This document shows, piece after piece, positions 1 to 56,018 of a DNA stretch of 56,018 nucleotides. Position 1 is the stretch's first letter; each line of letters begins with the position of its first letter. Origin of the DNA: a virus; the IMG/VR virus record IMGVR_UViG_3300046534_000888, positions 1-56,018 of that record; one strand, written 5' to 3'. The position numbers were made by a program, and so were the translations under genes. The notes below the pieces were generated by a model. The model searched no databases. It saw only the letters and a program-made list of their open reading frames with translations, and was not told where the DNA came from.

Positions 1-22
1 TTATGATGTTTGGAATTAGAGA

Positions 23-65
23 TAGTCCCTCATGATGAGCTCATCATGAGATTTGATTGGGACTA
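23..65. repeat. Perfect palindrome inside an outer inverted repeat
   Basis: Bases 29-50 are a perfect 22-base palindrome (CTCATGATGAG and its complement). The flanks TAGTCCC (23-29) and GGGACTA (59-65) can also pair. It lies just past the last tRNA of the array on the minus strand, so it may be a 3' RNA hairpin or transcript end. There is no long U tract, so I do not call it a terminator. Confidence 0.6.
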
Positions 66-119
66 CTTGCAACTTCTATCTCGCCGAGTTGCAGGGCTTG
101 AACGTTCACACGTTGAAAT

Positions 120-192
120 TGGCGCGCCCGATAGGACTCGAACCTATAATGTCCCAGCTTCGTAGGCCGGGTTGCATCCAGTTGCCGAGCGC
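120..192 (-). tRNA. tRNA-Arg(ACG)
   Basis: The acceptor stem pairs GCGCTCG with CGGGCGC and the 3' CCA is encoded. The T-arm is normal and the anticodon loop CTACGAA gives ACG. Only about 15 bases lie between acceptor and anticodon stems (about 19-20 is usual), so the D-arm is shortened. Confidence 0.8.
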
Positions 193-197
193 ATGTT

Positions 198-290
198 TGG
201 CGTCCACCGTGGGAATCGAACCCACCCCAATCAGTAAACTATAACGAACATCCGTCTCGAGACAGAATATCATTACCATAGCCATGTTCG
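198..290 (-). tRNA. tRNA-like RNA, 3' half with no matching 5' half
   Basis: A clean T-arm (GTGGG/CCCAC) is followed by GGTGGAC, a G and CCA, exactly as in a tRNA 3' half. No GTCCACC partner is seen upstream. Instead there is a 7-base-pair hairpin formed by CGAACAT and ATGTTCG (245-290). It is either a tRNA remnant or a tRNA mimic. Confidence 0.4.
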
Positions 291-322
291 TTTAGATTGG
301 TTACCATAGGCTTTCATTAAAT

Positions 323-411
323 TGGCGGAAAGCCGAGGAGTCGAACCCCTGCCCGATTAAGGACACCACGGTATTCAACACCGTTTGCCGGCCTACCCAG
401 CGGGACCTTCC
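323..411 (-). tRNA. tRNA-Ser(TGA)
   Basis: Acceptor GGAAGGT pairs with GCTTTCC, then G and CCA. The anticodon stem is ACGGT/ACCGT with loop GTTGAAT (TGA), and there is a long variable arm as expected for serine. The next gene upstream (393-575) ends inside the tRNA. The 5' half of a related serine tRNA is reused in the chimera at 1444-1519. Confidence 0.85.
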
Positions 412-575
412 ATTAATTGTTTTGCGCTTATTAGATGATCTTGGTAAGCATCCTCCAATAATTGATTAGCGCGTTTTAATAATACTTTGGCAACGATATA
501 CTTTAATTCCCTGTCAACACTGTCAATCAGTGCATGACCTTCAATTATCAATCCGTTTCTTTCTTCTTCGGTCAT
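393..575 (-). CDS. Small unknown protein, 60 aa
   Basis: Charged, mostly helical-looking protein with no recognised domain. An AGAAGG ribosome site sits just before the ATG. Its last codons run into the 5' end of tRNA-Ser(TGA), so the two genes share 19 bases. It follows the methyltransferase gene by 17 bases and is probably in the same transcript. It may be part of the same inserted cassette (see the chimeric tRNA at 1444). Confidence 0.6.
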   Translation of the reverse strand: MTEEERNGLIIEGHALIDSVDRELKYIVAKVLLKRANQLLEDAYQDHLISAKQLMEGPAG

Positions 576-592
576 ATCATTACCTTCTATAT

Positions 593-1396
593 TTAAAATA
601 GTGTATTGAAGTTTTCGTTTAACTTATATACGTTTGGTGTGTCATTGAAAATGCCTGTTTTAATCTTTTCGTAACCATGAGCTTTCATAGTGTCACGAAA
701 CAACTTTGACATTTTCTTACAATCAATATCACCACGTTTGGTTTCGTATGTCTTGAAATGTCCTATTCCAATCGTACCGAAAGAGTTACATATAACCATA
801 TATTTAGGTTTATTGTGCTCGATGATTTCCTCAACATGAGCAATAGGGTCATGGATATGCTCGAAATATTCTAAAGCAAATACCAAATCAACATGCCCTA
901 ACTCTTTAGAATCTTCTCTCATATCGAAAGAATAACTCTTTTGTAACAATTCACAAAACTTCCATTGTTCTGAGATTTTCAAATTCGTTCCAGTGACTGA
1001 TGCATCAGTGAACATTTCAGTCAATGCGACCGTTGTCATTCCCAAACCATTACCAAGGTCAAGTACACTTTTGACTTCTGGAAACAATCTGTTTTTATGC
1101 TTTTCAATCAACTTCAAGTTTGTTCTTGAATATACCGCCCAACAAGCCCAAACTTCGGTGAAATAATCTTCATGTGAATACACAGAATAATCAATTTCAT
1201 TATTGATAAGAGCATCGAACCACTGACTTTCCAAGTGTTGTAATGGATTATCCATCACGGTTGCTTTAGATTTCTTATAATAAGCAATAAGATCTTGTGT
1301 TTTAAACAAGTGATTTTCTTCCATTGGCCGTATGTTACTATACAACTCTAGGAATTGATTCAATGATTCTTTTGGTTTGTTATCAAGTACTTTCAT
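593..1396 (-). CDS. SAM-dependent class I methyltransferase
   Basis: About 267 aa. Residues ~122-130 read SVLDLGNGLG, a motif I (SAM-binding) glycine loop. Downstream are an acidic VDLVFALEYFEHI segment (motif II/III position) and VICNSFG (motif IV/V), as in Methyltransf_11/23-type enzymes; the substrate is unknown. I chose the ATG at 1396 because it follows GAGAAAAGAT. The longer frame (to 1435) would read through a copied piece of promoter sequence (1411-1440). The gene lies between a serine tRNA and a chimeric tRNA and looks like an acquired cassette. Confidence 0.75.
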   Translation of the reverse strand: MKVLDNKPKESLNQFLELYSNIRPMEENHLFKTQDLIAYYKKSKATVMDNPLQHLESQWFDALINNEIDYSVYSHEDYFTEVWACWAVYSRTNLKLIEKHKNRLFPEVKSVLDLGNGLGMTTVALTEMFTDASVTGTNLKISEQWKFCELLQKSYSFDMREDSKELGHVDLVFALEYFEHIHDPIAHVEEIIEHNKPKYMVICNSFGTIGIGHFKTYETKRGDIDCKKMSKLFRDTMKAHGYEKIKTGIFNDTPNVYKLNENFNTLF

Positions 1397-1410
1397 ATCT
1401 TTTCTCAATT

Positions 1411-1490
1411 TATCATAACAAGACATACTTGTCAACCATTATTTGGTACTCAATGTTGGAATCGAACCAACGTTTCTGGTATGTAACACC
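1411..1490. repeat. 80-base copy of 1999-2078 (promoter -35 side plus tRNA-Val 3' half)
   Basis: Bases 1411-1490 repeat 1999-2078 essentially exactly. The copied piece has the TTGACA box but not a good TATAAT, plus the 3' part of tRNA-Val(TAC). It ends at AACACC, which is where the chimeric tRNA switches to serine tRNA sequence. Confidence 0.85.
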
Positions 1491-1519
1491 GTTTGCCAGC
1501 CTACCTAGCGGGACCTTCC
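1444..1519 (-). pseudogene. Chimeric tRNA: serine 5' half joined to valine 3' half
   Basis: The 5' part (GGAAGGTCCCGCT...) matches tRNA-Ser(TGA) at 323-411. The 3' part, including the TAC anticodon, T-arm and CCA, matches tRNA-Val at 2032-2105. The join lies at a shared GGTGTT. The acceptor halves do not pair and the anticodon stem is broken, so it should not work as a tRNA. Confidence 0.8.
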
Positions 1520-1528
1520 ATAATGAAC

Positions 1529-1918
1529 TTAAGTATATTGATCAGGTACGTCTTTATCCATATATTTACGAGCCTGACCGTGGGCATTTTTAATCCATAC
1601 GTTTCCAACATTCGAGTTATACAATATAACCATGTCTTTAACGCTAGGGTTAGTCATATAAGCAATTGCTTTGTTTTCCTTTGATGGACGAGATTCCCAA
1701 CCGTTTGTGCTGAGTATCTCCAAAGCCTTATCACCAGATTTTAATGCATCATAGAAAGGAGGCCCGTAAGCATCTTTCTTCTTCTTGAACAAAGCACGTA
1801 AATGTGGAACTAATTTAAAGTCAGCATTGAATGCCGGATTTGTTGTCATGCTAGATTCAACAAGTGACGTTCTGAATGATTTCGCCGCTTCTAATATTGT
1901 TAAAAATTCGTTGCTCAT
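1529..1918 (-). CDS. Unknown protein, 129 aa
   Basis: Not recognised. The N-terminal ~60 residues look helical with a KKKK cluster; the C-terminal half is mixed. A TATAAATA late-type box lies 38-45 bases before the ATG, so it is probably a late gene. It sits between the chimeric tRNA and tRNA-Val and may have entered with that cassette. Confidence 0.65.
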   Translation of the reverse strand: MSNEFLTILEAAKSFRTSLVESSMTTNPAFNADFKLVPHLRALFKKKKDAYGPPFYDALKSGDKALEILSTNGWESRPSKENKAIAYMTNPSVKDMVILYNSNVGNVWIKNAHGQARKYMDKDVPDQYT

Positions 1919-1955
1919 TGTAATGACCTAGATTATGGTAAGTTAATGTTAAGGT

Positions 1956-1963
1956 TATTTATA
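1956..1963 (-). promoter_or_regulatory. T4-type late promoter box (TATAAATA)
   Basis: Exact TATAAATA on the minus strand, 38 bases before the ATG of the 129-aa gene. Confidence 0.6.
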
Positions 1964-1994
1964 ACATCTAAATTTTCTCATTCATTATACATGT

Positions 1995-2024
1995 ATTATA
2001 TCATAACAAGACATACTTGTCAAC
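1995..2024 (-). promoter_or_regulatory. Sigma70-type promoter (18-base spacer)
   Basis: TTGACA and TATAAT on the minus strand, 18 apart, with ATACATGTAT overlapping the -10 side. It points away from tRNA-Val towards the 129-aa gene and the methyltransferase cassette. Confidence 0.75.
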
Positions 2025-2031
2025 CATTATT

Positions 2032-2105
2032 TGGTACTCAATGTTGGAATCGAACCAACGTTTCTGGTATGTAACACCAGTGCTAATCCCCTCAGCTAAT
2101 CGAGT
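2032..2105 (-). tRNA. tRNA-Val(TAC)
   Basis: Acceptor ACTCGAT/ATTGAGT, anticodon stem CTGGT/ACCAG, loop GTTACAT (TAC), T-arm GTTGG/CCAAC, encoded CCA. All stems pair. Its 3' half is duplicated at 1444. Confidence 0.88.
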
Positions 2106-2110
2106 TTAAT

Positions 2111-2189
2111 TGGTGGGCCGAGTTGAATTCGAATCAACTATCTTCCGGTTATGAGCCGGGTGCGTATACCAGACTTATGCCTCCGGCCC
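2111..2189 (-). tRNA. tRNA-Met(CAT), elongator-type
   Basis: Acceptor GGGCCGG/TCGGCCC is fully paired, unlike an initiator. Loop CTCATAA, encoded CCA, rather long D-loop. CAT could also be an Ile2 tRNA after lysidine modification. Confidence 0.8.
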
Positions 2190-2194
2190 GTTGT

Positions 2195-2269
2195 TGGAGC
2201 TTTCACCGAGGATTGAACTCGGGTTTCAACCGTACCAAGGTTGTGTTCTGCCTGCTGAACTATGAAAGC
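2195..2269 (-). tRNA. tRNA-Thr(GGT)
   Basis: Acceptor GCTTTCA/TGAAAGC, stem CAACC/GGTTG, loop TTGGTAC, T-arm CCGAG/CTCGG, CCA encoded. Confidence 0.88.
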
Positions 2270-2277
2270 GTAGCGTT

Positions 2278-2357
2278 TGGTACCAGTCGAGGAATCGAAC
2301 CTCATATTGGAAATTGAAGTGACGCCTTGACCTCAATTTCCTAGCACCTGCACTGGC
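2278..2357 (-). tRNA. tRNA-like RNA with a 12-base-pair hairpin in place of the anticodon arm
   Basis: Ends in a T-arm (TGAGG TTCGATT CCTCG) and ACTGGTACCA. The 5' GCCAGTG pairs with most of the 3' acceptor strand. Between them is GGAAATTGAGGT pairing with ACTTCAATTTCC around the loop CAAGGCGTC, rather than D- and anticodon arms. It is a tRNA-shaped RNA without an obvious anticodon. Confidence 0.5.
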
Positions 2358-2363
2358 CTAAAA

Positions 2364-2434
2364 TGGTTGTGAGCCTAGGTATCGAGCCTAGCTAATCGGA
2401 GATATGAACTCTAATTGGTCCCTGACCGCCCACA
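2364..2434 (-). tRNA. Compact tRNA with CAT anticodon (Met or Ile2)
   Basis: Acceptor TGTGGGC/GCTCACA, T-arm CTAGG/CCTAG, CCA encoded. The D-arm is reduced to GGTC/GACC with a three-base loop. The anticodon stem is extended (AATTAGAG/CTCCGATT with one mismatch) around TTCATAT. Confidence 0.6.
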
Positions 2435-2440
2435 TTAATT

Positions 2441-2498
2441 TGGATGGAGACTGAGGACTTTCACCTCTCTAAGCCAGTCTCAGGTGGCTTATCAGAAC
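2441..2498 (-). tRNA. tRNA-like 3' half (T-arm and CCA)
   Basis: GAGG TGAAAGT CCTC forms a T-arm-like hairpin followed by AGTCTCCATCCA. No pairing 5' acceptor is found. A perfect GCGTGATATATCACGC palindrome (2500-2515) lies just upstream. Probably a remnant. Confidence 0.3.
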
Positions 2499-2623
2499 GG
2501 CGTGATATATCACGCAAAAGTTCTAAATAAGATTCACTTCGCATTGGAGTCAATTGCCGTATCATCCACGAAGTGTTGCCCGACACATTACAGACGATCG
2601 GCAAACCGCCTTTCATGTACCTT

Positions 2624-2694
2624 GCATGATGGAAGGATTTGAACCTCCGCCTCCGCCTAACCGCCGGTGCTCTACCAAACTGAGCTACATCAAT
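2624..2694 (-). tRNA. tRNA of unresolved anticodon, no encoded CCA
   Basis: The D-arm (GCTC...GAGC) and T-arm (GGAGG TTCAAAT CCTTC) are excellent. The anticodon arm contains a CGGAGG repeat and folds poorly (TAG or AGG are possible readings). The acceptor stem has two mismatches and the 3' end reads CATCATGC instead of CCA. Confidence 0.5.
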
Positions 2695-3124
2695 ACTAAC
2701 GTCGCCGAATTACCGTCTATCCTCTAGTCTATTACTGATACGAGATATCTCTCGACAGACATGAAGCAAGGGTCACAAAGGTGTGCCTCTATCCTTTTGT
2801 GTCACAAATAATCCAGCTATTTCTTGCCTTGAGGAATTTAACCTCTCCAAGTACAGGCTATACTTATTCAATTAGCTCTTGGCTGCTCCCTTTTTGGGAG
2901 TCTCTGACCAAGCCACATGTTGAATTTAGTTATGATTTTCTTCCCCTACCACTCTCCCATTAAATGGAAATTGTGTTAAAGATATATTTCTTTCCCAACT
3001 GCAATAACTACTATGTAGATAATGAGATTGAAAATATAATTTATACCAGCGACCTCCGCGCAAACGTCGAATTGGTTTAAACCTGTTTAAGAAGTTTGGC
3101 ATTGATTTCTCTTTAAATTATAAT
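2695..3124. other. Gene-poor stretch with tRNA debris
   Basis: No credible gene on either strand. A T-arm-like hairpin (GAGG TTAAATT CCTC, near 2830-2848) has no matching halves. The rest is AT-rich with short inverted repeats. It looks like decayed tRNA sequence. Confidence 0.4.
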
Positions 3125-3185
3125 TGGTGCAAGGGTGGGATTTCATACCCACAAACATCGACAAATTAGTCAATGAACACCTTGC
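3125..3185 (-). tRNA. 61-base tRNA-like RNA without a D-arm
   Basis: 5' GCAAGGT pairs with CCCTTGC (one mismatch), then A and CCA. The T-stem is GTGGG/CCCAC with an 8-base loop. The middle is one 7-base-pair arm (CATTGAC/GTCGATG) with loop TAATTT. Only three bases separate the acceptor from this arm, so there is no D-arm. The anticodon is unclear. Confidence 0.45.
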
Positions 3186-3291
3186 GTTAATAGCGCTGCC
3201 GGATTACCGTCAGGTATTGATATGGAGTCTATCCCAGTCTCCAGTTAACACCACACTTCAGGAGGGCTTGTCACAAATAATCCAGCTATTA

Positions 3292-3412
3292 TGGTGCGCG
3301 CGAGGGGGTATTGAACCCGTTACATGATCATCTCTAGAATATCTCATGAGACCTTCTCTTCTGAGTCAGAGTCTGAGTCAGAAGCGCATTGGCCTTTATG
3401 CTATCGCCGCGT
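3292..3412 (-). tRNA. Oversized tRNA-like RNA, perhaps from tRNA-Leu(CAG)
   Basis: Has a T-loop TTCAATA with a partly paired stem, an encoded ACCA and a leucine/serine-like D region. The middle holds two direct copies of TCTGACTCAGA. The loop CTCAGAC would give CAG. The acceptor pairs poorly and the variable region is about 45 bases. Probably a decayed or expanded tRNA. Confidence 0.35.
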
Positions 3413-3531
3413 AAATTGAAATGATAATGAGTGTGTCAAATGCAAAATCTGAGAAGATTATTTATCGTATCTTACAGCATTTTAACTACACAAGTTGTCT
3501 CGTTTACTCTTGTTACACTCATTATCAATTT

Positions 3532-3620
3532 TGGAGGAAGATGGAGGAATTGAACCCCATCCCATTTCTGGAACACCTCGCTTTCCAAGCGGGCTCGATC
3601 ACCATTTCGAATCATCTTCC
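3532..3620 (-). tRNA. tRNA-Ser(GGA)
   Basis: Acceptor GGAAGAT/ATCTTCC is perfect, CCA encoded, loop TTGGAAA (GGA), long variable arm. The discriminator base is U, unusual for bacterial serine tRNAs, which normally have G73. Confidence 0.85.
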
Positions 3621-3688
3621 TAAAATTAATTGAGTGTTAGGCGCCAACTAACTTAATACACAGATAGGCTATCTGCTTTACTCAAGTT

Positions 3689-3778
3689 TGGAGGAAGGCA
3701 TCGTAATTGAAACGAACGCACATTTCTGGCGCGACTGGTTTAGCAAACCGTCCCAAACACCTGCTCAGTTTACCTTCC
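3689..3778 (-). tRNA. tRNA-Ser(GCT)
   Basis: Acceptor GGAAGGT/GCCTTCC, loop TTGCTAA (GCT), long variable arm, T-arm TCGT TTCAATT ACGA, CCA encoded. The anticodon stem has a bulge. U73 again. Confidence 0.75.
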
Positions 3779-3886
3779 GAAATAGTTTATCCGCTTTGGT
3801 GCATAACTATACAGAACTAATGCACATACGAGTGTTCTGCTCATTCCTATTCACAGCGGATATAATAGGACTATGATCATAAAATG

Positions 3887-3957
3887 TGGCAGGCTAATAA
3901 GGAATCGAACATTACAAGACAACGTTTGGAGTGTCGTCACCGCCCAGCGGCTAACCC
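3887..3957 (-). tRNA. tRNA-Trp(CCA), compact
   Basis: Acceptor GGGTTAG/TTAGCCT, D-arm CCGC-TGG-GCGG with a three-base loop, extended anticodon stem, loop CTCCAAA (CCA), CCA encoded. A second tryptophan-type tRNA lies at 37228. Confidence 0.7.
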
Positions 3958-3964
3958 ATAAATT

Positions 3965-4042
3965 TGGAGCATAGAGTCGGATTCGAACCGACGGCTTTTA
4001 CGCTTTGCAGGCGCATACTTTGGGCCACTTAGTTACCTATGC
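3965..4042 (-). tRNA. tRNA-Cys(GCA)
   Basis: Acceptor GCATAGG/TCTATGC, U73 as expected for cysteine, loop CTGCAAA, T-arm GTCGG/CCGAC, CCA encoded. Confidence 0.87.
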
Positions 4043-4171
4043 ATATTAACAGAATCTTTGCGTCATGCGACTTTTATTCAAGTTTTTATTGCTGTATAGA
4101 TTCTAATATAACAGGATAGCATTTAGTTTCATTTCGAGTGAAGTTTGGTTGCTGTTACTATCCTAAAAAGT

Positions 4172-4243
4172 TGGTGGAGAATAACGGTAACGATCCGTTC
4201 CTGCCTCGGTGCAAGCGAAGCGTCAGTCCCATACTGATTCCCC
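4172..4243 (-). tRNA. tRNA-Ala(TGC)
   Basis: Acceptor GGGGAAT/ATTCTCC, D-arm CAGT/ACTG, anticodon stem CTTCG/CGAGG, loop CTTGCAC, T-arm AACGG ATCGTTA CCGTT, CCA encoded. The alanine G3-U70 wobble is present. Confidence 0.83.
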
Positions 4244-4249
4244 ATATTT

Positions 4250-4335
4250 TGGTGGTTATGGAAGGATTCGAACCCTCAATGACTAGCATACCGCCGGGTT
4301 ACAACCGGGTGCCCTTCCTAATGGGCGTCACAACC
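4250..4335 (-). tRNA. tRNA-Tyr(GTA)
   Basis: Acceptor GGTTGTG/CATAACC, D-arm GCCC/GGGC, loop TTGTAAC (GTA), long variable arm, T-arm GAGGG/CCTTC, CCA encoded. Confidence 0.85.
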
Positions 4336-4341
4336 TTAAAG

Positions 4342-4414
4342 TGGAGCGGATATGGGTAATCGAAACCCAGCAGTACGGCTTGGAAGGCCGACGACTCACC
4401 TCGAGCTTATCCGC
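4342..4414 (-). tRNA. tRNA-Gly(TCC)
   Basis: Acceptor GCGGATA/TATCCGC perfect, U73, stem TCGGC/GCCGT (one mismatch), loop CTTCCAA, T-arm TGGGT/ACCCA, CCA encoded. Confidence 0.86.
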
Positions 4415-4465
4415 AGTTCTATCCTTTTATTTTAGGTCGGTAGGATAAACACCGTAAAACGAAAT

Positions 4466-4541
4466 TGGTAGCAGAGGAAGGATTCGAACCTCCGACCTCT
4501 GGGTTATGAACCCAGCAATCTGACCACTGATATACTCTGCG
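4466..4541 (-). tRNA. Initiator-type tRNA-fMet(CAT)
   Basis: The acceptor is CGCAGAG against CTCTGCT, leaving a C1-U72 mismatch. The anticodon stem CTGGG/CCCAG contains three consecutive G-C pairs next to loop TTCATAA. A mismatched 1-72 pair and three G-C pairs are the known marks of bacterial initiator tRNA. T-arm GGAGG/CCTTC, CCA encoded. Confidence 0.8.
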
Positions 4542-4630
4542 TTAAATCTGTAGGTGACGGATTTTTACCGTCTTCTCCGATAAAGGCTTTATCGCCGAAT
4601 CGAAAGCACATTGCTATACCTAACAAAAAA

Positions 4631-4706
4631 TGGCGCCGTTGATGGGAATCGAACCCACCTATTTCTCGCAGACAACGAGTTGAGATACCCAGACCCCTAC
4701 AACGGC
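4631..4706 (-). tRNA. tRNA-Asp(GTC)
   Basis: Acceptor GCCGTTG/CAACGGC perfect, G73, loop TTGTCTG, T-arm GTGGG/CCCAT, CCA encoded. Confidence 0.86.
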
Positions 4707-4731
4707 TTAATTTTCTATTTCTTATACATGT

Positions 4732-4760
4732 ATTATAACATAATAAAGGTCGTTTGTCAA
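4732..4760 (-). promoter_or_regulatory. Sigma70-type promoter inside the tRNA array
   Basis: TTGACA-N17-TATAAT on the minus strand, next to ATACATGTAT. It drives tRNA-Asp, the initiator tRNA and the tRNAs beyond. Confidence 0.8.
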
Positions 4761-4791
4761 CCCTTTGTTGTTATTTTATAATACATAAAAT

Positions 4792-4869
4792 TGGTCTCGA
4801 CGGTTCGATTCGAACGAACGACCCCATGGTTCCAAACCAAGTGCGCTAACCAGACTGCGCTACGCCGAG
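4792..4869 (-). tRNA. tRNA-Pro(TGG)
   Basis: Acceptor CTCGGCG/CGTCGAG, loop TTTGGAA (TGG), T-arm GTTCG/CGAAC, CCA encoded. Confidence 0.87.
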
Positions 4870-4910
4870 ATATATACTACATACTTATCGAGGGAAGTAT
4901 CTAACCTATT

Positions 4911-4986
4911 TGGTGCGACCCCGAGGGATTGAACCTCGTTGTCTGGTTCTTCAAACCAGCGCATTGACCACAATTGCTTGAGTCGC
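4911..4986 (-). tRNA. tRNA-Phe(GAA)
   Basis: Acceptor GCGACTC/GGGTCGC, stem CTGGT/ACCAG, loop TTGAAGA, T-arm CGAGG/CCTCG, A73, CCA encoded. Confidence 0.88.
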
Positions 4987-4992
4987 ATAATT

Positions 4993-5068
4993 TGGTGCCG
5001 CAGTGAGGATTCAAACCCCAGACATCTTCATTACAAGTGAAGCGCTCTATCAACTGAGCTACAACGGC
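4993..5068 (-). tRNA. tRNA-Thr(TGT)
   Basis: Acceptor GCCGTTG/CTGCGGC (one mismatch), D-arm GCTC/GAGC, stem CTTCA/TGAAG, loop CTTGTAA, T-arm TGGGG/CCTCA, CCA encoded. Confidence 0.86.
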
Positions 5069-5109
5069 AGAGTTCGTCGTTTTTAAATTGGTGACCAACA
5101 CCCAATATA

Positions 5110-5226
5110 TCGTTTGGTTGGACTCGAACCAACGTCCCACGGTTGCGGATTTACATTACCATATCAAAGAGGAATCGAACCTCAAATACCCTCGCACCGC
5201 TGTAATAACCACTATACGACAAACAA
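5110..5226 (-). tRNA. 117-base tRNA-like RNA with two T-arm hairpins
   Basis: 5' TTGTTTG pairs with CAAACGA at the 3' end and is followed by a D-like TATAGTGGTTATTAC. Inside is a second T-arm-like hairpin (GAGG TTCGATT CCTC) before the real T-arm (GTTGG TTCGAGT CCAAC). GCGG and CCGC could close an anticodon stem around an insert of about 45 bases. No CCA. Confidence 0.35.
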
Positions 5227-5230
5227 CAAT

Positions 5231-5262
5231 TTGGCATCCCCGATAGGACTCGAACCTACATT
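5231..5262 (-). repeat. Duplicated 3' end of tRNA-Arg(TCT)
   Basis: Thirty-two bases identical to 5470-5501 (CCA, acceptor 3' strand and T-arm of tRNA-Arg) with no 5' half. The 55-aa gene lies exactly between this copy and the intact tRNA. Confidence 0.85.
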
Positions 5263-5430
5263 TTATTTTTCCATTTCTTTGGTTAGAATTTTAACCAATT
5301 CTTCTTCGACATCCATACCGTAAGTATACTCTAATTCCTGTATAGTTTCGACTTTCCAGGTTCCTCTCAACTTACGTTTGAATCCAAAAAATACTCTCAA
5401 TCTGTTATATATTTTATATATAAAATTCAT
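5263..5430 (-). CDS. Small basic/acidic protein, 55 aa
   Basis: Starts MNFIYKIYNRLRVFFGF and ends with a glutamate- and lysine-rich helix (LVKILTKEMEK). GAGAG lies 9 bases before the ATG. The first ~17 residues are hydrophobic and basic, so it may sit at the membrane. Not recognised. It is bounded by a duplicated tRNA-Arg 3' end and the intact tRNA-Arg, so it looks like an insertion. Confidence 0.6.
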   Translation of the reverse strand: MNFIYKIYNRLRVFFGFKRKLRGTWKVETIQELEYTYGMDVEEELVKILTKEMEK

Positions 5431-5471
5431 ATATCTGATTCTCTCAAGTTTGTAATATAATTCCTAAAATT

Positions 5472-5548
5472 TGGCATCCCCGATAGGACTCGAACCTACA
5501 TGTGTCCGGTTTAGAAGACCGGTGCCTATCCAGTTAGACTACGAGGAC
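5472..5548 (-). tRNA. tRNA-Arg(TCT)
   Basis: Acceptor GTCCTCG/CGGGGAT, stem CCGGT/ACCGG, loop CTTCTAA, T-arm GTAGG/CCTAT, G73, CCA encoded. Confidence 0.87.
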
Positions 5549-5605
5549 ATAATAACCTTCTTTTTGCACAGTAACAACATGAGTGTTACTGTGCAACATT
5601 TAATT

Positions 5606-5690
5606 TGGGAGATGCACACATTAGGACTTAACCCCAACAGAACCGATTGTGTAGCTACCCAATTGGTTTCCAAGACAGGCCCGCACCTCA
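5606..5690 (-). other. tRNA-like debris
   Basis: A T-arm-like TTGGG GTTAAGT CCTAA and a terminal CCCA are present, but no acceptor partner. The middle is a 7-base-pair hairpin (CCAATTG/CAATCGG) holding a GTAGCTAC palindrome. Too degenerate to call a tRNA. Confidence 0.3.
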
Positions 5691-5737
5691 CCTGTGATGT
5701 TTGTTCCTTTAACTCGTCAGCAAAGGATTTCTAAAAT

Positions 5738-5820
5738 TGGCCACCTATGAGATATTCGAAATCTCCTTATCAAGTTGTTGATCAAGACACCCTGACGACC
5801 AATGCCACTACTGGTAGGTG
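5738..5820 (-). tRNA. tRNA-like, possibly Ile(GAT)
   Basis: Acceptor CACCTAC/ATAGGTG (one mismatch), T-arm GAGAT TTCGAAT ATCTC, CCA encoded. The loop TTGATCA would give GAT, but the anticodon stem around it pairs badly. A good Ile(GAT) exists at 7824, so this may be a decaying copy. Confidence 0.45.
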
Positions 5821-5832
5821 TTAAAAAGGAGG

Positions 5833-5913
5833 TGCCTATGAAATATACGATATTTCGTTGCCGCGGGCATTCGGTCCCGTGATCGTCAACCCGAATCAAG
5901 TATCGGATAGGCG
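5833..5913 (-). tRNA. tRNA-like RNA without CCA
   Basis: 5' CGCCTAT pairs with ATAGGCA except at the first pair. The T-arm-like hairpin is GAAAT ATCGTAT ATTTC and the D-like arm CCGA/TCGG. The middle arm (CGGG/CCCG) has no U at loop position 33. The 3' end reads CCTCC. Probably a remnant. Confidence 0.35.
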
Positions 5914-5921
5914 CCGTTATT

Positions 5922-5998
5922 TGGCTCCCTGACGTGGGCTCGAACCACGGACAATCGCATTAACAGTGCGGCGCTCTACCAAACTGAGCTATCAAGGA
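5922..5998 (-). tRNA. tRNA-Asn(GTT)
   Basis: Acceptor TCCTTGA/TCAGGGA, D-arm GCTC/GAGC, stem CCGCA/TGCGA, loop CTGTTAA, T-arm CGTGG/CCACG, G73, CCA encoded. Confidence 0.87.
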
Positions 5999-6017
5999 AT
6001 AAACTTTAAATGCATTT

Positions 6018-6103
6018 TGGCTCCAAGAGTAGGGGTCGAACCTACGTTCCTATTGGAAGACTCTGATTAACAGTCAGGCACATTACCACTCTGTCATCTT
6101 GGA
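6018..6103 (-). tRNA. tRNA with GTT anticodon and a long (class II) variable arm
   Basis: Acceptor TCCAAGA/TCTTGGA perfect, T-arm GTAGG/CCTAC, loop CTGTTAA reads GTT (Asn). The variable region is about 16 bases and contains TTCC-AATA-GGAA. Bacterial class II arms belong to Leu, Ser and Tyr, not Asn. Confidence 0.7.
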
Positions 6104-6116
6104 CCAAAATGCACTT

Positions 6117-6602
6117 CTATCGAAGTGCTGGGTAAACGTAATCACAATTCCACCAAATGTAATGGTTAAGATTGTTATCAGTATCACCATCTAAATGTCG
6201 AATATGGTGTTGCAATTCGTGCCGAAGAGTTTGTTTCCATTCGGTATCGAAATGACGACCAGTCGCGACGACAATTTTAAAATCAACGAAGTGATATGTT
6301 CCCCAAACGTCACCATTGGTGTGACCTGTGGCATATGATTCGAAACTAACAACATCGCGGAATTCGATTTGAACCTGCATATCGTATTCCATATCAACAC
6401 ATTCTTTGACAGCACGCCATTCATAATCAATGATGGCCGCCAATTCTGCGTCGGTTTTCTTATTACTGTTATTGACAATCTCTGCCCCAACATAAGGACT
6501 TGTCAACCCTGCATAAGCATTGGCAGGTTGATCGTCGGGAACACCACAAGCCGATATCGACAAAGCGAGAATCAGAGTGGAACCTAATTTATTAAGTTTC
6601 AT
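6117..6602 (-). CDS. Secreted lipoprotein with HExxH zinc-protease motif
   Basis: 161 aa. Residues 1-19 form a lipoprotein signal with lipobox LSISAC, so the mature protein should be lipid-anchored at Cys19. Near residue ~128 is LRHELQHHIRH, an HExxH zinc-binding helix as in gluzincin/metzincin-type metallopeptidases. The rest is unrecognised. It overlaps the upstream 71-aa gene by ATGA, so the two are probably translated together. The phage may use it to modify the host envelope after infection (inference). Confidence 0.75.
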   Translation of the reverse strand: MKLNKLGSTLILALSISACGVPDDQPANAYAGLTSPYVGAEIVNNSNKKTDAELAAIIDYEWRAVKECVDMEYDMQVQIEFRDVVSFESYATGHTNGDVWGTYHFVDFKIVVATGRHFDTEWKQTLRHELQHHIRHLDGDTDNNLNHYIWWNCDYVYPALR

Positions 6603-6814
6603 GATAGTTCAATAACCTGATCATATTCATCGTCTTCATAATCACCGAGATCGTCTTCGGCAATACATTCACCGTCACCATTTGTGAACTGAAGACATAC
6701 GCAATATATGTGTTCATTGTATTGACCATGGTCGGCAAACATTGTGACGGCAAGATCACCTTTGCCTTCATCAATGAGTTCTTGTAATTTGATAATCAAA
6801 TCTTTCGCTTTCAT
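6599..6814 (-). CDS. Acidic small protein, 71 aa
   Basis: MKAKDLIIKLQELIDEGKGDLAV at the start, then a very acidic tail (EDDLGDYEDDEYDQ). It resembles small phage proteins of the KxxDLIxxLQxL type that I know only from memory. It overlaps the next gene by ATGA and follows the 38-aa gene. Confidence 0.75.
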   Translation of the reverse strand: MKAKDLIIKLQELIDEGKGDLAVTMFADHGQYNEHIYCVCLQFTNGDGECIAEDDLGDYEDDEYDQVIELS

Positions 6815-6821
6815 AATATAG

Positions 6822-6938
6822 TTACCTTTCTTTCACGTTGAACTTCGATTTACCCTTGCGGGTGTAATCCTTTTTCTTATCACGCATCACAACAGACTTG
6901 TTGTATTTACGAGCATGTTTTGCCACGGGGTTATTCAT
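6822..6938 (-). CDS. Small basic protein, 38 aa (NPVAKHARKYNK family)
   Basis: GGAGAGG lies 5 bases before the ATG. The protein MNNPVAKHARKYNKSVVMRD... is rich in Lys and Arg. It resembles a family of 35-45-aa proteins common in tailed phages (I believe DUF7230, from memory). Function unknown; the charge suggests nucleic-acid contact. Same transcript as the two following genes. Confidence 0.75.
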   Translation of the reverse strand: MNNPVAKHARKYNKSVVMRDKKKDYTRKGKSKFNVKER

Positions 6939-7260
6939 AAACCTCTCCTAATGTTCTTACAAGGTGCGGTTGGTTTCGAACCAACTACAAGGGGACTAAT
7001 CCTTGACTTAGAATAAGGGCTCATTGGTAGTCCGATCCAATTACCGTTTATTCTTTTTGTGCCACTGAAATCGATAGTCCACCTAGACTAGGGTCTGGCG
7101 ATGTTTCAATTCCTTACACTTTTCTTTTCGCACCCTGTAAAAACACTGTGTCGTGTGAATCATAGTTTCCGCAGGATAACCATTGGACTTATTGATATTA
7201 ACCACGACCGAGTATTATTACTTTGTACATTCTAATTTATTGAAGATCAATCATCCGAGG
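6939..7260. other. Non-coding stretch with a T-arm fragment and a repeat
   Basis: No gene seen. A lone T-arm (GTTGG TTCGAAA CCAAC, near 6967-6985) lacks a partner acceptor. The first copy of a 43-base repeat lies at 7066-7108. The remainder shows nothing I can name. Confidence 0.5.
7066..7108. repeat. 43-base direct repeat, copy 1 (copy 2 at 7348-7390)
   Basis: GAAATCGATAGTCC...GATGTTTC is present twice with no change except at the edges. It contains CCTAGACTAGG and can fold on itself (GAAATCG with CGATGTTTC). It belongs to a larger duplicated block that also copies a promoter and a gene end. Confidence 0.85.
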
Positions 7261-7294
7261 AACACTCGAACGTTTTTCTATTTCTTATACATGT

Positions 7295-7323
7295 ATTATA
7301 ACATGTTTTAAAACCTTTGTCAA
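7295..7323 (-). promoter_or_regulatory. Sigma70-type promoter, duplicate of the one at 7404
   Basis: TTGACA-N17-TATAAT on the minus strand with ATACATGTAT. It is followed by the copied gene-end fragment and the repeat, and drives the 38-aa gene operon. Confidence 0.8.
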
Positions 7324-7347
7324 CAACTATTTCTAAAGAGTTAATTG

Positions 7348-7390
7348 AAATCGATAGTCCACCTAGACTAGGGTCTGGCGATGTTTCGAT
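7348..7390. repeat. 43-base direct repeat, copy 2
   Basis: Second copy of 7066-7108. Just before it, 7331-7344 copies the last codons of the 92-aa gene at 7436, which shows that a block of promoter plus gene end was duplicated. Confidence 0.85.
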
Positions 7391-7403
7391 TTCTTATACA
7401 TGT

Positions 7404-7432
7404 ATTATAACATGTTTTTAAACCTTTGTCAA
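7404..7432 (-). promoter_or_regulatory. Sigma70-type promoter
   Basis: TTGACA-N17-TATAAT on the minus strand with ATACATGTAT; its -35 box abuts the stop codon of the 92-aa gene. Confidence 0.8.
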
Positions 7433-7435
7433 CAA

Positions 7436-7714
7436 CTATTTGACATTTATTTCTAAAGAGTTAAAGGATACATTGTATGCCTTAACTTCGTAACCTGATT
7501 CCCTAAAAGCACTATAAGCATTCTTATGGCGTTTAGCAAATTCATAAATAGTCTCGAGGTCATCAAAATCGATGCAATAAAACTCTCGGTCTCTATGACC
7601 TAACTCGATGTTTAGATCGCCATCACCATCAACGACGATATCGTTCGTAGTCCCAGGCACCAACTTGTCAAAGGGTATAGACTGTTCCAATTCCCTTTCT
7701 TCGTTAAAATTCAT
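7436..7714 (-). CDS. Unknown acidic protein, 92 aa
   Basis: Contains VVDGDGDLNIELG in the middle. Not recognised. It has its own promoter cassette upstream (7746-7774) with the usual GAGAAG leader. Its last codons have been copied into the block at 7331-7344. Confidence 0.75.
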   Translation of the reverse strand: MNFNEERELEQSIPFDKLVPGTTNDIVVDGDGDLNIELGHRDREFYCIDFDDLETIYEFAKRHKNAYSAFRESGYEVKAYNVSFNSLEINVK

Positions 7715-7745
7715 AATATGCGCTTCTCAATTAATTTATACATGT

Positions 7746-7774
7746 ATTATATCACGGTTATCGTGGTTTGTCAA
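7746..7774 (-). promoter_or_regulatory. Early promoter cassette
   Basis: TTGACA-N17-TATAAT plus ATACATGTAT, preceded by the conserved AT-rich upstream element (7790-7822, AACTAAAAGTTCTAAC...). It drives the 92-aa gene. Confidence 0.85.
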
Positions 7775-7823
7775 CAACTATTTCATAATTAGTTCGTATA
7801 TCGTTAGAACTTTTAGTTATATT

Positions 7824-7899
7824 TGGTCCTCAATGGAAGAATCAAACTTCCCTCTATCGGTTATCAGCCGATTGTAATCAATCAATATACTAATTGAGG
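7824..7899 (-). tRNA. tRNA-Ile(GAT)
   Basis: Acceptor CCTCAAT/ATTGAGG perfect, stem ATCGG/CCGAT, loop CTGATAA, T-arm GGAAG/CTTCC, A73, CCA encoded. Confidence 0.87.
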
Positions 7900-7990
7900 G
7901 TTGCGCCGGACTTGCATCAATCGGAATCGATCAAAGCCGTGTATTGCCGGTCATACCTAAATCCCTTCGTTTCCTAATTCCTATACATGT

Positions 7991-8019
7991 ATTATATCAC
8001 AGTCCATGTACATTGTCAA
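7991..8019 (-). promoter_or_regulatory. Sigma70-type promoter for tRNA-Ile
   Basis: TTGACA-N17-TATAAT on the minus strand with ATACATGTAT, about 90 bases before tRNA-Ile. Confidence 0.8.
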
Positions 8020-8042
8020 CCTTTTTCTTATCTAATTGCGAC

Positions 8043-8128
8043 AAGTTTTGTTCTATTTGCGACACCCTCATAGCTTGATTCTAGCAGGGTTATCCCCTTC
8101 GAGCTATATAGCATTCAGTGTAAGCAGT
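8043..8128 (-). other. Structured 3' element, copy 1
   Basis: Begins with 19 bases (8110-8128, minus strand) identical to 41499-41517, followed by similar GGGGATAACCCTGCT sequence. It lies just past a transcription terminator. Related sequence occurs after the topoisomerase gene and near 36220-36300. Confidence 0.45.
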
Positions 8129-8130
8129 CC

Positions 8131-8160
8131 AAAAAAAACCCCGAACAAAGCCGGGGTTTC
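8131..8160 (-). terminator. Intrinsic terminator
   Basis: On the minus strand AACCCCGG...CGGGGTT closes a small loop and is followed by eight T's. It ends the short late unit at 8185-8327 and read-through from the PEP-CTERM gene. Confidence 0.9.
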
Positions 8161-8184
8161 TGTGTTTTTGAATGGAGTTTTACT

Positions 8185-8292
8185 TCACATTCCACATAGC
8201 CCCGTGATAACCATACCACTCACTCTCGCCCAATTTCCGCGATTATTAATCGTCGGATATTGCGATATAAACTGTGATTGAATTGAAGTCAT
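8185..8292 (-). CDS. Possible 35-aa protein of a short late unit
   Basis: MTSIQSQFISQYPTINN..., ending GMVITGLCGM. An exact TATAAATA lies 28-35 bases before the ATG and a strong terminator lies 25 bases after the stop, so a short late transcript is likely. The ribosome site is weak, so translation is uncertain; the RNA itself could be the product. Confidence 0.45.
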   Translation of the reverse strand: MTSIQSQFISQYPTINNRGNWARVSGMVITGLCGM

Positions 8293-8319
8293 GATGCTCT
8301 GTTTAATTGGTTATACGTT

Positions 8320-8327
8320 TATTTATA
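8320..8327 (-). promoter_or_regulatory. T4-type late promoter box
   Basis: TATAAATA in the context CTTGTATAAATAAAC, identical over 15 bases to the box at 11461. Confidence 0.65.
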
Positions 8328-8997
8328 CAAGTTGTGAACTGTTACTTGAACTATTTTTCATTTTTTTTCGTCCAAATCCCAATCCTACAAGTCCTGCACC
8401 GAACAAAGCAAAGGTTGCAGGTTCGGGTACTTGTGCTACTGGTTCACATGTTCCTTGATTAATTGCGAAGTTACCAAAACCCCATTCCAATGGGTCCAGT
8501 GTTACTGAGCTAATGTGGGAACAATCACCAACGGTATTACTAGTTGAATGGAAACTGAATCCTGGGGTATTATTTCTACTAACATTAAACCATTCTCGTT
8601 CAGATATAGTTCCAGAGGTTTCCGCGACTGTTAACCAAGCATTATCTCTAATCGTTCGCAAGTTCGCGCCGACATTCAATGAAAAGGCGAAGGTGTTTTC
8701 TGGCATGATCAAAGTTATTATATTTTCATTTGTTATGAAGACTTCATAATCCTGACCCGGCGCTGTATTAAACCAACTATTGTCGCTAGCCAATTCCTCA
8801 TCCATTAATATAACTGGAAGTCCCCCCGACAAATCACCGTAGCGAAAGGCACTTTCATCGAATTCAAATTCGGACATGGTATAACCGCCGATGGTTGAAG
8901 GGATTACGGTTTCAGTGGAATATTCCGAATGTATTAATTGGGCATGAGCACCGAAACTCATTGTTATCATTAAAAGAAAAGCTGTTATATATTTCAT
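8323..8997 (-). CDS. PEP-CTERM exosortase-sorted secreted protein
   Basis: 224 aa. Residues 1-19 are a Sec signal peptide (MKYITAFLLMITMSFGAHA). Near residue 192 is VPEPATFALFGAGLVGLGFG followed by RKK: the full PEP-CTERM tripartite signal of motif, membrane helix and basic end. A short serine/asparagine tail of 11 residues follows, which is unusual. The body is unrecognised. Both a sigma70 promoter (9090) and a late box (9019) lie upstream. Such proteins are normally exported and cut by a host exosortase and are linked to exopolysaccharide; a phage copy is odd. Confidence 0.85.
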   Translation of the reverse strand: MKYITAFLLMITMSFGAHAQLIHSEYSTETVIPSTIGGYTMSEFEFDESAFRYGDLSGGLPVILMDEELASDNSWFNTAPGQDYEVFITNENIITLIMPENTFAFSLNVGANLRTIRDNAWLTVAETSGTISEREWFNVSRNNTPGFSFHSTSNTVGDCSHISSVTLDPLEWGFGNFAINQGTCEPVAQVPEPATFALFGAGLVGLGFGRKKMKNSSSNSSQLV

Positions 8998-9018
8998 AGT
9001 TTATCCTGTTTGTGGTAT

Positions 9019-9026
9019 TATTTATA
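9019..9026 (-). promoter_or_regulatory. T4-type late promoter box
   Basis: TATAAATA 22 bases before the ATG of the PEP-CTERM gene. Confidence 0.65.
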
Positions 9027-9089
9027 CTAAAACTTAGTCAATATTGACTGTATTACTGTGATGGATATCACAATTTGTTTACATGAACC

Positions 9090-9118
9090 ATTATAACAGG
9101 TTCTGTATCGTTTGTCAA
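9090..9118 (-). promoter_or_regulatory. Sigma70-type promoter for the PEP-CTERM gene
   Basis: TTGACA-N17-TATAAT on the minus strand, without the ATACATGTAT palindrome. Back to back with the plus-strand promoter at 9142. Confidence 0.75.
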
Positions 9119-9141
9119 CAACTAATTAGTTTTAATAATTG

Positions 9142-9170
9142 TTGACAAGACTGTGTAGTTATGATATAAT
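9142..9170 (+). promoter_or_regulatory. Plus-strand sigma70 promoter, copy 1
   Basis: TTGACA-N17-TATAAT on the plus strand. The -35, the -10 and about 30 bases downstream (AACTAAGTCGTGCCG) match the promoter at 51282. The two are the only plus-strand promoters I see. Confidence 0.8.
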
Positions 9171-9175
9171 AACTA

Positions 9176-9255
9176 AGTCGTGCCGAGGCAGGTTGGTATA
9201 CCATAATTATCTAGTATGATACAACCCGAAGGGTTCCCCGAAGGGGTGATCATTT
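9176..9255 (+). ncRNA. Candidate plus-strand small RNA
   Basis: Starts about 7 bases after the TATAAT at 9165-9170. It contains GGTTG...CAACC and two tight GAA-loop hairpins (AACCC-GAA-GGGTT, CCCC-GAA-GGGG), ends near TCATTT, and has no ORF. Its 3' part would overlap the end of the 9250-9804 gene, so it could act antisense. The 3' end is a guess. Confidence 0.45.
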
Positions 9256-9804
9256 AAGCTTTGGTTTACCAAATACCGATTCACGTACAACTTCACTCTT
9301 TCCAATCTTTCTATCGTATTCCAAATCATTCACCATATCAAGATCAGTGGTGTTAAAGAGCTTTCTGAGGAAGGCTTCATCGGTTACAATAGGTGCTCGG
9401 GATTTGTTCAATATGTGTTGCATCGCTCCATTAGCTTCAATCCACCAACCACTTTTCGTCAACAGTGTATTAATCTTCTTAATGACCTTGGTTTTGCTTT
9501 CCTTTTGTCCGTCATGACCAATACCTTGGATTTTATTACCTTTCCAACTCTCGTTTGATCTTGATGTACGATAGAACACGACAACATCAAGATCATCATC
9601 TTTGTCCCAATCTAAAGCAACCCAATCACTTGGTAATACATCACTTGAATTGTTGATAAAGCTACCAAGAGTGGTGCCTTTGTATGCGGTTTGCACTAAT
9701 TGAATCAGTTCAGGGCTGAATGATTTCTTGTCGGAAGTTGTGAGGAATTCCCAAGAGTTCTTCTTTAGGGATAATTCTTTCAGATACTCTTTATATGTTT
9801 TCAT
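9250..9804 (-). CDS. Late protein with capsid-targeting-like leader, 184 aa
   Basis: I start at MKTYKEYLKEL (9804); the open frame upstream is tRNA-Leu sequence. The leader resembles the T4 internal-protein targeting peptide. The rest (VALDWDKDDDLDVVVFYR, GIGHDGQ) looks like an acetyltransferase- or ART-type fold seen in phage internal proteins, but I cannot assign it. A TATAAATA box lies 6-13 bases before the ATG, close enough that the mRNA has little or no leader. Probably packed in the head. Confidence 0.7.
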   Translation of the reverse strand: MKTYKEYLKELSLKKNSWEFLTTSDKKSFSPELIQLVQTAYKGTTLGSFINNSSDVLPSDWVALDWDKDDDLDVVVFYRTSRSNESWKGNKIQGIGHDGQKESKTKVIKKINTLLTKSGWWIEANGAMQHILNKSRAPIVTDEAFLRKLFNTTDLDMVNDLEYDRKIGKSEVVRESVFGKPKLK

Positions 9805-9809
9805 ACAGT

Positions 9810-9817
9810 TATTTATA
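9810..9817 (-). promoter_or_regulatory. T4-type late promoter box
   Basis: TATAAATA just before the ATG at 9804. Confidence 0.6.
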
Positions 9818-9828
9818 ACTATAGAAAA

Positions 9829-9911
9829 TGGTACGCCGAATCGGATTCGAACCGATAAAGGTCTTGCGTTTGAAGCAAGTAGCTGTGCCAATTTACATTA
9901 ACCACCGGCGC
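9829..9911 (-). tRNA. tRNA-Leu(CAA) with short variable loop
   Basis: Acceptor GCGCCGG/TCGGCGT, stem CTTGC/GCAAG, loop TTCAAAC (CAA), variable loop only ACCTTT, T-arm ATCGG/CCGAT, CCA encoded. The long D region (GTTAATGTAAATTGG...) is shared with the other two Leu tRNAs. Confidence 0.8.
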
Positions 9912-9919
9912 TTAACCTT

Positions 9920-10138
9920 TTAAACTGTCTCTGTGCGTGCCTGTTCGATCAAAGCAATGTGCTTTCTAATCCACCGCATGAATAGAATAGCCTTGTCTTG
10001 GGCGTTCATAGCTGCCGTACCAACGTCATTTGTGGGAACGGGAAATTCAAACCCACATTCAGTTGTATACCATAACTCATCTTCCTTGAAGAAGAGGAAT
10101 GTCACTTTCTTGTTTTTGATCATATCTTTGATATTCAT
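9920..10138 (-). CDS. Unknown protein, 72 aa
   Basis: MNIKDMIKNKKVTFLFFKEDELWYTTECGFEFPVP... ends with an AILFMRWIRKHI helix. An AGGAAA ribosome site precedes the ATG. I recall similar 70-80-aa phage proteins with the WYxTExGFxFPVP stretch, without known function. It sits between tRNA genes. Confidence 0.75.
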   Translation of the reverse strand: MNIKDMIKNKKVTFLFFKEDELWYTTECGFEFPVPTNDVGTAAMNAQDKAILFMRWIRKHIALIEQARTETV

Positions 10139-10292
10139 AATATTTCCTGTATTGTTATAATTTGACCACGGGCTTCAACTCCGCAACCCGAAACAGTGAT
10201 CGTATCACTTCTTTAAGGTAGTCTTGCAAGTGTTTAAGATTATGAGTCTTTACTTACTTGTTCAATCTATGCTTACGCATTTGGTCAAAATT

Positions 10293-10369
10293 TGGTGGAA
10301 TGCCGCGGATTCGAACCGCGATCAGCCGGAGTAAGAGTCCGGTATAATTGCCATTTATAATAGCATTCC
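10293..10369 (-). tRNA. tRNA-Lys(CTT)
   Basis: Acceptor GGAATGC/GCATTCC perfect, stem CCGGA/TCCGG, loop CTCTTAC, T-arm CGCGG/CCGCG, CCA encoded. Confidence 0.87.
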
Positions 10370-10374
10370 ATATT

Positions 10375-10457
10375 TGGTAGGCAAGGAGGGAGTCGAACCC
10401 TCAAAGGTCTGGATTTTAAGTCCAGTAGCTGTACCAATTTACATTAACCACCTGCCC
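10375..10457 (-). tRNA. tRNA-Leu(TAA) with short variable loop
   Basis: Acceptor GGGCAGG/CTTGCCT, stem CTGGA/TCCAG, loop CTTAAAA, variable loop ACCTTT, T-arm GAGGG/CCCTC, CCA encoded. Confidence 0.82.
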
Positions 10458-10463
10458 ATAATT

Positions 10464-10546
10464 TGGTACGTCGAGAGGGATTCGAACCCTCAAAGGTCTA
10501 GTGTCTAAAACTAGTAGCTGTGCCAATTTACATTAACCACCGACGC
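10464..10546 (-). tRNA. tRNA-Leu(TAG) with short variable loop
   Basis: Acceptor GCGTCGG/TCGACGT, stem CTAGT/ACTAG, loop TTTAGAC, variable loop ACCTTT, T-arm GAGGG/CCCTC, CCA encoded. Confidence 0.82.
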
Positions 10547-10570
10547 TTAATCTTTTATGTCAACATTTTA

Positions 10571-10837
10571 TTAAAATTGTTTACTGGCCTGTCGGATAAT
10601 CCGAACAAATGTTTCCAGTAAATCTGTATCATTCAATAATTCGAAATGTATACGCTGCGCTTCACTTAAATGTATTGCTGTTGCCTGATGTTGCTTACGC
10701 TCTTTGTTACTGCAAAGCAGTTTAATACCAGTATCGTCAATGTAATAATTCTGCCATTGCATGGTTTCTTTAGAAAAGAGCCCCAGTAATTTTATTTCAT
10801 ACAGGATTTTGTCGTACATTATATCACGCATGTTCAT
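10571..10837 (-). CDS. Unknown protein, 88 aa
   Basis: Start chosen at MNMRDIMYDKILYEIKLLG because TTAAGGAA lies 8 bases before it; the open frame upstream is tRNA-Glu sequence. The C-terminal half has AIHLSEAQRIHFELL and a helical end. Not recognised. Confidence 0.7.
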   Translation of the reverse strand: MNMRDIMYDKILYEIKLLGLFSKETMQWQNYYIDDTGIKLLCSNKERKQHQATAIHLSEAQRIHFELLNDTDLLETFVRIIRQASKQF

Positions 10838-10863
10838 AATCTTGTTCCTTAATTGCATAAACT

Positions 10864-10937
10864 TGGTACACCATAGGGGAGTCGAACCCCTCTTCACGGA
10901 TTGAAAACCCGTTGTCCTACCGATAGACGAATGGTGC
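10864..10937 (-). tRNA. tRNA-Glu(TTC), copy 1
   Basis: Acceptor GCACCAT/ATGGTGT, stem ACGGG/TCCGT, loop TTTTCAA, T-arm AGGGG/CCCCT, CCA encoded. Confidence 0.86.
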
Positions 10938-10944
10938 ATAAACT

Positions 10945-11020
10945 TGGTGGGCCCACGGAGATTCGAACTCCGATAACCGGATTAAAAGTCCGGGATAATT
11001 GCCCTTTATATTATAGGCCC
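10945..11020 (-). tRNA. tRNA-Lys(TTT)
   Basis: Acceptor GGGCCTA/TGGGCCC, stem CCGGA/TCCGG, loop CTTTTAA, T-arm CGGAG/CTCCG, A73, CCA encoded. Confidence 0.87.
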
Positions 11021-11025
11021 ATATT

Positions 11026-11116
11026 TGGTGCAGCGCCTGGGGTTCGAACCCAGAGTGGGAGTTTCCTCTCGCCGGATTAAAAGTCCGGTACCTTCAGCCA
11101 ATTCGGTCAACGCTAC
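11026..11116 (-). tRNA. Class II (Ser/Leu-shaped) tRNA with a Lys anticodon TTT
   Basis: 91 bases. Acceptor GTAGCGT/GCGCTGC, a D region very like serine tRNAs (GACCGAATTGGCTGAAGG), stem CCGGA/TCCGG, loop CTTTTAA (TTT), variable arm of about 18 bases (GAGAGGAAACTC), T-arm CTGGG/CCCAG, A73, CCA encoded. All stems pair. Body and anticodon point to different amino acids. Confidence 0.8.
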
Positions 11117-11122
11117 GTTGTT

Positions 11123-11197
11123 TGGTGTCTCTGAAGGGAATTGAACCCTCTACTCTTGGGTGAAAGCCAAGCGATCTAACCGGTAATCCACAGAGAC
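11123..11197 (-). tRNA. tRNA-Glu(TTC), copy 2
   Basis: Acceptor GTCTCTG/CAGAGAC perfect, stem CTTGG/CCAAG, loop CTTTCAC, T-arm GAGGG/CCCTT, CCA encoded. Sequence quite different from copy 1. Confidence 0.86.
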
Positions 11198-11216
11198 ATA
11201 TTCTTTAAATTTATTT

Positions 11217-11292
11217 TGGGGTGCAGCTTGGGTTTCGAACCCAACCCTCATGAGTCACAGTCATGCATGCTTCCAGTTACACCTGCCGCACC
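11217..11292 (-). tRNA. tRNA-His(GTG)
   Basis: Acceptor GTGCGGC/GCTGCAC plus an encoded G-1 facing C73, the histidine hallmark. Stem CATGA/TCATG, loop CTGTGAC, T-arm TTGGG/CCCAA, CCA encoded. First tRNA of the array in the direction of transcription. Confidence 0.88.
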
Positions 11293-11317
11293 CCAAAATA
11301 AACTTTTCTTCTCCCAT

Positions 11318-11353
11318 AAAAAAACCCGCATTAGGAGAATAATGCGGGTTAAA
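11318..11353 (-). terminator. Strong intrinsic terminator just upstream of tRNA-His
   Basis: AACCCGCATTA pairs with TAATGCGGGTT around TTCTCC and is followed by seven T's on the minus strand. It should end the short late unit at 11378-11468. I see no separate promoter between it and tRNA-His, so the array must depend on read-through or on internal promoters. Confidence 0.9.
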
Positions 11354-11377
11354 TAAGCTTCTTATTGTCAGTTATTA

Positions 11378-11455
11378 TTAGCTGAAGCTTACCATTCCCG
11401 CGCATGATTTCTCATGCTTCTCGAGTTGTTCTAGTTTTAGTAATAATGTTTTCAT
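11378..11455 (-). CDS. Possible 25-aa peptide of a short late unit
   Basis: MKTLLLKLEQLEKHEKSC... The ATG lies about where a TATAAATA-driven transcript would start, so it would be leaderless. An 8-base-pair hairpin (TAAGCTTC/GAAGCTTA) and a strong terminator follow. The ~130-base RNA could itself be the functional product. Confidence 0.35.
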   Translation of the reverse strand: MKTLLLKLEQLEKHEKSCAGMVSFS

Positions 11456-11460
11456 GTGTT

Positions 11461-11468
11461 TATTTATA
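11461..11468 (-). promoter_or_regulatory. T4-type late promoter box
   Basis: TATAAATA in CTTGTATAAATAAAC, the same 15 bases as at 8320. Confidence 0.6.
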
Positions 11469-11493
11469 CAAGTTAATTGTTTAATGTGTAACT

Positions 11494-11522
11494 ATTATAA
11501 CATAGTTTCGTGTGTTTGTCAA
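11494..11522 (-). promoter_or_regulatory. Sigma70-type promoter
   Basis: TTGACA-N17-TATAAT on the minus strand, 26 bases upstream of the late box, pointing to the 25-aa unit. Confidence 0.8.
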
Positions 11523-11555
11523 CCTTTTTCTTTCTTTTTCTTAGGGCCCATTATT

Positions 11556-11843
11556 TCACCTATTTAACGTAGGGTTTGACCAACCTGTAAAGTCCTTACA
11601 GAATGTCACAGTTATATCGATATGCAAGGAATGCAGTGCTGCCAACTCCAAGAATACTTCAAAATCGAATCCTTGCCGTGTAGTGTTGTCTGGTTCCATC
11701 AATACAATACCATCAAGATAATTCTGACCTTCCAGAGTACCCCATAGTAAATTGATCAATTCGAACACTCTACTATAGTTTCGTTGTAATAACGAGTCAG
11801 GGAATTCATCAAAGAATTTGTCAGGTATATTTAATGTTTTCAT
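11556..11843 (-). CDS. Unknown protein, 95 aa, probably leaderless mRNA
   Basis: MKTLNIPDKFFDEFPDSLLQ... is not recognised. The TATAAT box ends only 7 bases before the ATG, so transcription should start on or next to the A of ATG. No other start with a ribosome site is visible. Confidence 0.7.
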   Translation of the reverse strand: MKTLNIPDKFFDEFPDSLLQRNYSRVFELINLLWGTLEGQNYLDGIVLMEPDNTTRQGFDFEVFLELAALHSLHIDITVTFCKDFTGWSNPTLNR

Positions 11844-11849
11844 GTATAC

Positions 11850-11878
11850 ATTATATCATGTATCGATGGGCTTGTCAA
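11850..11878 (-). promoter_or_regulatory. Sigma70-type promoter abutting its start codon
   Basis: TTGACA-N17-TATAAT; only GTATAC separates the -10 box from the ATG at 11843. Confidence 0.8.
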
Positions 11879-12053
11879 CCTTTAATTTAGGGTTTTTCGA
11901 ATTAAATCCTGCTCGCCACCCTTCCATGAAGATCTTGTAATCAATCGACCTTTGCTTGCTTTCCTTTGTCTCATGCCATCCACGCCAAAGTGTGGTCGTG
12001 TATGATCGACAAGGCGGTGGTGGTGGTGGGTTAGGTATCGTCACGCTTATCAA
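11856..12053 (-). CDS. Proline-rich small protein, 65 aa
   Basis: A PNPPPPPP run is followed by CRSYTTTLWRGWHETKESKQRSIDYKIFMEGW. The WRGWHETxESxQRSIDYKxFxEGW part seems familiar from other phages (memory only). Start is TTG overlapping the upstream stop (TTGA), or GTG three codons later. Its end overlaps the promoter of the next gene. Confidence 0.6.
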   Translation of the reverse strand: MISVTIPNPPPPPPCRSYTTTLWRGWHETKESKQRSIDYKIFMEGWRAGFNSKNPKLKVDKPIDT

Positions 12054-12424
12054 ACGTTATTTAAAGTAAGGTCCAATGAATTCGGTGACCCAGGCGGTAG
12101 TGTTACCGCTTCGCCGTTTCGAGTACCAAACATGATCTCATTAGAGAATCCAGATTCCCCAGCAAAGTTATAAGCGGTCATTGTGCAATAATTAACACCA
12201 TTATCATCTGCAAGATTAACGATAGATAATGCAATTTCAGTCACGCCTCCGCCACCAATTAATGTGTTTGTTGTGTATATACCCAATTCGGTTCCACAAT
12301 AAAGATTAAAACCATCAGCAGCGGCATCCGCAGGCGTCCATGTAATTTTATGTGGAGTCCCATGATCTGCATCGGCGGTGCACCCACCAAGAATCAAAGC
12401 AATTGCTAATATTAATATTTTCAT
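12050..12424 (-). CDS. Lipoprotein with fibronectin type III-like domain
   Basis: 124 aa. Signal MKILILAIALILGGC has the lipobox at residue 15. The body (ITWTPADAAADGFNLYCG...YCTMTAYNFAGESGFSNEI) has the W, Y and SxxSN spacing of an Fn3 domain. Probably a host-envelope or virion-surface protein. It ends two bases inside the proline-rich gene. Confidence 0.75.
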   Translation of the reverse strand: MKILILAIALILGGCTADADHGTPHKITWTPADAAADGFNLYCGTELGIYTTNTLIGGGGVTEIALSIVNLADDNGVNYCTMTAYNFAGESGFSNEIMFGTRNGEAVTLPPGSPNSLDLTLNNV

Positions 12425-12426
12425 TT

Positions 12427-12807
12427 CTATACCTTGAGTTTGGGGTCGTTCGATTTGAAATCTTTCTTTCTCATGATGGTTTTGGTGACCATTTCCTTAT
12501 CTTTCGACCTATCATTAATAACGAATGGTATATTTACATCGTTTGCAACATCATTGATAACCGCTTCGAAGTTATTAGGAAACTCTGCCATCTTCTTACC
12601 GATTTTCTTCCATGCAGCCTTAAATAAATGAATGAGTTCCGCAGCAGTAATAGGTTTACCATTGCGGTCGTCATTCATTCGATCTGCGAAATGTCGGGTA
12701 AATGACACATCGATGTTCGCCTTGGCGAACAGTTTATCGGCGAACTTCTCAACTTGGTTGAGTTGATCTTGGGTTATTTCTTCGGTATAGGCTTTAAATG
12801 ATTTCAT
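12427..12807 (-). CDS. T4-type phage internal protein (HFxDRxxDxRN...MRKKDFK family)
   Basis: 126 aa from MKSFKAYTEEI (12807), right after a late box. The core has FTRHFADRMNDDRNGKPIT and ends IMRKKDFKSNDPK. The spacing resembles phage proteins with a RelE/BrnT-like or DUF4258-like core that I know from marine T4-type phages. The leader resembles a capsid-targeting sequence. Confidence 0.75.
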   Translation of the reverse strand: MKSFKAYTEEITQDQLNQVEKFADKLFAKANIDVSFTRHFADRMNDDRNGKPITAAELIHLFKAAWKKIGKKMAEFPNNFEAVINDVANDVNIPFVINDRSKDKEMVTKTIMRKKDFKSNDPKLKV

Positions 12808-12811
12808 AAGT

Positions 12812-13114
12812 CTATTTATAATTTTTGAAACGTACAATCCCCAAGTGAGTCAACTTATTAACCATACCCACGATCATTATATGTAAACGAGCATTAAAGA
12901 ATCGCCGCACAAGATAACCACGGATAATACTAAGCACAGTGAAAAGTGCGACAATGCCCCAATGTTGAGTCGAGGTGAATTCCATGCCTAAAACCCAAGC
13001 GATGATAGGCCATGCACCCAAACCTACAAGGAACCCGATCACTGTATTGGTAATAGTCTCAAGCAACGATACAAGTTTGCTTTGATTTTCGATATAAACG
13101 TCTCGTTCACCCAT
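12812..13114 (-). CDS. Small membrane protein, 100 aa
   Basis: MGERDVYIENQSKLVSLLETITNTVIGFLVG... has two membrane helices (~22-45 and ~52-72) and a basic end (RGYLVRRFFNARLH). The LxETITNTxIGF...FTxxSIIRxYxxRRxFN pattern is that of a common phage inner-membrane protein (DUF7220-like, from memory). The start at 13114 overlaps the upstream stop. Confidence 0.75.
   Translation of the reverse strand: MGERDVYIENQSKLVSLLETITNTVIGFLVGLGAWPIIAWVLGMEFTSTQHWGIVALFTVLSIIRGYLVRRFFNARLHIMIVGMVNKLTHLGIVRFKNYK
12813..12820 (-). promoter_or_regulatory. T4-type late promoter box
   Basis: TATAAATA 6 bases before the ATG at 12807, inside the 3' end of the membrane-protein gene. Confidence 0.6.
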
Positions 13115-13376
13115 AAGTTTTAAAATACAGTTGCGTAGTTTCCTGATAGGTAAAAGTACATTCATCAATATTAGCTATGACTATATTTGAATGCATATCT
13201 AAATCACCAGGTTCTGCTTTTATCACAACTTCATTGTCTAGAACAACTATTAATTGTTCCCTTGGGTATCTCGAGATATAATCACCGGACATATCAACAT
13301 TGATATGGGTCCAAGCACTCTGCTCGAGAGTACATTCCCTAGTGATAGTTGTGTGGTTCTTAATTGTTCCTGCCAT
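13107..13376 (-). CDS. Unknown protein, 89 aa
   Basis: MAGTIKNHTTITRECTLEQSAWTHINVDM..., a beta-rich-looking protein with hydrophilic ends. Not recognised. Tightly packed between the 34-aa and 100-aa membrane-protein genes. Confidence 0.65.
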   Translation of the reverse strand: MAGTIKNHTTITRECTLEQSAWTHINVDMSGDYISRYPREQLIVVLDNEVVIKAEPGDLDMHSNIVIANIDECTFTYQETTQLYFKTYG

Positions 13377-13377
13377 T

Positions 13378-13482
13378 TCATAGCCCTTTTATCAAAAAAT
13401 ATATAAACGACGATACATACCCGACAGCAAACCCTGCTATATAGCAAAGGAATATATGGGTAATAAAGTTTTTCAATGCCAT
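13378..13482 (-). CDS. Tiny membrane protein, 34 aa
   Basis: MALKNFITHIFLCYIAGFAVGYVSSFIYFLIKGL is almost entirely one or two membrane helices. GGCGGG lies before the ATG. The start overlaps the end of the upstream zinc-type gene and the stop is next to the following ATG, so it fits the operon exactly. Confidence 0.65.
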   Translation of the reverse strand: MALKNFITHIFLCYIAGFAVGYVSSFIYFLIKGL

Positions 13483-13640
13483 TGCCCGCCAAAATATTTA
13501 CTAATGGTTTGATTACAACATTTACAACAGGTATGCTCGTTTGCATGTGTAGTAATATGCTTCCAAGACTTGCCTGGAAAATGACCGAATTTCCTACAGA
13601 TTCTCTGCCGGATTCTATCAAGTATATTACTGCCTAGCAT
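13473..13640 (-). CDS. Small Cys/His protein, 55 aa
   Basis: Start at MLGSNILDRIRQRIC, with GGAGAG 5 bases before the ATG. Later it has THANEHTCCKCCNQTISKYF: four cysteines and nearby histidines suggest a small zinc site. Role unknown. Confidence 0.7.
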   Translation of the reverse strand: MLGSNILDRIRQRICRKFGHFPGKSWKHITTHANEHTCCKCCNQTISKYFGGQWH

Positions 13641-13641
13641 A

Positions 13642-13971
13642 TTACTCTCCATTATCATCGCCAAAGTTGATTTTTATACTCGATGTAAACATTGTCTCAC
13701 ACGCTTTTTCATAATCATTCAAGCTCTGAACATTTAAAGTACCCCATGGTTCGACCGTAGTCGTAGGATATTCAGGAACTTCAACATCAGGAACTTCAAC
13801 ATCATCGGCTTCATTGAATGTTCCAAACGAAAGATCACTATCGAATGTTACATCACCTTCCATTGGTTCGACGTAGTGATCACCAAACAACTCATGAAGT
13901 TCCCAATAAATTTCCTGCGCTTCTTCAATAGTGTACTCGAGACTATTGATCTTTATTGAGAGATTGCTCAT
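13642..13971 (-). CDS. Acidic unknown protein, 109 aa
   Basis: MSNLSIKINSLEYTIEEAQEIYWELHELFG... then an acidic middle (EADDVEVPDVEVPEYP). Not recognised. Overlaps the upstream gene by ATGA. Confidence 0.75.
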   Translation of the reverse strand: MSNLSIKINSLEYTIEEAQEIYWELHELFGDHYVEPMEGDVTFDSDLSFGTFNEADDVEVPDVEVPEYPTTTVEPWGTLNVQSLNDYEKACETMFTSSIKINFGDDNGE

Positions 13972-14156
13972 TCGTAAAGCATCACTGGTGTTTCTGCAAG
14001 GACCCTTGCAATATTACTTCGAACAATGCTTCTTGCTTCAGCAGTGAATGAAGGGTCTGGGTCAAAGAAAGCATTCATATATTGCAGCTTCTCCATTAAA
14101 GTAGGGAAAGGTGCTAATTGTGCTTCCATAATAGCTATTTGTTGTTCTTTATTCAT
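13968..14156 (-). CDS. Unknown protein, 62 aa
   Basis: MNKEQQIAIMEAQLAPFPTLMEKLQYMNAFF... looks helical. ATGA overlaps with both neighbours. Not recognised. Confidence 0.72.
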   Translation of the reverse strand: MNKEQQIAIMEAQLAPFPTLMEKLQYMNAFFDPDPSFTAEARSIVRSNIARVLAETPVMLYE

Positions 14157-14656
14157 TGTAATCTCTTTATTAGGTTAGTGTTGTAATACATGGGATAACT
14201 TGTAACTTCACTGATTATCCAATCGGGTAAAACTACTTGATAATCTTCGTCGGGTAGTTCAATTTCGGCAATCACGAAAGGAATCTCTTCATGCCAGAAC
14301 AGATCAACCTCCCATTTCAATTCAGGATTCTCATGATATGGTAATGAGGTTCTAGTTTTCATTAGGACTTGAGGGCAAAACTTAAGCATTTCCAGACCGT
14401 CCTCATATGGAATCTCATATTCAAATTCATGCTTTGAGAATGCACCTGAATCCATCGCTCGCTTTACTGTAATAAATGCCTGATTCAATGGGACTGATTT
14501 ATCAGTCGTGGTTTGTGCTCGAATACGGAGTACAGTATTCGTGGCATTATCCTGCATGACGTACCCTTGCTCGATATGAGCAATATGGATAGCTGCATAA
14601 TCTGGATTGAACTTCTCGGCATCGACCAGAAATTTCCTTTCTATTTCAATGCTCAT
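14153..14656 (-). CDS. CYTH-domain phosphatase (tripolyphosphatase-like)
   Basis: 167 aa. It begins MSIEIERKFLV, the EXEXK signature of the CYTH/triphosphate tunnel family. Further on are LRIR (~44), ITVKRA, HEFEYEIP, TRTSLPY and WEVDLFWHE...IAEIELP, the expected acidic and basic tunnel residues. Bacterial relatives hydrolyse inorganic tripolyphosphate or other triphosphates; class IV adenylate cyclases share the fold. Its role here could be in nucleotide or RNA 5'-end metabolism (inference). Confidence 0.85.
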   Translation of the reverse strand: MSIEIERKFLVDAEKFNPDYAAIHIAHIEQGYVMQDNATNTVLRIRAQTTTDKSVPLNQAFITVKRAMDSGAFSKHEFEYEIPYEDGLEMLKFCPQVLMKTRTSLPYHENPELKWEVDLFWHEEIPFVIAEIELPDEDYQVVLPDWIISEVTSYPMYYNTNLIKRLQ

Positions 14657-14900
14657 TCCTTTTCCTCGCTTTTTGATATTCGTAATTTAACAGACAAAGC
14701 CAAAGCCAAAGTGTAATAAACATACCTACAAACAAATAATCCCAAGCGTGTTGAAAGGGCGCGCCCCAGAAAAGAGTTTCAATTCCTGCTTCGAACAAAT
14801 TGAAGACCATAAAGCCTCCCCACACCCAATAGGATATTGACACATAAGAACCTTCGGCATTCACGACAAGCCAATACGAAAATTGATTGAAAGTTTTCAT
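14646..14900 (-). CDS. Small membrane protein, 84 aa
   Basis: MKTFNQFSYWLVVN... has two hydrophobic helices (~22-40 and ~52-72) and a charged end (YQKARKRNEH). The first residues resemble the MKTF leaders of the late proteins but no cleavage-like LxE follows. Overlaps the CYTH gene. Confidence 0.7.
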   Translation of the reverse strand: MKTFNQFSYWLVVNAEGSYVSISYWVWGGFMVFNLFEAGIETLFWGAPFQHAWDYLFVGMFITLWLWLCLLNYEYQKARKRNEH

Positions 14901-15085
14901 CGCTTGTCGTCACCGAATGTGTCCATCCAATACGCAACAATCTTCTTGGCTTCATCAATTGTGCAATCAAACTCCGCTTCAACATATGCAGGCGAACCAT
15001 ACATATTTGTAGCGCCTGACTCACGAAGGTTATCAAGATATTCTAGGTGATCATCTGTGATGATATCATTTCTTACAGTTTTCAT
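14897..15085 (-). CDS. Small phage protein, 62 aa (TDDHLEYLDNLRESG family)
   Basis: ITDDHLEYLDNLRESGATNMYG then EFDCTIDEAKKIVAYWMDTF. I recall this as a widespread phage family of about 60-75 aa, function unknown. ATGA and TAATG overlaps with its neighbours. Confidence 0.78.
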   Translation of the reverse strand: MKTVRNDIITDDHLEYLDNLRESGATNMYGSPAYVEAEFDCTIDEAKKIVAYWMDTFGDDKR

Positions 15086-15630
15086 TATAAAGACTCCAGT
15101 AATTCTTGTTTGGTTCGAAAAACATTGTCTGGGACGTTATTCCCATCTCGGAAGGTGTATTTAACAATTTTAATAATGTCGCCCGACACTGTGGAACGTT
15201 CAGTTATTACGCGCTGACCTATTTGTTTCGACGCGACCGCATTATCATTCATGAAGTAGACAATCTCGTAAATATGGAACATATCCGGTTCTGGTGTAGA
15301 TAACTCAATACCAACAATCGATTCCTCAGATACCGGCGCAGCTTCAATCAATTCAATGCGACCATCATAATCGTTATTCATAACCATCAAAACGAATATA
15401 ACTTCACCTACGCGAGACTTGCCATCCCGAAGCGTATTATGATCACCTGCAAAAAAATCAGATTCAACCTCAACTTCATAAGCTTTATTCGGTTCTGATA
15501 TACCAATGACACCAATGATACCAATGATAGTTCCCGTAATATAGGATATATCATTGAAGCCATCGAACGACCGGGCATCGAACGACCGGATTGTATCTCC
15601 GACCTTGAAGTTTGTAAAATCGTATGTCAT
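15085..15630 (-). CDS. Unknown protein, 181 aa
   Basis: First gene of an early operon, with a promoter cassette directly upstream. The N-terminal part (GDTIRSFDARSFDGFNDISYITG) resembles the 86-aa protein at 35503 (GTIIKAMDF...). It looks beta-rich and KOW/SH3-like, repeated once. Function unknown. Confidence 0.75.
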   Translation of the reverse strand: MTYDFTNFKVGDTIRSFDARSFDGFNDISYITGTIIGIIGVIGISEPNKAYEVEVESDFFAGDHNTLRDGKSRVGEVIFVLMVMNNDYDGRIELIEAAPVSEESIVGIELSTPEPDMFHIYEIVYFMNDNAVASKQIGQRVITERSTVSGDIIKIVKYTFRDGNNVPDNVFRTKQELLESL

Positions 15631-15661
15631 AATATAGGCTTCTCAATTAATTTATACATGT

Positions 15662-15690
15662 ATTATATCACGGACTATAGGGTTTGTCAA
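15662..15690 (-). promoter_or_regulatory. Early promoter cassette
   Basis: TTGACA-N17-TATAAT with ATACATGTAT, GAGAAG leader, and the conserved upstream element at 15696-15728. Heads the 15085-11556 operon. Confidence 0.85.
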
Positions 15691-15840
15691 CGACTTAGTT
15701 CGTATATCGTTAGAACTTTTAGTTATATGTCCATGCCGTCACAGAATACCCTTAATAATCGTTCTAGTTCCACGTCAGTGGCATAAAATGGGTCGAGTCG
15801 GCGTGGACCATTCCAGCACCGACTATTCTTACTTTATACA

Positions 15841-16308
15841 TTACAAATCCTTGAATTCCAACTTAACACATGTTTTATCTTTGAATGAACGGTACCACAA
15901 TGTAATCATAGATGGGTCTTTTTCAGGTTTTTCAGGTTTTTCAGGTTTAGTGAATTCCCTACGGTTTAAACGTCTATAATAAACTTCTATTTGGTGAAAA
16001 CCACAATACGAAGCAAAACAGAGACCGAAAATAATCCATACACCTACCATGGTACCCTCAAGTCCATCAGCAGTTGCAAACCATGTTCCCCAAACATCAA
16101 AGACAAAACCTACAAATAGGAATTGCAAAGGAACAATTACAAAGAAATGAAATGCCATTGCTATTCCAACACCGGCCATTATAAATATGATAATTGTTGA
16201 GATAAGTTTTCTTACATACCTACAGATATCGTCGGGAATGCTTTGACTATCCCAATTAGCGAGAAACTTGTAATGGCCTGAGTTTTTGTTCAAAGTAAAT
16301 TTTTTCAT
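15841..16308 (-). CDS. Membrane protein, 155 aa
   Basis: Three hydrophobic stretches (~36-60, ~62-80, ~88-108), then a basic tail with three KPE repeats (KPEKPEKPEK) encoded by a short tandem repeat near 15928-15950. Not recognised. Confidence 0.72.
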   Translation of the reverse strand: MKKFTLNKNSGHYKFLANWDSQSIPDDICRYVRKLISTIIIFIMAGVGIAMAFHFFVIVPLQFLFVGFVFDVWGTWFATADGLEGTMVGVWIIFGLCFASYCGFHQIEVYYRRLNRREFTKPEKPEKPEKDPSMITLWYRSFKDKTCVKLEFKDL

Positions 16309-16327
16309 AATATAGTATATCCTGTTT

Positions 16328-16537
16328 TCATTTCATTTTTTCCTCGTCTGTCAACATATCGACCCGTAAGGCTTTTGCCATTAAAAAGAACCCCATAATG
16401 GAGGTCGTTTGCAAAGCCAATCTTAAACTGCCTTTATCGTTAATTGTTCGAATATCCGCAGGTATTCTCTCGACAAGTTCATCCACTATAGCAGTTAATA
16501 ACTCTTCTCGTCTTATGTCATATTCAGCTTGATTCAT
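16328..16537 (-). CDS. Unknown protein, 69 aa
   Basis: Helical, MNQAEYDIRREELLTAIVDELVERIPADIR.... TAATG overlap with the upstream gene. Not recognised. Confidence 0.72.
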   Translation of the reverse strand: MNQAEYDIRREELLTAIVDELVERIPADIRTINDKGSLRLALQTTSIMGFFLMAKALRVDMLTDEEKMK

Positions 16538-16770
16538 TACTCTTTATCCTTTTTAGGTAATACGATTTGTGCCAGAAGATCAAGTTCATTCGGTCGCATA
16601 ATCGCCTTTTCAGAGTACGCTCTGCAATCACCGAAGGCAGTCCATGAATTCGCCGCGGCAAATATTCTAACCGTTTCCTCAAGCACTAGAATACGATCAA
16701 GCGCTTCGGCCGTTACCGAAGCATATCCACTATGTTCACAATCACGTAATCTTTCATTCAAGTTTTTCAT
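16537..16770 (-). CDS. Unknown protein, 77 aa
   Basis: MKNLNERLRDCEHSGYASVTAEALDRILVLE...: a leucine-rich helix pattern. Not recognised. Confidence 0.72.
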   Translation of the reverse strand: MKNLNERLRDCEHSGYASVTAEALDRILVLEETVRIFAAANSWTAFGDCRAYSEKAIMRPNELDLLAQIVLPKKDKE

Positions 16771-16781
16771 TACATCACTCC

Positions 16782-16982
16782 TTATTGATAATCGTCGATT
16801 AGTCGACCATGGCTGTGTGGATGAGGCGTCTTCTTCGTTGTTTTACAAACCGCGGATAGTCGATCTAAAGCTCTAATCATTTCATCGGGTGTATAGTTAT
16901 CAATATCACGCTGCAGAATCTTTAAATTCTTGCGAAGATATGCAACATCTAGACCGTATCGATTTGTTCCTTGATTACTCAC
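16782..16982 (-). CDS. Unknown protein, 66 aa
   Basis: Starts MSNQGTNRYGLDVAYLRKNLKIL; the tail is rich in Thr, Lys and His. Not recognised; fits the operon spacing. Confidence 0.7.
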   Translation of the reverse strand: MSNQGTNRYGLDVAYLRKNLKILQRDIDNYTPDEMIRALDRLSAVCKTTKKTPHPHSHGRLIDDYQ

Positions 16983-16985
16983 TAC

Positions 16986-17486
16986 TCACTCCACCGATTC
17001 CGGTAAATCAATTTTAAGTATGTTACGAATTTGTTTTAATGACATTTCGGCTTTATCCGAACGATAATTCGCCAAAGATTTAGCTTTGGTTAAATCTTTG
17101 ATCTTTCGCATTAAAGCTTTCTCTGAAGCACTTCGAGCTAATCGTTCTGCATCCAGTCCCGATCTTAATTGTGCAACAGTTATTAGTAATGCTTCTTTGT
17201 CGCGTTCATCAAATGGTATTGGAACTAGATGTTCGTCACGTATACCTAAACGTCTTGCCAATTCCAACTTATCTATTAATTCTAAACCATCGCGTTTCTC
17301 AACCTTAACCTCAAGTTCATCAATACGAATTTGCTGCTGCATCCACGCTGACATAGCCATGACTCGGCCTGTGGTTTGATTCTGTTTCGCCCACCATTCA
17401 TCAAATGGTATTGGAACTAGATGTTCGTCACGTATACCTAAACGTCTTGCCAATTCCAACTTATCTATTAATTCTAAACCACTCAT
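16986..17486 (-). CDS. Coiled-coil protein with an exact internal duplication, 166 aa
   Basis: Residues 3-30 (GLELIDKLELARRLG...PFDE) occur again at 67-94 without change, and the DNA copies are also identical over 85 bases. The rest is helical and charged (RDKEALLITVAQLRSGLDAERLA). It looks like a recent in-frame duplication of 64 codons. Function unknown. Confidence 0.75.
   Translation of the reverse strand: MSGLELIDKLELARRLGIRDEHLVPIPFDEWWAKQNQTTGRVMAMSAWMQQQIRIDELEVKVEKRDGLELIDKLELARRLGIRDEHLVPIPFDERDKEALLITVAQLRSGLDAERLARSASEKALMRKIKDLTKAKSLANYRSDKAEMSLKQIRNILKIDLPESVE
17205..17289. repeat. 85-base direct repeat inside a gene (second copy 17397-17481)
   Basis: The copies are identical and 192 bases apart, exactly 64 codons, so the reading frame is kept. 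Confidence 0.92.
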
Positions 17487-17806
17487 TCTGTCACCTCAGA
17501 AATTAGTTTTGCCGTTCTAATTTCCTCGTAGTCAACTCCACTTTCTTCAATGATATCTACTGCGAATGATAGTTCCTCGACAAGTTCATCAAGCTTCGCG
17601 TCTCTTTCGATCAATGCAGACTGACAACTTTCAAGTAAAATCGATTTAACACCACTTTCAAGTAAAATCTTAACGTTGGCGCCTGTCTGCATTAATTCCA
17701 CTTGGAGTTTTGATTCCTTGAGCTCGGCTTCGAGCTCTCTGATTTTTCCCGCGGCCCAACGAGCAGTATAAGTGCCCTTGTCAAGTTTTTCCATTTCATC
17801 ATTCAT
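17483..17806 (-). CDS. Coiled-coil protein, 107 aa
   Basis: Long helical protein (ARWAAGKIRELEAELKESKLQVEL), with a small internal repeat (VKILLESG/VKSILLES). Overlaps the duplicated-helix gene by ATGA. Possibly a partner of its neighbour. Confidence 0.72.
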   Translation of the reverse strand: MNDEMEKLDKGTYTARWAAGKIRELEAELKESKLQVELMQTGANVKILLESGVKSILLESCQSALIERDAKLDELVEELSFAVDIIEESGVDYEEIRTAKLISEVTE

Positions 17807-17828
17807 GCGATTAATTCCATTGCATCAT

Positions 17829-18119
17829 TCATACGATCTCTTCGACAAACTTAACTATTTTATCACGAGGGTTGTCGGATATATTTTTACGAGCATCAAA
17901 TTCGTATAGGTATCTCTTTTCACCTAAACAACCGGTGAAATAATCCACAACGTAGAAGACCCTTGGTTCTGCAGGTTTAACTCTAAAATCCCATATGTCA
18001 AAGTTCCAACATGGATCTCGTAAATCCATCCAGTCCGATGAATTACAAGGGGCTCCTTGTATCGTTTTACCTTCATCAAAAGCAAGAATCACCGCGACCA
18101 TTTCTTTCGTATTCATCAT
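17829..18119 (-). CDS. Phage protein with WNFDxWDFRVKP motif, 96 aa
   Basis: Residues ~24-50 read NSSDWMDLRDPCWNFDIWDFRVKP. I know this W...W.F.RVKP pattern from many short phage proteins with a small domain of unknown role. TAATG-type junction with the upstream gene. Confidence 0.78.
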   Translation of the reverse strand: MMNTKEMVAVILAFDEGKTIQGAPCNSSDWMDLRDPCWNFDIWDFRVKPAEPRVFYVVDYFTGCLGEKRYLYEFDARKNISDNPRDKIVKFVEEIV

Positions 18120-18577
18120 TATAGACCCTCGTCTGATGCATTATCGAGTGCATTCACCGCAAGTCTATGTAATTCATCCCCAACTTTATGGATATCATAC
18201 CACATCGGTAAAATTTGCTCCAATGCTTCCTTGTAAATTCGATTTTGTTCACGAAGGGTTTCAAGGTTTTCCTTGGCTTCACGTAGAATTATAACTTCTC
18301 GTTCAGCCTTCTTGGTCTGTTCATGAAGGGCTGCGATTTCAAGTTCATTTGCTACTTGATCACTGTAGTCACCAACCCACTCTTTCAACAGACCCACAAT
18401 AGTGACGGCCTGATCACGGTCTATGATAATCCTTTCCATATATGAGGAAGAATGCCATCCTTGATTCATTTGAATCATCTGACCGCGAGAGCCGCCGTGG
18501 AATGAAGCCAATGAGACATCTTTCACAGAGGTCGGTGGCTCCGTTTTTGATCTTGCAATTCCTAAATCTTTGCTCAT
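18119..18577 (-). CDS. Unknown protein with coiled coil, 152 aa
   Basis: The N-terminal ~40 residues are Ser- and Gly-rich; residues ~75-125 form a coiled coil (EIAALHEQTKKAEREVIILREAKEN). Not recognised. Confidence 0.7.
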   Translation of the reverse strand: MSKDLGIARSKTEPPTSVKDVSLASFHGGSRGQMIQMNQGWHSSSYMERIIIDRDQAVTIVGLLKEWVGDYSDQVANELEIAALHEQTKKAEREVIILREAKENLETLREQNRIYKEALEQILPMWYDIHKVGDELHRLAVNALDNASDEGL

Positions 18578-18840
18578 AACATAATTTCCTGTTCAATTTC
18601 TGGTAACTTATAACATTCGAGATAAAACCAATGCCATGTCGTTTCGTACCGCGCGGAAATGTTGATATCCCTACCATCGATAGATTTAAAGACGTACATT
18701 ATCTTCTTTTCCGTTGACGATACCGCCACAACTTCAACTATGGCTCGTTCAGGACCCCAAGTTCTACAATGTAGAATCATTCCCACATAGGGTTTTGGGT
18801 AATGCCTCGGTGCCCTTTTAAATATATCGAATAAAAACAT
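18574..18840 (-). CDS. Unknown protein, 88 aa
   Basis: Start at MFLFDIFKRAPRHYPKPY (AGAGGT before the ATG). Beta-rich, with HCRTWGPERAIVEVVAV. Not recognised. Confidence 0.7.
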   Translation of the reverse strand: MFLFDIFKRAPRHYPKPYVGMILHCRTWGPERAIVEVVAVSSTEKKIMYVFKSIDGRDINISARYETTWHWFYLECYKLPEIEQEIML

Positions 18841-18850
18841 ATTAATACCT

Positions 18851-19060
18851 CTATTGTAGGAAAATTCCAATTGGGCTGCCCGATGTAACAGGACCTGCAG
18901 GACGAATATCTTTCTTTTGGGCCCAAGTCTTGGTTAATGATTCATCTTCGAACCACCCGATGGTGACTTCGTTAGCACTCATTTCAGTGATTTCACCAAA
19001 AGACGAGGCAATCATCATTCCCCAAACCCCCTTAACTTTCGTTCCAATTTCAATTTTCAT
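18851..19060 (-). CDS. Small SH3/KOW-like protein, 69 aa
   Basis: MKIEIGTKVKGVWGMMIASSFGEITEMSANEVTIGWFEDE: the spacing of glycine and hydrophobics suggests a small beta barrel of the KOW/SH3 type. First gene after the promoter cassette. Confidence 0.72.
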   Translation of the reverse strand: MKIEIGTKVKGVWGMMIASSFGEITEMSANEVTIGWFEDESLTKTWAQKKDIRPAGPVTSGSPIGIFLQ

Positions 19061-19091
19061 AATATAGGCTTCTCAATTAATTTATACATGT

Positions 19092-19120
19092 ATTATATCA
19101 TGGGTGTCTGGGTATGTCAA
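19092..19120 (-). promoter_or_regulatory. Early promoter cassette
   Basis: TTGACA-N17-TATAAT with ATACATGTAT and GAGAAG leader; upstream element at 19136-19168. A palindromic TGTCGAG/CTCGACA follows at 19165-19180. Confidence 0.85.
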
Positions 19121-19184
19121 CAACTATTTCAAAATTAGTTCGTATATCGTTAGAACTTTTAGTTATATGTCGAGTTCTCGACAC

Positions 19185-20498
19185 CTACATCTTCTCACCA
19201 GCACTCATACCACGGAATCGAAGGAATCGCGGGAATCTCAGGCTATATGTGTCGAGATCTCGACTCTTAGTGATGGCATCCGCCTTGACTTCCACGATAG
19301 AACCGACCGGATTCAATCCACACCAAATGTCATCTCGCATCTCATCCGTTAACCCTGACCCAACGTTCACCAAAATCTCTTTGCCATCCTCAACACCATG
19401 ACACACCAGTGCACCTAGTGTACCTTCGAACTTCCCAGTACCTTCCTCAAGTTTGATGATTTCAAGGTCTACGGTGATGAATGGTTTGAGTTTCAACCAA
19501 TCGGTAGATCGTTTGCATTGATACTTCGCGTCAAGTTCTTTCAGCATGATGCCTTCATAGCCACCCTCAATCGCAAGGTTATTGATATCCTTGTAACGAG
19601 CCTGACCTTCATCAGTATCAAGATCAACTACTTCACTACGGAGAAATTGAATCGCCGATAAAGTATGATATTTGGTTGCGAAACCATCGATGATAGCTGA
19701 TCGTTCTTCTTGCGTGCCTGTACTTTCCCCAGCGAGGAATTCACTCAATGGCAGTATGTCGAACACATTGAGCACCGCGTCACCGGCATCAACATCACTC
19801 TGTCGATTCACTTGGGTCATAAGGTCTTGGAAGTTACTAGACATAATCTCACCATCAAGCACCATATCTTCCGAGAATGAAAGATTCTCTCTCAATGCAT
19901 CTTTCGTATGACCAAAGTTATGAAGTTCGCGACCATTACGAGATGTTTGTATGATTTCACCATTGGTCTTCATTATAGTCAGAACACGAACACCATCAAG
20001 TTTCACCTCGATTTGCTTTTTCCCTGTAACCTTCTTTTCATGTTTCGCACTATCATGAGCGAGCATACAGGTAAATACGGGAATTTTGTATTGAGGAGTT
20101 TTTGCCGCTTTCACAGCTTTGTTTACAGATGATTCACTGAATCCTGCCCGCATATCTTGAATAAGAATACGGCGGAACCAGTCATCCCATTGGGATTGAC
20201 CAGACTTTTCCATTGCAGCGATAATGGCATCACGAGCCGCATGGCCTGTCAGCTCACGCGCCTCAAGTTGTCGAGTCAATTCAACGAATGAATCCCACGG
20301 TAACTCTTGTTGGTCGGTCGGTGAGACTGTCGAAAATGTTATTTGTTTCACCCCGAATGTGGTGAGTGGATGGAGTGCTAATCGGAGACCATGGAAAAAT
20401 TCATCATTTCCCCGTTTGGCCTCGGTAGTTAGAACATCTACCTTGAAGTTCTTGCTATTGTCGCTTTCGATGTGTTGAATGATTTTCCACGGTTCCAT
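19185..20498 (-). CDS. ATP-dependent DNA ligase
   Basis: 437 aa. The nucleotidyltransferase motifs are in order: I EVKLDGVR (~166, Lys is the AMP site), III LDGEIM, IV YEGIMLKE and V STDWLKLKP, followed by an OB-fold region. The size and N-terminal helical part match T4 gp30-type ligases. It joins nicks in phage DNA. It has its own promoter directly upstream (20527). Confidence 0.95.
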   Translation of the reverse strand: MEPWKIIQHIESDNSKNFKVDVLTTEAKRGNDEFFHGLRLALHPLTTFGVKQITFSTVSPTDQQELPWDSFVELTRQLEARELTGHAARDAIIAAMEKSGQSQWDDWFRRILIQDMRAGFSESSVNKAVKAAKTPQYKIPVFTCMLAHDSAKHEKKVTGKKQIEVKLDGVRVLTIMKTNGEIIQTSRNGRELHNFGHTKDALRENLSFSEDMVLDGEIMSSNFQDLMTQVNRQSDVDAGDAVLNVFDILPLSEFLAGESTGTQEERSAIIDGFATKYHTLSAIQFLRSEVVDLDTDEGQARYKDINNLAIEGGYEGIMLKELDAKYQCKRSTDWLKLKPFITVDLEIIKLEEGTGKFEGTLGALVCHGVEDGKEILVNVGSGLTDEMRDDIWCGLNPVGSIVEVKADAITKSRDLDTYSLRFPRFLRFRGMSAGEKM

Positions 20499-20526
20499 AA
20501 TGTATCTCTATTTGAATTATACATGT

Positions 20527-20555
20527 ATTATATCACGGGTAGTTTCATTTGTCAA
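20527..20555 (-). promoter_or_regulatory. Sigma70-type promoter for DNA ligase
   Basis: TTGACA-N17-TATAAT with ATACATGTAT. Confidence 0.85.
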
Positions 20556-20558
20556 CCA

Positions 20559-20795
20559 TTATTTTCCACAATCCATGATTTTCACGTTTTCTTCACGAAA
20601 AACGATGTTAGACTCATGAATCCATGATTTAAAGATCGTAAATAACCCGAAAAACGTGTGGCATCGTTCAATATAGACAGAAGTTATGTCATCAATCGTT
20701 TCAATTTTCATCCGGCCAGACCAATTATATTTTTCGTATGGGGTTAGTCGAGTACCATATCTCCCCCAGTCTTCAACATATGCTTTGGTGATCAT
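20559..20795 (-). CDS. Unknown protein, 78 aa
   Basis: MITKAYVEDWGRYGTRLTPYEKYNWSGR...; rich in aromatic residues. Not recognised. ATGA overlap upstream. Confidence 0.7.
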   Translation of the reverse strand: MITKAYVEDWGRYGTRLTPYEKYNWSGRMKIETIDDITSVYIERCHTFFGLFTIFKSWIHESNIVFREENVKIMDCGK

Positions 20796-20983
20796 CGGTT
20801 CCTGCCATATTCATCAGAGGCTATGATCTTATTATAACTCTGATAAAGGTCAGGTGCAACACGATTAAATGCCGCAACCACACAACCACCATTATAAGAC
20901 ATCTCCAATTCAATTAGATTTTGAATACAGACTTCGTTGTTCAATTCAAGCAAATTCATCAATGCAGTTTCTATTTCACTCAT
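20792..20983 (-). CDS. Unknown protein, 63 aa
   Basis: MSEIETALMNLLELNNEVCIQNLIELEMSYNGG.... Not recognised. ATGA overlaps on both sides. Confidence 0.7.
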   Translation of the reverse strand: MSEIETALMNLLELNNEVCIQNLIELEMSYNGGCVVAAFNRVAPDLYQSYNKIIASDEYGRNR

Positions 20984-21153
20984 TCGATCACCTTTGTGTA
21001 ATGTTTTAATAATGTTCCCTCATGTATCATATGACTCTTACCACTACCTAACTTTTTGGTGTTCCAGTGAAGGTTTCCACTCTTTCTATTCACCAGCTCA
21101 ATGATTACATTTGAGGTGTTTGATTTAAACCTAAATCCTTTTTTGAGCTTCAT
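20980..21153 (-). CDS. Small protein, 57 aa
   Basis: MKLKKGFRFKSNTSNVIIELVNRKSGNLHWNTKK...: a small basic beta-like domain (KLKKGxRFK opening as in DUF4222-like phage proteins). GAAGTG before the ATG; the stop overlaps the next ATG. Confidence 0.7.
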   Translation of the reverse strand: MKLKKGFRFKSNTSNVIIELVNRKSGNLHWNTKKLGSGKSHMIHEGTLLKHYTKVIE

Positions 21154-21481
21154 CACTTCTATCTCTCAATAGAGCAATAGATTCATCATTTGAAATGTTT
21201 TCAATTAAAAAGTCAACCCATTTTCGCATGGTAGCATCACCTTCATTGGGAACTATATTATAGAACTGCTCTACAAAATTCACAGCCAAGACTTCCATAT
21301 CATATAAATCCAAACATTCAACAGACCCGGCAAAGTCAACAGAACCAACACAATCTTCACCCCAACCTTCATAAGCATTTACAATCGCTTGATGAATGTC
21401 CGCGGCCGTTGCAGTTGCGAAAAACATTGGATATGCTGAACCGTCACCGCCGTTTGATACACTATAATAAATTGTGTTCAT
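21131..21481 (-). CDS. Unknown protein, 116 aa
   Basis: MNTIYYSVSNGGDGSAYPMFFATATAADIHQ... with AYEGWGEDCVG. The SNGGDGSAYPxFF opening is familiar from short phage proteins. Function unknown. Confidence 0.75.
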   Translation of the reverse strand: MNTIYYSVSNGGDGSAYPMFFATATAADIHQAIVNAYEGWGEDCVGSVDFAGSVECLDLYDMEVLAVNFVEQFYNIVPNEGDATMRKWVDFLIENISNDESIALLRDRSDEAQKRI

Positions 21482-21720
21482 TCGACTTCAACATGAGTAG
21501 CCAATGGAAATTTTGGTGGATATGCACCTACCTGATAACCCCAAAATTCTGGCGGTTCGATGAATTTCGGTTCCTCATCCATCATCAAGGATACAGCAAA
21601 GATCAACCCGTTGGCCATTCCATGCATATACGGGTCCCAGTTCCAATTACCATCACGCAATTGAATGTCTCGCATTTCTTTGAGTTTCTTTGCTCGACCT
21701 TCTATTTCTTTCTTTAACAT
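21478..21720 (-). CDS. Small phage protein, 80 aa (WDPYMHGMANG family)
   Basis: LRDGNWNWDPYMHGMANGLI in the middle is a very common phage motif (memory), followed by EEPKFIEPPEFW. Function unknown. Four bases after the RtcB gene. Confidence 0.78.
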   Translation of the reverse strand: MLKKEIEGRAKKLKEMRDIQLRDGNWNWDPYMHGMANGLIFAVSLMMDEEPKFIEPPEFWGYQVGAYPPKFPLATHVEVE

Positions 21721-21724
21721 AATT

Positions 21725-22951
21725 TTAACCCTTCACATTAATAACTTGATTCAATCGATATTTGATCTCAACTAAATCATCCTGTGCCGCCATTACAGCA
21801 CCTATATCTTTGTATGCTGCAGGACTTTCGTCAATCACATCAGCATCAAGTCGTGCTTCGATTCCCTTCATTGCGGTTGCATGATCATCCATGGAGATCA
21901 CTTTCTTAGCTTCGGTTCTTGACATAACCCGACCTGCGCCATGTGAACAACTACAGAAAGATTCCTTGCTACCCAGGCCTTCCACGATGAATGAGCCAGT
22001 ACCCATTGAACCTGGGATTATTCCCATATCACCAGTACGAGCACGCACAGCACCTTTTCTTGTCACCCATACATTAGAACCAAAATGATTCTCTTGGCTG
22101 ATATAGTTATGGTGACAGTTAACTGCACTATTCACAATTTGGAAATCGGTAAGATGCTTTCTTAACACACCCAACACAGACTCCATCATCAGTTCACGAT
22201 TGATTCGAGCGAAATCTTGTCCGAATAAAACCGCGTCAACATAGTCATCGAATATTTCAGTGCGTTCGACCAAATAGGATAAATCCTTATCTGGTAAGTA
22301 ACTATCGATATGATATCGCTCCATTTCTCTTTTTGCTTTGTCAATGAAATACATACCAATTCTGTTACCAACACCTCGTGAACCCGAGTGCAACATAACC
22401 CACACACTGTCGTTTTCGTCAAGACAAACTTCGATGAAATGGTTGCCAGTACCTAACGTACCAAGATGCGCCATTGTATTGAATGCTTTCGCTTTTGGGT
22501 GCTTCCCTATAATCTTATCATATCGATCGGACAATGAATTCCATGCTGATATGTGACTAACAGGTGATTTACTACCCCAACCGCCCTTATCATTACGACC
22601 ACCATTGTCGCTTCGACCGTGAGGTATCATCGATTCAATATGTGTTCGAATGTTATGAAGGTTATCTGGTAAGTCAGACGCGGTTAATGTAGTTTGTACT
22701 GCCATCATTCCGCAACCGATATCAACACCGACCGCGGCAGGAACAATAGCTCCTTTTGTCGCGATAACAGAACCGATTGTAGCGCCCATACCCCAGTGTA
22801 CATCAGGCATTGCAGCCACATGCTTATGAATGAATGGCAACTTGGCAATATTATGCAATTGCTCACGTGCTCTATCGTCTAATAAAACACCTTTTGTCCA
22901 ATGCTTGATTGGTGAACCATCAGTTTCTTCATATATAAAATTAGTTTTCAT
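21725..22951 (-). CDS. rtcB: RtcB-type RNA ligase
   Basis: 408 aa, full length. Motifs: MPDVHWGMGATIGSV (~48), VGVDIGCGM (metal-binding Cys), GTGNHFIEV, HSGSRGVG, NCHHNY, PGSMGTGS and CSHGAGRVMSR (the guanylylated His). RtcB joins 3'-phosphate (or cyclic phosphate) and 5'-OH RNA ends with GTP and Mn2+. In a phage with a tRNA array this most likely heals tRNAs cut by host anticodon nucleases (inference). Confidence 0.95.
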   Translation of the reverse strand: MKTNFIYEETDGSPIKHWTKGVLLDDRAREQLHNIAKLPFIHKHVAAMPDVHWGMGATIGSVIATKGAIVPAAVGVDIGCGMMAVQTTLTASDLPDNLHNIRTHIESMIPHGRSDNGGRNDKGGWGSKSPVSHISAWNSLSDRYDKIIGKHPKAKAFNTMAHLGTLGTGNHFIEVCLDENDSVWVMLHSGSRGVGNRIGMYFIDKAKREMERYHIDSYLPDKDLSYLVERTEIFDDYVDAVLFGQDFARINRELMMESVLGVLRKHLTDFQIVNSAVNCHHNYISQENHFGSNVWVTRKGAVRARTGDMGIIPGSMGTGSFIVEGLGSKESFCSCSHGAGRVMSRTEAKKVISMDDHATAMKGIEARLDADVIDESPAAYKDIGAVMAAQDDLVEIKYRLNQVINVKG

Positions 22952-23217
22952 CTTTCTTCCTTTTTGTTTCGTATTTCCCGAGTTACCAGAAGTAGTGCTT
23001 TTTCAAATTCATTTGCTGGCCGGAGATATGTTGTAATTGGTAGTATTCCGCTACCAAGATTATCTTCCCATTCGTACACCCATAATTCTCTATTATGGCC
23101 TGGGCGCGGCTCGATACCATAACCGTCGGTCATCTTTTCAAGATAGGCCAGTGTGACTTCTCTCATTTCACTATTGTTTAGTGATATTAATTTAGGTACA
23201 TGAATTGTTAAATCCAT
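22948..23217 (-). CDS. Unknown protein, 89 aa
   Basis: MDLTIHVPKLISLNNSEMREVTLAYLEKM..., ending with a basic helix (LLVTREIRNKKEER). Overlaps rtcB by ATGA. Not recognised. Confidence 0.7.
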   Translation of the reverse strand: MDLTIHVPKLISLNNSEMREVTLAYLEKMTDGYGIEPRPGHNRELWVYEWEDNLGSGILPITTYLRPANEFEKALLLVTREIRNKKEER

Positions 23218-23396
23218 TATTTTGCTCCTATAATGCAGTGAAGTAGATCGACTTCGGCTTCTTTTACTTTACAATAATGCCGCATTTCCTCGATCTTTGT
23301 GGCAGCTTCTTCACAAATATAAGCAGATGTATCCTGCTTATGCTTCATATGCATATCTCGCAGGATGCGTAATTTGTCAATTATATCAATAATCAT
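23217..23396 (-). CDS. Small helical protein, 59 aa
   Basis: MIIDIIDKLRILRDMHMKHKQDTSAY... EEAATKIEEMRHYC: coiled-coil-like. ATGA overlap upstream and TAATG downstream place it in the operon. Confidence 0.7.
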   Translation of the reverse strand: MIIDIIDKLRILRDMHMKHKQDTSAYICEEAATKIEEMRHYCKVKEAEVDLLHCIIGAK

Positions 23397-23638
23397 AGAT
23401 ACATATCCTCACGGTATAATCTTTCCGATCTTTCTTCAGCATCGGTCTTTGCATACTCCACGATTGTTCGAGTTCCTATAGGAACACCCTCTGACTTTTC
23501 ACAACACCGTCTACCATTAAATGTTTCCCCGAGCAAATGAATAATGCCACAGTTTATACATTTCATTTCAGTGACTTCTCGGGTCGTTCTAATCACTTCA
23601 CAACACCAGTAAGGGTAGCGGCGTATTCGACTAACCAT
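23393..23638 (-). CDS. Cysteine-rich probable zinc protein, 81 aa
   Basis: YWCCEVI...MKCINCGIIH...GRRCCEK gives six to seven cysteines in CC/CxxC/CC spacing. Start uncertain: 23638 overlaps the upstream membrane gene; the ATG at 23566 (MKCINCG) would avoid it. Confidence 0.65.
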   Translation of the reverse strand: MVSRIRRYPYWCCEVIRTTREVTEMKCINCGIIHLLGETFNGRRCCEKSEGVPIGTRTIVEYAKTDAEERSERLYREDMYL

Positions 23639-23970
23639 ACTTTTGGTGCAATCATAATCTTTAACCAAGTTAGGTTCATCAATACCGACCCAGCGACAGT
23701 TGATATAAATGATAACACTATCAACCAAACATGGAGATCTTGAAATTCTTGATCTTGGAGAAGACTATAGACTTTACGTCCAAGATATATAGCAAACGTG
23801 AACAATATAACTGCAATGCTTGCTTTGATGCCCATATATACTCCATACCAAAGTAAGAGTTGGGTTAGGAAATCGGGAATCTCAGCGGTAAGGAAGTCTT
23901 GCGAAGCATCAACACCCTTCATTGTTTTTTCGATTAAACCTGTTACTGCTGATTGTAATTGATCATTCAT
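23593..23970 (-). CDS. Membrane protein, 125 aa
   Basis: Three hydrophobic helices (~34-66, ~80-100, ~105-120) after an amphipathic start. Not recognised. The end overlaps the zinc-type gene. Confidence 0.72.
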   Translation of the reverse strand: MNDQLQSAVTGLIEKTMKGVDASQDFLTAEIPDFLTQLLLWYGVYMGIKASIAVILFTFAIYLGRKVYSLLQDQEFQDLHVWLIVLSFISTVAGSVLMNLTWLKIMIAPKVWLVEYAATLTGVVK

Positions 23971-24167
23971 TATGCTACAACTCCCAATTTCTCAGCCCAA
24001 AACCAAACTTGAAACAGGATGGAAGGGTACATAAAGATGAAAGTTGTAGGGCTAAGGATGCCAAAATGAGGCATACTTATTGAATTTCCGACCATGATCG
24101 ATAGGAATTTAATGAGTACGAGGATGCAGATAGAGGCGGTGAATACGAATGTCGCGGATAAAATCAT
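23970..24167 (-). CDS. Small membrane protein, 65 aa
   Basis: MILSATFVFTASICILVLIKF... and a second hydrophobic half. First gene after the promoter cassette at 24199. Confidence 0.7.
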   Translation of the reverse strand: MILSATFVFTASICILVLIKFLSIMVGNSISMPHFGILSPTTFIFMYPSILFQVWFWAEKLGVVA

Positions 24168-24198
24168 AATATAGTCTTCTCAATTGATTTGTACAACC

Positions 24199-24227
24199 AT
24201 TATATCATGGTTATTGTGGTTTGTCAA
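24199..24227 (-). promoter_or_regulatory. Sigma70-type promoter
   Basis: TTGACA-N17-TATAAT followed by the usual AATTGAGAAG leader; the palindrome is missing here. Confidence 0.82.
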
Positions 24228-24239
24228 CAACTATTTTCA

Positions 24240-24623
24240 TTATATTGCGGTGAATGTTCGAACTACGACCGTTTTTTCCTCGATCTTACATTTCAGGTCA
24301 TATGCTTCACTCATCCAATCAATAGCTTCAGGTTCAGCATGTTTGCCACCGCCATACCAATATGTCCATCCTACATACGAACCATCAAAGACTTGCATTG
24401 CAACCGAGCTGCTCTCGTAGTGTCGTGAGCCACAAGAAGCAATATCCCCGCTTGTGTCGAATTCACCCGGCCGAATTTCATTCATTGCGTCGGTGATACT
24501 ATCTTCATCATATTCATCGAAAATTTCGTCTATATTTAACCCAGTCAACGCTGGTAATTCTTCAGCACCCCACTCATAGGCCTTGCGTAAAACTTCATAC
24601 TTGATCTTTTGTTCTGGAGTCAT
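24240..24623 (-). CDS. Unknown phage protein, 127 aa
   Basis: Start MTPEQKIKYEVLRK chosen because GAGG lies 7 bases upstream. It contains CGSRHYESSSVAMQVFDGSYVGWTYWYGGGKH, a stretch I remember from many phage proteins (SRHYExxxVAxxxxDGxxVGWTYWYGGGKHxEPEAI). Function unknown. Confidence 0.78.
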   Translation of the reverse strand: MTPEQKIKYEVLRKAYEWGAEELPALTGLNIDEIFDEYDEDSITDAMNEIRPGEFDTSGDIASCGSRHYESSSVAMQVFDGSYVGWTYWYGGGKHAEPEAIDWMSEAYDLKCKIEEKTVVVRTFTAI

Positions 24624-24877
24624 TTCACGTCCTCGCAACGTATTAATCTTGGCTTGTGCCATCTTTCGTTAAATTTAGGTGTTACACCTTTATCAGATAC
24701 AACCCAATATTCATAACCACCCAGGCAAATTACTTCACTTTCATATTGAACATATGTGATTGGTTCGCGTTCTGCCTGTGGTTTTGGTTTGATTGTGTTA
24801 TCAACGAGAAGTACTACAACGGCTGCGATTATAATTGTACTAAGTCCGACGGCAACAACTGTTGCAATATCTTTCAT
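24620..24877 (-). CDS. Membrane-anchored protein, 85 aa
   Basis: MKDIATVVAVGLSTIIIAAVVVLLVD is one N-terminal membrane helix, followed by a soluble part with C...YEYWV. TAATG with the RNA ligase gene. Confidence 0.72.
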   Translation of the reverse strand: MKDIATVVAVGLSTIIIAAVVVLLVDNTIKPKPQAEREPITYVQYESEVICLGGYEYWVVSDKGVTPKFNERWHKPRLIRCEDVK

Positions 24878-25875
24878 TATAATAACTCCTGTGCGAAAAA
24901 CCACGTACGAGCCTTTGCAGATAATTTAGAACCAACATCTTTCATTGATAATCCATTTTCTTCAAGTACATCACTTTCTTCTTTGTTGATATCACTCGAT
25001 ACCCATTTGATAAAAGCACCCAGGTATTTTCGATCAAAATCTCGTATCGATGAATCGATACCTAAATCATAATCAGTGGTTATGGGTAACACTTCAACCA
25101 CGGCTTGTTCCAACCGATTTTCGGTCACGGCGTACTCCACAAAGGCATCAATTGATTCTAATCGTTCAACGTCAACAGGAGCGAGAGTCTTAACCTTGGA
25201 GATGCTATGCTTCTCACCTTTGATCTTGAATGAGATCATGACACCTTTTTCATCGATGTGTTCCCATACAACACCTTCACCGGTTCCTGATACACCGAAG
25301 AACTTGCCAACGGGACACTCATTTTCCACTTCTTCAGTGAGAGCGATCATTCCGTTCTGAGCCAGGGTAGGATTAGTAAAGTCGATATCGATTTGTCGAG
25401 TCCAGATTTGAGTTGCGTCGATGATACTGAGGTCGGGCTCCATCAGTGGCCTGTCTCGAACCCAGAAATCTTCGGAGGAGGCGTAATCCATAACTTTAAC
25501 GCCAAAGACATAAAAGAACTTTGAGACAGAAGACACAGCAACACCTTTTTGAATTCCCATACCTGCAAATTCACCGTATATTACGACGATATCACCTTCA
25601 AACGCCTCCCCGAGATTTTCTAGGTATCTTCTGTAATCGGTGAACCATTGCTTATGATCTTCAAGCCAATTAGCAAATCCAGCATTGTCGTTGTGGATAT
25701 CAAGAGTGTTGTTTCGGGATTGAGGTGTCATCGTGCCATCGGGGTGAATGACAACGGACGCATTAGTTCCATGAACTTTGACAGTTCCTGTGAAACGTAT
25801 GGTGGGTGTAGAGCCGTGTCGTGTAACGTCTTTGACGATATTTCGGTATTGCACGATAGATGGGTATTTGATCAT
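24877..25875 (-). CDS. ATP-dependent RNA ligase, Rnl2/RNA_ligase family
   Basis: 332 aa. Motif I TVKVHGTNAS (~32, Lys is the AMP site), motif III VIYGEFAGMGIQKG (~99), IV GEGVVW, V SFKIKGEKH. This is the arrangement of T4 Rnl2 and related editing-type ligases, with a helical C-terminal domain. It seals 3'-OH/5'-phosphate RNA ends, the reverse end chemistry to RtcB. It has its own promoter. Confidence 0.9.
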   Translation of the reverse strand: MIKYPSIVQYRNIVKDVTRHGSTPTIRFTGTVKVHGTNASVVIHPDGTMTPQSRNNTLDIHNDNAGFANWLEDHKQWFTDYRRYLENLGEAFEGDIVVIYGEFAGMGIQKGVAVSSVSKFFYVFGVKVMDYASSEDFWVRDRPLMEPDLSIIDATQIWTRQIDIDFTNPTLAQNGMIALTEEVENECPVGKFFGVSGTGEGVVWEHIDEKGVMISFKIKGEKHSISKVKTLAPVDVERLESIDAFVEYAVTENRLEQAVVEVLPITTDYDLGIDSSIRDFDRKYLGAFIKWVSSDINKEESDVLEENGLSMKDVGSKLSAKARTWFFAQELL

Positions 25876-25905
25876 AATATAGTTCTCAATTCAATTTATA
25901 TACCC

Positions 25906-25934
25906 ATTATATCACAACAATGGGTATTTGTCAA
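25906..25934 (-). promoter_or_regulatory. Sigma70-type promoter for the RNA ligase
   Basis: TTGACA-N17-TATAAT; overlaps the stop of the next gene upstream. Confidence 0.82.
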
Positions 25935-26146
25935 CCTTTAAATTTGTCCATTAATAATGCACAGGGCGCATCTATGTACAATAATTGGGATTTGGCAACC
26001 TTTGGTTTTATATCCTTCGCACGAAACAATTGAACATTCAATCTTTCCAGAGCTTTAACGATTTCGTTTAATTCATCTTCGTCTCGAATACGAACACCTC
26101 GGAGGCTATCGCTAATATCATCAATGCGTTCTACTATCTTTTTCAT
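25931..26146 (-). CDS. Unknown protein, 71 aa
   Basis: MKKIVERIDDISDSLRGVRIRDEDELNEIVKALERL...: helical. ATGA overlap with the phosphoesterase gene. Confidence 0.7.
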   Translation of the reverse strand: MKKIVERIDDISDSLRGVRIRDEDELNEIVKALERLNVQLFRAKDIKPKVAKSQLLYIDAPCALLMDKFKG

Positions 26147-26937
26147 AATTCCACTCGCAGGTTAACATCAAATTTCTCGTTTAATTCATGAGGCCAGTAA
26201 CCGCGAGGGTTGCAGACGATTCGTGTCTTGGAGTCAGGCACCATTATATCATTTGATGAATGTGTATGTCCGTGAACCCAAAGATCAGGTTGCGTTTCCA
26301 TCATTTCAGGGTGCAATTCCGAGGCATAGGCGCCATTCAATGGGCTGCCTTGATGCTCATCCGCGATGCACATATAGCTAGGAAGATGATGTGATACCAC
26401 CACAGTCTTGTCAAAAATATTCTTTGCATTCCGAAGTTGATCGAATATGAAATCTCGTTGACGTCTATGAAGTGCCATGGTTTCGACAGGCTTTAACTTT
26501 CGTTGCCAAGGAGCATTGACAGGTCCTGTTCGTATACAGTTGTAATCATTCATGCTATATTCAGCGTCGGACATTAACAAAGGGTTTCCTTTATCCATAT
26601 CAGTCCACAATGTAGCACCAACAAAAAATACACCGTCAAGGACTATAACGTCTTCATCGAGTATATAAACGTTTGGAAGGTGAGCAATGTTATCATCGAT
26701 CTTTTTATAGACTTGCGGATAGTTTGCTTTATAGAATTCATGGTTACCGAAAACGTATAGCACATATTTGAATCGTTCAGAGCAAAGCGCGAGGAACTTG
26801 TGTACATGTTTGGCAAGATCGATATCACCGGCGAGTATAAGAGTTGACTCGTAGTCATCGAAATGGGCAGGAAAATTAAAGTCACCTGCGACCCTGTTAA
26901 ACTCAAGGTGCAGGTCGCTCATTATTCGGAATTTCAT
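26143..26937 (-). CDS. Calcineurin-like metallophosphoesterase
   Basis: 264 aa. Metal-binding motifs in order: MSDLHLE (~7), GDID (~37), GNHEFY (~64), VVSHH (~180) and HGHTH (~220). Such enzymes cut phosphoesters in nucleotides, nucleic acids or proteins; the substrate is not evident. Own promoter upstream. Confidence 0.9.
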   Translation of the reverse strand: MKFRIMSDLHLEFNRVAGDFNFPAHFDDYESTLILAGDIDLAKHVHKFLALCSERFKYVLYVFGNHEFYKANYPQVYKKIDDNIAHLPNVYILDEDVIVLDGVFFVGATLWTDMDKGNPLLMSDAEYSMNDYNCIRTGPVNAPWQRKLKPVETMALHRRQRDFIFDQLRNAKNIFDKTVVVSHHLPSYMCIADEHQGSPLNGAYASELHPEMMETQPDLWVHGHTHSSNDIMVPDSKTRIVCNPRGYWPHELNEKFDVNLRVEL

Positions 26938-26969
26938 GATATAAGAGTCTCAATTCAATTTATATACAC

Positions 26970-26998
26970 ATTATATCACAACAATCAGCACTTGTCAA
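26970..26998 (-). promoter_or_regulatory. Sigma70-type promoter for the phosphoesterase
   Basis: TTGACA-N17-TATAAT. Confidence 0.82.
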
Positions 26999-27011
26999 CC
27001 TTTATTTTCAT

Positions 27012-27953
27012 TTATTTGTCGAAATCTCGTGACATAAGGGTATCTATGGGAATATTTGCGGAAATCCAACCCCATAGCTGTGTTTTAATCGCGATCATCT
27101 TGTTTACAGGCTTGCCAGGCTTCTTGAGCGTGAGATACTTGAAGTCCTTGATAGTGCCAAATATCTTCCCTTTTGACTTCCCACCACGGAACGGAGCATC
27201 AAGCCCTGCTCTACCACGTGCCTGGGTGCCACGAATATTCGCGGAAGGGTTGTCACCGGCAGATCGATAATCTTGACCATCATCAGTCTTGAAAAAGATT
27301 GTATTTTTCTGGTTGTTCAGAATAACATGAATACCGCCATTCATTCCAACAGGTATCTTATTCTTGTCAACTATATCCCACATTGTCGCCGCGGCACCAG
27401 AATGAGTTTCAAACATAATATCATCTGGAACTACTCGTTCGCGTGATGCATTCTGTTTAATCGCAATTTTATAATCTGTCAATACCCATACAAGATGAAC
27501 ATTGTTAGGATTATAACCTGAATCGTATAATTTAGGAAGTGCTTCATCGATTGCTTTAAGATTCTTGAGTGTCACATCGAACATCAAGTTAGGCAATCTT
27601 TCCTTGCTTGTTATAGCACCGAGCATAACATCGAGTGTCTTGTCCTTGATTCCTTTACTATCTACAAATTGGTGTAACTTGAAAACGTCTTCGGGATTCT
27701 TTAAATCCAAACCACGAATTTCAGGATACTTCTTCTTCAGCTTATCTATTTTGATAAACGCCAATTTCCATTCATCAACATCACGAACCTTGTAGTCCTG
27801 AGAGTTAATGAAGTTTGCAGCGGCGAATCCCTTACCGGAACCGGCACCACCAGCAAGAATCACGATTTGACCGTAACGTGCTCCATTATTGATAAGGAGT
27901 AGTTTCTCTTGAAGCTCTTGTTGTTCAACGAAGTGACTCTTAAATGATTTCAT
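27012..27953 (-). CDS. P-loop kinase-like (zeta-toxin-like) protein with capsid-targeting-like leader
   Basis: 313 aa. Starts MKSFKSHFVEQQELQEK. Walker A AGGAGSGKGFAA follows at ~35, with RDVDEWKLAFIK and NLMFDVTLKN placed as in zeta-toxin/polynucleotide-kinase-like ATPases. The C-terminal third is basic (FRGGKSKGKIFG). I recall relatives in marine T4-type phages. With the leader it may be a virion internal protein. Start by TGATG overlap. Confidence 0.75.
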   Translation of the reverse strand: MKSFKSHFVEQQELQEKLLLINNGARYGQIVILAGGAGSGKGFAAANFINSQDYKVRDVDEWKLAFIKIDKLKKKYPEIRGLDLKNPEDVFKLHQFVDSKGIKDKTLDVMLGAITSKERLPNLMFDVTLKNLKAIDEALPKLYDSGYNPNNVHLVWVLTDYKIAIKQNASRERVVPDDIMFETHSGAAATMWDIVDKNKIPVGMNGGIHVILNNQKNTIFFKTDDGQDYRSAGDNPSANIRGTQARGRAGLDAPFRGGKSKGKIFGTIKDFKYLTLKKPGKPVNKMIAIKTQLWGWISANIPIDTLMSRDFDK

Positions 27954-28246
27954 CAAACAAATCTATATAAACTGTGTATGATAGGGTCTGAACGAGTGTT
28001 AGCTAACATACTTTGAGTACCCTTCGCTTTAATGACTGCGTTAAGTTTATCCTTTTCTAATGTGGTGAGTTTAGATTTAAGCTTCTTCATTATGGCAACA
28101 GACTTGTCAAATCTTTCCTGATCGTCTTTACTCCAACCAGGCTGACCCCATTCTACTCGTCCATCACCCGCGACCAGGCTCGTGTCTTTATTGACTCCCA
28201 ATACTTCGGTCACGTATACATCTGCTAATTCTTTAACTGTTTTCAT
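27953..28246 (-). CDS. Unknown late-type protein, 97 aa
   Basis: MKTVKELADVYVTEVLGVNKDTS... then GDGRVEWGQPGWSKDDQERF and a helical end. The first residues are again MKTxKEL. Not recognised. Confidence 0.7.
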   Translation of the reverse strand: MKTVKELADVYVTEVLGVNKDTSLVAGDGRVEWGQPGWSKDDQERFDKSVAIMKKLKSKLTTLEKDKLNAVIKAKGTQSMLANTRSDPIIHSLYRFV

Positions 28247-28250
28247 ATCT

Positions 28251-28565
28251 TTATCCCACGTACATGTTTAGTTCGAATGTTTTTGTTGCGGATTCGCGAT
28301 TGTAAATTTGAACCTGAACTCGTTTCTTGATATTCTTACCACTCTTATCAGTAAGAGCAAGGTTATAACGATTAGTCTTTCCACGCCCTGGCTTTGCAGG
28401 ACCTGTTGCAACATCGGACCAACGTGATTCCGCTTCAATCGCCATTCCTTTCTTGGCAAGTTCATTCTCGACTTCAACGAATGCCGCACTCATTGTGTCG
28501 TGATATAATGCATAGGAAGTTTTGGCTTCGTTGATTGATACTCTTAATACTTTAAATGATTTCAT
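28251..28565 (-). CDS. Late phage protein, 104 aa (YALYHDTMSAA family)
   Basis: Leader MKSFKVLRVSINEA (INE like a gp21-type cut site), then KTSYALYHDTMSAAFVEVENELAKKG and GKTNRYNLALTDKSGK, a pattern I remember from marine T4-type phages. A TATAAATA lies 32-39 bases before the ATG. Probably a head internal protein. Confidence 0.75.
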   Translation of the reverse strand: MKSFKVLRVSINEAKTSYALYHDTMSAAFVEVENELAKKGMAIEAESRWSDVATGPAKPGRGKTNRYNLALTDKSGKNIKKRVQVQIYNRESATKTFELNMYVG

Positions 28566-28596
28566 GCTATCCCATGTGATGAAGTAAATATAGTTC

Positions 28597-28604
28597 TATT
28601 TATA
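28597..28604 (-). promoter_or_regulatory. T4-type late promoter box
   Basis: TATAAATA serving the 28565-27012 late group. Confidence 0.7.
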
Positions 28605-28851
28605 ATAAACTATTGCTGTATCGATCATAGAATTCAACCCGTTTATCAAGAACAGCTATTCGTGCCTCTTCAAGTTCTTGGTTGGTGCCTTCATAAAATG
28701 CAGTATCGAATAAATCCATTTCATTTTTAGTGTATTCAGATTCAAGCGTGAGATATCCGGCAGGAACTAATACCATGTTCCCACCGATTCCGATATAGCC
28801 AGGCGCACTGTTTTTGCGCGACTCTTTTGGAAAATATGTTCTAAGTACCAC
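28600..28851 (-). CDS. Unknown protein, 83 aa, GTG start
   Basis: Start at GTG (VLRTYFPKESRKNSAPGYIGIGGNMVLVP...), overlapping the end of the 53-aa gene, with GAGGGTC upstream. The longer open frame is only the shadow of that gene. RTYFP.x.RxNSAPGYI looks familiar from other phages. Confidence 0.7.
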   Translation of the reverse strand: MVLRTYFPKESRKNSAPGYIGIGGNMVLVPAGYLTLESEYTKNEMDLFDTAFYEGTNQELEEARIAVLDKRVEFYDRYSNSLL

Positions 28852-29002
28852 TACGACCCTCGGCACGCGCCTTTCGGCCCTTCGAACCATGGTTACCCAT
28901 GTGGTCAGGACCCTTCTCGACCACTTGGCCCTTTTGGCGATATTCCTTCGCCTCGACTTTACTTTCAAAAAAGTCCTTTCCTACTTTAAACAATCTTAAC
29001 AT
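28841..29002 (-). CDS. Small basic protein, 53 aa
   Basis: MLRLFKVGKDFFESKVEAKEYRQ ... GPDHMGNHGSKGRKARAEGRSG. GAGGAAG before the ATG. The GPDHxGxHGSKGRKxR end resembles short phage proteins known to me from memory. Confidence 0.72.
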   Translation of the reverse strand: MLRLFKVGKDFFESKVEAKEYRQKGQVVEKGPDHMGNHGSKGRKARAEGRSGT

Positions 29003-29005
29003 TTT

Positions 29006-29164
29006 CTACTTCCTCTTGGTTAAAAAATCTTGTGTCGCCATACATATGACAAACAAGGGTAATATTACTATAAATATGATAGCCGCGACTATCAAAGCCA
29101 GGGCGTTCATAATGGGCCCGAGTCGTTTGATCGGCTTATACGGAGTCATCGGTGTTCTTTTCAT
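29006..29164 (-). CDS. Small membrane protein, 52 aa
   Basis: MKRTPMTPYKPIKRLGPIMNALALIVAAIIFIVIL..., one membrane helix with a basic front. The start follows the upstream stop directly (TAATATG). Confidence 0.7.
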   Translation of the reverse strand: MKRTPMTPYKPIKRLGPIMNALALIVAAIIFIVILPLFVICMATQDFLTKRK

Positions 29165-29165
29165 A

Positions 29166-29822
29166 TTAATCCCACAAGCTCTGGTAATACTTTCCGAAAT
29201 TTTCAAAGGCATTCGACATACGTTCTTGGTGCTTTCGCATTCCATCCATGTCTATTTCAAACGTATGCTTGGCCCCATTAGTCAATTCCATACAATCATC
29301 ATCGCGGTCGACAGCAATCCATTTATGGTCAATTTCACCGCTATAATATTGCTCTTCCCAATCAACATTGACTTGTTCAAAAGCCCAGATCATTTCGTCT
29401 AATACTTCATCCCATTTAGCGGCGCCTGCATCCTCATCAATTTCGAATCCTTCTACATCAAATGACATTTGTGCTTCGGTAGGATACGTCTCGTATTCGT
29501 GACAGAATTCAGCAGGATATCCGCGCTTAGTTACCCGCAAATTCATCAACATAGGCAGAATAATCATTGCTAATGTAGAATCCATACTCCATGTATCGTA
29601 GTTATCAATTCGAATCTTGACCTTACGTTTCTTCTGATCTTCAACCCATTGACAGGCGCCTGATACCCAAGTATTCGACAGAAAATCACCAAAGTCACTA
29701 ACCCAATCTGGTTTACAGTCAATTCCATATTCATCTTTAATAGGGTCAACCCAGAAGCATAGTATTTCCGCAATCTGATATGGTCCTATCCATTCCCTAT
29801 AAGGTCCTATGTTAATTTTCAT
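29166..29822 (-). CDS. Conserved phage protein, 218 aa (WDTWSMDxTLAxIIxPML family)
   Basis: KIRIDNYDTWSMDSTLAMIILPMLMNL in the middle and KWDEVLDEMIWAFEQ later. I recall this arrangement as a widespread large-phage family of unknown function. The N-terminus is MKINIGPYREWIGPYQIAE. Confidence 0.82.
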   Translation of the reverse strand: MKINIGPYREWIGPYQIAEILCFWVDPIKDEYGIDCKPDWVSDFGDFLSNTWVSGACQWVEDQKKRKVKIRIDNYDTWSMDSTLAMIILPMLMNLRVTKRGYPAEFCHEYETYPTEAQMSFDVEGFEIDEDAGAAKWDEVLDEMIWAFEQVNVDWEEQYYSGEIDHKWIAVDRDDDCMELTNGAKHTFEIDMDGMRKHQERMSNAFENFGKYYQSLWD

Positions 29823-29830
29823 ATGAGTTA

Positions 29831-30082
29831 CTAAAAAGTTCCTATTTGGGGTCTTCCAATGCGTACATGTCTATAGACATGGTTTTCATAATCAGTTAAT
29901 AACTTGTGTGCTTCGTCTCTTGATTTACATGTAAACGTGTAATCACCACCATTAATCATATTCCAGATGATTGTGTGTTCGGTTCGAACCTTAGCTTTAT
30001 CGCTTCTATGAATCGATCGGACCGAACAAACATTACTTGGGTTGACCAACATTGTAGCGGATACTTTGAATAATGGTATCAT
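29831..30082 (-). CDS. Unknown protein, 83 aa
   Basis: MIPLFKVSATMLVNPSNVCSVRSIHRSDK...; looks like a small beta/alpha domain. Starts right after the lipoprotein stop. Confidence 0.7.
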   Translation of the reverse strand: MIPLFKVSATMLVNPSNVCSVRSIHRSDKAKVRTEHTIIWNMINGGDYTFTCKSRDEAHKLLTDYENHVYRHVRIGRPQIGTF

Positions 30083-30083
30083 A

Positions 30084-30332
30084 TTACTTGACCTTTGGGA
30101 AACACTGAAGTCCCATCGCCTTGCCATTGTCTAACATAAACATAATGCAAGTCATATTTGGCGCGGTTTTCGGAGTGAACTCATACAATTCGGAGTTAAA
30201 GCCCCACGTATCAAGTTCATATGTTGCATCGGGTACCATCAGATCGCCAGTGCTTGGGGTTGTAAACATTCCATCACCGCTACAACCGGTAGCAAGAACT
30301 GCAAGTAATACTAACGCTAATTTTGTTTTCAT
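30084..30332 (-). CDS. Small lipoprotein, 82 aa
   Basis: Signal MKTKLALVLLAVLATGC with lipobox at Cys17. The mature part has YEFTPKTAPNMTCIMFMLDNGKAMGLQCFPK, which I recognise from several phage and plasmid lipoproteins. Possibly an outer-membrane protein blocking superinfection (guess). Confidence 0.78.
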   Translation of the reverse strand: MKTKLALVLLAVLATGCSGDGMFTTPSTGDLMVPDATYELDTWGFNSELYEFTPKTAPNMTCIMFMLDNGKAMGLQCFPKVK

Positions 30333-30346
30333 AATCTATATTCTCT

Positions 30347-30583
30347 TTAAAGTTTTAAATCGGGGTGTAGCACAGGTGTGCCAATATAATGAGGATTTGC
30401 AAACCAAACGCCTGCCAAATCCAACCAAGGTATCGTATCATCAGCAAGGCCTTCAATATCTGCCCATGCCTCAAAATCGATAAGTGAATCACTAACTAAA
30501 CTTTTGCCACACTTATCAACCGCCATAAAGATGGTTATTGAGCCTTTCTGCATTCCATAACTAGGTTCTAAATTATTAAACAT
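30347..30583 (-). CDS. Unknown protein, 78 aa
   Basis: MFNNLEPSYGMQKGSITIFMAVDKCGKS..., acidic middle. Not recognised. Confidence 0.68.
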   Translation of the reverse strand: MFNNLEPSYGMQKGSITIFMAVDKCGKSLVSDSLIDFEAWADIEGLADDTIPWLDLAGVWFANPHYIGTPVLHPDLKL

Positions 30584-30776
30584 CAGTTTCCCCCCAAGAG
30601 TAAAGTTGTGCTTCGGTCGCGAACATCTGACCTTTCACCTCTGCTTGATGTAGGATGAAAGCGTGAATTTTAGGGTCGGTCGTATCAAGACCATGTGCCT
30701 TGGCCTGAGACATTAAGCCTGTCAGTGCCATTCTGTAATGACCATCACCTGCGATAACCTTCGTTGCTTCACTCAT
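30576..30776 (-). CDS. Unknown protein, 66 aa
   Basis: MSEATKVIAGDGHYRMALTGLMSQAKAHGLDT.... First gene after the promoter at 30804. Not recognised. Confidence 0.7.
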   Translation of the reverse strand: MSEATKVIAGDGHYRMALTGLMSQAKAHGLDTTDPKIHAFILHQAEVKGQMFATEAQLYSWGETDV

Positions 30777-30803
30777 CTCGTTTCCTAATCAATTTATACA
30801 TGT

Positions 30804-30832
30804 ATTATATCACGGCTATCGTGGTATGTCAA
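30804..30832 (-). promoter_or_regulatory. Early promoter
   Basis: TTGACA-N17-TATAAT with ATACATGTAT. Confidence 0.85.
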
Positions 30833-30841
30833 CAACTATTA

Positions 30842-31315
30842 TCACGAAAGATTTGATAGGGGTATTAAATTAGTTAATGGGAGGCATCTCAGGCCAATAC
30901 CCAATTCGATTGAGAATACGCGGTCAAGACGGTGTTGCTCGTCTGTCGTCTTACTATACCTATCGGCATAGTATACATCGATGATGCCTGACTGTCTCAA
31001 GTGCTTCAGGCACTGTCTACAGGGGGATAATGTCGTATACATCGTGCCATTGTCAATCGATATTCCTGCCTTGGCGGCGAATATGACAGCATTCATTTCC
31101 GCATGAATCTCATGATCGGCGCTCCAGGCTGAGTGTTCTGGGCCGCTCTCACAGTGTAAGTCGTCACAGTTGAGATATCCTTGAGGTGTTCCATTATATC
31201 CGGTCGATATGATACGATGATCTTTGACGATGATCGCTCCGACTTGAACCGAGACACAGTGAGACGCCTTGGAGACTTCCAGTGCTATTCTCATGAATTG
31301 ATTACCATTTATCAT
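30842..31315 (-). CDS. dCMP deaminase
   Basis: 157 aa. Zinc site HAEMNAV (~85) and SPCRQC (~109), with CDDLHC... and STGYNGTP upstream as in phage deoxycytidylate deaminases. It makes dUMP for dTTP synthesis. The end is close to the next promoter. Co-transcribed with several small genes upstream. Confidence 0.93.
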   Translation of the reverse strand: MINGNQFMRIALEVSKASHCVSVQVGAIIVKDHRIISTGYNGTPQGYLNCDDLHCESGPEHSAWSADHEIHAEMNAVIFAAKAGISIDNGTMYTTLSPCRQCLKHLRQSGIIDVYYADRYSKTTDEQHRLDRVFSIELGIGLRCLPLTNLIPLSNLS

Positions 31316-31563
31316 TAGCGATATGACTCTATTCTTGCATCGTCCATCATTTCAATAATCTCTGATATTTCTATACTCTTATCAGTTGATGCAAGATCAC
31401 CAGTTTCTTTATTTTGCCATGCATAATGCAAATCAACCCAAGTCTCCTTGACTCTGATCTGGCTGAATACATCAGCCCAAAAGCCATTGTTATATTCCAT
31501 AGTCACTTCGACAAGGCCTTTTTCATTTTTGGTACAACGTCCGTAACTATAATAGTTGCTCAT
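31315..31563 (-). CDS. Unknown protein, 82 aa
   Basis: MSNYYSYGRCTKNEKGLVEVTMEYNNGFWADVF.... TAATG with the deaminase gene. Not recognised. Confidence 0.7.
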   Translation of the reverse strand: MSNYYSYGRCTKNEKGLVEVTMEYNNGFWADVFSQIRVKETWVDLHYAWQNKETGDLASTDKSIEISEIIEMMDDARIESYR

Positions 31564-31856
31564 AAATCTATTAATCCTTCCTTTTCAGCTGTGTAATAAG
31601 AACCCGCATCGGTCCATTCAATCGTTCCAACCTCGACACCCACAACACTGTAATGGGTTTCATCTATCATTTTATCAAAGTTTCTTACAATGCCTAAATC
31701 TTTTAACTTACCACCCCAACTACCGTGAGTACACCACGCTTCATTTGACTCGGTAAAGTATTCAAAATGTGTCTGACGACTAGCAACGAAATATTTCTTT
31801 ACTTCTACGATAGGTTCGCCATTATGAAGTCTAAGATGCTCTTCAAGTGTGATCAT
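31560..31856 (-). CDS. Unknown protein, 98 aa
   Basis: MITLEEHLRLHNGEPIVEVKKYFVASRQTHFEYF.... ATGA overlap. Not recognised. Confidence 0.7.
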   Translation of the reverse strand: MITLEEHLRLHNGEPIVEVKKYFVASRQTHFEYFTESNEAWCTHGSWGGKLKDLGIVRNFDKMIDETHYSVVGVEVGTIEWTDAGSYYTAEKEGLIDL

Positions 31857-31857
31857 A

Positions 31858-32181
31858 TTAATCGTAATCCCTTCGACTATAAAAAGTCGTTTTGGTCGGA
31901 GTCATAATGGTATAACTTCCTTGGTGACATCTTTCCATTAACAATTCAGCCAAGTTCTGCGCCTTAAGATCGATTTCTGCGTTTGTGGCAGGGAATCTTG
32001 GGTAGTTTATTAAACCGATTTCAGCACCAGATTCCTCACCTTGTGCGTAGATGTAGTTGGTCGGCGTAACAGTCACACACAAACCCGACAAGCAATATTC
32101 CCGTACGGCATTTTCTATGTGTACAATTTGACCAGAAATGTAAATCTTGGCCCAATAAGTGTTCACGGTGATTTGTTTCAT
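31858..32181 (-). CDS. Conserved phage protein, 107 aa
   Basis: WAKIYISGQIVHIENAVREYC..GLCVTVTPTNYIYAQGEESGAEIGLINYPRFP: I recognise this from many large phages (about 110 aa). Function unknown. Confidence 0.8.
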   Translation of the reverse strand: MKQITVNTYWAKIYISGQIVHIENAVREYCLSGLCVTVTPTNYIYAQGEESGAEIGLINYPRFPATNAEIDLKAQNLAELLMERCHQGSYTIMTPTKTTFYSRRDYD

Positions 32182-32471
32182 GATGAAACTTCCTGTAAAA
32201 CAAACGAATCTGTAGCATCAACCCAATCAGATCGATGTGTAAGTCTAATCCCGTCATTGGAATTGGCTGAGTATTTCAATTTACCCGTGACCATTTCAAC
32301 CAAATAAACGGAAGTAGCAAAGGTACCAAGGACACATAAATAGGGATTGCTAATATCAAGTCCTTCTATACCTATGAAGTTTTTGTCCAGTTCTTTTTCC
32401 ACATAAATCCGGCCGTGTTGGAATGTGACGGCTTCAGTTGCGTCTTTACGCACTTTAGTTGTAATTCGCAT
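32178..32471 (-). CDS. Unknown protein, 97 aa
   Basis: Start at MRITTKVRKDA, TAATG with the upstream gene. Beta-rich. Not recognised. Confidence 0.68.
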   Translation of the reverse strand: MRITTKVRKDATEAVTFQHGRIYVEKELDKNFIGIEGLDISNPYLCVLGTFATSVYLVEMVTGKLKYSANSNDGIRLTHRSDWVDATDSFVLQEVSS

Positions 32472-32734
32472 TAGTTCCACTCATCTCCTTTAGCGGCGTC
32501 TTCTACCATGCCACCATAATGTTTTTCAAGATATTGAGGACCGTCAGTCCAAACATTGTAGTTTTCATTGAGGCGGTCCATTTCAGCATCAAATTCCTTG
32601 GCAAGGCGTTTCTGCGCCACAAGCACTTTGACTCGAGCTTTGAATGACTTTTTCTGCATCTTCGTTTTAAATTCATCACCGGACTGAACCTTCGTCACAG
32701 CGGCAGCGATCATTTCCATTCGACTAATAGTCAT
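32471..32734 (-). CDS. Small basic helical protein, 87 aa
   Basis: MTISRMEMIAAAVTKVQSGDEFKTKMQKKSFKARVKVLVAQKRLAKEF..., then NYNVWTDGPQYLE. Coiled-coil-like. AAGGGTG lies upstream of the ATG. Confidence 0.68.
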   Translation of the reverse strand: MTISRMEMIAAAVTKVQSGDEFKTKMQKKSFKARVKVLVAQKRLAKEFDAEMDRLNENYNVWTDGPQYLEKHYGGMVEDAAKGDEWN

Positions 32735-32900
32735 TGAGTTCACCCTTTAGGTAGTTACTAATATAACCCCAAAGCACAAATACCGCACCTGCAAGGCCCA
32801 TCGCAATCATAACCCAAAGATCAACATCCTCTTTGACACCTGACGCGGCTAAAAGGAGTATTACTCCTACAATTATTCTAATCACAACTATTCTAATCAT
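32724..32900 (-). CDS. Small membrane protein, 58 aa
   Basis: MIRIVVIRIIVGVILLLAASG, a polar KEDVDL turn, then a second membrane helix (WVMIAMGLAGAVFVLWGYI). The start is 2 bases after the upstream stop; the end overlaps the next gene. Confidence 0.7.
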   Translation of the reverse strand: MIRIVVIRIIVGVILLLAASGVKEDVDLWVMIAMGLAGAVFVLWGYISNYLKGELNDY

Positions 32901-32902
32901 AA

Positions 32903-33160
32903 TTAGATCACCTCTACATAAGAATAATTAGACCACCCGTTTGCGGCGGAATTGTTTATTGAGTTATTTAGATTCTTAATAAGCGACTTGATACCACGAG
33001 GATTGGTATTAATCTTGACATTACCTTGTTCGTGTTGCCAGCTGCGACCACAATCTAATGTATAACTGAACATATTGGTGAGTTCATCTATCGTTCCGGT
33101 GAACTCATTAGATGAACTATTTCGTGAATTGGTTTTTGCAATGGTAAATGATTTACTCAT
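32903..33160 (-). CDS. Conserved phage protein, 85 aa (FSYTLxCGxSWQHExG family)
   Basis: MSKSFTIAKTN...GTIDELTNMFSYTLDCGRSWQHEQGNVKINTNPRGIKSL...NNSAANGW. I recall this pattern in many T4-like and other large phages, unknown role. Start at 33160. Confidence 0.8.
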   Translation of the reverse strand: MSKSFTIAKTNSRNSSSNEFTGTIDELTNMFSYTLDCGRSWQHEQGNVKINTNPRGIKSLIKNLNNSINNSAANGWSNYSYVEVI

Positions 33161-33164
33161 AATA

Positions 33165-33410
33165 TTAAATTCCTGTATTGATTTTGATGAATTGGCCATA
33201 CCACATATCCATTCGATCTTGAACCCATTTAAGGTTCGACTCGAAGATGTCTTTGATGCCGACGATGTTTCGTTCAGCATTCAAGTTGTAAACAATCGCA
33301 CGAATTCTAAGCTCGGGGCCATTAGGAACGACTTCGAATTCAAAAGAATGCGCGCCCATTCGGATTTTTTCGTTCATTTCAACAACAATTCTAGTTCTGC
33401 GATTTGGCAT
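33165..33410 (-). CDS. Unknown protein, 81 aa
   Basis: Start at MPNRRTRIVVEMNEKI, preceded by GAGAAG as in the other cassette leaders. Not recognised. Confidence 0.7.
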   Translation of the reverse strand: MPNRRTRIVVEMNEKIRMGAHSFEFEVVPNGPELRIRAIVYNLNAERNIVGIKDIFESNLKWVQDRMDMWYGQFIKINTGI

Positions 33411-33440
33411 GATTAGGCTTCTCAATTAATTTATACATGT

Positions 33441-33469
33441 ATTATATCACGGGGACCACGCCATGTCAA
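33441..33469 (-). promoter_or_regulatory. Early promoter cassette
   Basis: TTGACA-N17-TATAAT with ATACATGTAT; degenerate upstream element 33493-33524; palindrome TGTCGAGATCTCGACA at 33530-33545. Confidence 0.85.
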
Positions 33470-33476
33470 CAACTAT

Positions 33477-33731
33477 TTACAGTTTTGATAGAATTAGTTC
33501 ATATATCGATATAATCTTTAAGTATATGGTGTCGAGATCTCGACATTGAATCCAATACAAAATTCCCACTGAAATTGCAATCACTACAACGATCTCTAAC
33601 AGTTTAACTGCGACGATGGCGAGGTAATACACCACAACAAGAGAGATAACGACTAAGATTGCAACTCCAACTGTCTCATATATCGACTGAACAATCTCAA
33701 TCACGTTTGGGTATATCCCGTTGGTATTCAT
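33477..33731 (-). CDS. Membrane protein, 84 aa
   Basis: Three hydrophobic stretches (VGVAILVVISLVVVYYLAIV, LLEIVVVIAISVGILYW and a C-terminal helix). The end overlaps the conserved upstream element of the next promoter. No clear ribosome site; translation may be coupled. Confidence 0.55.
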   Translation of the reverse strand: MNTNGIYPNVIEIVQSIYETVGVAILVVISLVVVYYLAIVAVKLLEIVVVIAISVGILYWIQCRDLDTIYLKIISIYELILSKL

Positions 33732-33951
33732 TGATTTTATTGATCAATATTTCCACTTCGAGGGTGGCGTCTACCATTAACATCTGCACAGGCTCAAACT
33801 CCTGAGCGTATTGGCTCTTAACACCTGTATCACTATACCATCGAGCAACAACAGACATAGGAGCAGAGTGATCGTGAAGGTTCGAAAACCCAAGATAACC
33901 CTTGGTGATTCGACCTCGGTTCGCGATCAATGCATCAACAAATGGATTCAT
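33697..33951 (-). CDS. Unknown protein, 84 aa
   Basis: MNPFVDALIANRGRITKGYLGFSNLHDHS...VEILINKINEYQRD. Not recognised. ATGA overlap upstream. Confidence 0.7.
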   Translation of the reverse strand: MNPFVDALIANRGRITKGYLGFSNLHDHSAPMSVVARWYSDTGVKSQYAQEFEPVQMLMVDATLEVEILINKINEYQRDIPKRD

Positions 33952-34259
33952 CGGTAATTAGCCCCGTATACGTTCCACGCAGTACAAGCACCTTCGTTCA
34001 CATCAAAGATATTTCCACGAACACCCTTGGCAGGCGCAGCCCATGAAGCCGCTTTAAGAATGTCACCATTCTCAAGGTTGATGAAGGAGTGAACCGAACC
34101 GGACTTACCGTTCTCTGACTTGATAACCTTGGCATATTTCTTGCCAATCTTGATACCAATATCAACCTTCAAAGAGTATTCCATCGAATCCATGTAGTCA
34201 TCGGTGAATTTCTGGAGGGTTCCCTTAAACTTTTCAATCTGTTCTAATACTGTATTCAT
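33948..34259 (-). CDS. Conserved phage protein, 103 aa
   Basis: KIGKKYAKVIKSENGKSGSVHSFINLENGDILKAASWAAPAKGVRGNIFD: a small beta domain I remember from many phages. Function unknown. Confidence 0.78.
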   Translation of the reverse strand: MNTVLEQIEKFKGTLQKFTDDYMDSMEYSLKVDIGIKIGKKYAKVIKSENGKSGSVHSFINLENGDILKAASWAAPAKGVRGNIFDVNEGACTAWNVYGANYR

Positions 34260-34268
34260 AATATAATC

Positions 34269-34364
34269 CTAAGAGTTTAACCAATCATCAAATGTCTTGT
34301 AATCAAGGCCAAGTGACTGCATTTGCGAGACATAAATGTCGTAGCGATCTTGTAATTTACCCAT
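34269..34364 (-). CDS. Tiny protein, 31 aa (SLGLDYKTFDDWLNS)
   Basis: MGKLQDRYDIYVSQMQSLGLDYKTFDDWLNS fits the ~30-aa phage proteins ending SLGxxxKTFDEWLxS that I remember. The start overlaps the upstream stop. Confidence 0.65.
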   Translation of the reverse strand: MGKLQDRYDIYVSQMQSLGLDYKTFDDWLNS

Positions 34365-34611
34365 TATCTTTCACCATTTCAAAAACGTTGTTGTATTTTA
34401 AAGACAAATCAGGCGCGAGGTATTCCATGGCCTGGGCATCGAGGAACTTGTCCCAGAAGGCGAATTGACCATCGGAGTAACAAGCAGCCATATCCCAATG
34501 CAGTGCGAAGTTATTTGGTTGATTGTCATATGTGACTAAATTTTTCATGACTAAATTTTTCATAATATAATAGTTATTTGGTTGCTCGGCATATGTGATT
34601 ATATTACGCAT
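34357..34611 (-). CDS. Unknown protein with duplicated N-terminus, 84 aa
   Basis: The first 34 residues carry MRNIITYAEQPNN and then MKNLVMKNLVTYDNQPNN, two versions of the same beginning. The DNA shows the same duplication (34510-34548 and 34573-34611) plus a 15-base tandem repeat. AGGA precedes the first ATG only. The rest (MAACYSDGQFAFWDKFLDAQAMEY) is unrecognised. Confidence 0.68.
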   Translation of the reverse strand: MRNIITYAEQPNNYYIMKNLVMKNLVTYDNQPNNFALHWDMAACYSDGQFAFWDKFLDAQAMEYLAPDLSLKYNNVFEMVKDNG

Positions 34612-34620
34612 AATATAATC

Positions 34621-34905
34621 CTAGTAGTAATAACGTCGAGTGTCGTCAGTGTTCTCAAAGTTCCAACGACCAACCGCATCATTGAACTCATGAACTCCGA
34701 CAGTTGTGCCGAAACGAGATGATTCCATCGACTTGGCGTCGAGGTAATTGAAGCCAGAATAATTACCAGATTCATGTAGAACAAATTCAAGAGCGGCACA
34801 TTGACCGCGGCGCATTTCAACTTGATCATCCATGCCGTGAACCAAGCTGTGGTTGATCGAATCTTTAAGAGCTTGGACATTGAAGGTTTTGGTTTTTCTG
34901 GTCAT
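34621..34905 (-). CDS. Conserved phage protein, 94 aa (LHESGNYxGFNYL family)
   Basis: MTRKTKTFNVQALKDSINHSL...RRGQCAALEFVLHESGNYSGFNYL...RWNFENTDDTRRYYY. I recall similar T4-like early proteins. Its start and leader have been copied to 35253-35294. Confidence 0.78.
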   Translation of the reverse strand: MTRKTKTFNVQALKDSINHSLVHGMDDQVEMRRGQCAALEFVLHESGNYSGFNYLDAKSMESSRFGTTVGVHEFNDAVGRWNFENTDDTRRYYY

Positions 34906-34936
34906 AATATAGGCTTCTCAATTAATTTATACATGT

Positions 34937-34965
34937 ATTATATCACGGTTATCGTGGTATGTCAA
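34937..34965 (-). promoter_or_regulatory. Early promoter cassette
   Basis: TTGACA-N17-TATAAT with ATACATGTAT; upstream element 34979-35012. Confidence 0.85.
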
Positions 34966-34984
34966 CAACTATTTCAGAATTAGT

Positions 34985-35233
34985 TCATATATCGTTAGAA
35001 CTTTTAGTTATACGCGGCGTTTCGATGAATTCCTGTCTTTCGCCCTTTATCCATTCCCATACTGATGGTCTGTTCCATAGTCCTACCAATTTAGTATGAT
35101 GGGTAAAGGTGCTATTGGCCTTATCGCCGCAACGAGGACAGACGCCTTCAGATGAATGCCATTCATCTTGGTTTAACCATTCCCCAGTAGTTGGACAGAT
35201 TTTGACACTGCTATAATTGGTATCTAGTTCCAT
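34985..35233 (-). CDS. Small zinc-type protein, 82 aa
   Basis: KICPTTGEWLNQDEW...GVCPRCGDKANSTFTHH: one Cys plus CxxC and a His pair suggest a zinc ribbon. Its ATG lies within the copied leader peptide region. Confidence 0.7.
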   Translation of the reverse strand: MELDTNYSSVKICPTTGEWLNQDEWHSSEGVCPRCGDKANSTFTHHTKLVGLWNRPSVWEWIKGERQEFIETPRITKSSNDI

Positions 35234-35252
35234 TCTACGACACTCACACGAC

Positions 35253-35294
35253 CATTGAAGGTTTTGGTTTTTCTGGTCATAATATAGGCTTCTC
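35253..35294. repeat. 42-base copy of a gene start and leader (from 34878-34919)
   Basis: Repeats the start codon, first codons and GAGAAG leader of the 34621 gene. It yields an 18-codon frame (MTRKTKTFNGRVSVVEWN) before the zinc-type gene. AGGCTTCTCT is repeated again at 35286-35303. Confidence 0.85.
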
Positions 35295-35306
35295 TAGGCT
35301 TCTCAA

Positions 35307-35501
35307 TTAATTACTCCATATCCAATAAATTGTGCTAGTTAGCCCTGTTGCGATGGATAACAAAAATAACCATATGATGAATGTATCAAACCAACTCTCC
35401 GGGACGACGTCAGTCATGGCGTCCCGGATTATAATTACGAATATTGATAATCCGATGAACAACACCGAGGTCAGCATGATAGATAATGCGATTGAAAACA
35501 T
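35307..35501 (-). CDS. Membrane protein, 64 aa
   Basis: Two membrane helices (MLTSVLFIGLSIFVIII, FIIWLFLLSIATGLTSTIYWIW) around DAMTDVVPESW. Not recognised. Confidence 0.7.
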   Translation of the reverse strand: MFSIALSIMLTSVLFIGLSIFVIIIRDAMTDVVPESWFDTFIIWLFLLSIATGLTSTIYWIWSN

Positions 35502-35502
35502 A

Positions 35503-35763
35503 TTATACCACCGTCACACGGTTATCGAAGTCAAGCATCATCTCCAATGGGACATAAACTTCCCCACCAACACGAGAGTTAGCAGTGTCTTCTTGACAAT
35601 CAATGACATAAAACCATGTTCCATGATCGAATATAGTCTCTTTGATCTCGCCAATGACGAATTGATCAGGATAACCCTCGGCGAGCATAGAGCGAAAATC
35701 CATCGCTTTGATGATGGTTCCAACTTCAATTCCACTGTATCTTAAATCTTCTTTATAATTCAT
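35503..35763 (-). CDS. Unknown protein, 86 aa
   Basis: GTIIKAMDFRSMLAEGYPDQFVIGEIKE... resembles half of the 181-aa protein at 15085. Beta-rich, SH3/KOW-like (inference). Confidence 0.72.
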   Translation of the reverse strand: MNYKEDLRYSGIEVGTIIKAMDFRSMLAEGYPDQFVIGEIKETIFDHGTWFYVIDCQEDTANSRVGGEVYVPLEMMLDFDNRVTVV

Positions 35764-35765
35764 AA

Positions 35766-36095
35766 TTATCGTCCCATTTCAATTAACATTTCGACTTCAA
35801 GGCTGTCGTCGGGTAACACACCAGATGTTGGTGTTGTATCAAGATCGCGGCCTGTGTTCCAGAGTTCCAGTTCCGCTTCGAGTCGTTCGATTTTAGAAGC
35901 GATGCTTTCGTCGGTGATCAATAACGAGGTTTTCCAATTTACGTCCTTATCAGTGAATTCGAGAATCGCGGCACGCGAATCAGCGAACCGATCACCTGTA
36001 GGTGTAATTTGACTGAACCCAATTGCACCGCCAATAGCACGACCATTGTCATTTGCATCATAAATGGCGTATTTGACTGTAGTTGATGTTTTCAT
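35766..36095 (-). CDS. Unknown protein, 109 aa
   Basis: MKTSTTVKYAIYDANDNGRAIGGAIGFSQITPTGDRF..., C-terminal helix. First gene after the promoter at 36127. Not recognised. Confidence 0.72.
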   Translation of the reverse strand: MKTSTTVKYAIYDANDNGRAIGGAIGFSQITPTGDRFADSRAAILEFTDKDVNWKTSLLITDESIASKIERLEAELELWNTGRDLDTTPTSGVLPDDSLEVEMLIEMGR

Positions 36096-36126
36096 AATGT
36101 AGTCTTCTCAATTAATTTATACATGT

Positions 36127-36156
36127 ATTATATCATGGGTACCCATGATATGTCAA
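36127..36156 (-). promoter_or_regulatory. Early promoter cassette (18-base spacer)
   Basis: TTGACA-N18-TATAAT with ATACATGTAT; upstream element 36180-36215. Confidence 0.8.
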
Positions 36157-36215
36157 CAACTATTTTCAGTTATTATAGAATTAGTTTGTATATCGATATA
36201 ACTTTTAGTTATATA

Positions 36216-36313
36216 CGGGAGTTTTGATTAGCTTGAATAGAGCAGGGTGATTACCCACGACCCATGAAGTATGCAGCGTACTCAGTTATGCTTGGAGTGT
36301 GCTATATGATACA
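36216..36313 (-). other. Non-coding stretch resembling the 8043 and 41455 elements
   Basis: On the minus strand GGGTAATCACCCTGCTCTATTCAAGCTA recalls GGGGATAACCCTGCTAGAATCAAGCTA at 8043-8128. No gene. It lies between a 33-aa frame and a promoter cassette. Confidence 0.35.
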
Positions 36314-36415
36314 TTATTGCCAAATGCAGTATTGGTAAGCAGAGGCAGCAGCTTGGCATGCTTGAAGGGAATAGAATTGGGCGATAGCTACGCCGTTGCT
36401 TATCAAGTAGTACAT
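36314..36415 (-). CDS. Possible small protein, 33 aa
   Basis: MYYLISNGVAIAQFYSLQACQAAASAYQYCIWQ; TAATG overlap with the upstream TM gene argues for translation. The hydrophobic start with two cysteines could be exported. Low certainty. Confidence 0.4.
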   Translation of the reverse strand: MYYLISNGVAIAQFYSLQACQAAASAYQYCIWQ

Positions 36416-36639
36416 TAGTATTTTCCTAGGATAGGGCACGAGAGTTCGGCCAGTTCGATCTTCAATTGGATGATTTCATGCATTTTGGTTTGTTCGACGC
36501 GAAGGCCGCCAATTTCGACACTCATTGTCTGTAGTTCCTGATTCTGTTCATAATATCCATACCCGAAAAGGGCTGATAATATAACAAACACCACCATTGG
36601 CTTCTTGACTAACAATTCTATTATGTCTTTATATTCCAT
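36415..36639 (-). CDS. Late membrane/coiled-coil protein, 74 aa
   Basis: One membrane helix (KPMVVFVILSALFGYGYY, ~12-29) and then a coiled coil. Late promoter 23-30 bases upstream. The layout (late, inner-membrane anchor, coiled coil, partner of a tiny overlapping gene) resembles a spanin or holin-accessory protein, but I cannot prove it. Confidence 0.65.
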   Translation of the reverse strand: MEYKDIIELLVKKPMVVFVILSALFGYGYYEQNQELQTMSVEIGGLRVEQTKMHEIIQLKIELAELSCPILGKY

Positions 36640-36661
36640 AGATAACTCGAGGTTGTTCTAT

Positions 36662-36669
36662 TATTTATA
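36662..36669 (-). promoter_or_regulatory. T4-type late promoter box
   Basis: TATAAATA just after the tmRNA coding piece; serves the 74-aa gene. Confidence 0.7.
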
Positions 36670-36673
36670 ATAA

Positions 36674-36832
36674 GGTCACCTTGGGTAATAAGGCGTGACC
36701 AACCTCAGATGGAGCCTAAGCCGCCATCATGTAAACGTTGTCATTTGCGTTTATATTTTTCTTATCTTTTAACGTGAATAACCACGCATTGTCAGTTTAT
36801 CTTCGGGACGATATCGATTCCAAGTCATCCCC
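36674..36832 (-). ncRNA. ssrA: Permuted tmRNA, coding piece with tag ANDNVYMMAA
   Basis: Starts GGGGATG, which pairs over 7 bases with CATCTCC of the acceptor piece. Next comes ACTTGGAATCGATATCG, matching the tmRNA D-loop region, and then a CGTG/CACG hairpin. AAAAATATAAAC precedes a reading frame GCA AAT GAC AAC GTT TAC ATG ATG GCG GCT TAG (36748-36716): tag ANDNVYMMAA, close in form to E. coli ANDENYALAA. A GGTCAC/GTGACC helix follows. CCGA and ACAATG can pair with TCGG and CATTGT of the acceptor piece (helix P2). Confidence 0.88.
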
Positions 36833-36926
36833 ATCAAAAACACTTTTATCATCTATCCCCGATGACTTCAGCCCAAAGACATAACGTTGTGTCTATATTG
36901 GGTTAGCTCGACAGCAAGAGTGCTTA
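36833..36926 (-). other. Probable internal spacer of the permuted tmRNA
   Basis: Lies between the CCA of the acceptor piece and the GGGG of the coding piece. In known permuted tmRNAs this spacer is cut out to leave two RNAs. It contains no gene. Confidence 0.7.
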
Positions 36927-36990
36927 TGGTGGAGATGGCGGGATTCGAACCCGCGTCTACCGACCTATTTTCTACTTCATACAATGATTT
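36927..36990 (-). ncRNA. ssrA: Permuted tmRNA, acceptor piece
   Basis: On the minus strand GACGCGGGTTCGAATCCCGC then CATCTCCACCA, nearly the E. coli tmRNA 3' end. It lies upstream of the coding piece in transcription order, so the gene is circularly permuted. CATTGT (36981-36986) and TCGG pair with the coding piece. It begins directly after the stop of the 65-aa gene. Confidence 0.88.
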
Positions 36991-36994
36991 AAAA

Positions 36995-37192
36995 CTATTT
37001 CTCTTGATTTAAAACCATTTCTTTGATGTCACACGAACCACGAACCCAAGGAATACCTTTGGTTCTGAGACCTTCCATTGTGTATTCAGGGTTATGGCCT
37101 CGTTCAGGGTTACGGCCTCGATATTCAGTCTCACCGACCATGATCTTATGACCATTTTTAAAACTTCTTTCTTTCTGATTCATCTGATTCAT
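36995..37192 (-). CDS. Unknown protein, 65 aa
   Basis: MNQMNQKERSFKNGHKIMVGETEYRGRNPERGHNPEYTMEGL: tandem MNQ and GxNPE(R/Y) repeats, mirrored by short DNA repeats. Lies directly before the tmRNA and probably shares its transcript. Confidence 0.6.
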   Translation of the reverse strand: MNQMNQKERSFKNGHKIMVGETEYRGRNPERGHNPEYTMEGLRTKGIPWVRGSCDIKEMVLNQEK

Positions 37193-37227
37193 CACTAATT
37201 ACCTATATTATCATTACATTAATTGAC

Positions 37228-37297
37228 CGCAAGCTAGGGAATCGAACCCCAGTTTTCAGCTTTGGAGACTGACGTGTTACCACTACACTAACATTGC
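37228..37297 (-). tRNA. tRNA-Trp(CCA)-like, away from the array
   Basis: Good D-arm (GTGTAGTGGTAACAC), anticodon stem TCAGT/GCTGA with loop CTCCAAA, and T-arm TGGGG TTCGATT CCCTA. The acceptor stem pairs over only about 4-5 bases and no CCA is encoded. It may be decayed. Confidence 0.55.
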
Positions 37298-37309
37298 TAT
37301 TAAACTTAT

Positions 37310-37534
37310 TTACGAACTTAGCCAAACAAACGTACCCTGATTAGTTTCAGAGATTATTGGCTTATACATATAGATCTTCTTAAACGCGATTGACCAACTT
37401 TCAATGTCAACTACACCGGATTTAGAGATATACTTTGTGTGACATAATTCACAGCACTCCATCATATGCATTATGTGATTGCCGTCTTTATGACAATCAC
37501 ATTCACATATTTTGTTTTCGCGAAGTTCACTCAT
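37310..37534 (-). CDS. Cys/His-rich small protein, 74 aa
   Basis: CECDCHKDGNHIMHMMECCELCHTKY gives seven cysteines and several histidines in the first half, a likely zinc site. CxCxCH...IMHMMxCCxxCH is familiar from large phages. Confidence 0.75.
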   Translation of the reverse strand: MSELRENKICECDCHKDGNHIMHMMECCELCHTKYISKSGVVDIESWSIAFKKIYMYKPIISETNQGTFVWLSS

Positions 37535-37535
37535 T

Positions 37536-38330
37536 TTATAAATCTCTTATAATAGCGTTCTTATAAACCGCGTATTCAAGTAGCCCCATATCCACCCCCA
37601 TGCTATCAGAATAAGCGAGAAATGCCGCCGTATCCTTGGGAAAACAATGGCCACCAAATCCTAAAGAACCATCCGGTCCTGGGACTTTCATATGTGAATT
37701 ACCCATTCGCTTATCGCTAGTAAGCATGGTTGTGAATTGTTCCCAACTTGAATTGGTTTGAGTTTCCTTATGGAGTTCGAACAACTCATTCATGAAGATC
37801 ACCTTCGTTGCTAACCAACTGTTCAAGGTGTACTTGATGAGACTTGCTGTTGCAATATCGACTTTGTAAACCATGCATTCATTCACACTTGAATTGGTCA
37901 GATATGCTTTATCGACAATATCACAATCGTCTAACTGACCACCCAGAACTTGCATTGGGGGATTACAGAAATCATCATGAGCATTTGCTTCTGTGAGAAA
38001 TTCAGGATTATATACAATCCGCAATGAGTGATCAACAAGGAATTTTCCAAGATAATCTGGTGTAATTGTGCTTTTGATTACTACGATGCCATCATATCCC
38101 ATTGCATCAATGTCAACCAAGACCTTATCGATTATGGAAACATCGACTGCACCAAAGTCAGATTCAGGTGTGGGTAAACAAATGAAGATGAGTGTGGGGT
38201 TTTGTTCGACGCACTCAGCAAGAGTGGTTTTTGTGTAGCGAGGGTCGACAATGATCTGTTCCACATCTTTATTGAAGCCGTGTGCAACACTACCACCGAC
38301 AAACCCCTTTCCGACGATTCCTATTTTCAT
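37536..38330 (-). CDS. UDP-glucose/GDP-mannose dehydrogenase-like protein, short form
   Basis: 264 aa. The N-terminal Rossmann site is KIGIVGKGFVGGSVA (~2-16), then IFICLPTP, VYNPEFLTEANA and FGGHCFPKD (~235, catalytic Cys). Cellular enzymes are about 400-450 aa and have a third UDP-binding domain that is missing here. The sugar substrate and activity are therefore open. Confidence 0.85.
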   Translation of the reverse strand: MKIGIVGKGFVGGSVAHGFNKDVEQIIVDPRYTKTTLAECVEQNPTLIFICLPTPESDFGAVDVSIIDKVLVDIDAMGYDGIVVIKSTITPDYLGKFLVDHSLRIVYNPEFLTEANAHDDFCNPPMQVLGGQLDDCDIVDKAYLTNSSVNECMVYKVDIATASLIKYTLNSWLATKVIFMNELFELHKETQTNSSWEQFTTMLTSDKRMGNSHMKVPGPDGSLGFGGHCFPKDTAAFLAYSDSMGVDMGLLEYAVYKNAIIRDL

Positions 38331-38593
38331 TTGTTCCCCCTAACCGCATTCGAAGCAAATAAGACTAATAACCAGAAGGCAGACATTAAAGTATAACCAT
38401 TCACATCAATTCCCAACCCAAAGAGGGAATTGAGTGACCATATAGTCAGTAATGGTATGGCAGCCAATAAGGCTAATACAAGTGCAATCGCGGCAAGGAT
38501 TACCAGTACCCAACCAACAAACCCCTTTTTAGATTTAGCCCATTTCAAGACATTATGCATCCGCCATTTAAACGTTAGATTCAATTTTGGCAT
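38327..38593 (-). CDS. Membrane protein, 88 aa
   Basis: Two membrane helices (~26-55 and ~68-84) with IPLLTIWSLNSLFGL between them, a sequence I recall from many phage membrane proteins. First gene after the promoter at 38629. Confidence 0.75.
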   Translation of the reverse strand: MPKLNLTFKWRMHNVLKWAKSKKGFVGWVLVILAAIALVLALLAAIPLLTIWSLNSLFGLGIDVNGYTLMSAFWLLVLFASNAVRGNK

Positions 38594-38628
38594 TCCTATT
38601 CCTGTTCATATTTTGTTAATGTATATAC

Positions 38629-38657
38629 ATTATATCACAATTAGTACGATTTGTCAA
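38629..38657 (-). promoter_or_regulatory. Sigma70-type promoter
   Basis: TTGACA-N17-TATAAT heading the 38593-36995 operon that includes the tmRNA. Confidence 0.82.
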
Positions 38658-38692
38658 TACTTATTACATCATTTATCTGTATGGGCGTCTCA

Positions 38693-38723
38693 AATAACGG
38701 TTAACGTCCTTGTAACCGTTAGA
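38693..38723 (-). terminator. Probable terminator hairpin
   Basis: TAACGGTTA pairs with TAACCGTTA around CAAGGACGT, followed by TTTGAG, just after the DUF1127 gene. The U tract is short. Confidence 0.55.
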
Positions 38724-38736
38724 TTCGATCCAAGCC

Positions 38737-38985
38737 TTACTTCATTTCACATTTAAAAGATTCCTTTAAATGTGATTCAATTTGTGATCTATGCAATATT
38801 CCAATATCGCGTAAAATACTATCTGGTAGCTTCTCAACTTCACGTAGCGCCTTACGATATCTTAGATGGCATACGAATCTTTCAGTTAGCGCCTTGATTT
38901 TGCTTGTGATGGGTTGTATCAATCTGGTTAAATTACTGTTCGTGACATATACAATGTAAGCGAAAGCACCAATAGTTGTTCTCAT
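38737..38985 (-). CDS. DUF1127-like protein, 82 aa
   Basis: Residues ~40-70 (LRYRKALREVEKLPDSILRDIGILHRSQI) match the DUF1127 (YjiS-like) pattern of cellular small proteins. Bacterial DUF1127 proteins have been linked to small-RNA and phosphate metabolism. In a phage it may mimic or block the host protein (inference). Confidence 0.75.
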   Translation of the reverse strand: MRTTIGAFAYIVYVTNSNLTRLIQPITSKIKALTERFVCHLRYRKALREVEKLPDSILRDIGILHRSQIESHLKESFKCEMK

Positions 38986-39010
38986 TTCTTTTCTGTTCTC
39001 ATTAATTATT

Positions 39011-39075
39011 AAAGAATGCTGTAGGATTACAACATTTGTTAATAATTCAATTCATATAACCCTTCAGCATTCTTT
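39011..39075 (-). other. Long-stem hairpin between two genes
   Basis: AAAGAATGCTG and CAGCATTCTTT (39011-39021 and 39065-39075) can form an 11-base-pair stem around a loop of about 43 bases. It covers the stop of the 146-aa gene and the leader of the DUF1127 gene, so it may be an RNA processing or regulation site. Confidence 0.6.
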
Positions 39076-39504
39076 CCTTTTAATCCTTGATGATGCATTT
39101 CTCATGTACTCCAACCTTGCTAAACTAAAATAGGTCCTGATAAAAAAGGTCATAACCAATAGCATCATCGCGCCTAGGTAATCATACATCAACCAGAAAT
39201 AGTTAATCATCTCCGACCCATGTTTATGTCCCCCAATATCAGCACCACTCAAGTTTATGGTTTGCAGTATGATATATAAAACCGCTTGAATTAAAATGAC
39301 CGTGAGCAACACCATCGTGAGCTTCATTGTCGATTTCTTGGAAAATGCACAAAAGAAGACATTTTCGATACGACGATCAAAATAGGTATTTTTGTATTTT
39401 TGGTAGTTCCTCATAACCAAATCCATACAAAAGGTTGTATTGATCATCACGACCGAATACAATACCATTATAATTACACTTACCACTTCTATAATTGAAA
39501 ACAT
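39064..39504 (-). CDS. Late membrane protein, 146 aa
   Basis: Start MFSIIEVVSVIIMVLYS by TAATG coupling. Three to four hydrophobic helices. It pairs with the TM/coiled-coil gene upstream under a late promoter; possibly lysis-related. Confidence 0.7.
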   Translation of the reverse strand: MFSIIEVVSVIIMVLYSVVMINTTFCMDLVMRNYQKYKNTYFDRRIENVFFCAFSKKSTMKLTMVLLTVILIQAVLYIILQTINLSGADIGGHKHGSEMINYFWLMYDYLGAMMLLVMTFFIRTYFSLARLEYMRNASSRIKRKEC

Positions 39505-39785
39505 TAGACACCCTTTAATCCAAAGAAATAAGAAATTGAAAGCAATATCGCAGTACCCCCTATAGAGACTCCGAGCCATTTGATGGCCTGTCCTATAAGT
39601 TTCTGATTCGCCATTTCGATTTCAAGATACCTAATTCTATCCAAGATATCTTCATCTTTCAATTGTTCTAAATGTATCCCCAATCTATCTACGGCTCGCT
39701 CAAGGGTGTTTATTAAACCCGTTGCTCTTTCCTCATGTATCTCAAGTTGTTGCAGCCTATGTATAACATCTCTATCATCTGCCAC
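39504..39785 (-). CDS. Coiled coil plus C-terminal membrane helix, 93 aa (XhlA-like layout)
   Basis: Coiled coil to ~70 (LQQLEIHEERATGLINTLERAV...), then IKWLGVSIGGTAILLSISYFF. This is the layout of hemolysin XhlA-like holin-associated proteins. A TATAAATA lies 33-40 bases upstream. Confidence 0.7.
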   Translation of the reverse strand: MADDRDVIHRLQQLEIHEERATGLINTLERAVDRLGIHLEQLKDEDILDRIRYLEIEMANQKLIGQAIKWLGVSIGGTAILLSISYFFGLKGV

Positions 39786-39817
39786 TCTTATTACCTTTTA
39801 AATGAAGTGCAAACAAC

Positions 39818-39825
39818 TATTTATA
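39818..39825 (-). promoter_or_regulatory. T4-type late promoter box
   Basis: TATAAATA for the 39785-39064 pair. Confidence 0.7.
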
Positions 39826-39828
39826 TGA

Positions 39829-41145
39829 TCAGAACTTTAAGTCACCGAGAAACTGTTCCTTAGCTGAGGTAGTTTTCCAATATTTCGCATCAATTTTCAC
39901 ATTTGCAATCTGTTTTTTAAGTTCATCAACCATTTCTTTCGTCAGGGTCATTATGTTCAGACGTAATAGGCGATCACAGTCTTCATTGGTTTTAGCTTCG
40001 GTTTCATTCTTTATTTGAGCGACAACCTTGACTTTCGTCTTTCCCTTGAATGATATGTTATCATCCAACACAGCTTCAATGAATTCACGTTTGATATCCA
40101 ACCACCGTAGGGTTTCGTTACATTCAATCAGTTTGTTCGCTATTCGCGAATCGAGCACGACCATTTTGAAATTCACAAAGTCGGCAATCAAATCTCGTTC
40201 GTCATGGTATTCCTTGAGATTACCTTCGGCATCGATCACGGTAAGATTCTCGGCATACGTCTTCTCAAGTTTAAACATCTTGACGATCTTTGCGTCAGTG
40301 TTTAAAGTCTTGGCAACAGAGTTCTTTAACTTGATTTCAAATTGAAAACCATTGGTTGAACATTGATCTTCATAGTCAACAATGTTGTTATCATCTTCAA
40401 GCTTGTCGAGTATTTTGACATATGTCTCGCGATCATAACCGTATGGAATTTCCGTTATAAGAATCTTCGTATTTGATGGACGTTCATATAAACCCCGAGA
40501 CAGAAATCGATCTGCAACAGCATCGTAAGATGTGGTACCCTTGAAGTCAGGGAAAGTGATCGGCAATCGTTTCGCGATCTTTCCACGTTTAACATAATCC
40601 GAACATGCCTTGATTATATCCGCTTCACCTCGTGGCAATATAGTTGTTGCAAAACCTGTGGCAATACCCTTAACTCCATTTGATAACACAAGTGGAATAA
40701 CCGGAATGTAATATTTTGGCGGCATATGTTCAGGGTCGTCATGCTCAGGAGACAAGTTAATGTCCTTGATGTACTTACCAAAGTTCGCGTGAAGGCGGGT
40801 ATAGACGTAGCGAGCTGCGCCTGCCGCCTGTATCTGTCGAGTTCCGAATGAACCACGACCTTCCACAAGACGTATATTGTTATTCCAATCCGCAGCCATC
40901 AATTGGCCCGCACCGGCAGCACTTGTCTCGCCGTGATTGTAACCGTAATCAGATATGATACCTGATATGGCAGAGACCTTTTTAAACTCCTTAGAGGAGT
41001 TAACAATCGATGAATAGAGATAGAAGCGCTGCACAGGTTTTAGCCCGTCAACAGCACTTGGAATCGCTCGATTCTCGATGGTGTACATTGCAAACTCCTT
41101 CATCTCATTATTTGCAATGTCGGTTATACTGTATAATTCTGTCAT
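39829..41145 (-). CDS. DNA topoisomerase II, medium subunit (T4 gp52-like)
   Basis: 438 aa. GLKPVQRFYLYSS (~34), GQLMAADWNNN, GRGSFGTRQIQAAGAARYVYTRL with the active-site tyrosine (AARYxYT), PVIPLVLSNGVKGIATGF. This is the breakage-reunion subunit, homologous to GyrA/ParC but without the long C-terminal domain, as in T4. The large subunit is encoded just upstream. Confidence 0.95.
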   Translation of the reverse strand: MTELYSITDIANNEMKEFAMYTIENRAIPSAVDGLKPVQRFYLYSSIVNSSKEFKKVSAISGIISDYGYNHGETSAAGAGQLMAADWNNNIRLVEGRGSFGTRQIQAAGAARYVYTRLHANFGKYIKDINLSPEHDDPEHMPPKYYIPVIPLVLSNGVKGIATGFATTILPRGEADIIKACSDYVKRGKIAKRLPITFPDFKGTTSYDAVADRFLSRGLYERPSNTKILITEIPYGYDRETYVKILDKLEDDNNIVDYEDQCSTNGFQFEIKLKNSVAKTLNTDAKIVKMFKLEKTYAENLTVIDAEGNLKEYHDERDLIADFVNFKMVVLDSRIANKLIECNETLRWLDIKREFIEAVLDDNISFKGKTKVKVVAQIKNETEAKTNEDCDRLLRLNIMTLTKEMVDELKKQIANVKIDAKYWKTTSAKEQFLGDLKF

Positions 41146-41355
41146 TTATTTTTCTCTTAATAAGATGTTGTAAGTATCCCACAATTCTTGGTCAGTGATC
41201 ATATCAGGTACACTATAATTCCAATTCCATCTGTCACTAAAGCCACCAGTGAATGAACCCATTAATTGCAATGTTTCAGATTCCATTGCCTCGTATGGTA
41301 CAAAGGAACCTTTAACTAAGGCGATAAGATCATTTCTGTTCAATTCAATTTTCAT
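41146..41355 (-). CDS. Small phage protein, 69 aa
   Basis: MKIELNRNDLIALVKGSFVPYEAMESE...GGFSDRWNWN: a pattern seen in many phage early proteins (memory). Own early promoter; co-transcribed with the topoisomerase gene. Confidence 0.75.
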   Translation of the reverse strand: MKIELNRNDLIALVKGSFVPYEAMESETLQLMGSFTGGFSDRWNWNYSVPDMITDQELWDTYNILLREK

Positions 41356-41386
41356 AATATAGGCTTCTCAATTAATTTATACATGT

Positions 41387-41415
41387 ATTATATCACGGCC
41401 AATGACCGCTGTCAA
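41387..41415 (-). promoter_or_regulatory. Early promoter cassette
   Basis: TTGACA-N17-TATAAT with ATACATGTAT; divergent upstream element 41421-41452. Confidence 0.85.
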
Positions 41416-41454
41416 CAACTTAGTTCATATATCGTTAGAATTAGTTGTTATAAC

Positions 41455-41517
41455 ACCGAATGCTTCATGAAGCAAGGTTAACCCTTTACCACATTCGAAG
41501 CATTCAGTGTAAGCAGT
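41455..41517 (-). other. Structured 3' element, copy 2
   Basis: Right after the topoisomerase stop, GAATGCTTC and GAAGCATTC can pair around AAGGGTTAACCTT, itself palindromic. The first 19 bases equal 8110-8128. Confidence 0.6.
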
Positions 41518-43349
41518 TATGTGGTTAACCACACTTTTCGTAATGATGCCTCGGCACCAAACATAATTTCAAACTGATGGTCGTCATCAATTACAATAGT
41601 CGAGAATTCAGGCTCATTAATGATTGCATGATATTCTTCTTCGGTTAAGGAAGCAAGTCCCTTAATGTATCGATGGTAGAATCCTTTGCTTTCATCGCTA
41701 CCTTTGAATTCCTTGGCATCCTTATATGAGTAATACCAATATACGTCTTGTTTACGCGACGATATCATAATTGGAGTTCGAGTTAGATGCACTCGTTTTT
41801 CTTCATACAATCGAGGCCAGAACTTATAAAAGAATGCAATCAGCAATCCGCCAATATGATTTCCATCATGGTCGGCGTCGGCAAGTATGGCTATGTTCTT
41901 ATACGTCATCTCATCAATACTGTCAGGGTCGTTTATATTCAAACCTAGAACCGCGACCAATTCACTTAACTCTTTATTCTTGAGCACGTCTGCAGGTTTC
42001 ATATTCCATGTGTTCATAACAACACCACGGAGAGGAAAACCACCTACCGTCTTGGGGTTACGAACCTTGAGCAAATAACCTATCGCACTATCACCCTCAC
42101 ATAAGAACAACGTACCGTCAGGACCTGAAGCAGCAATGTGTTTTGGCACTTTGATCTTCTTAAGTTTCTTCTGTGCAAGAGTTGCGGCACGTTTATCCGC
42201 GGCCAACTTCTTTGCAAGTTGCGCTTCAACGATAGGGCCGATTATATCTTCGGCGCCCATCAATTTCTTGGCAATCTTTTCAAAGTCAATTGAATCAGTC
42301 TTGTTGTAGTGTTCCTTGACTCCACTAATGTTAGAGGTCAGACGTTCCTTTGTCTGTGAATCGTATTTTGGGTCTATGAAGTTACGGGCAAACATCACAA
42401 AGGTTAAACCACCCTTGATCGTGCTCTTTGTAACATCAATCTTGAATTTACGTTTGATGAGTTTCACCAGAATCTCAACGACTTCATTCATTATAAAATC
42501 GACGTAAGTGCCACCAAGACGAGTATTGACACCATTAATATATGATGTAGTTTTGAATCCGTCTTCTGAACTTGCAAAGAAATACGACAGATCGTTTGTC
42601 GCATTGAAAACAGTGCTTGCATCAGGGTCAGTCAGGAATAAGGAAGCATATTTCTTGATATTCGATTCAGCAATACGCTTCTTATTGAACTTGAATTTGA
42701 TTTCAGGGAAAGCAATCTGTAATGAAGTCAATCGATCTTGTATCAACTCTTCGGTGTGTACATCGTCAAGTCGATCAACACCAAACAGAGTGAAGTCAGG
42801 TGTGAATGTAACACGAGTTCCACTACCAGTAGAAGGCTTGTTCAATACAACAATATCATTTGCTCCATCCTTACAAGACACCTTGACAAGATTCTTTTTC
42901 TGCCAAGTTTCACCGACGAATTTCATCGACATAAAGTTGGTACAGGCAGAACCGACACCGTTTGCACCGATGGTAGTTCGTGAATCATCGAATGATGTAC
43001 CCGCGTTGGTTTTTGTCCATGCGGCAACAGGGCGAAGCACAGTCTCACCAGTATGATCGATCACCTTTTCTTGTGGGATGCCGCGGCCATTATCTTCAAT
43101 CGTAATAGAATTACCTTTGACCGAAACTGATATTTGATTTGCCTTTTTGAACTTGGTTCGAATAGCTTCATCAATAGCATTATCAATGATTTCATCTACC
43201 ATTTTGTTTAAGGCAGGAACATACTCAATTGATTTCCAATCGCCGACAACGAAACGTTCAAGACTTTCCCGCGCGGTCGAACCCAAATACATTCCGGTAC
43301 GGGTCCGAACATGTTCGCGCGGTGATAATATTTTAAACTCTTCCTTCAT
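41517..43349 (-). CDS. DNA topoisomerase II, large subunit (T4 gp39-like)
   Basis: 610 aa. GHKL ATPase: EIIDNAIDEA (~50), IEDNGRGIP (~78), GANGVGSACTNF (~125). TOPRIM: LFLCEGDSAIGYL (~420) and LADADHDGNHI (~495). Equivalent to GyrB/ParE and T4 gp39. It works with the medium subunit downstream. Confidence 0.95.
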   Translation of the reverse strand: MKEEFKILSPREHVRTRTGMYLGSTARESLERFVVGDWKSIEYVPALNKMVDEIIDNAIDEAIRTKFKKANQISVSVKGNSITIEDNGRGIPQEKVIDHTGETVLRPVAAWTKTNAGTSFDDSRTTIGANGVGSACTNFMSMKFVGETWQKKNLVKVSCKDGANDIVVLNKPSTGSGTRVTFTPDFTLFGVDRLDDVHTEELIQDRLTSLQIAFPEIKFKFNKKRIAESNIKKYASLFLTDPDASTVFNATNDLSYFFASSEDGFKTTSYINGVNTRLGGTYVDFIMNEVVEILVKLIKRKFKIDVTKSTIKGGLTFVMFARNFIDPKYDSQTKERLTSNISGVKEHYNKTDSIDFEKIAKKLMGAEDIIGPIVEAQLAKKLAADKRAATLAQKKLKKIKVPKHIAASGPDGTLFLCEGDSAIGYLLKVRNPKTVGGFPLRGVVMNTWNMKPADVLKNKELSELVAVLGLNINDPDSIDEMTYKNIAILADADHDGNHIGGLLIAFFYKFWPRLYEEKRVHLTRTPIMISSRKQDVYWYYSYKDAKEFKGSDESKGFYHRYIKGLASLTEEEYHAIINEPEFSTIVIDDDHQFEIMFGAEASLRKVWLTT

Positions 43350-43648
43350 ACTGCAACAACCTTGAAAACGGTGAACATTTTAAATGCCCAATCATCAATC
43401 GTTGGTGACGCACGATCATGAAGATCATGAAGATACAACGACTGAGGTTTATCAATCGATTCAAAACCGATTCGTGTTGCATCGTCAGTGTCCTGTTCGT
43501 ATTTTAATGCGGCACGTTCTGCCGTAATACGTGAATAGAAAACACCGACAAGGTCGTTTGTGTCAACGGTACGAACGGTGTAGGTTCGTGTGAATTCAAC
43601 CATTGTTTCTTTCAATTCAGTTTCTGTCATATTGTATTGGTTTGTCAT
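43346..43648 (-). CDS. Unknown protein, 100 aa
   Basis: Start MTNQYNMTETELKETM (GAGAAG upstream). Contains VRTVDTNDLVGVFYSRITAERAALKYE. Overlaps the topoisomerase start by ATGA. Confidence 0.72.
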   Translation of the reverse strand: MTNQYNMTETELKETMVEFTRTYTVRTVDTNDLVGVFYSRITAERAALKYEQDTDDATRIGFESIDKPQSLYLHDLHDRASPTIDDWAFKMFTVFKVVAV

Positions 43649-43677
43649 ATTGGTCTTCTCGATTAATTTATACATGT

Positions 43678-43706
43678 ATTATATCACGGGTCATGGTCAC
43701 TGTCAA
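43678..43706 (-). promoter_or_regulatory. Early promoter cassette
   Basis: TTGACA-N17-TATAAT with ATACATGTAT; a longer upstream element at 43717-43764 holds two copies of its end (GTTATAT). Heads the topoisomerase large-subunit operon. Confidence 0.85.
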
Positions 43707-43763
43707 CAACTAAATTCAATTAGTTGTAGAACTTGCAGTTATATCGTTAGAACTTTTAGTTAT

Positions 43764-43785
43764 ATGGCACAATCCATGTGCCATA
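43764..43785 (-). terminator. Hairpin at operon end, possible terminator
   Basis: TATGGCACA and TGTGCCATA pair around TGGAT, between the stop of the 89-aa gene and the promoter cassette. No U tract follows on the minus strand. Confidence 0.4.
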
Positions 43786-43804
43786 AGGGTTATTAATGAG
43801 GGTA

Positions 43805-44074
43805 TTAATCGATTTTATGGTAGGAATTCATCATCTTGGTGATGATATCGTCTACCTTCACTGTGGTATTGACAATATCTGATATGATTGATCTGGTATT
43901 CTGATCAAGCACGACTCCTTCGTTTTTCCTCACAACAGCATAGTCGATGAAGTCATTGATATGAGTTACAGGTTTATCCGAGGAGAAATTCCACTTTCCC
44001 GCATGATCAATGAATAATGGGTCACCTTCGACCCAATGATTCGGCTTGTATTTGTCATGGTTATCTTTGATCAT
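43805..44074 (-). CDS. Unknown protein, 89 aa
   Basis: MIKDNHDKYKPNHWVEGDPLFIDHAGKWNF.... ATGA overlap with the ClpP-like gene. Not recognised. Confidence 0.7.
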   Translation of the reverse strand: MIKDNHDKYKPNHWVEGDPLFIDHAGKWNFSSDKPVTHINDFIDYAVVRKNEGVVLDQNTRSIISDIVNTTVKVDDIITKMMNSYHKID

Positions 44075-44631
44075 TCTATCGATTCCTTTTCGTTTATGTC
44101 GGCTAGATTATTAAGTCGTTCAGACACTTCTCGGCTTGTTAACCAAATGTCTTTATTGTCGAGCATCGATTGAATTTCTGCTTCGTCTAGGAAGTTGACA
44201 TAAACTTCATTAAGGAATCCTTCGCTCCATTTACGTTCATACATTACATTGTCATACATCTCGCCACCTTTACCGACAACACCACCGCTATAATTGTGAA
44301 ACATAAACATTGAGTTAGATGAGATTTCATATGAATTGGCACACAACAGGATTATTGTTGCTGCGCTCATACAACAGCCTTCAACCGATGCAATTATATA
44401 TGCTTGACTTTCTTGGAGTACTCGTGTAAATTGTAGAGCGGTGTCCATGTTACCACCCTCGGAATTAATGTAAATCTTTATAACATCTTCCTTTGTTGCT
44501 TTGCGGATGGTTTCAAACCAACCTACATACTCTTCTGAATTACCTACAGGTCCCGACAAATAGAACTCATACAAATAACCAATTGGTGTTGCTGTGTAGG
44601 TTTTAAACCCATTCTGTTCGTTTATATTCAT
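44071..44631 (-). CDS. ClpP-like serine protease
   Basis: 186 aa. INSEGGNMDTALQ (~55), EGCCMSAATI (~85, nucleophilic Ser in the CMSAAT turn) and FMFHNYSGG (~110, catalytic His) give the S14/ClpP core. Phage ClpP-like proteins may act in head maturation or proteolysis; its place among replication genes rather than head genes does not decide this. Confidence 0.88.
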   Translation of the reverse strand: MNINEQNGFKTYTATPIGYLYEFYLSGPVGNSEEYVGWFETIRKATKEDVIKIYINSEGGNMDTALQFTRVLQESQAYIIASVEGCCMSAATIILLCANSYEISSNSMFMFHNYSGGVVGKGGEMYDNVMYERKWSEGFLNEVYVNFLDEAEIQSMLDNKDIWLTSREVSERLNNLADINEKESIE

Positions 44632-44640
44632 TTTCGTCTC

Positions 44641-45315
44641 CTAGAAGCCATTGACTTTTCTATATTGATCACGTACCGATAACAATTTAGGAATCCAATC
44701 GTAAATCGGCTCGATGAATATTTGAGGTTTGTGATAGTCTACAGCAATTGCAATTACCGATTGTTTCGGTAACATACCTGTTTGTTCAAATAAAGCAGCG
44801 CCGTAGAATGCACACTGCATGAAATAACTTTCTACCCATTCTCTCTTCTTAGGTTTCGCACTGGTTTTGAAATCGATGATTGATAATACACCATCCCATT
44901 CAGCCACAAGATCAACACGTCCCGCAATTTCTAACTTGTCGGAATATAGTGCAACTTCCTGAGCGTATATGTCGCCAATCGATTTATCAAGTACGGGTTT
45001 TAAACTATGAAATCCTGCAAGTACGTTGGGCATGTTGCCCCCGATATAATCTTCCTTATTGGCAAGATAATCTTCAGCGACTTGATGAACCGCAGTACCT
45101 CGAGTCGCGGCGTGGCGTGATACACGATCAGACTCTTCTTTACCTACGTTCTTTTTCCATTGTTCGATTGCATCCTTTGATAGGCTCGACAACACTGTGG
45201 TGATAGAAGGATATCGTTTCCCTTCGGGCGTCATATACAAACGTCGACCGTGAACCATTTCAGCGGTCAAATCTTTGTATTGTAGAGGAAGTCCGACGTG
45301 ATTGAACACTACCAA
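44641..45315 (-). CDS. PD-(D/E)XK exonuclease, RecB/Cas4-like
   Basis: 224 aa. TRGTAVHQVAEDYL (~67), AQEVALYSDKLEIAGRVDLVAEWDG (~112-136) and LSIIDFKTSAKPKK (~140): the GxxD...(D/E)xK active site with the QxxxY helix (YFMQCAFYGAAL). Likely acts on DNA ends in recombination or host DNA breakdown. Overlaps PhoH by 7 bases. Confidence 0.88.
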   Translation of the reverse strand: MVVFNHVGLPLQYKDLTAEMVHGRRLYMTPEGKRYPSITTVLSSLSKDAIEQWKKNVGKEESDRVSRHAATRGTAVHQVAEDYLANKEDYIGGNMPNVLAGFHSLKPVLDKSIGDIYAQEVALYSDKLEIAGRVDLVAEWDGVLSIIDFKTSAKPKKREWVESYFMQCAFYGAALFEQTGMLPKQSVIAIAVDYHKPQIFIEPIYDWIPKLLSVRDQYRKVNGF

Positions 45316-46001
45316 TCAACTCCTAACTTCATCATTTCCTTTGTCATAATGTATTCACGAACAAGATCACTTCGAACGATATCTTCCCAACCGAATTCAA
45401 TGCTCTGAAACATTTTCATATTTGAAACGATATCAAGAAACGTGAGAATGTCTTCCTTATCCTTTCGAGTGGTGAAATCACTTTGACGATAATCGCCACA
45501 TGCAATGAACTTGCAATTATTACCGAGTCGCGTAATCGTCGTATTCAATTCACGGCCTGTAAGATTTTGCATTTCATCCACGATAACGATAGCATTGTCG
45601 ATGGTGATTCCTCGCAGAAAGGAAGTGGTTACAAATTGAACATCTCCATTTGCTTTCAATCTGTCCCATGCATCACTTGAATTGAAAAGATCATTACATA
45701 TAATCATGTAAGGCGCTTCATAAACAAGTTTCTTTTCTTCTTCATCACCTGGGAGAAAACCAATGTCTCGTGTAGGTACGATTGATCTAACGATAATCAA
45801 TTGCTTGTATTGCGTTTCTTTATCTAATATATCCACTAATGCATTGGCAATTGCCACAAATGTTTTACCTGTTCCTGCTGCTCCTGATAGAATGAGATTA
45901 TAATTATCTTTATACGCCTTAAATACTCTTTCCTGATTTTTAGTTATAGGTTCGACGTATTTTAGGTCTTCAAGTTTTAATTTGGAACTTCTTGCTTTCA
46001 T
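45309..46001 (-). CDS. phoH: PhoH-like ATPase
   Basis: 230 aa. Q-type start PITKNQERVFKAY, Walker A SGAAGTGKTFVA (~39), RSIVPTRDIGFLPG, Walker B AIVIVDEMQN and CGDYRQSD. A full PhoH core, frequent in marine phages; probably an RNA/DNA helicase-like ATPase. In one operon with the nuclease and ClpP-like gene. Confidence 0.93.
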   Translation of the reverse strand: MKARSSKLKLEDLKYVEPITKNQERVFKAYKDNYNLILSGAAGTGKTFVAIANALVDILDKETQYKQLIIVRSIVPTRDIGFLPGDEEEKKLVYEAPYMIICNDLFNSSDAWDRLKANGDVQFVTTSFLRGITIDNAIVIVDEMQNLTGRELNTTITRLGNNCKFIACGDYRQSDFTTRKDKEDILTFLDIVSNMKMFQSIEFGWEDIVRSDLVREYIMTKEMMKLGVDW

Positions 46002-46232
46002 CTAGTAATCCGGGATGTTATTTACGCGGTGGGTTTCTTTGACTCGGGCAATCGCTTCTCTGAAGCCGTCGTCAACTTTGATGTTTGTACCAACACCACT
46101 AACGATTCTTGGTGAACCGACGATCTGTCTTATATGTGGGTTTTGAATTAGATATTCGCCCATTGCTTTATAGCTCATTAGCTTTTCGAATCGTTCTTCG
46201 GTTTCACGGTTTTCAAAATCGTATAGTGGCAT
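46002..46232 (-). CDS. FmdB-like T4-type conserved protein, 76 aa
   Basis: MPLYDFENRETEERFEKLMSYKAMGEYLIQNPHIRQIV...: the MPxYDFxxxExGExFE start of the FmdB zinc-ribbon family, but without its cysteines. Known to me from many T4-type phages. Directly before PhoH. Confidence 0.78.
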   Translation of the reverse strand: MPLYDFENRETEERFEKLMSYKAMGEYLIQNPHIRQIVGSPRIVSGVGTNIKVDDGFREAIARVKETHRVNNIPDY

Positions 46233-46249
46233 GATAATTCTCGTTATAG

Positions 46250-46411
46250 TTAAAAGTGTGTATCTTCAATATCAATGATTTTGGAGTTTATAAACTCCAT
46301 TTTAGTTTTCATTTTGTATGCCTTTTTCTGATTGCCTTGTTTCTCAAGTTTAAACATATAGTGCTTTAGTTCCTTTGAATCTCTTTTAAGACGTTCTATT
46401 TGTGGCGACAT
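46250..46411 (-). CDS. Small basic helical protein, 53 aa
   Basis: Start MSPQIERLKRDSKELKHYMFKLEKQGNQKK, with GAGG 6 bases upstream. The longer frame runs through a terminator hairpin. Preceded by a late box and a terminator. Confidence 0.68.
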   Translation of the reverse strand: MSPQIERLKRDSKELKHYMFKLEKQGNQKKAYKMKTKMEFINSKIIDIEDTHF

Positions 46412-46428
46412 ACTTACCTCGTAGTATA

Positions 46429-46465
46429 AAAAAAGGCCGAACGGATTTACTCCAATTTCGGCCAT
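46429..46465 (-). terminator. Intrinsic terminator / attenuator
   Basis: GGCCGAA and TTCGGCC pair around ATTGGAGTAAATCCG, followed by seven T's on the minus strand. It lies between a late box (46500) and the 53-aa gene. Confidence 0.85.
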
Positions 46466-46499
46466 CGATTGTTTATGATAGGATTGTTTATCATAAAGC

Positions 46500-46507
46500 T
46501 ATTTATA
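46500..46507 (-). promoter_or_regulatory. T4-type late promoter box
   Basis: TATAAATA; with the terminator at 46429 it defines a transcript of about 65 bases. Confidence 0.6.
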
Positions 46508-46514
46508 AAACGAG

Positions 46515-46946
46515 TTACTTCAAGATTAAGGTTGGGAATTCACCCGCCACCACTTTCTTGGTGAGACCCTTGATGACTCCAGCCATCTTCTTGTCTTTCA
46601 TCAACAAGATATATTTCGCATCTTCGGGGTGCAGGTTTTCAATGAAGCGTATGAACTTCCCTTCACGCATTACAGGTGCGAGCTTGGTGCCATTATTACC
46701 CAAAACGAAAATTGCGAGTTGAGGTGACACCTTATCCAAGGGAGTTGGATTTCCCAACTCTTTATCTTCAAGATCGAATGGCGTGTATGGAACATCACCC
46801 TTGGGCAAATTCCACTGAATGCTGTCATCAAATGAACCTTTGAGGAAATCTCGTAAACCAATCGAATTGTGCTTTCGCAACACCTTTGCCTTCTCTACAG
46901 CACTTGGTGTAGATGCAACTTCTGCTAATACTTCATGTAAATACAT
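46515..46946 (-). CDS. DUF6433-like conserved T4-type protein, 143 aa
   Basis: Start MYLHEVLAEVASTPS by TAATG coupling to the RNase H gene. KAKVLRKHNSIGLRDFLKGSFDDSIQWNLPKGDVPYTP is the pattern of a family found next to rnh-like genes in many T4-type phages (DUF6433, from memory). Function unknown. Confidence 0.8.
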   Translation of the reverse strand: MYLHEVLAEVASTPSAVEKAKVLRKHNSIGLRDFLKGSFDDSIQWNLPKGDVPYTPFDLEDKELGNPTPLDKVSPQLAIFVLGNNGTKLAPVMREGKFIRFIENLHPEDAKYILLMKDKKMAGVIKGLTKKVVAGEFPTLILK

Positions 46947-47818
46947 TATAGGAATTCCCCGACACACTCTATCAGTTGTCTGTGTCTGTTGTTAATTAAA
47001 TAGTTCAGAACTTTATTGTTCCCTTTTTCGATCTTTTTCATTTCTGCATCGTGCGAATCGTTAATAGTCAGAGCCAATTCAGTTGGGGTTGAGTTTAGGT
47101 CAACCAACTTCTTGTTTCGGACATAATTACGCCACATTTCTGGAGTCAATGCTTTCTCCATTTCTTCTTCATTCAAACCCAGCAACGGACCAATGAACTT
47201 CTTAACGATAGGTTTCTGTCGTTCCGCATTGACAAACACTTTATCATGGCTGTGAATACTTGGAACACCATCACCTTTGTCGCCGCGAATGATATGCTCT
47301 TGTAGATATTGAACAGGATTGCTATGTTTAACCTGCTTCTTCTGGACAGGGGCAAATTGCTTTACATTGGAATAGCGATGTAATTGAATGAAGTCGTGAT
47401 CACCCGAAACTATCATAACCTTTTCGAATTGACCAAACTCTTGAGTGCGTTCCACGAGTACACCGATGATATCGTCTGCCTCGGCACCTTCTTCATGGAT
47501 TACACTATACGGGAAGTTGTTCTTTAGGTCGTTTCGAACACCATCAACAATTTCAAATAGAGCAGACCAATCAACACCATTTTCTTCGGCTGCGGTTCTA
47601 TCGACCTTACGTTTGTATTTGTATTCAGGAAAGTAGTCTCGACGCCATGAATTTGCATCACAGGCGATAACCATCGTGCCGTATTCCTTTCGGAATTTGA
47701 CATTGTATAGCCGAATGCTGTTAAGAATCATATGACGAATCATATCACCTCGAGTATGATCGAGTTTCTGAACCATAATATTGGCTATTGCTATTGCATT
47801 AAAATCTATAATTATCAC
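46946..47818 (-). CDS. rnh: RNase H / 5'-3' exonuclease (T4 Rnh-like)
   Basis: 290 aa. FEN-type active site: MIIIDFNAIA (~3), EEGAEADDIIGVL (~112), IVSGDHDFIQL (~138) and GDKGDGVPS (~180). Matches T4 RNase H, which removes RNA primers from lagging-strand fragments. Own promoter upstream (47850). Confidence 0.93.
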   Translation of the reverse strand: MIIIDFNAIAIANIMVQKLDHTRGDMIRHMILNSIRLYNVKFRKEYGTMVIACDANSWRRDYFPEYKYKRKVDRTAAEENGVDWSALFEIVDGVRNDLKNNFPYSVIHEEGAEADDIIGVLVERTQEFGQFEKVMIVSGDHDFIQLHRYSNVKQFAPVQKKQVKHSNPVQYLQEHIIRGDKGDGVPSIHSHDKVFVNAERQKPIVKKFIGPLLGLNEEEMEKALTPEMWRNYVRNKKLVDLNSTPTELALTINDSHDAEMKKIEKGNNKVLNYLINNRHRQLIECVGEFL

Positions 47819-47849
47819 TCATTTAACCTTTTCATTGTATATTTCATAT

Positions 47850-47878
47850 ATTATATCATAACTAGTGTGTCTTGTCAA
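47850..47878 (-). promoter_or_regulatory. Sigma70-type promoter for the RNase H gene
   Basis: TTGACA-N17-TATAAT; its -35 overlaps the stop of the next gene upstream. Confidence 0.82.
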
Positions 47879-48303
47879 TCCTTTTTGAATAAAGTTTTAA
47901 CATGGTTGCGATGGATTTTGACCCCTATAAAGGCGTTATAGTAATCTTCAGGCTTTAACAATACTTCAAGATCGAATTGGAGTTTTGCTTCCATGTAGTT
48001 CATTTCACCTTTGGTCATACAGAGCTCTAGTATCTCACGATGGAATCGATCAACACCGAACTCTTCTACCAAACTCTTAACCAATTCACTAGAACCATAA
48101 TATTTCTTCCAATCTGTCTCGACGATTTTCTTACGTTTGTTCTTCTTTCCTTTCAATGGTGGTAGTTTTCGAATCGTCATAAGAGTCTTCTTACCAACAT
48201 ATTTCATTCCATTTGATGTATCGGTTATGCAATATATAAAGCCTTTCCATTCACCAATATCATCAGAGGTGAATTCCGCCCCTTTATAAATCCACATCGT
48301 CAT
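47875..48303 (-). CDS. GIY-YIG-like nuclease (Seg-type)
   Basis: 142 aa. GFIYCITDTSNGMKYVGKKTL (~22-42) fits a GIY-YIG start with altered GIY (FIY...YVG), followed by the conserved W..YYGSS and FHREILELC. Similar to phage Seg-like homing-type endonucleases. The ATG follows GGGGGTTG. It sits between nrdA and rnh; whether it is mobile is open. Confidence 0.78.
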   Translation of the reverse strand: MTMWIYKGAEFTSDDIGEWKGFIYCITDTSNGMKYVGKKTLMTIRKLPPLKGKKNKRKKIVETDWKKYYGSSELVKSLVEEFGVDRFHREILELCMTKGEMNYMEAKLQFDLEVLLKPEDYYNAFIGVKIHRNHVKTLFKKD

Positions 48304-48451
48304 CAACCCCCAATTTAAAGTTTTCTAATATTGTGCAACATTCCATATTGCAATCCATCCCGTCAATGTGACTACAACCTTTTGCAAGGTAGCGGTCACA
48401 CGAATAGACGGGGTCTTTTGGGTGTAGTATCTTTCCTAGAAGTTCAAACAC
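48284..48451 (-). CDS. Small Cys-rich protein, 55 aa, GTG start
   Basis: GTG directly after the nrdA stop (TGAGTG). CDRYLAKGCSHIDGMDCNMECCTI: a KGCSHxDGxxC motif I remember from short phage proteins near nrd genes. Six cysteines suggest metal or thiol chemistry, perhaps with the reductase (inference). Confidence 0.72.
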   Translation of the reverse strand: MFELLGKILHPKDPVYSCDRYLAKGCSHIDGMDCNMECCTILENFKLGVDDDVDL

Positions 48452-50188
48452 TCAACCCTCACATGCCACACATTCAGACGAAGCCGCTTTAACACCTGAC
48501 TCGGAACGAATGTAATATAGTGATTTTATATAGGGGTCTTTGAATGCAATCTCATGGATGCGTGAAATGACTTCTTCACTTTCATCGGCACTGAAAAACA
48601 AGTTGATCGATTGTGCCTGATCAATATGTCTCTGTCGAGCCGATGCAAGTCTGATAATGACTTCCTGATTGATTTCGAACGCGGTACGGAATACCATTTT
48701 CTGTTGATCGTCAAGCCATTCTACATGTTGAACAGAACCATTTTCGTCGATGATACCATTAATAGTCTTTGGATTAAATACGCCCTTCTCTTTCATGACT
48801 TTGATCAATACAGGATTGATTCGATCAACTTCACCAGCACTAGTTCTTTGAACATAGGCATTCTTATAAACAGGCTCTATTCCTTGTGACACAGACCCAC
48901 ATAGAATTGCAGAAGACAAATTAGGCGCGATAGCAATACGGTGAGTGTTTCTAAGACCGTAACCTACGCACCATTCAGGTTCACCGTAACGTTCCGCTAA
49001 CCATCGTGAGGCGCGCTCTGAAGCTATGTTGAGTTGTTTAAAGATGCTGTTGTTGATCATGTGTGCTTCCATCGATTCAAACGCCACATTCTTTTGTTGT
49101 AGATAGGTGTGCCATCCCAACGTTCCCAATCCTAATGCTCTACCTTTCTCGGTAAAACGGACTGCCTTTTCTAATCCCTTAATCTTCTTACCTTCGGCAA
49201 TAAACTCTGAAGCAACACAATCAAGGAAAATAGTTGATTCAAACATGACAAGTTCAGGGTCGGGCATTTCATCATACTTAGATAAGTTGACAGATGATAA
49301 AACGCAAGTGAATGTCACATCATCAAAGCCTGTACCGGCCTCACTTGATGAAGCATTCAATGTGATTTCAGTACACAAATTAGATGCATAAACTTTAAGT
49401 CCGCGGTCAGTGTACATAGGTGGGCTTAGTCGATTCACTTTATCAACAAAGAAGTAATAACCCTTTCCTGTAAGCATTTTTACCTTTAAAGCCTTTTGAT
49501 AACGAGCAACTGCATCTTCATCACCTGCATCGAGACGTGCAGTGAAATCATCACTGACATTCCAACCAACGTTCACATCATCTGGAAGTGCTATGATGTG
49601 GTTACACATTTCCCAAAAATCACCTGACTCAATAGGAATATAGCCTGCCCATGAACCACGGCGAGTGCTACCTTGCGAAACGTCACGAGACATTTGAACA
49701 AAGTCTTTGAATACAGGAACAACACCGCTTGCAGTTCCACCAGTACTAATAGGAGTTCCACGTTCACGAATAGCACCAAGATATGAACTTGTACCAAATC
49801 CATTCTTAGATAATAGCGCCGATTCTTTCTGTCCGTCATAAAAATCCAATACTGAATCACCGATGAAACTTCCAGAACATGAAACGGGCATACCACGAGT
49901 TGTACCCATGTTTGCCATGACAGGTGTGCTTGGTGCAAGATAACCATTCCACATCAGGTTAAAGAATTTTTCATTCCACTCGTCTTCATAGCCTACCATA
50001 TGTTTCGACGCACACTTCGCTATACGTTCAAAAGTAGATCGTACATCAGGTTCGTCATCCGTTTTGTATTTCTCCTTGAACATCTGCCAACCTGGTGTTG
50101 TGTACCATTCTGGGATTCGACCTTCGGCTTGCAATCGTTTACGCTCACGTCCTAATTCTTTATAAATCGATACAAACTTTTCGATCAT
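48452..50188 (-). CDS. nrdA: Ribonucleotide reductase class I, large subunit
   Basis: 578 aa. It lacks the N-terminal ATP cone of E. coli NrdA. STPVMANMGTTRGMPVSCSGSF (~88) has the first active-site cysteine; NLCTEITL and SSVNLS carry the catalytic loop; the end is SECVACEG with the redox CxxC. Makes dNDPs with NrdB. Starts by ATGA overlap with nrdB. Confidence 0.93.
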   Translation of the reverse strand: MIEKFVSIYKELGRERKRLQAEGRIPEWYTTPGWQMFKEKYKTDDEPDVRSTFERIAKCASKHMVGYEDEWNEKFFNLMWNGYLAPSTPVMANMGTTRGMPVSCSGSFIGDSVLDFYDGQKESALLSKNGFGTSSYLGAIRERGTPISTGGTASGVVPVFKDFVQMSRDVSQGSTRRGSWAGYIPIESGDFWEMCNHIIALPDDVNVGWNVSDDFTARLDAGDEDAVARYQKALKVKMLTGKGYYFFVDKVNRLSPPMYTDRGLKVYASNLCTEITLNASSSEAGTGFDDVTFTCVLSSVNLSKYDEMPDPELVMFESTIFLDCVASEFIAEGKKIKGLEKAVRFTEKGRALGLGTLGWHTYLQQKNVAFESMEAHMINNSIFKQLNIASERASRWLAERYGEPEWCVGYGLRNTHRIAIAPNLSSAILCGSVSQGIEPVYKNAYVQRTSAGEVDRINPVLIKVMKEKGVFNPKTINGIIDENGSVQHVEWLDDQQKMVFRTAFEINQEVIIRLASARQRHIDQAQSINLFFSADESEEVISRIHEIAFKDPYIKSLYYIRSESGVKAASSECVACEG

Positions 50189-51192
50189 TCTACTTGTCCC
50201 CATATGAAGTTGCTTTCTTTCCAGTCTCTGTTATACTCTGAACCGGCAGAGATAAAGAAGTCATGGAGTTTTGATGAATTAATATTCTTATAGAACCACG
50301 CAGCGATGGGATTATAAGTTGGCTTGTATAGCTTTTCGTAACCTAATTGCTCCAAACATAGATCAATTCGGGATTGAACAAACATATCTAGTTGGTGTTC
50401 GGTGATGCCCCGAATTGTTCCTTTTTCAAAAATCATTTTGATTATTTCCTTTTCATGTTCGTAGGTCTTTTTGGCAGTTTTAATAATCTCGGCTTCAAGT
50501 TTCTTAAGTTCTGCTTTTGTTAAATCGGCTTCTTTCAATAGAGTTTTGAATAACCAAGCATCAGCCAATGCGTGTAGATTTTCATCCTTAACTGAGAAGT
50601 TAATACCGGCAATCAAGTTGGTGAGTTTGTTCTTGCCTTCTGCCTGAAAGTGTTTCAGGAATGCGAAGTTGGAATATAGCACAGCACCTTCAATGAATGA
50701 AAACGCGCCAAGACTTCTTAGCAAATCCATGTTGTTATCTGAAGGTGCACTGACAACATCACTAATCCATTCAATGCGATCATTCAGAGTTTTGTTGTTC
50801 TTATATGAATTATAAAACTCTTCGGTTGCAAGTCCGAGGATTTCATTAATCTTCGAATAGAATGGAGCATGCACATTAAGTTCCACATATGCAAACATAT
50901 TGGCCATGCGTTGTATATCGGGACGAGGAAATGCTCTTGCTACTCGGGTCGACCAATATTCGTTGCCAACGTGTAGTTCATATTCCGTAAACAGCTGTAG
51001 TACGGTTGTAACGCCGTGAATTTCTGCTTCGTCAAGGTTGTTCTTGAGATCATGAAGATCCTTCTCCATCGATATCTCGCGGTCTGTCCACAATATATCT
51101 TGTTGTTCTTCCGCGAAGGCGATTGCCTCGAGGTAATCGAATGTATATTCCGATTTTGGGGTTCTTATTCTAGGGAGTTTTCTTTCGGGCAT
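50185..51192 (-). CDS. nrdB: Ribonucleotide reductase class I, small subunit
   Basis: 335 aa, ferritin-like. FTEYELHVGNEYW (~68), ELNVHAPFY (~103, metal ligands and candidate radical Tyr), FIEGAVLYSNFAFL (~168) and VKDENLHAL (~202). The E-x-x-x-H spacing in ELNVH differs by one residue from the usual ExxH. Own promoter upstream, back to back with a plus-strand promoter. Confidence 0.92.
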   Translation of the reverse strand: MPERKLPRIRTPKSEYTFDYLEAIAFAEEQQDILWTDREISMEKDLHDLKNNLDEAEIHGVTTVLQLFTEYELHVGNEYWSTRVARAFPRPDIQRMANMFAYVELNVHAPFYSKINEILGLATEEFYNSYKNNKTLNDRIEWISDVVSAPSDNNMDLLRSLGAFSFIEGAVLYSNFAFLKHFQAEGKNKLTNLIAGINFSVKDENLHALADAWLFKTLLKEADLTKAELKKLEAEIIKTAKKTYEHEKEIIKMIFEKGTIRGITEHQLDMFVQSRIDLCLEQLGYEKLYKPTYNPIAAWFYKNINSSKLHDFFISAGSEYNRDWKESNFIWGQVE

Positions 51193-51230
51193 GTATTCGG
51201 TTCCTGTTGTTATTATGTAATTGTTATGGT

Positions 51231-51259
51231 ATTATACACCATCTAGGTGCGTTTGTCAA
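51231..51259 (-). promoter_or_regulatory. Sigma70-type promoter for nrdB-nrdA
   Basis: TTGACA-N17-TATAAT on the minus strand, 39 bases before the nrdB ATG. Confidence 0.82.
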
Positions 51260-51281
51260 CCCTTATTTATTAAATAAAAGG

Positions 51282-51310
51282 TTGACAAAACTGCGTAGTT
51301 GTGTTATAAT
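51282..51310 (+). promoter_or_regulatory. Plus-strand sigma70 promoter, copy 2
   Basis: TTGACA-N17-TATAAT on the plus strand; nearly the same as 9142-9170 and with the same AACTAAGTCGTGCCG downstream. It would transcribe antisense to the holin-like gene. Confidence 0.8.
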
Positions 51311-51342
51311 AACTAAGTCGTGCCGGGGCAGGTTGGTATGTA

Positions 51343-51867
51343 CTATCTATTCTTTTGTTCAGGCATCGATAAGGCGCGTTCACCAAACCACCACATGGTA
51401 GCTGTTGATGCTGCAAATACGGTCGAATATAACACGTACTTGATTATTTCTACAATCTCCGATATACTAAAGATTGCTTGTTGATCTACTGCCAATGAGG
51501 CATATTCTGTCAACGTTCCATCCATGATCATTCTTAGTTCAAATATGACTAATACCCATAACGTCAGAGTAAGGAATGGACGGAATAGAGTCTTTGCGGC
51601 AACAACCCATTTGTAATTAGGTTGACCATTCAATGATACTTCACTTTGGTGTGTTGTATTCATTGCTTCCCAAGACGAATCATTGATTGATGATTCCATC
51701 TTAAGTTTAATTATATCTTTTTGAAATTCACGTTCCTTATCTTGTTCGACTGCCTTCTGTTGACGTTCCTTGTTTTTCATCCACGAACCAAACGCGGCGC
51801 CAAGAACACCAAATATGCCGCCAGAACCTATTGACAGTGCACCGCCAATTAATGTCATCCAATCCAT
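51343..51867 (-). CDS. Holin-like membrane protein, 174 aa (3-TM type)
   Basis: An N-terminal glycine-rich helix (LIGGALSIGSGGIFGVLGAAFG), a charged coiled coil (NKERQQKAVEQDKEREFQK), then FRPFLTLTLWVLVIFEL and a last helix (YVLYSTVFAASTATMWWFG). The layout matches GTA_holin_3TM-type proteins. Its 3' end faces the plus-strand promoter. Confidence 0.72.
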   Translation of the reverse strand: MDWMTLIGGALSIGSGGIFGVLGAAFGSWMKNKERQQKAVEQDKEREFQKDIIKLKMESSINDSSWEAMNTTHQSEVSLNGQPNYKWVVAAKTLFRPFLTLTLWVLVIFELRMIMDGTLTEYASLAVDQQAIFSISEIVEIIKYVLYSTVFAASTATMWWFGERALSMPEQKNR

Positions 51868-52025
51868 TATTTGACCTTCTTCTTAAGGCCTTCAAGCCAT
51901 TTCTTAAATGACTTCATACCTGTACTACGTTTATACATGTTCTCCGCACTGTATTTATTCCGGCCATCCTTGTTGAAATCTATACCACCACCTGAAGCGG
52001 TGTTTGCTATTTCTTCTTTTAACAT
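51867..52025 (-). CDS. Small basic protein, 52 aa
   Basis: MLKEEIANTASGGGIDFNKDGRNKY...MKSFKKWLEGLKKKVK. The IANTxxGxGI.F start is known to me from virion-associated phage proteins. Overlaps its neighbours at both ends. Confidence 0.72.
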   Translation of the reverse strand: MLKEEIANTASGGGIDFNKDGRNKYSAENMYKRSTGMKSFKKWLEGLKKKVK

Positions 52026-52603
52026 CTTTTTAAATCATCCGATAGTATGTAAAGGTCTTGACCTGACATCTTATGATTGATCTTGTAAATGTTGTTACTA
52101 AATACTTTATCAACGGGAAGACAATTATTCTCGACAACAACTTTATGACCGACCCTACCAGTTACTAGACCTGTTATGGGTGAAGCAATATCCCTTTTCA
52201 GTTCGTATACCCCAGGCATTAAAACACCTTCTGATAATACGAACCATTCTGGCGCTTCATTAAGTCTTGTTAAATCGATATCAAGTGCTTCCCTGATTTC
52301 TGTATTATCAAGATCGACTTCATGCTCTTTAAGTAGAAATAGCGCCGCGGCGTAAGACCCCAATGCCGATCTTCCAAACGGCACTTTATTCATTATACGT
52401 TTAACATTAAACACTAAACGATTGAATATGGAGTATGCGCTTTTTTCATCAGGCGTTTTCAATTCAGATACTCGCTTTAAAGGATTACCTTTTTCGTCGA
52501 CTATACCTAGTTTGAATGCGTCCGTGTTTTCCCACTTTTGAGTTAACAAACGTAGAAACTTAAACGTATAATAGGTATTAATTGCTCCTGATAATAGGCC
52601 CAT
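52019..52603 (-). CDS. Conserved T4-type phage protein, 194 aa
   Basis: YYTFKFLRLLTQKWENTDAFKLGIVDEKGNPLKR...FNRLVFNVKRIMNKVPFG...YAAALFLLKEHE. I recall this from marine T4-type phages, near head/neck genes; role unknown. Confidence 0.78.
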   Translation of the reverse strand: MGLLSGAINTYYTFKFLRLLTQKWENTDAFKLGIVDEKGNPLKRVSELKTPDEKSAYSIFNRLVFNVKRIMNKVPFGRSALGSYAAALFLLKEHEVDLDNTEIREALDIDLTRLNEAPEWFVLSEGVLMPGVYELKRDIASPITGLVTGRVGHKVVVENNCLPVDKVFSNNIYKINHKMSGQDLYILSDDLKRC

Positions 52604-52611
52604 GGTTATCT

Positions 52612-52983
52612 CTATATTGTTCTAAGTTTTGTAACAATTGAATTATCAACTTGATATGTAACCAAAGCGTCATCTGTAAGATAATTCAGGTATATCAGAA
52701 AGGTTTTAAGTGCTTCCCAATAGTCTCGTTTAATCTTAAAGAATGTTAGCTTGTGGCCGCCTTCGATTCCAAACACATTATATATGATTATAAGATGATT
52801 CAATATCAATCGCTCTTGTAAGTCATCATTATTGTCGGTATACCTTTTAAACAATCTGTTCAGGTATTTAAACCTATTCAAATCATCACAGAACTCGTCA
52901 ACGGTGGTGCATTGTGGGTTGTTATACATACGAGATGCATACATAACAAAGTTGTCTTCACTGACCGTATCAAATATGTGCAT
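52612..52983 (-). CDS. Conserved T4-type phage protein, 123 aa
   Basis: MYASRMYNNPQCTTVDEFCDDLNRFKYLNRLFKRY...QERLILNHLIIIYNVFG...WEALKTFLIYL: a family I recall from marine T4-type phages (DUF7207-like). Helical. Role unknown. Confidence 0.78.
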   Translation of the reverse strand: MHIFDTVSEDNFVMYASRMYNNPQCTTVDEFCDDLNRFKYLNRLFKRYTDNNDDLQERLILNHLIIIYNVFGIEGGHKLTFFKIKRDYWEALKTFLIYLNYLTDDALVTYQVDNSIVTKLRTI

Positions 52984-52999
52984 AATAAAGTATTACCGG

Positions 53000-53239
53000 T
53001 TAGATTAACTTTTTGAATAGTGACTTGAGTGGCCCATCAATCGATTCTTCCACTTTGTCTTCTGCAACTTCAGGAGTTTCCTCAACTACAACTTCCTCAA
53101 CTACAACTTCCTCAACAGCACCATTGAATAGATCACACTCTTCTTGGGTCAAATTAGCTTTCTTCAACAATTCACCACGTTTGAAATAACCATTCTTCTT
53201 TGCAGTGGCTTTAGCAAGCCAACCTTTCTTTTGTAGCAT
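53000..53239 (-). CDS. Unknown protein with valine/glutamate repeat, 79 aa
   Basis: Basic start (MLQKKGWLAKATAKKNGYFKRGELLKKA), then EEVVVEEVVVEE coded by a short tandem DNA repeat (53080-53115). Possibly a virion protein. Confidence 0.7.
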   Translation of the reverse strand: MLQKKGWLAKATAKKNGYFKRGELLKKANLTQEECDLFNGAVEEVVVEEVVVEETPEVAEDKVEESIDGPLKSLFKKLI

Positions 53240-53259
53240 TATATTTTTCCTATTTACGT

Positions 53260-53541
53260 TTATTTATTAAGGTCTAAAAGACGTCTAATCCACTTCGATT
53301 CCTTCTTTGGTGAAGGTTTCTTTGTTTTCTCTGCCGCTTTAGGAGCTTCTTCTTCTTCTTCAGCATCCTCGCGAGAACTTCGCATCGCAGGGTCTGCTTT
53401 AGACTTCGGTTTTGTTTTGGGTTCGTCACCGTCGGTATCAGCAGGGGTTTCCTTTTCACCTGGTTCTGCAACCTTGGTGGTGGTTTCAGCCATTGATTTG
53501 TATAAACCACTAAGTATTTTCGCTTCGTCATCGTAGATCAT
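53260..53541 (-). CDS. Low-complexity charged protein, 93 aa
   Basis: Pro-, Lys- and Glu-rich (KPKSKADPAMRSSREDAEEEEEAPKAAEK), mostly disordered, with SKWIRRLLDLNK at the end. Resembles phage scaffold or core proteins in composition only. Confidence 0.68.
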   Translation of the reverse strand: MIYDDEAKILSGLYKSMAETTTKVAEPGEKETPADTDGDEPKTKPKSKADPAMRSSREDAEEEEEAPKAAEKTKKPSPKKESKWIRRLLDLNK

Positions 53542-53545
53542 TTGA

Positions 53546-53806
53546 TTATCCTGTTAGATGATTTGAAATGTGTGCAATTGTACCAAGATATGAAAATCCA
53601 ATTAATATGTACGCACCCATTATTAACTTGGTGTTAAATTTGTTCACTGCTTTTTGTATGAATATTAATCGTATATCATGATCAGCAACTCTTCGATGAA
53701 GTTCATCGATTGTCTTGGTGTTACCTACCATAATATCAACGGATTTGACCAAGTCGCCTAAGTTCTTCTCTATACTATCAAGACGAGTATTATTATCTAC
53801 GTTCAT
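53546..53806 (-). CDS. Coiled-coil protein with membrane helix, 86 aa
   Basis: MNVDNNTRLDSIEKNLGDLVKSVDIMVGNTKTIDELHRRVADHDIRL then a hydrophobic LIMGAYILIGFSYLGTIA. Start right after the upstream stop (TAGAATG). Confidence 0.7.
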   Translation of the reverse strand: MNVDNNTRLDSIEKNLGDLVKSVDIMVGNTKTIDELHRRVADHDIRLIFIQKAVNKFNTKLIMGAYILIGFSYLGTIAHISNHLTG

Positions 53807-53807
53807 T

Positions 53808-54011
53808 CTAAGCATGCACCTTTAATAACTGCGTTGCCTGTTTAGTCGCGTCAGACTTAGAATCACCATGCTTAACCAGCATTGCAATGACGGCCTTTTT
53901 ATTACCTTTATCCACGGCAGCTTCAAATGCGTCCGCATCCTTCCCACTGACAATCGATTCTATTGCAGTTTCTTCGTCTAATGATTCTTTAAATTCGAAA
54001 TATGATTTCAT
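53808..54011 (-). CDS. Small core-type protein with capsid-targeting-like leader, 67 aa
   Basis: MKSYFEFKESLDEETAIESIVSG...: MKxYxEFxxxLDE matches the T4 leader form with a LxE cut. The remainder is short and helical (FEAAVDKGNKKAVIAMLVKHG). Confidence 0.75.
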   Translation of the reverse strand: MKSYFEFKESLDEETAIESIVSGKDADAFEAAVDKGNKKAVIAMLVKHGDSKSDATKQATQLLKVHA

Positions 54012-54023
54012 GTTAATATCCTG

Positions 54024-54296
54024 TTACAATATGGCTTCTCTGCCATAATGCTTTGTGTAAAATGTCAAAAGATCACGACGATCAATGTTTTTGGTAGACT
54101 GTGCTATTTGTTGAGCATAATAGGCCGTATTATGTTTTAATGCTTTTGGCGCTGCTTCCTTAGTTTTCTTCAATAACAATTGATGTAGCATATCAGATGC
54201 CGCTTCATATCCATTGTTATTGATCGTTTTAGCTAATGTGCGCCTAGGAACTGAAAACAAATCTTCTCTGAATTTGTAAAAGGATTTCATGTTCAT
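54024..54296 (-). CDS. Core-type protein with leader, 90 aa
   Basis: MNMKSFYKFREDLFSVPRRTLAKTINNNGYEAAS...: MKSFxKFRED leader, then a basic helical body. ATGA overlap with the nucleotidyltransferase gene. Confidence 0.72.
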   Translation of the reverse strand: MNMKSFYKFREDLFSVPRRTLAKTINNNGYEAASDMLHQLLLKKTKEAAPKALKHNTAYYAQQIAQSTKNIDRRDLLTFYTKHYGREAIL

Positions 54297-55117
54297 CCAA
54301 TGTCAATTAACTTAACATCGTCTAACCATTTTCGTACTTTGCGGCCATTACATTCCACAATGACATAGTTAGAACCAGTCACAACAATCTCTGCTACTTC
54401 GTCTGTATTGTCAAGAAGCACGTAGTCACCCTTTTGGAACAACTCACCGTCTACATAACTTTCACGAATCGATGAAACGGATTTTAATTTAACATGCTTT
54501 CGAAATGAATATGATTCCTTAAGACCCATACCTGATCGAACTGCATTGAATAGTCCTTGAGCATCTTTAAATGCGGAAGGTAGACCTTTTTGGAATAAAT
54601 CGAAATCGTTTGATGATGCCGCGGCACGCATCTTAGAAGCGGACATTCCACTAACGTCTTCAGCATCGGGGTCACGTTCACCCGCAGAAACTACCTGTAG
54701 TGATTCAAAGTTATAGAATCCGTGACGAGCTTTTACGCCGTTGAATTTAGTTATGATCTTTTCGAATTCCATTACTCGATCTGAACCAACAACCATTGTT
54801 GCCTGTTTATATCCTTTGTCGAAAAGATGTACCATTACATCAAATACGTTTCGAAGTTTCTTGTCGAGTATGATATTCCTTGCATGCTTTGGATATATCT
54901 TCCTCATGTACTTAACCTTGGTCACGTAATCAAGAGGATTCTTTTTAGGGTCATTAGAACTAGACGCGAATACGAAGTAATCCGCACTACTGTCGATAGA
55001 AGCAATCTTTGTGATTAACTTCTCATGACCCGTAGTGGGAGGATTGAATCGGCCAAACGTAAAGACAGCATGGCTTGGCGCTTCATTAATGTACTGCGAA
55101 AAGGTTTTAATAGTCAT
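54293..55117 (-). CDS. Nucleotidyltransferase (NMNAT/NadR-like) with capsid-targeting-like leader
   Basis: 274 aa. MTIKTFSQYINEAPS leader, then VFTFGRFNPPTTGHEKLI (HxGH-type site, ~18-36), VVGSDRVMEF and SGMSASKMRAAA (ISSTxxR-like). The C-terminal part (FQKGDYVLLDNTDEVAEIV) resembles a KOW domain. Known in marine T4-type phages; the product could be NAD-related. The leader suggests it is carried in the virion. Confidence 0.83.
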   Translation of the reverse strand: MTIKTFSQYINEAPSHAVFTFGRFNPPTTGHEKLITKIASIDSSADYFVFASSSNDPKKNPLDYVTKVKYMRKIYPKHARNIILDKKLRNVFDVMVHLFDKGYKQATMVVGSDRVMEFEKIITKFNGVKARHGFYNFESLQVVSAGERDPDAEDVSGMSASKMRAAASSNDFDLFQKGLPSAFKDAQGLFNAVRSGMGLKESYSFRKHVKLKSVSSIRESYVDGELFQKGDYVLLDNTDEVAEIVVTGSNYVIVECNGRKVRKWLDDVKLIDIG

Positions 55118-55125
55118 ATTCTTAT

Positions 55126-55422
55126 TTATGCGGCCGAATTCTTTTCAAAGCCACGTTCACCACGTCGGCGTAATTCCCGTTTAATCATCTTAATATGAAC
55201 ACTTCGTGAACTACCACTACCCGCCTCGGTATTCTCTTTCCCTGAACCTAACAAAACTTTTAACTGTTTAGTGTCATATGATTGAATACGTTTCATCATC
55301 CCTTGTGGGCCGCCGGGTGATGAAATGTCACTCCACGTTAATGCTTTATTGATGCCACGCCTTGCTTTAGATAATAAACCTTCTTCCGATAATGTTTCTT
55401 GTATTTCTTTAAATGTTTTCAT
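55126..55422 (-). CDS. Core-type protein with leader, 98 aa
   Basis: Start MKTFKEIQETLSEEGLLSKARRGINKALTW; LSE fits a cut site. The basic C-terminal part (HIKMIKRELRRRGERGFEK) could bind DNA. The longer frame upstream overlaps the next gene and is discarded. Confidence 0.75.
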   Translation of the reverse strand: MKTFKEIQETLSEEGLLSKARRGINKALTWSDISSPGGPQGMMKRIQSYDTKQLKVLLGSGKENTEAGSGSSRSVHIKMIKRELRRRGERGFEKNSAA

Positions 55423-55423
55423 T

Positions 55424-55807
55424 TTATGTCTCTTTCTTCTTTGATCGTTTTGATCGTTCGTCCCGTTTAATCTGCGGCAAAAGTTTCTTTGATATTCTTG
55501 CAACGGCCGCACTCTTTCGGGCCACTTTCTTTTCTAATGCACCACGAGATGAAAATGAAAGGTCACCTTTCTTCTTATCTTTAAGTATAGCCTTTTCTAC
55601 TTCTTTACGAGCATGCTTAGTAGCACGTTGCTTCAGTTTTTCAGGCGATGCAGTCCGTTTGGCCGCACGTCTCTTTCCTGCTTTAATCTTGGCTTTGTTC
55701 TTTCGCATCGATTGACGGAGCTTCATGCGTTGGCGCATATCAAGTGCTTCGTCGACCTCTTCGTCAGTCATTTCCGCAAAAGCAGAATAGTCTTTAAACC
55801 CAATCAT
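55424..55807 (-). CDS. Highly basic core-type protein, 127 aa
   Basis: MIGFKDYSAFAEMTDEEVDEALDMRQRMKLRQSMRKNKAKIKAGKRRAAKR..., about one third Lys/Arg. MTDEEVDEAL followed by basic repeats is a pattern I recall from marine T4-type phages. Probably a DNA-binding head core protein. An imperfect late box (GATAAATA) lies 10 bases upstream. Confidence 0.78.
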   Translation of the reverse strand: MIGFKDYSAFAEMTDEEVDEALDMRQRMKLRQSMRKNKAKIKAGKRRAAKRTASPEKLKQRATKHARKEVEKAILKDKKKGDLSFSSRGALEKKVARKSAAVARISKKLLPQIKRDERSKRSKKKET

Positions 55808-55815
55808 AGTAGCAC

Positions 55816-56018
55816 CTATTTATCATTCATTTTGTCATGTACAAACGCGGAAGAACCATATTCAAGTCCTTTATCTTTCGCCATTTTCATCGCGGCGGCG
55901 CGAGTCATATTGTTCTTAATGATCTTCTTGCCATCATGCACAGTATACTTGTCTTGAGATGCAGTTTTTGCTCGGGCTTCACTCAAACCTTCGTCTAATG
56001 TATAATGTAATTGTTTTG
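55816..56018 (-). CDS. Unknown protein, C-terminal 66 codons (cut by window end)
   Basis: Reads ...LDEGLSEARAKTASQDKYTVHDGKKIIKNNMTRAAAMKMAKDKGLEYGSSAFVHDKMNDK. The N-terminus lies outside. The LEYGSSAFVxDKM end is familiar from T4-type phages. Possibly another core protein. Confidence 0.75.
   Translation of the reverse strand, partial: KQLHYTLDEGLSEARAKTASQDKYTVHDGKKIIKNNMTRAAAMKMAKDKGLEYGSSAFVHDKMNDK

Follow-up and report, generated by a model that had tools for sequence, protein, structure and literature searches.

The window, a 56,018-nucleotide stretch of DNA that is a 56-kb virus fragment with phage sequence on both flanks of the locus studied here, harbors a gene for a two-piece tmRNA that is genuine, though divergent. 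This permuted ssrA gene has its core on the minus strand at 36674-36986, where it is recognized by ARAGORN, RF04321 and the beta_tmRNA model. ARAGORN called a permuted tmRNA (tmRNA*) in the window at 36625-37019 with the tag ANDNVYMMAA. The Rfam model RF04321 (tmRNA_permuted) matched over its full length at 36986-36716, with 106 bits and E = 1.1e-19 against a curated cut-off of 47 bits. The alpha_tmRNA model (RF01849) gave 55.5 bits, above its cut-off of 50, and beta_tmRNA (RF01850) gave 83.9 bits at 37026-36665 against a cut-off of 84. By model score the gene is nearer to the beta than to the alpha type, yet only the alpha model passes its cut-off. Matches of this kind are far beyond what chance would give. 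An earlier note had read this DNA as a phage-encoded permuted two-piece tmRNA with the same tag, and ARAGORN, Rfam and covariation are all in agreement with that reading. Every element that it listed is found on the minus strand and in the order given, with the acceptor piece first, then the intervening sequence and then the coding piece, as is characteristic of the permuted form. No riboswitch family reached its Rfam cut-off within the window.

The acceptor piece (36927-36986, minus strand, as are all elements of the gene) contains the 3' strands of P2, the T-arm (36954-36938), the 3' acceptor strand CATCTCC (36937-36931), and the discriminator A with the CCA end (36930-36927). The 3' acceptor strand pairs over seven bases, as had been claimed, with GGGGATG (36832-36826) at the start of the coding piece, and is followed by ACCA. 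The stem includes a G3-U70 pair in the window copy. G3-U70 is the AlaRS identity pair, by which tRNAs are marked for alanine, and it has been described as completely conserved in tmRNA (PMC3985003). A 94-nt intervening sequence (36833-36926) separates the two pieces, and its ends are paired through AAGCACT (36925-36919) and AGTGTTT (36844-36838), prolonging the acceptor stem. It terminates in TTTTTGAT ahead of GGGG, like the other phage copies, and is presumably excised.

The coding piece (36674-36832) begins with GGGGATGA, the 5' acceptor strand, and ends in a predicted 3' pseudoknot. Its D-loop-like region is GGAATCGAT, where most copies have GGTTTCGAC. In E. coli tmRNA the nucleotides A15, U17, C18 and G19 contact or support SmpB (PMC8363625); reading the window against that study, the D-loop keeps the equivalents of all four. 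The tag frame (36716-36748) is short, running from the resume codon GCA at 36748 to the stop codon TAG at 36716, and encodes ANDNVYMMAA with its C-terminal AA. A putative PK1-like pseudoknot at 36762-36786, comprising CGTG/CACG (36786-36783 / 36776-36773) and TTATT/GATAA (36781-36777 / 36766-36762), was read from the window sequence by itself. The predicted 3' H-type pseudoknot (36674-36707) would be formed by TGAGGT/GCCTTA (36707-36702 / 36694-36689) and GGTCAC/GTGACC (36700-36695 / 36679-36674). Its core TGAGG/CCTTA is common to two viral contigs (L016 and L023) whose second stems differ, and the window pseudoknot taken singly is weak evidence, as 2 of 40 shuffles score equally.

To assess the structure we aligned 13 permuted tmRNAs, namely the window copy, 11 copies from viral contigs and that of the phage record L001, and scored the acceptor stem, two P2 helices, the T-stem and the intervening-sequence stem. 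Standard pairs occupy 96.9% of the cells for the five helices in the 13 sequences, with 57 double-sided changes in all, distributed over 17 of 30 pairs. None of 500 shuffles matched the observed pairing, and controls in which the strands were slid were 42-48% paired. Both of the P2 helices that join the two pieces covary. P2a pairs CGGTA (36958-36962) with TATCG (36813-36809); all five pairs are formed in all 13 sequences (100%), with double-sided changes at every pair. P2d pairs CATTGT (36981-36986) with ACAATG (36792-36787), and compensatory variants are found in other phages as GGTTGT/ACAACC, AACTGT/ACAGTT and GATCGT/ACGATC. The earlier note had proposed CATTGT/ACAATG, which is confirmed, together with CCGA/TCGG, which was misregistered; the overlapping CGGTA/TATCG fits better, being paired in 13 of 13. 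Single-sequence folding was not decisive (z = -1.56), and the case for the structure rests on the covariation.

The gene lies between conserved neighbors. On the minus strand the order is tRNA-Trp (CCA) at 37228-37297, a 66-aa ORF at 36995-37195, the tmRNA, then TATAAATA at 36662-36669, a motif resembling a T4-type late promoter that lies immediately downstream, and a 74-aa ORF at 36415-36639. The tRNA-Trp and the 74-aa ORF form the conserved left and right borders of a variable site, the latter being 72-76% identical in relatives. The 66-aa ORF has no family match, no PHROGs relatives, and no match in the record of the nearest relative. That relative (L008, 198,785 bp) was found in a gp39 search that gave relatives at 85-86% protein identity, its own gp39 being 86% identical. 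There, a hairpin with a T-run comes immediately after the tRNA-Trp, and then TATAAATA and the 74-aa ORF homologue. The window shows synteny with this record on both sides of the tmRNA, and a second relative (L007) has the same arrangement at the site. Searching the whole 198,785 bp gave 22 tRNA matches and no tmRNA, either with the model or with a T-arm pattern allowing three mismatches. Because the nearest relatives lack the tmRNA but have the same neighbors, it is a strain-variable accessory gene and not a core one, and its absence from the closest known relatives of the phage is a new observation. The earlier note had held that a failure of the two pieces to be conserved together in related phages would refute it; this is partly what is seen, as the closest relatives are without the whole gene. 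A megablast search with 24 kb of the window found no near phage, searches with gp52 and UDP-glucose dehydrogenase found no further relatives spanning the site, and blastn of the tmRNA matched phage records in the T-arm region only.

The surrounding genes are those of a T4-type phage. The window codes for T4-type topoisomerase subunits (gp39 and gp52, with a phrog_543 match of 2.7e-203), ribonucleotide reductase, PhoH, RtcB, RNA ligase and DNA ligase, together with 24 tRNA genes identified by ARAGORN, and the TATAAATA motif occurs 12 times against 5.1 expected. Hints of the host diverge, with gp52 (43% identical to that of Aeromonas T4-like phages) leading to gammaproteobacterial phages, and RtcB to alphaproteobacterial ones. 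A small protein at 38737-38985 on the minus strand matches DUF1127 weakly (1.5e-4, slightly short of the Pfam cut-off) and is a possible further hint of the host; to our knowledge DUF1127 is unusual in a phage. A dispersed repeat of approximately 50-110 bp, mostly intergenic and common to the relatives L006-L009, occurs at 7710-7814, 15625-15727, 19055-19169, 24164-24232, 30788-30878, 33413-33531, 34892-35012, 36083-36287, 41350-41454 and 43640-43767. Repeated early promoters with leaders occur in some T4-type phages, and these repeats are possibly of that kind.

Two-piece tmRNAs in phages are already known, and the gene in the window is a well-supported further example. The earlier view that a permuted form in a T4-type phage is unusual does not stand, since one has been published in Melnitz, and a permuted tmRNA is also present in Stenotrophomonas Menderavirus (L001, OR797040.1) and in Xanthomonas phage X1 (L030). 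A 2022 survey found the two-piece form in 53 of 133 unique phage tmRNAs and reports one from the T4-like Melnitz; Pelagibacter phage Mosig and others also have a two-piece ssrA (PMC9004378). Melnitz shares with the window the permuted form in a T4-like myophage, but its copy is of the alphaproteobacterial type with a glutamine riboswitch predicted in the 3' domain (PMC9004378), whereas the window copy scores higher with beta_tmRNA than with alpha_tmRNA. A 2025 tmRNA database lists 79 unique sequences from bacteriophages, counting all forms (PMC11915505). Our pattern searches of viral contigs gave 17 distinct loci; ARAGORN called a permuted tmRNA in 16, a few of which are near-identical copies. 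The Menderavirus gene (beta_tmRNA, 92.1 bits) resembles that of the window in being permuted, in lying among tRNA genes and in having the same P2 and intervening-sequence design, but its tag is VAANDDSYTVRIAA and the mature parts are 59% identical. There ssrA lies beside the ribonucleotide reductase genes, and the topoisomerase large subunit of PHROG 543 was not found in that phage. Compared with the Rfam families RF04321, RF01850 and RF01849, the window gene differs in its phage location and its divergent D-loop. Some of the Stenotrophomonas phage records (L001 and other blastn matches) annotate the permuted tmRNA; others leave it unannotated or label it tRNA-OTHER. Most gammaproteobacterial hosts have a one-piece tmRNA, and the forms of phage and host may therefore differ.

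The copies closest to that of the window are those of four viral contigs (L016, L017, L020 and L023), at 61-65% identity. Their spacers are 56-68 nt in length, compared with 94 nt in the window, and their tags are, in the same order, ANDNVWALAA, ANDEKFALAA (read by eye), ANDSVYDVALAA and ANDLQFALAA. For L017 (3671-4053) ARAGORN gives a 24-residue tag; the conserved frame is ANDEKFALAA, and the program call looks wrong. In a 349,660-bp contig (L005, 320-1384) two tRNAs with CUA anticodons adjoin a permuted tmRNA whose tag frame stops at TGA. Amber recoding is possible there, although the TGA stop is not telling alone, as the L023 tag also stops at TGA.

How might the phage use this RNA? The gene probably provides a tmRNA that is matured by the host, charged with alanine, bound by SmpB and able to rescue ribosomes on cleaved mRNAs during infection. 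The transcript would be processed by host tRNA-processing enzymes, with RNase P cutting at GGGG and the CCA end being made by tRNase Z or exonucleases. Once the spacer had been lost, the acceptor RNA and the coding RNA would stay joined through their acceptor and P2 pairs. Once charged with alanine, this complex would be bound by host SmpB and EF-Tu and enter ribosomes stalled on cut mRNAs. Alanine followed by ANDNVYMMAA would be added, the ribosome released, and the peptide marked for a protease that reads a C-terminal AA. The benefit to the phage would most likely be the recovery of ribosomes while host and phage mRNAs undergo cleavage. Neither the 56-kb fragment nor any of 16 other phage or viral records, several of them fragments, yielded an SmpB, which makes host SmpB the likely partner. 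Growth of lambda immP22 in E. coli requires trans-translation, mainly for ribosome release (PMC2862035), and phages can therefore need the process. On the basis of that requirement and the likely partnership with host SmpB, we favor ribosome rescue over proteolytic tagging, a decoy function or passive carriage. Points against it are that the host presumably has a tmRNA of its own, that no SmpB came to light in the phage records searched, that the nearest relatives manage without the gene, and that the copy is highly divergent.

Roles in both ribosome rescue and tagging are plausible and have been proposed for phage tmRNA (PMC9004378). If tagging were the chief function, the RNA would direct host proteins or unfinished ones to proteases and so serve amino-acid recycling or remodeling of the host, perhaps with a phage ClpP-like protein. 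We consider this rather unlikely, although it was suggested by the Melnitz authors (PMC9004378) and the tag terminates in AA. In the window an ORF on the minus strand at 44071-44631 matches Pfam CLP_protease (3e-9), with Ser, His and Asp aligned with the ClpP catalytic triad, and lies next to an exonuclease and PhoH. However, the same block of genes is present in the relative that has no tmRNA, and phage records with a relative of the ClpP-like gene number 1,658. The two genes are thus not coupled, and we have rejected the idea of a linked module. The dependence of phage on trans-translation in E. coli, moreover, is exerted mainly through ribosome release (PMC2862035).

More speculatively, and with a similarly low probability, the tmRNA could be a swappable, infection-specific accessory sited between tRNA-Trp and a late gene, evolving fast under a structure that is kept. 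It would enable the phage to outlast a defense that cleaves mRNA or tRNA, or would retag proteins in a phage-specific manner, together with the RNA-repair ligases and the ClpP-like protease. The window has genes on the minus strand for RtcB ligase (21725-22951), RNA ligase (24877-25875), a P-loop protein of the Zeta-toxin type that may be a kinase (27012-27956), and a metallophosphoesterase (26143-26937). Together they are a possible RNA-repair set, and the phage is rich in tRNA genes.

No other copy in the comparison is as divergent as that of the window, which has a mean identity of 0.586 and the longest end branch (0.85); its position in a tree of 15 copies lacks support (38/52). Such divergence, and the lack of the gene in the nearest relatives, would be expected of a recently acquired passenger or a decaying copy with no function in the phage. 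Thirteen of 83 near-invariant columns are altered in the window copy. Four of these make up both sides of two P2a pairs, with A-U replacing G-C and G-C replacing U-G, so that the changes compensate. That the most divergent copy compared nevertheless has its P2 changes compensated is a new finding. Decay would leave uncompensated breaks, but every stem is intact and the tag frame open, and we regard carriage of a functionless gene as unlikely.

It is improbable that the RNA is a competitor of host trans-translation, occupying host SmpB or ribosomes and lowering host tmRNA activity. The tag-less tmRNA of mycobacteriophage DS6A has been suggested to act as such a decoy, and tmRNA is strongly inhibited by a molecule comprising only the tRNA-like domain, which may titrate SmpB (PMC4131195); the divergence of the window copy would also be in keeping with this. 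Yet the copy retains its tag frame, resume codon and stop codon, as well as a predicted 3' pseudoknot, all of which would be needless for a pure decoy. Finally, an assembly chimera of phage contig and bacterial ssrA is very improbable: the gene is known from one metagenomic record, with no exact copy in a second phage from pattern searches of viral contigs, but L008 and L007 have the tRNA-Trp and the 74-aa ORF in collinear positions on either side of the site, and two scans of the bacterial genomes of the collection found none with the D-loop stretch or the tag pattern.

This locus bears upon the reason that some lytic phages carry a tmRNA. It offers a natural comparison between two T4-type relatives with the same neighboring genes, one with a tmRNA and one without. 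In combination, the strong divergence and the retained pairing show that phage tmRNAs can change and yet keep their structure, and so speak for use and against passive carriage.
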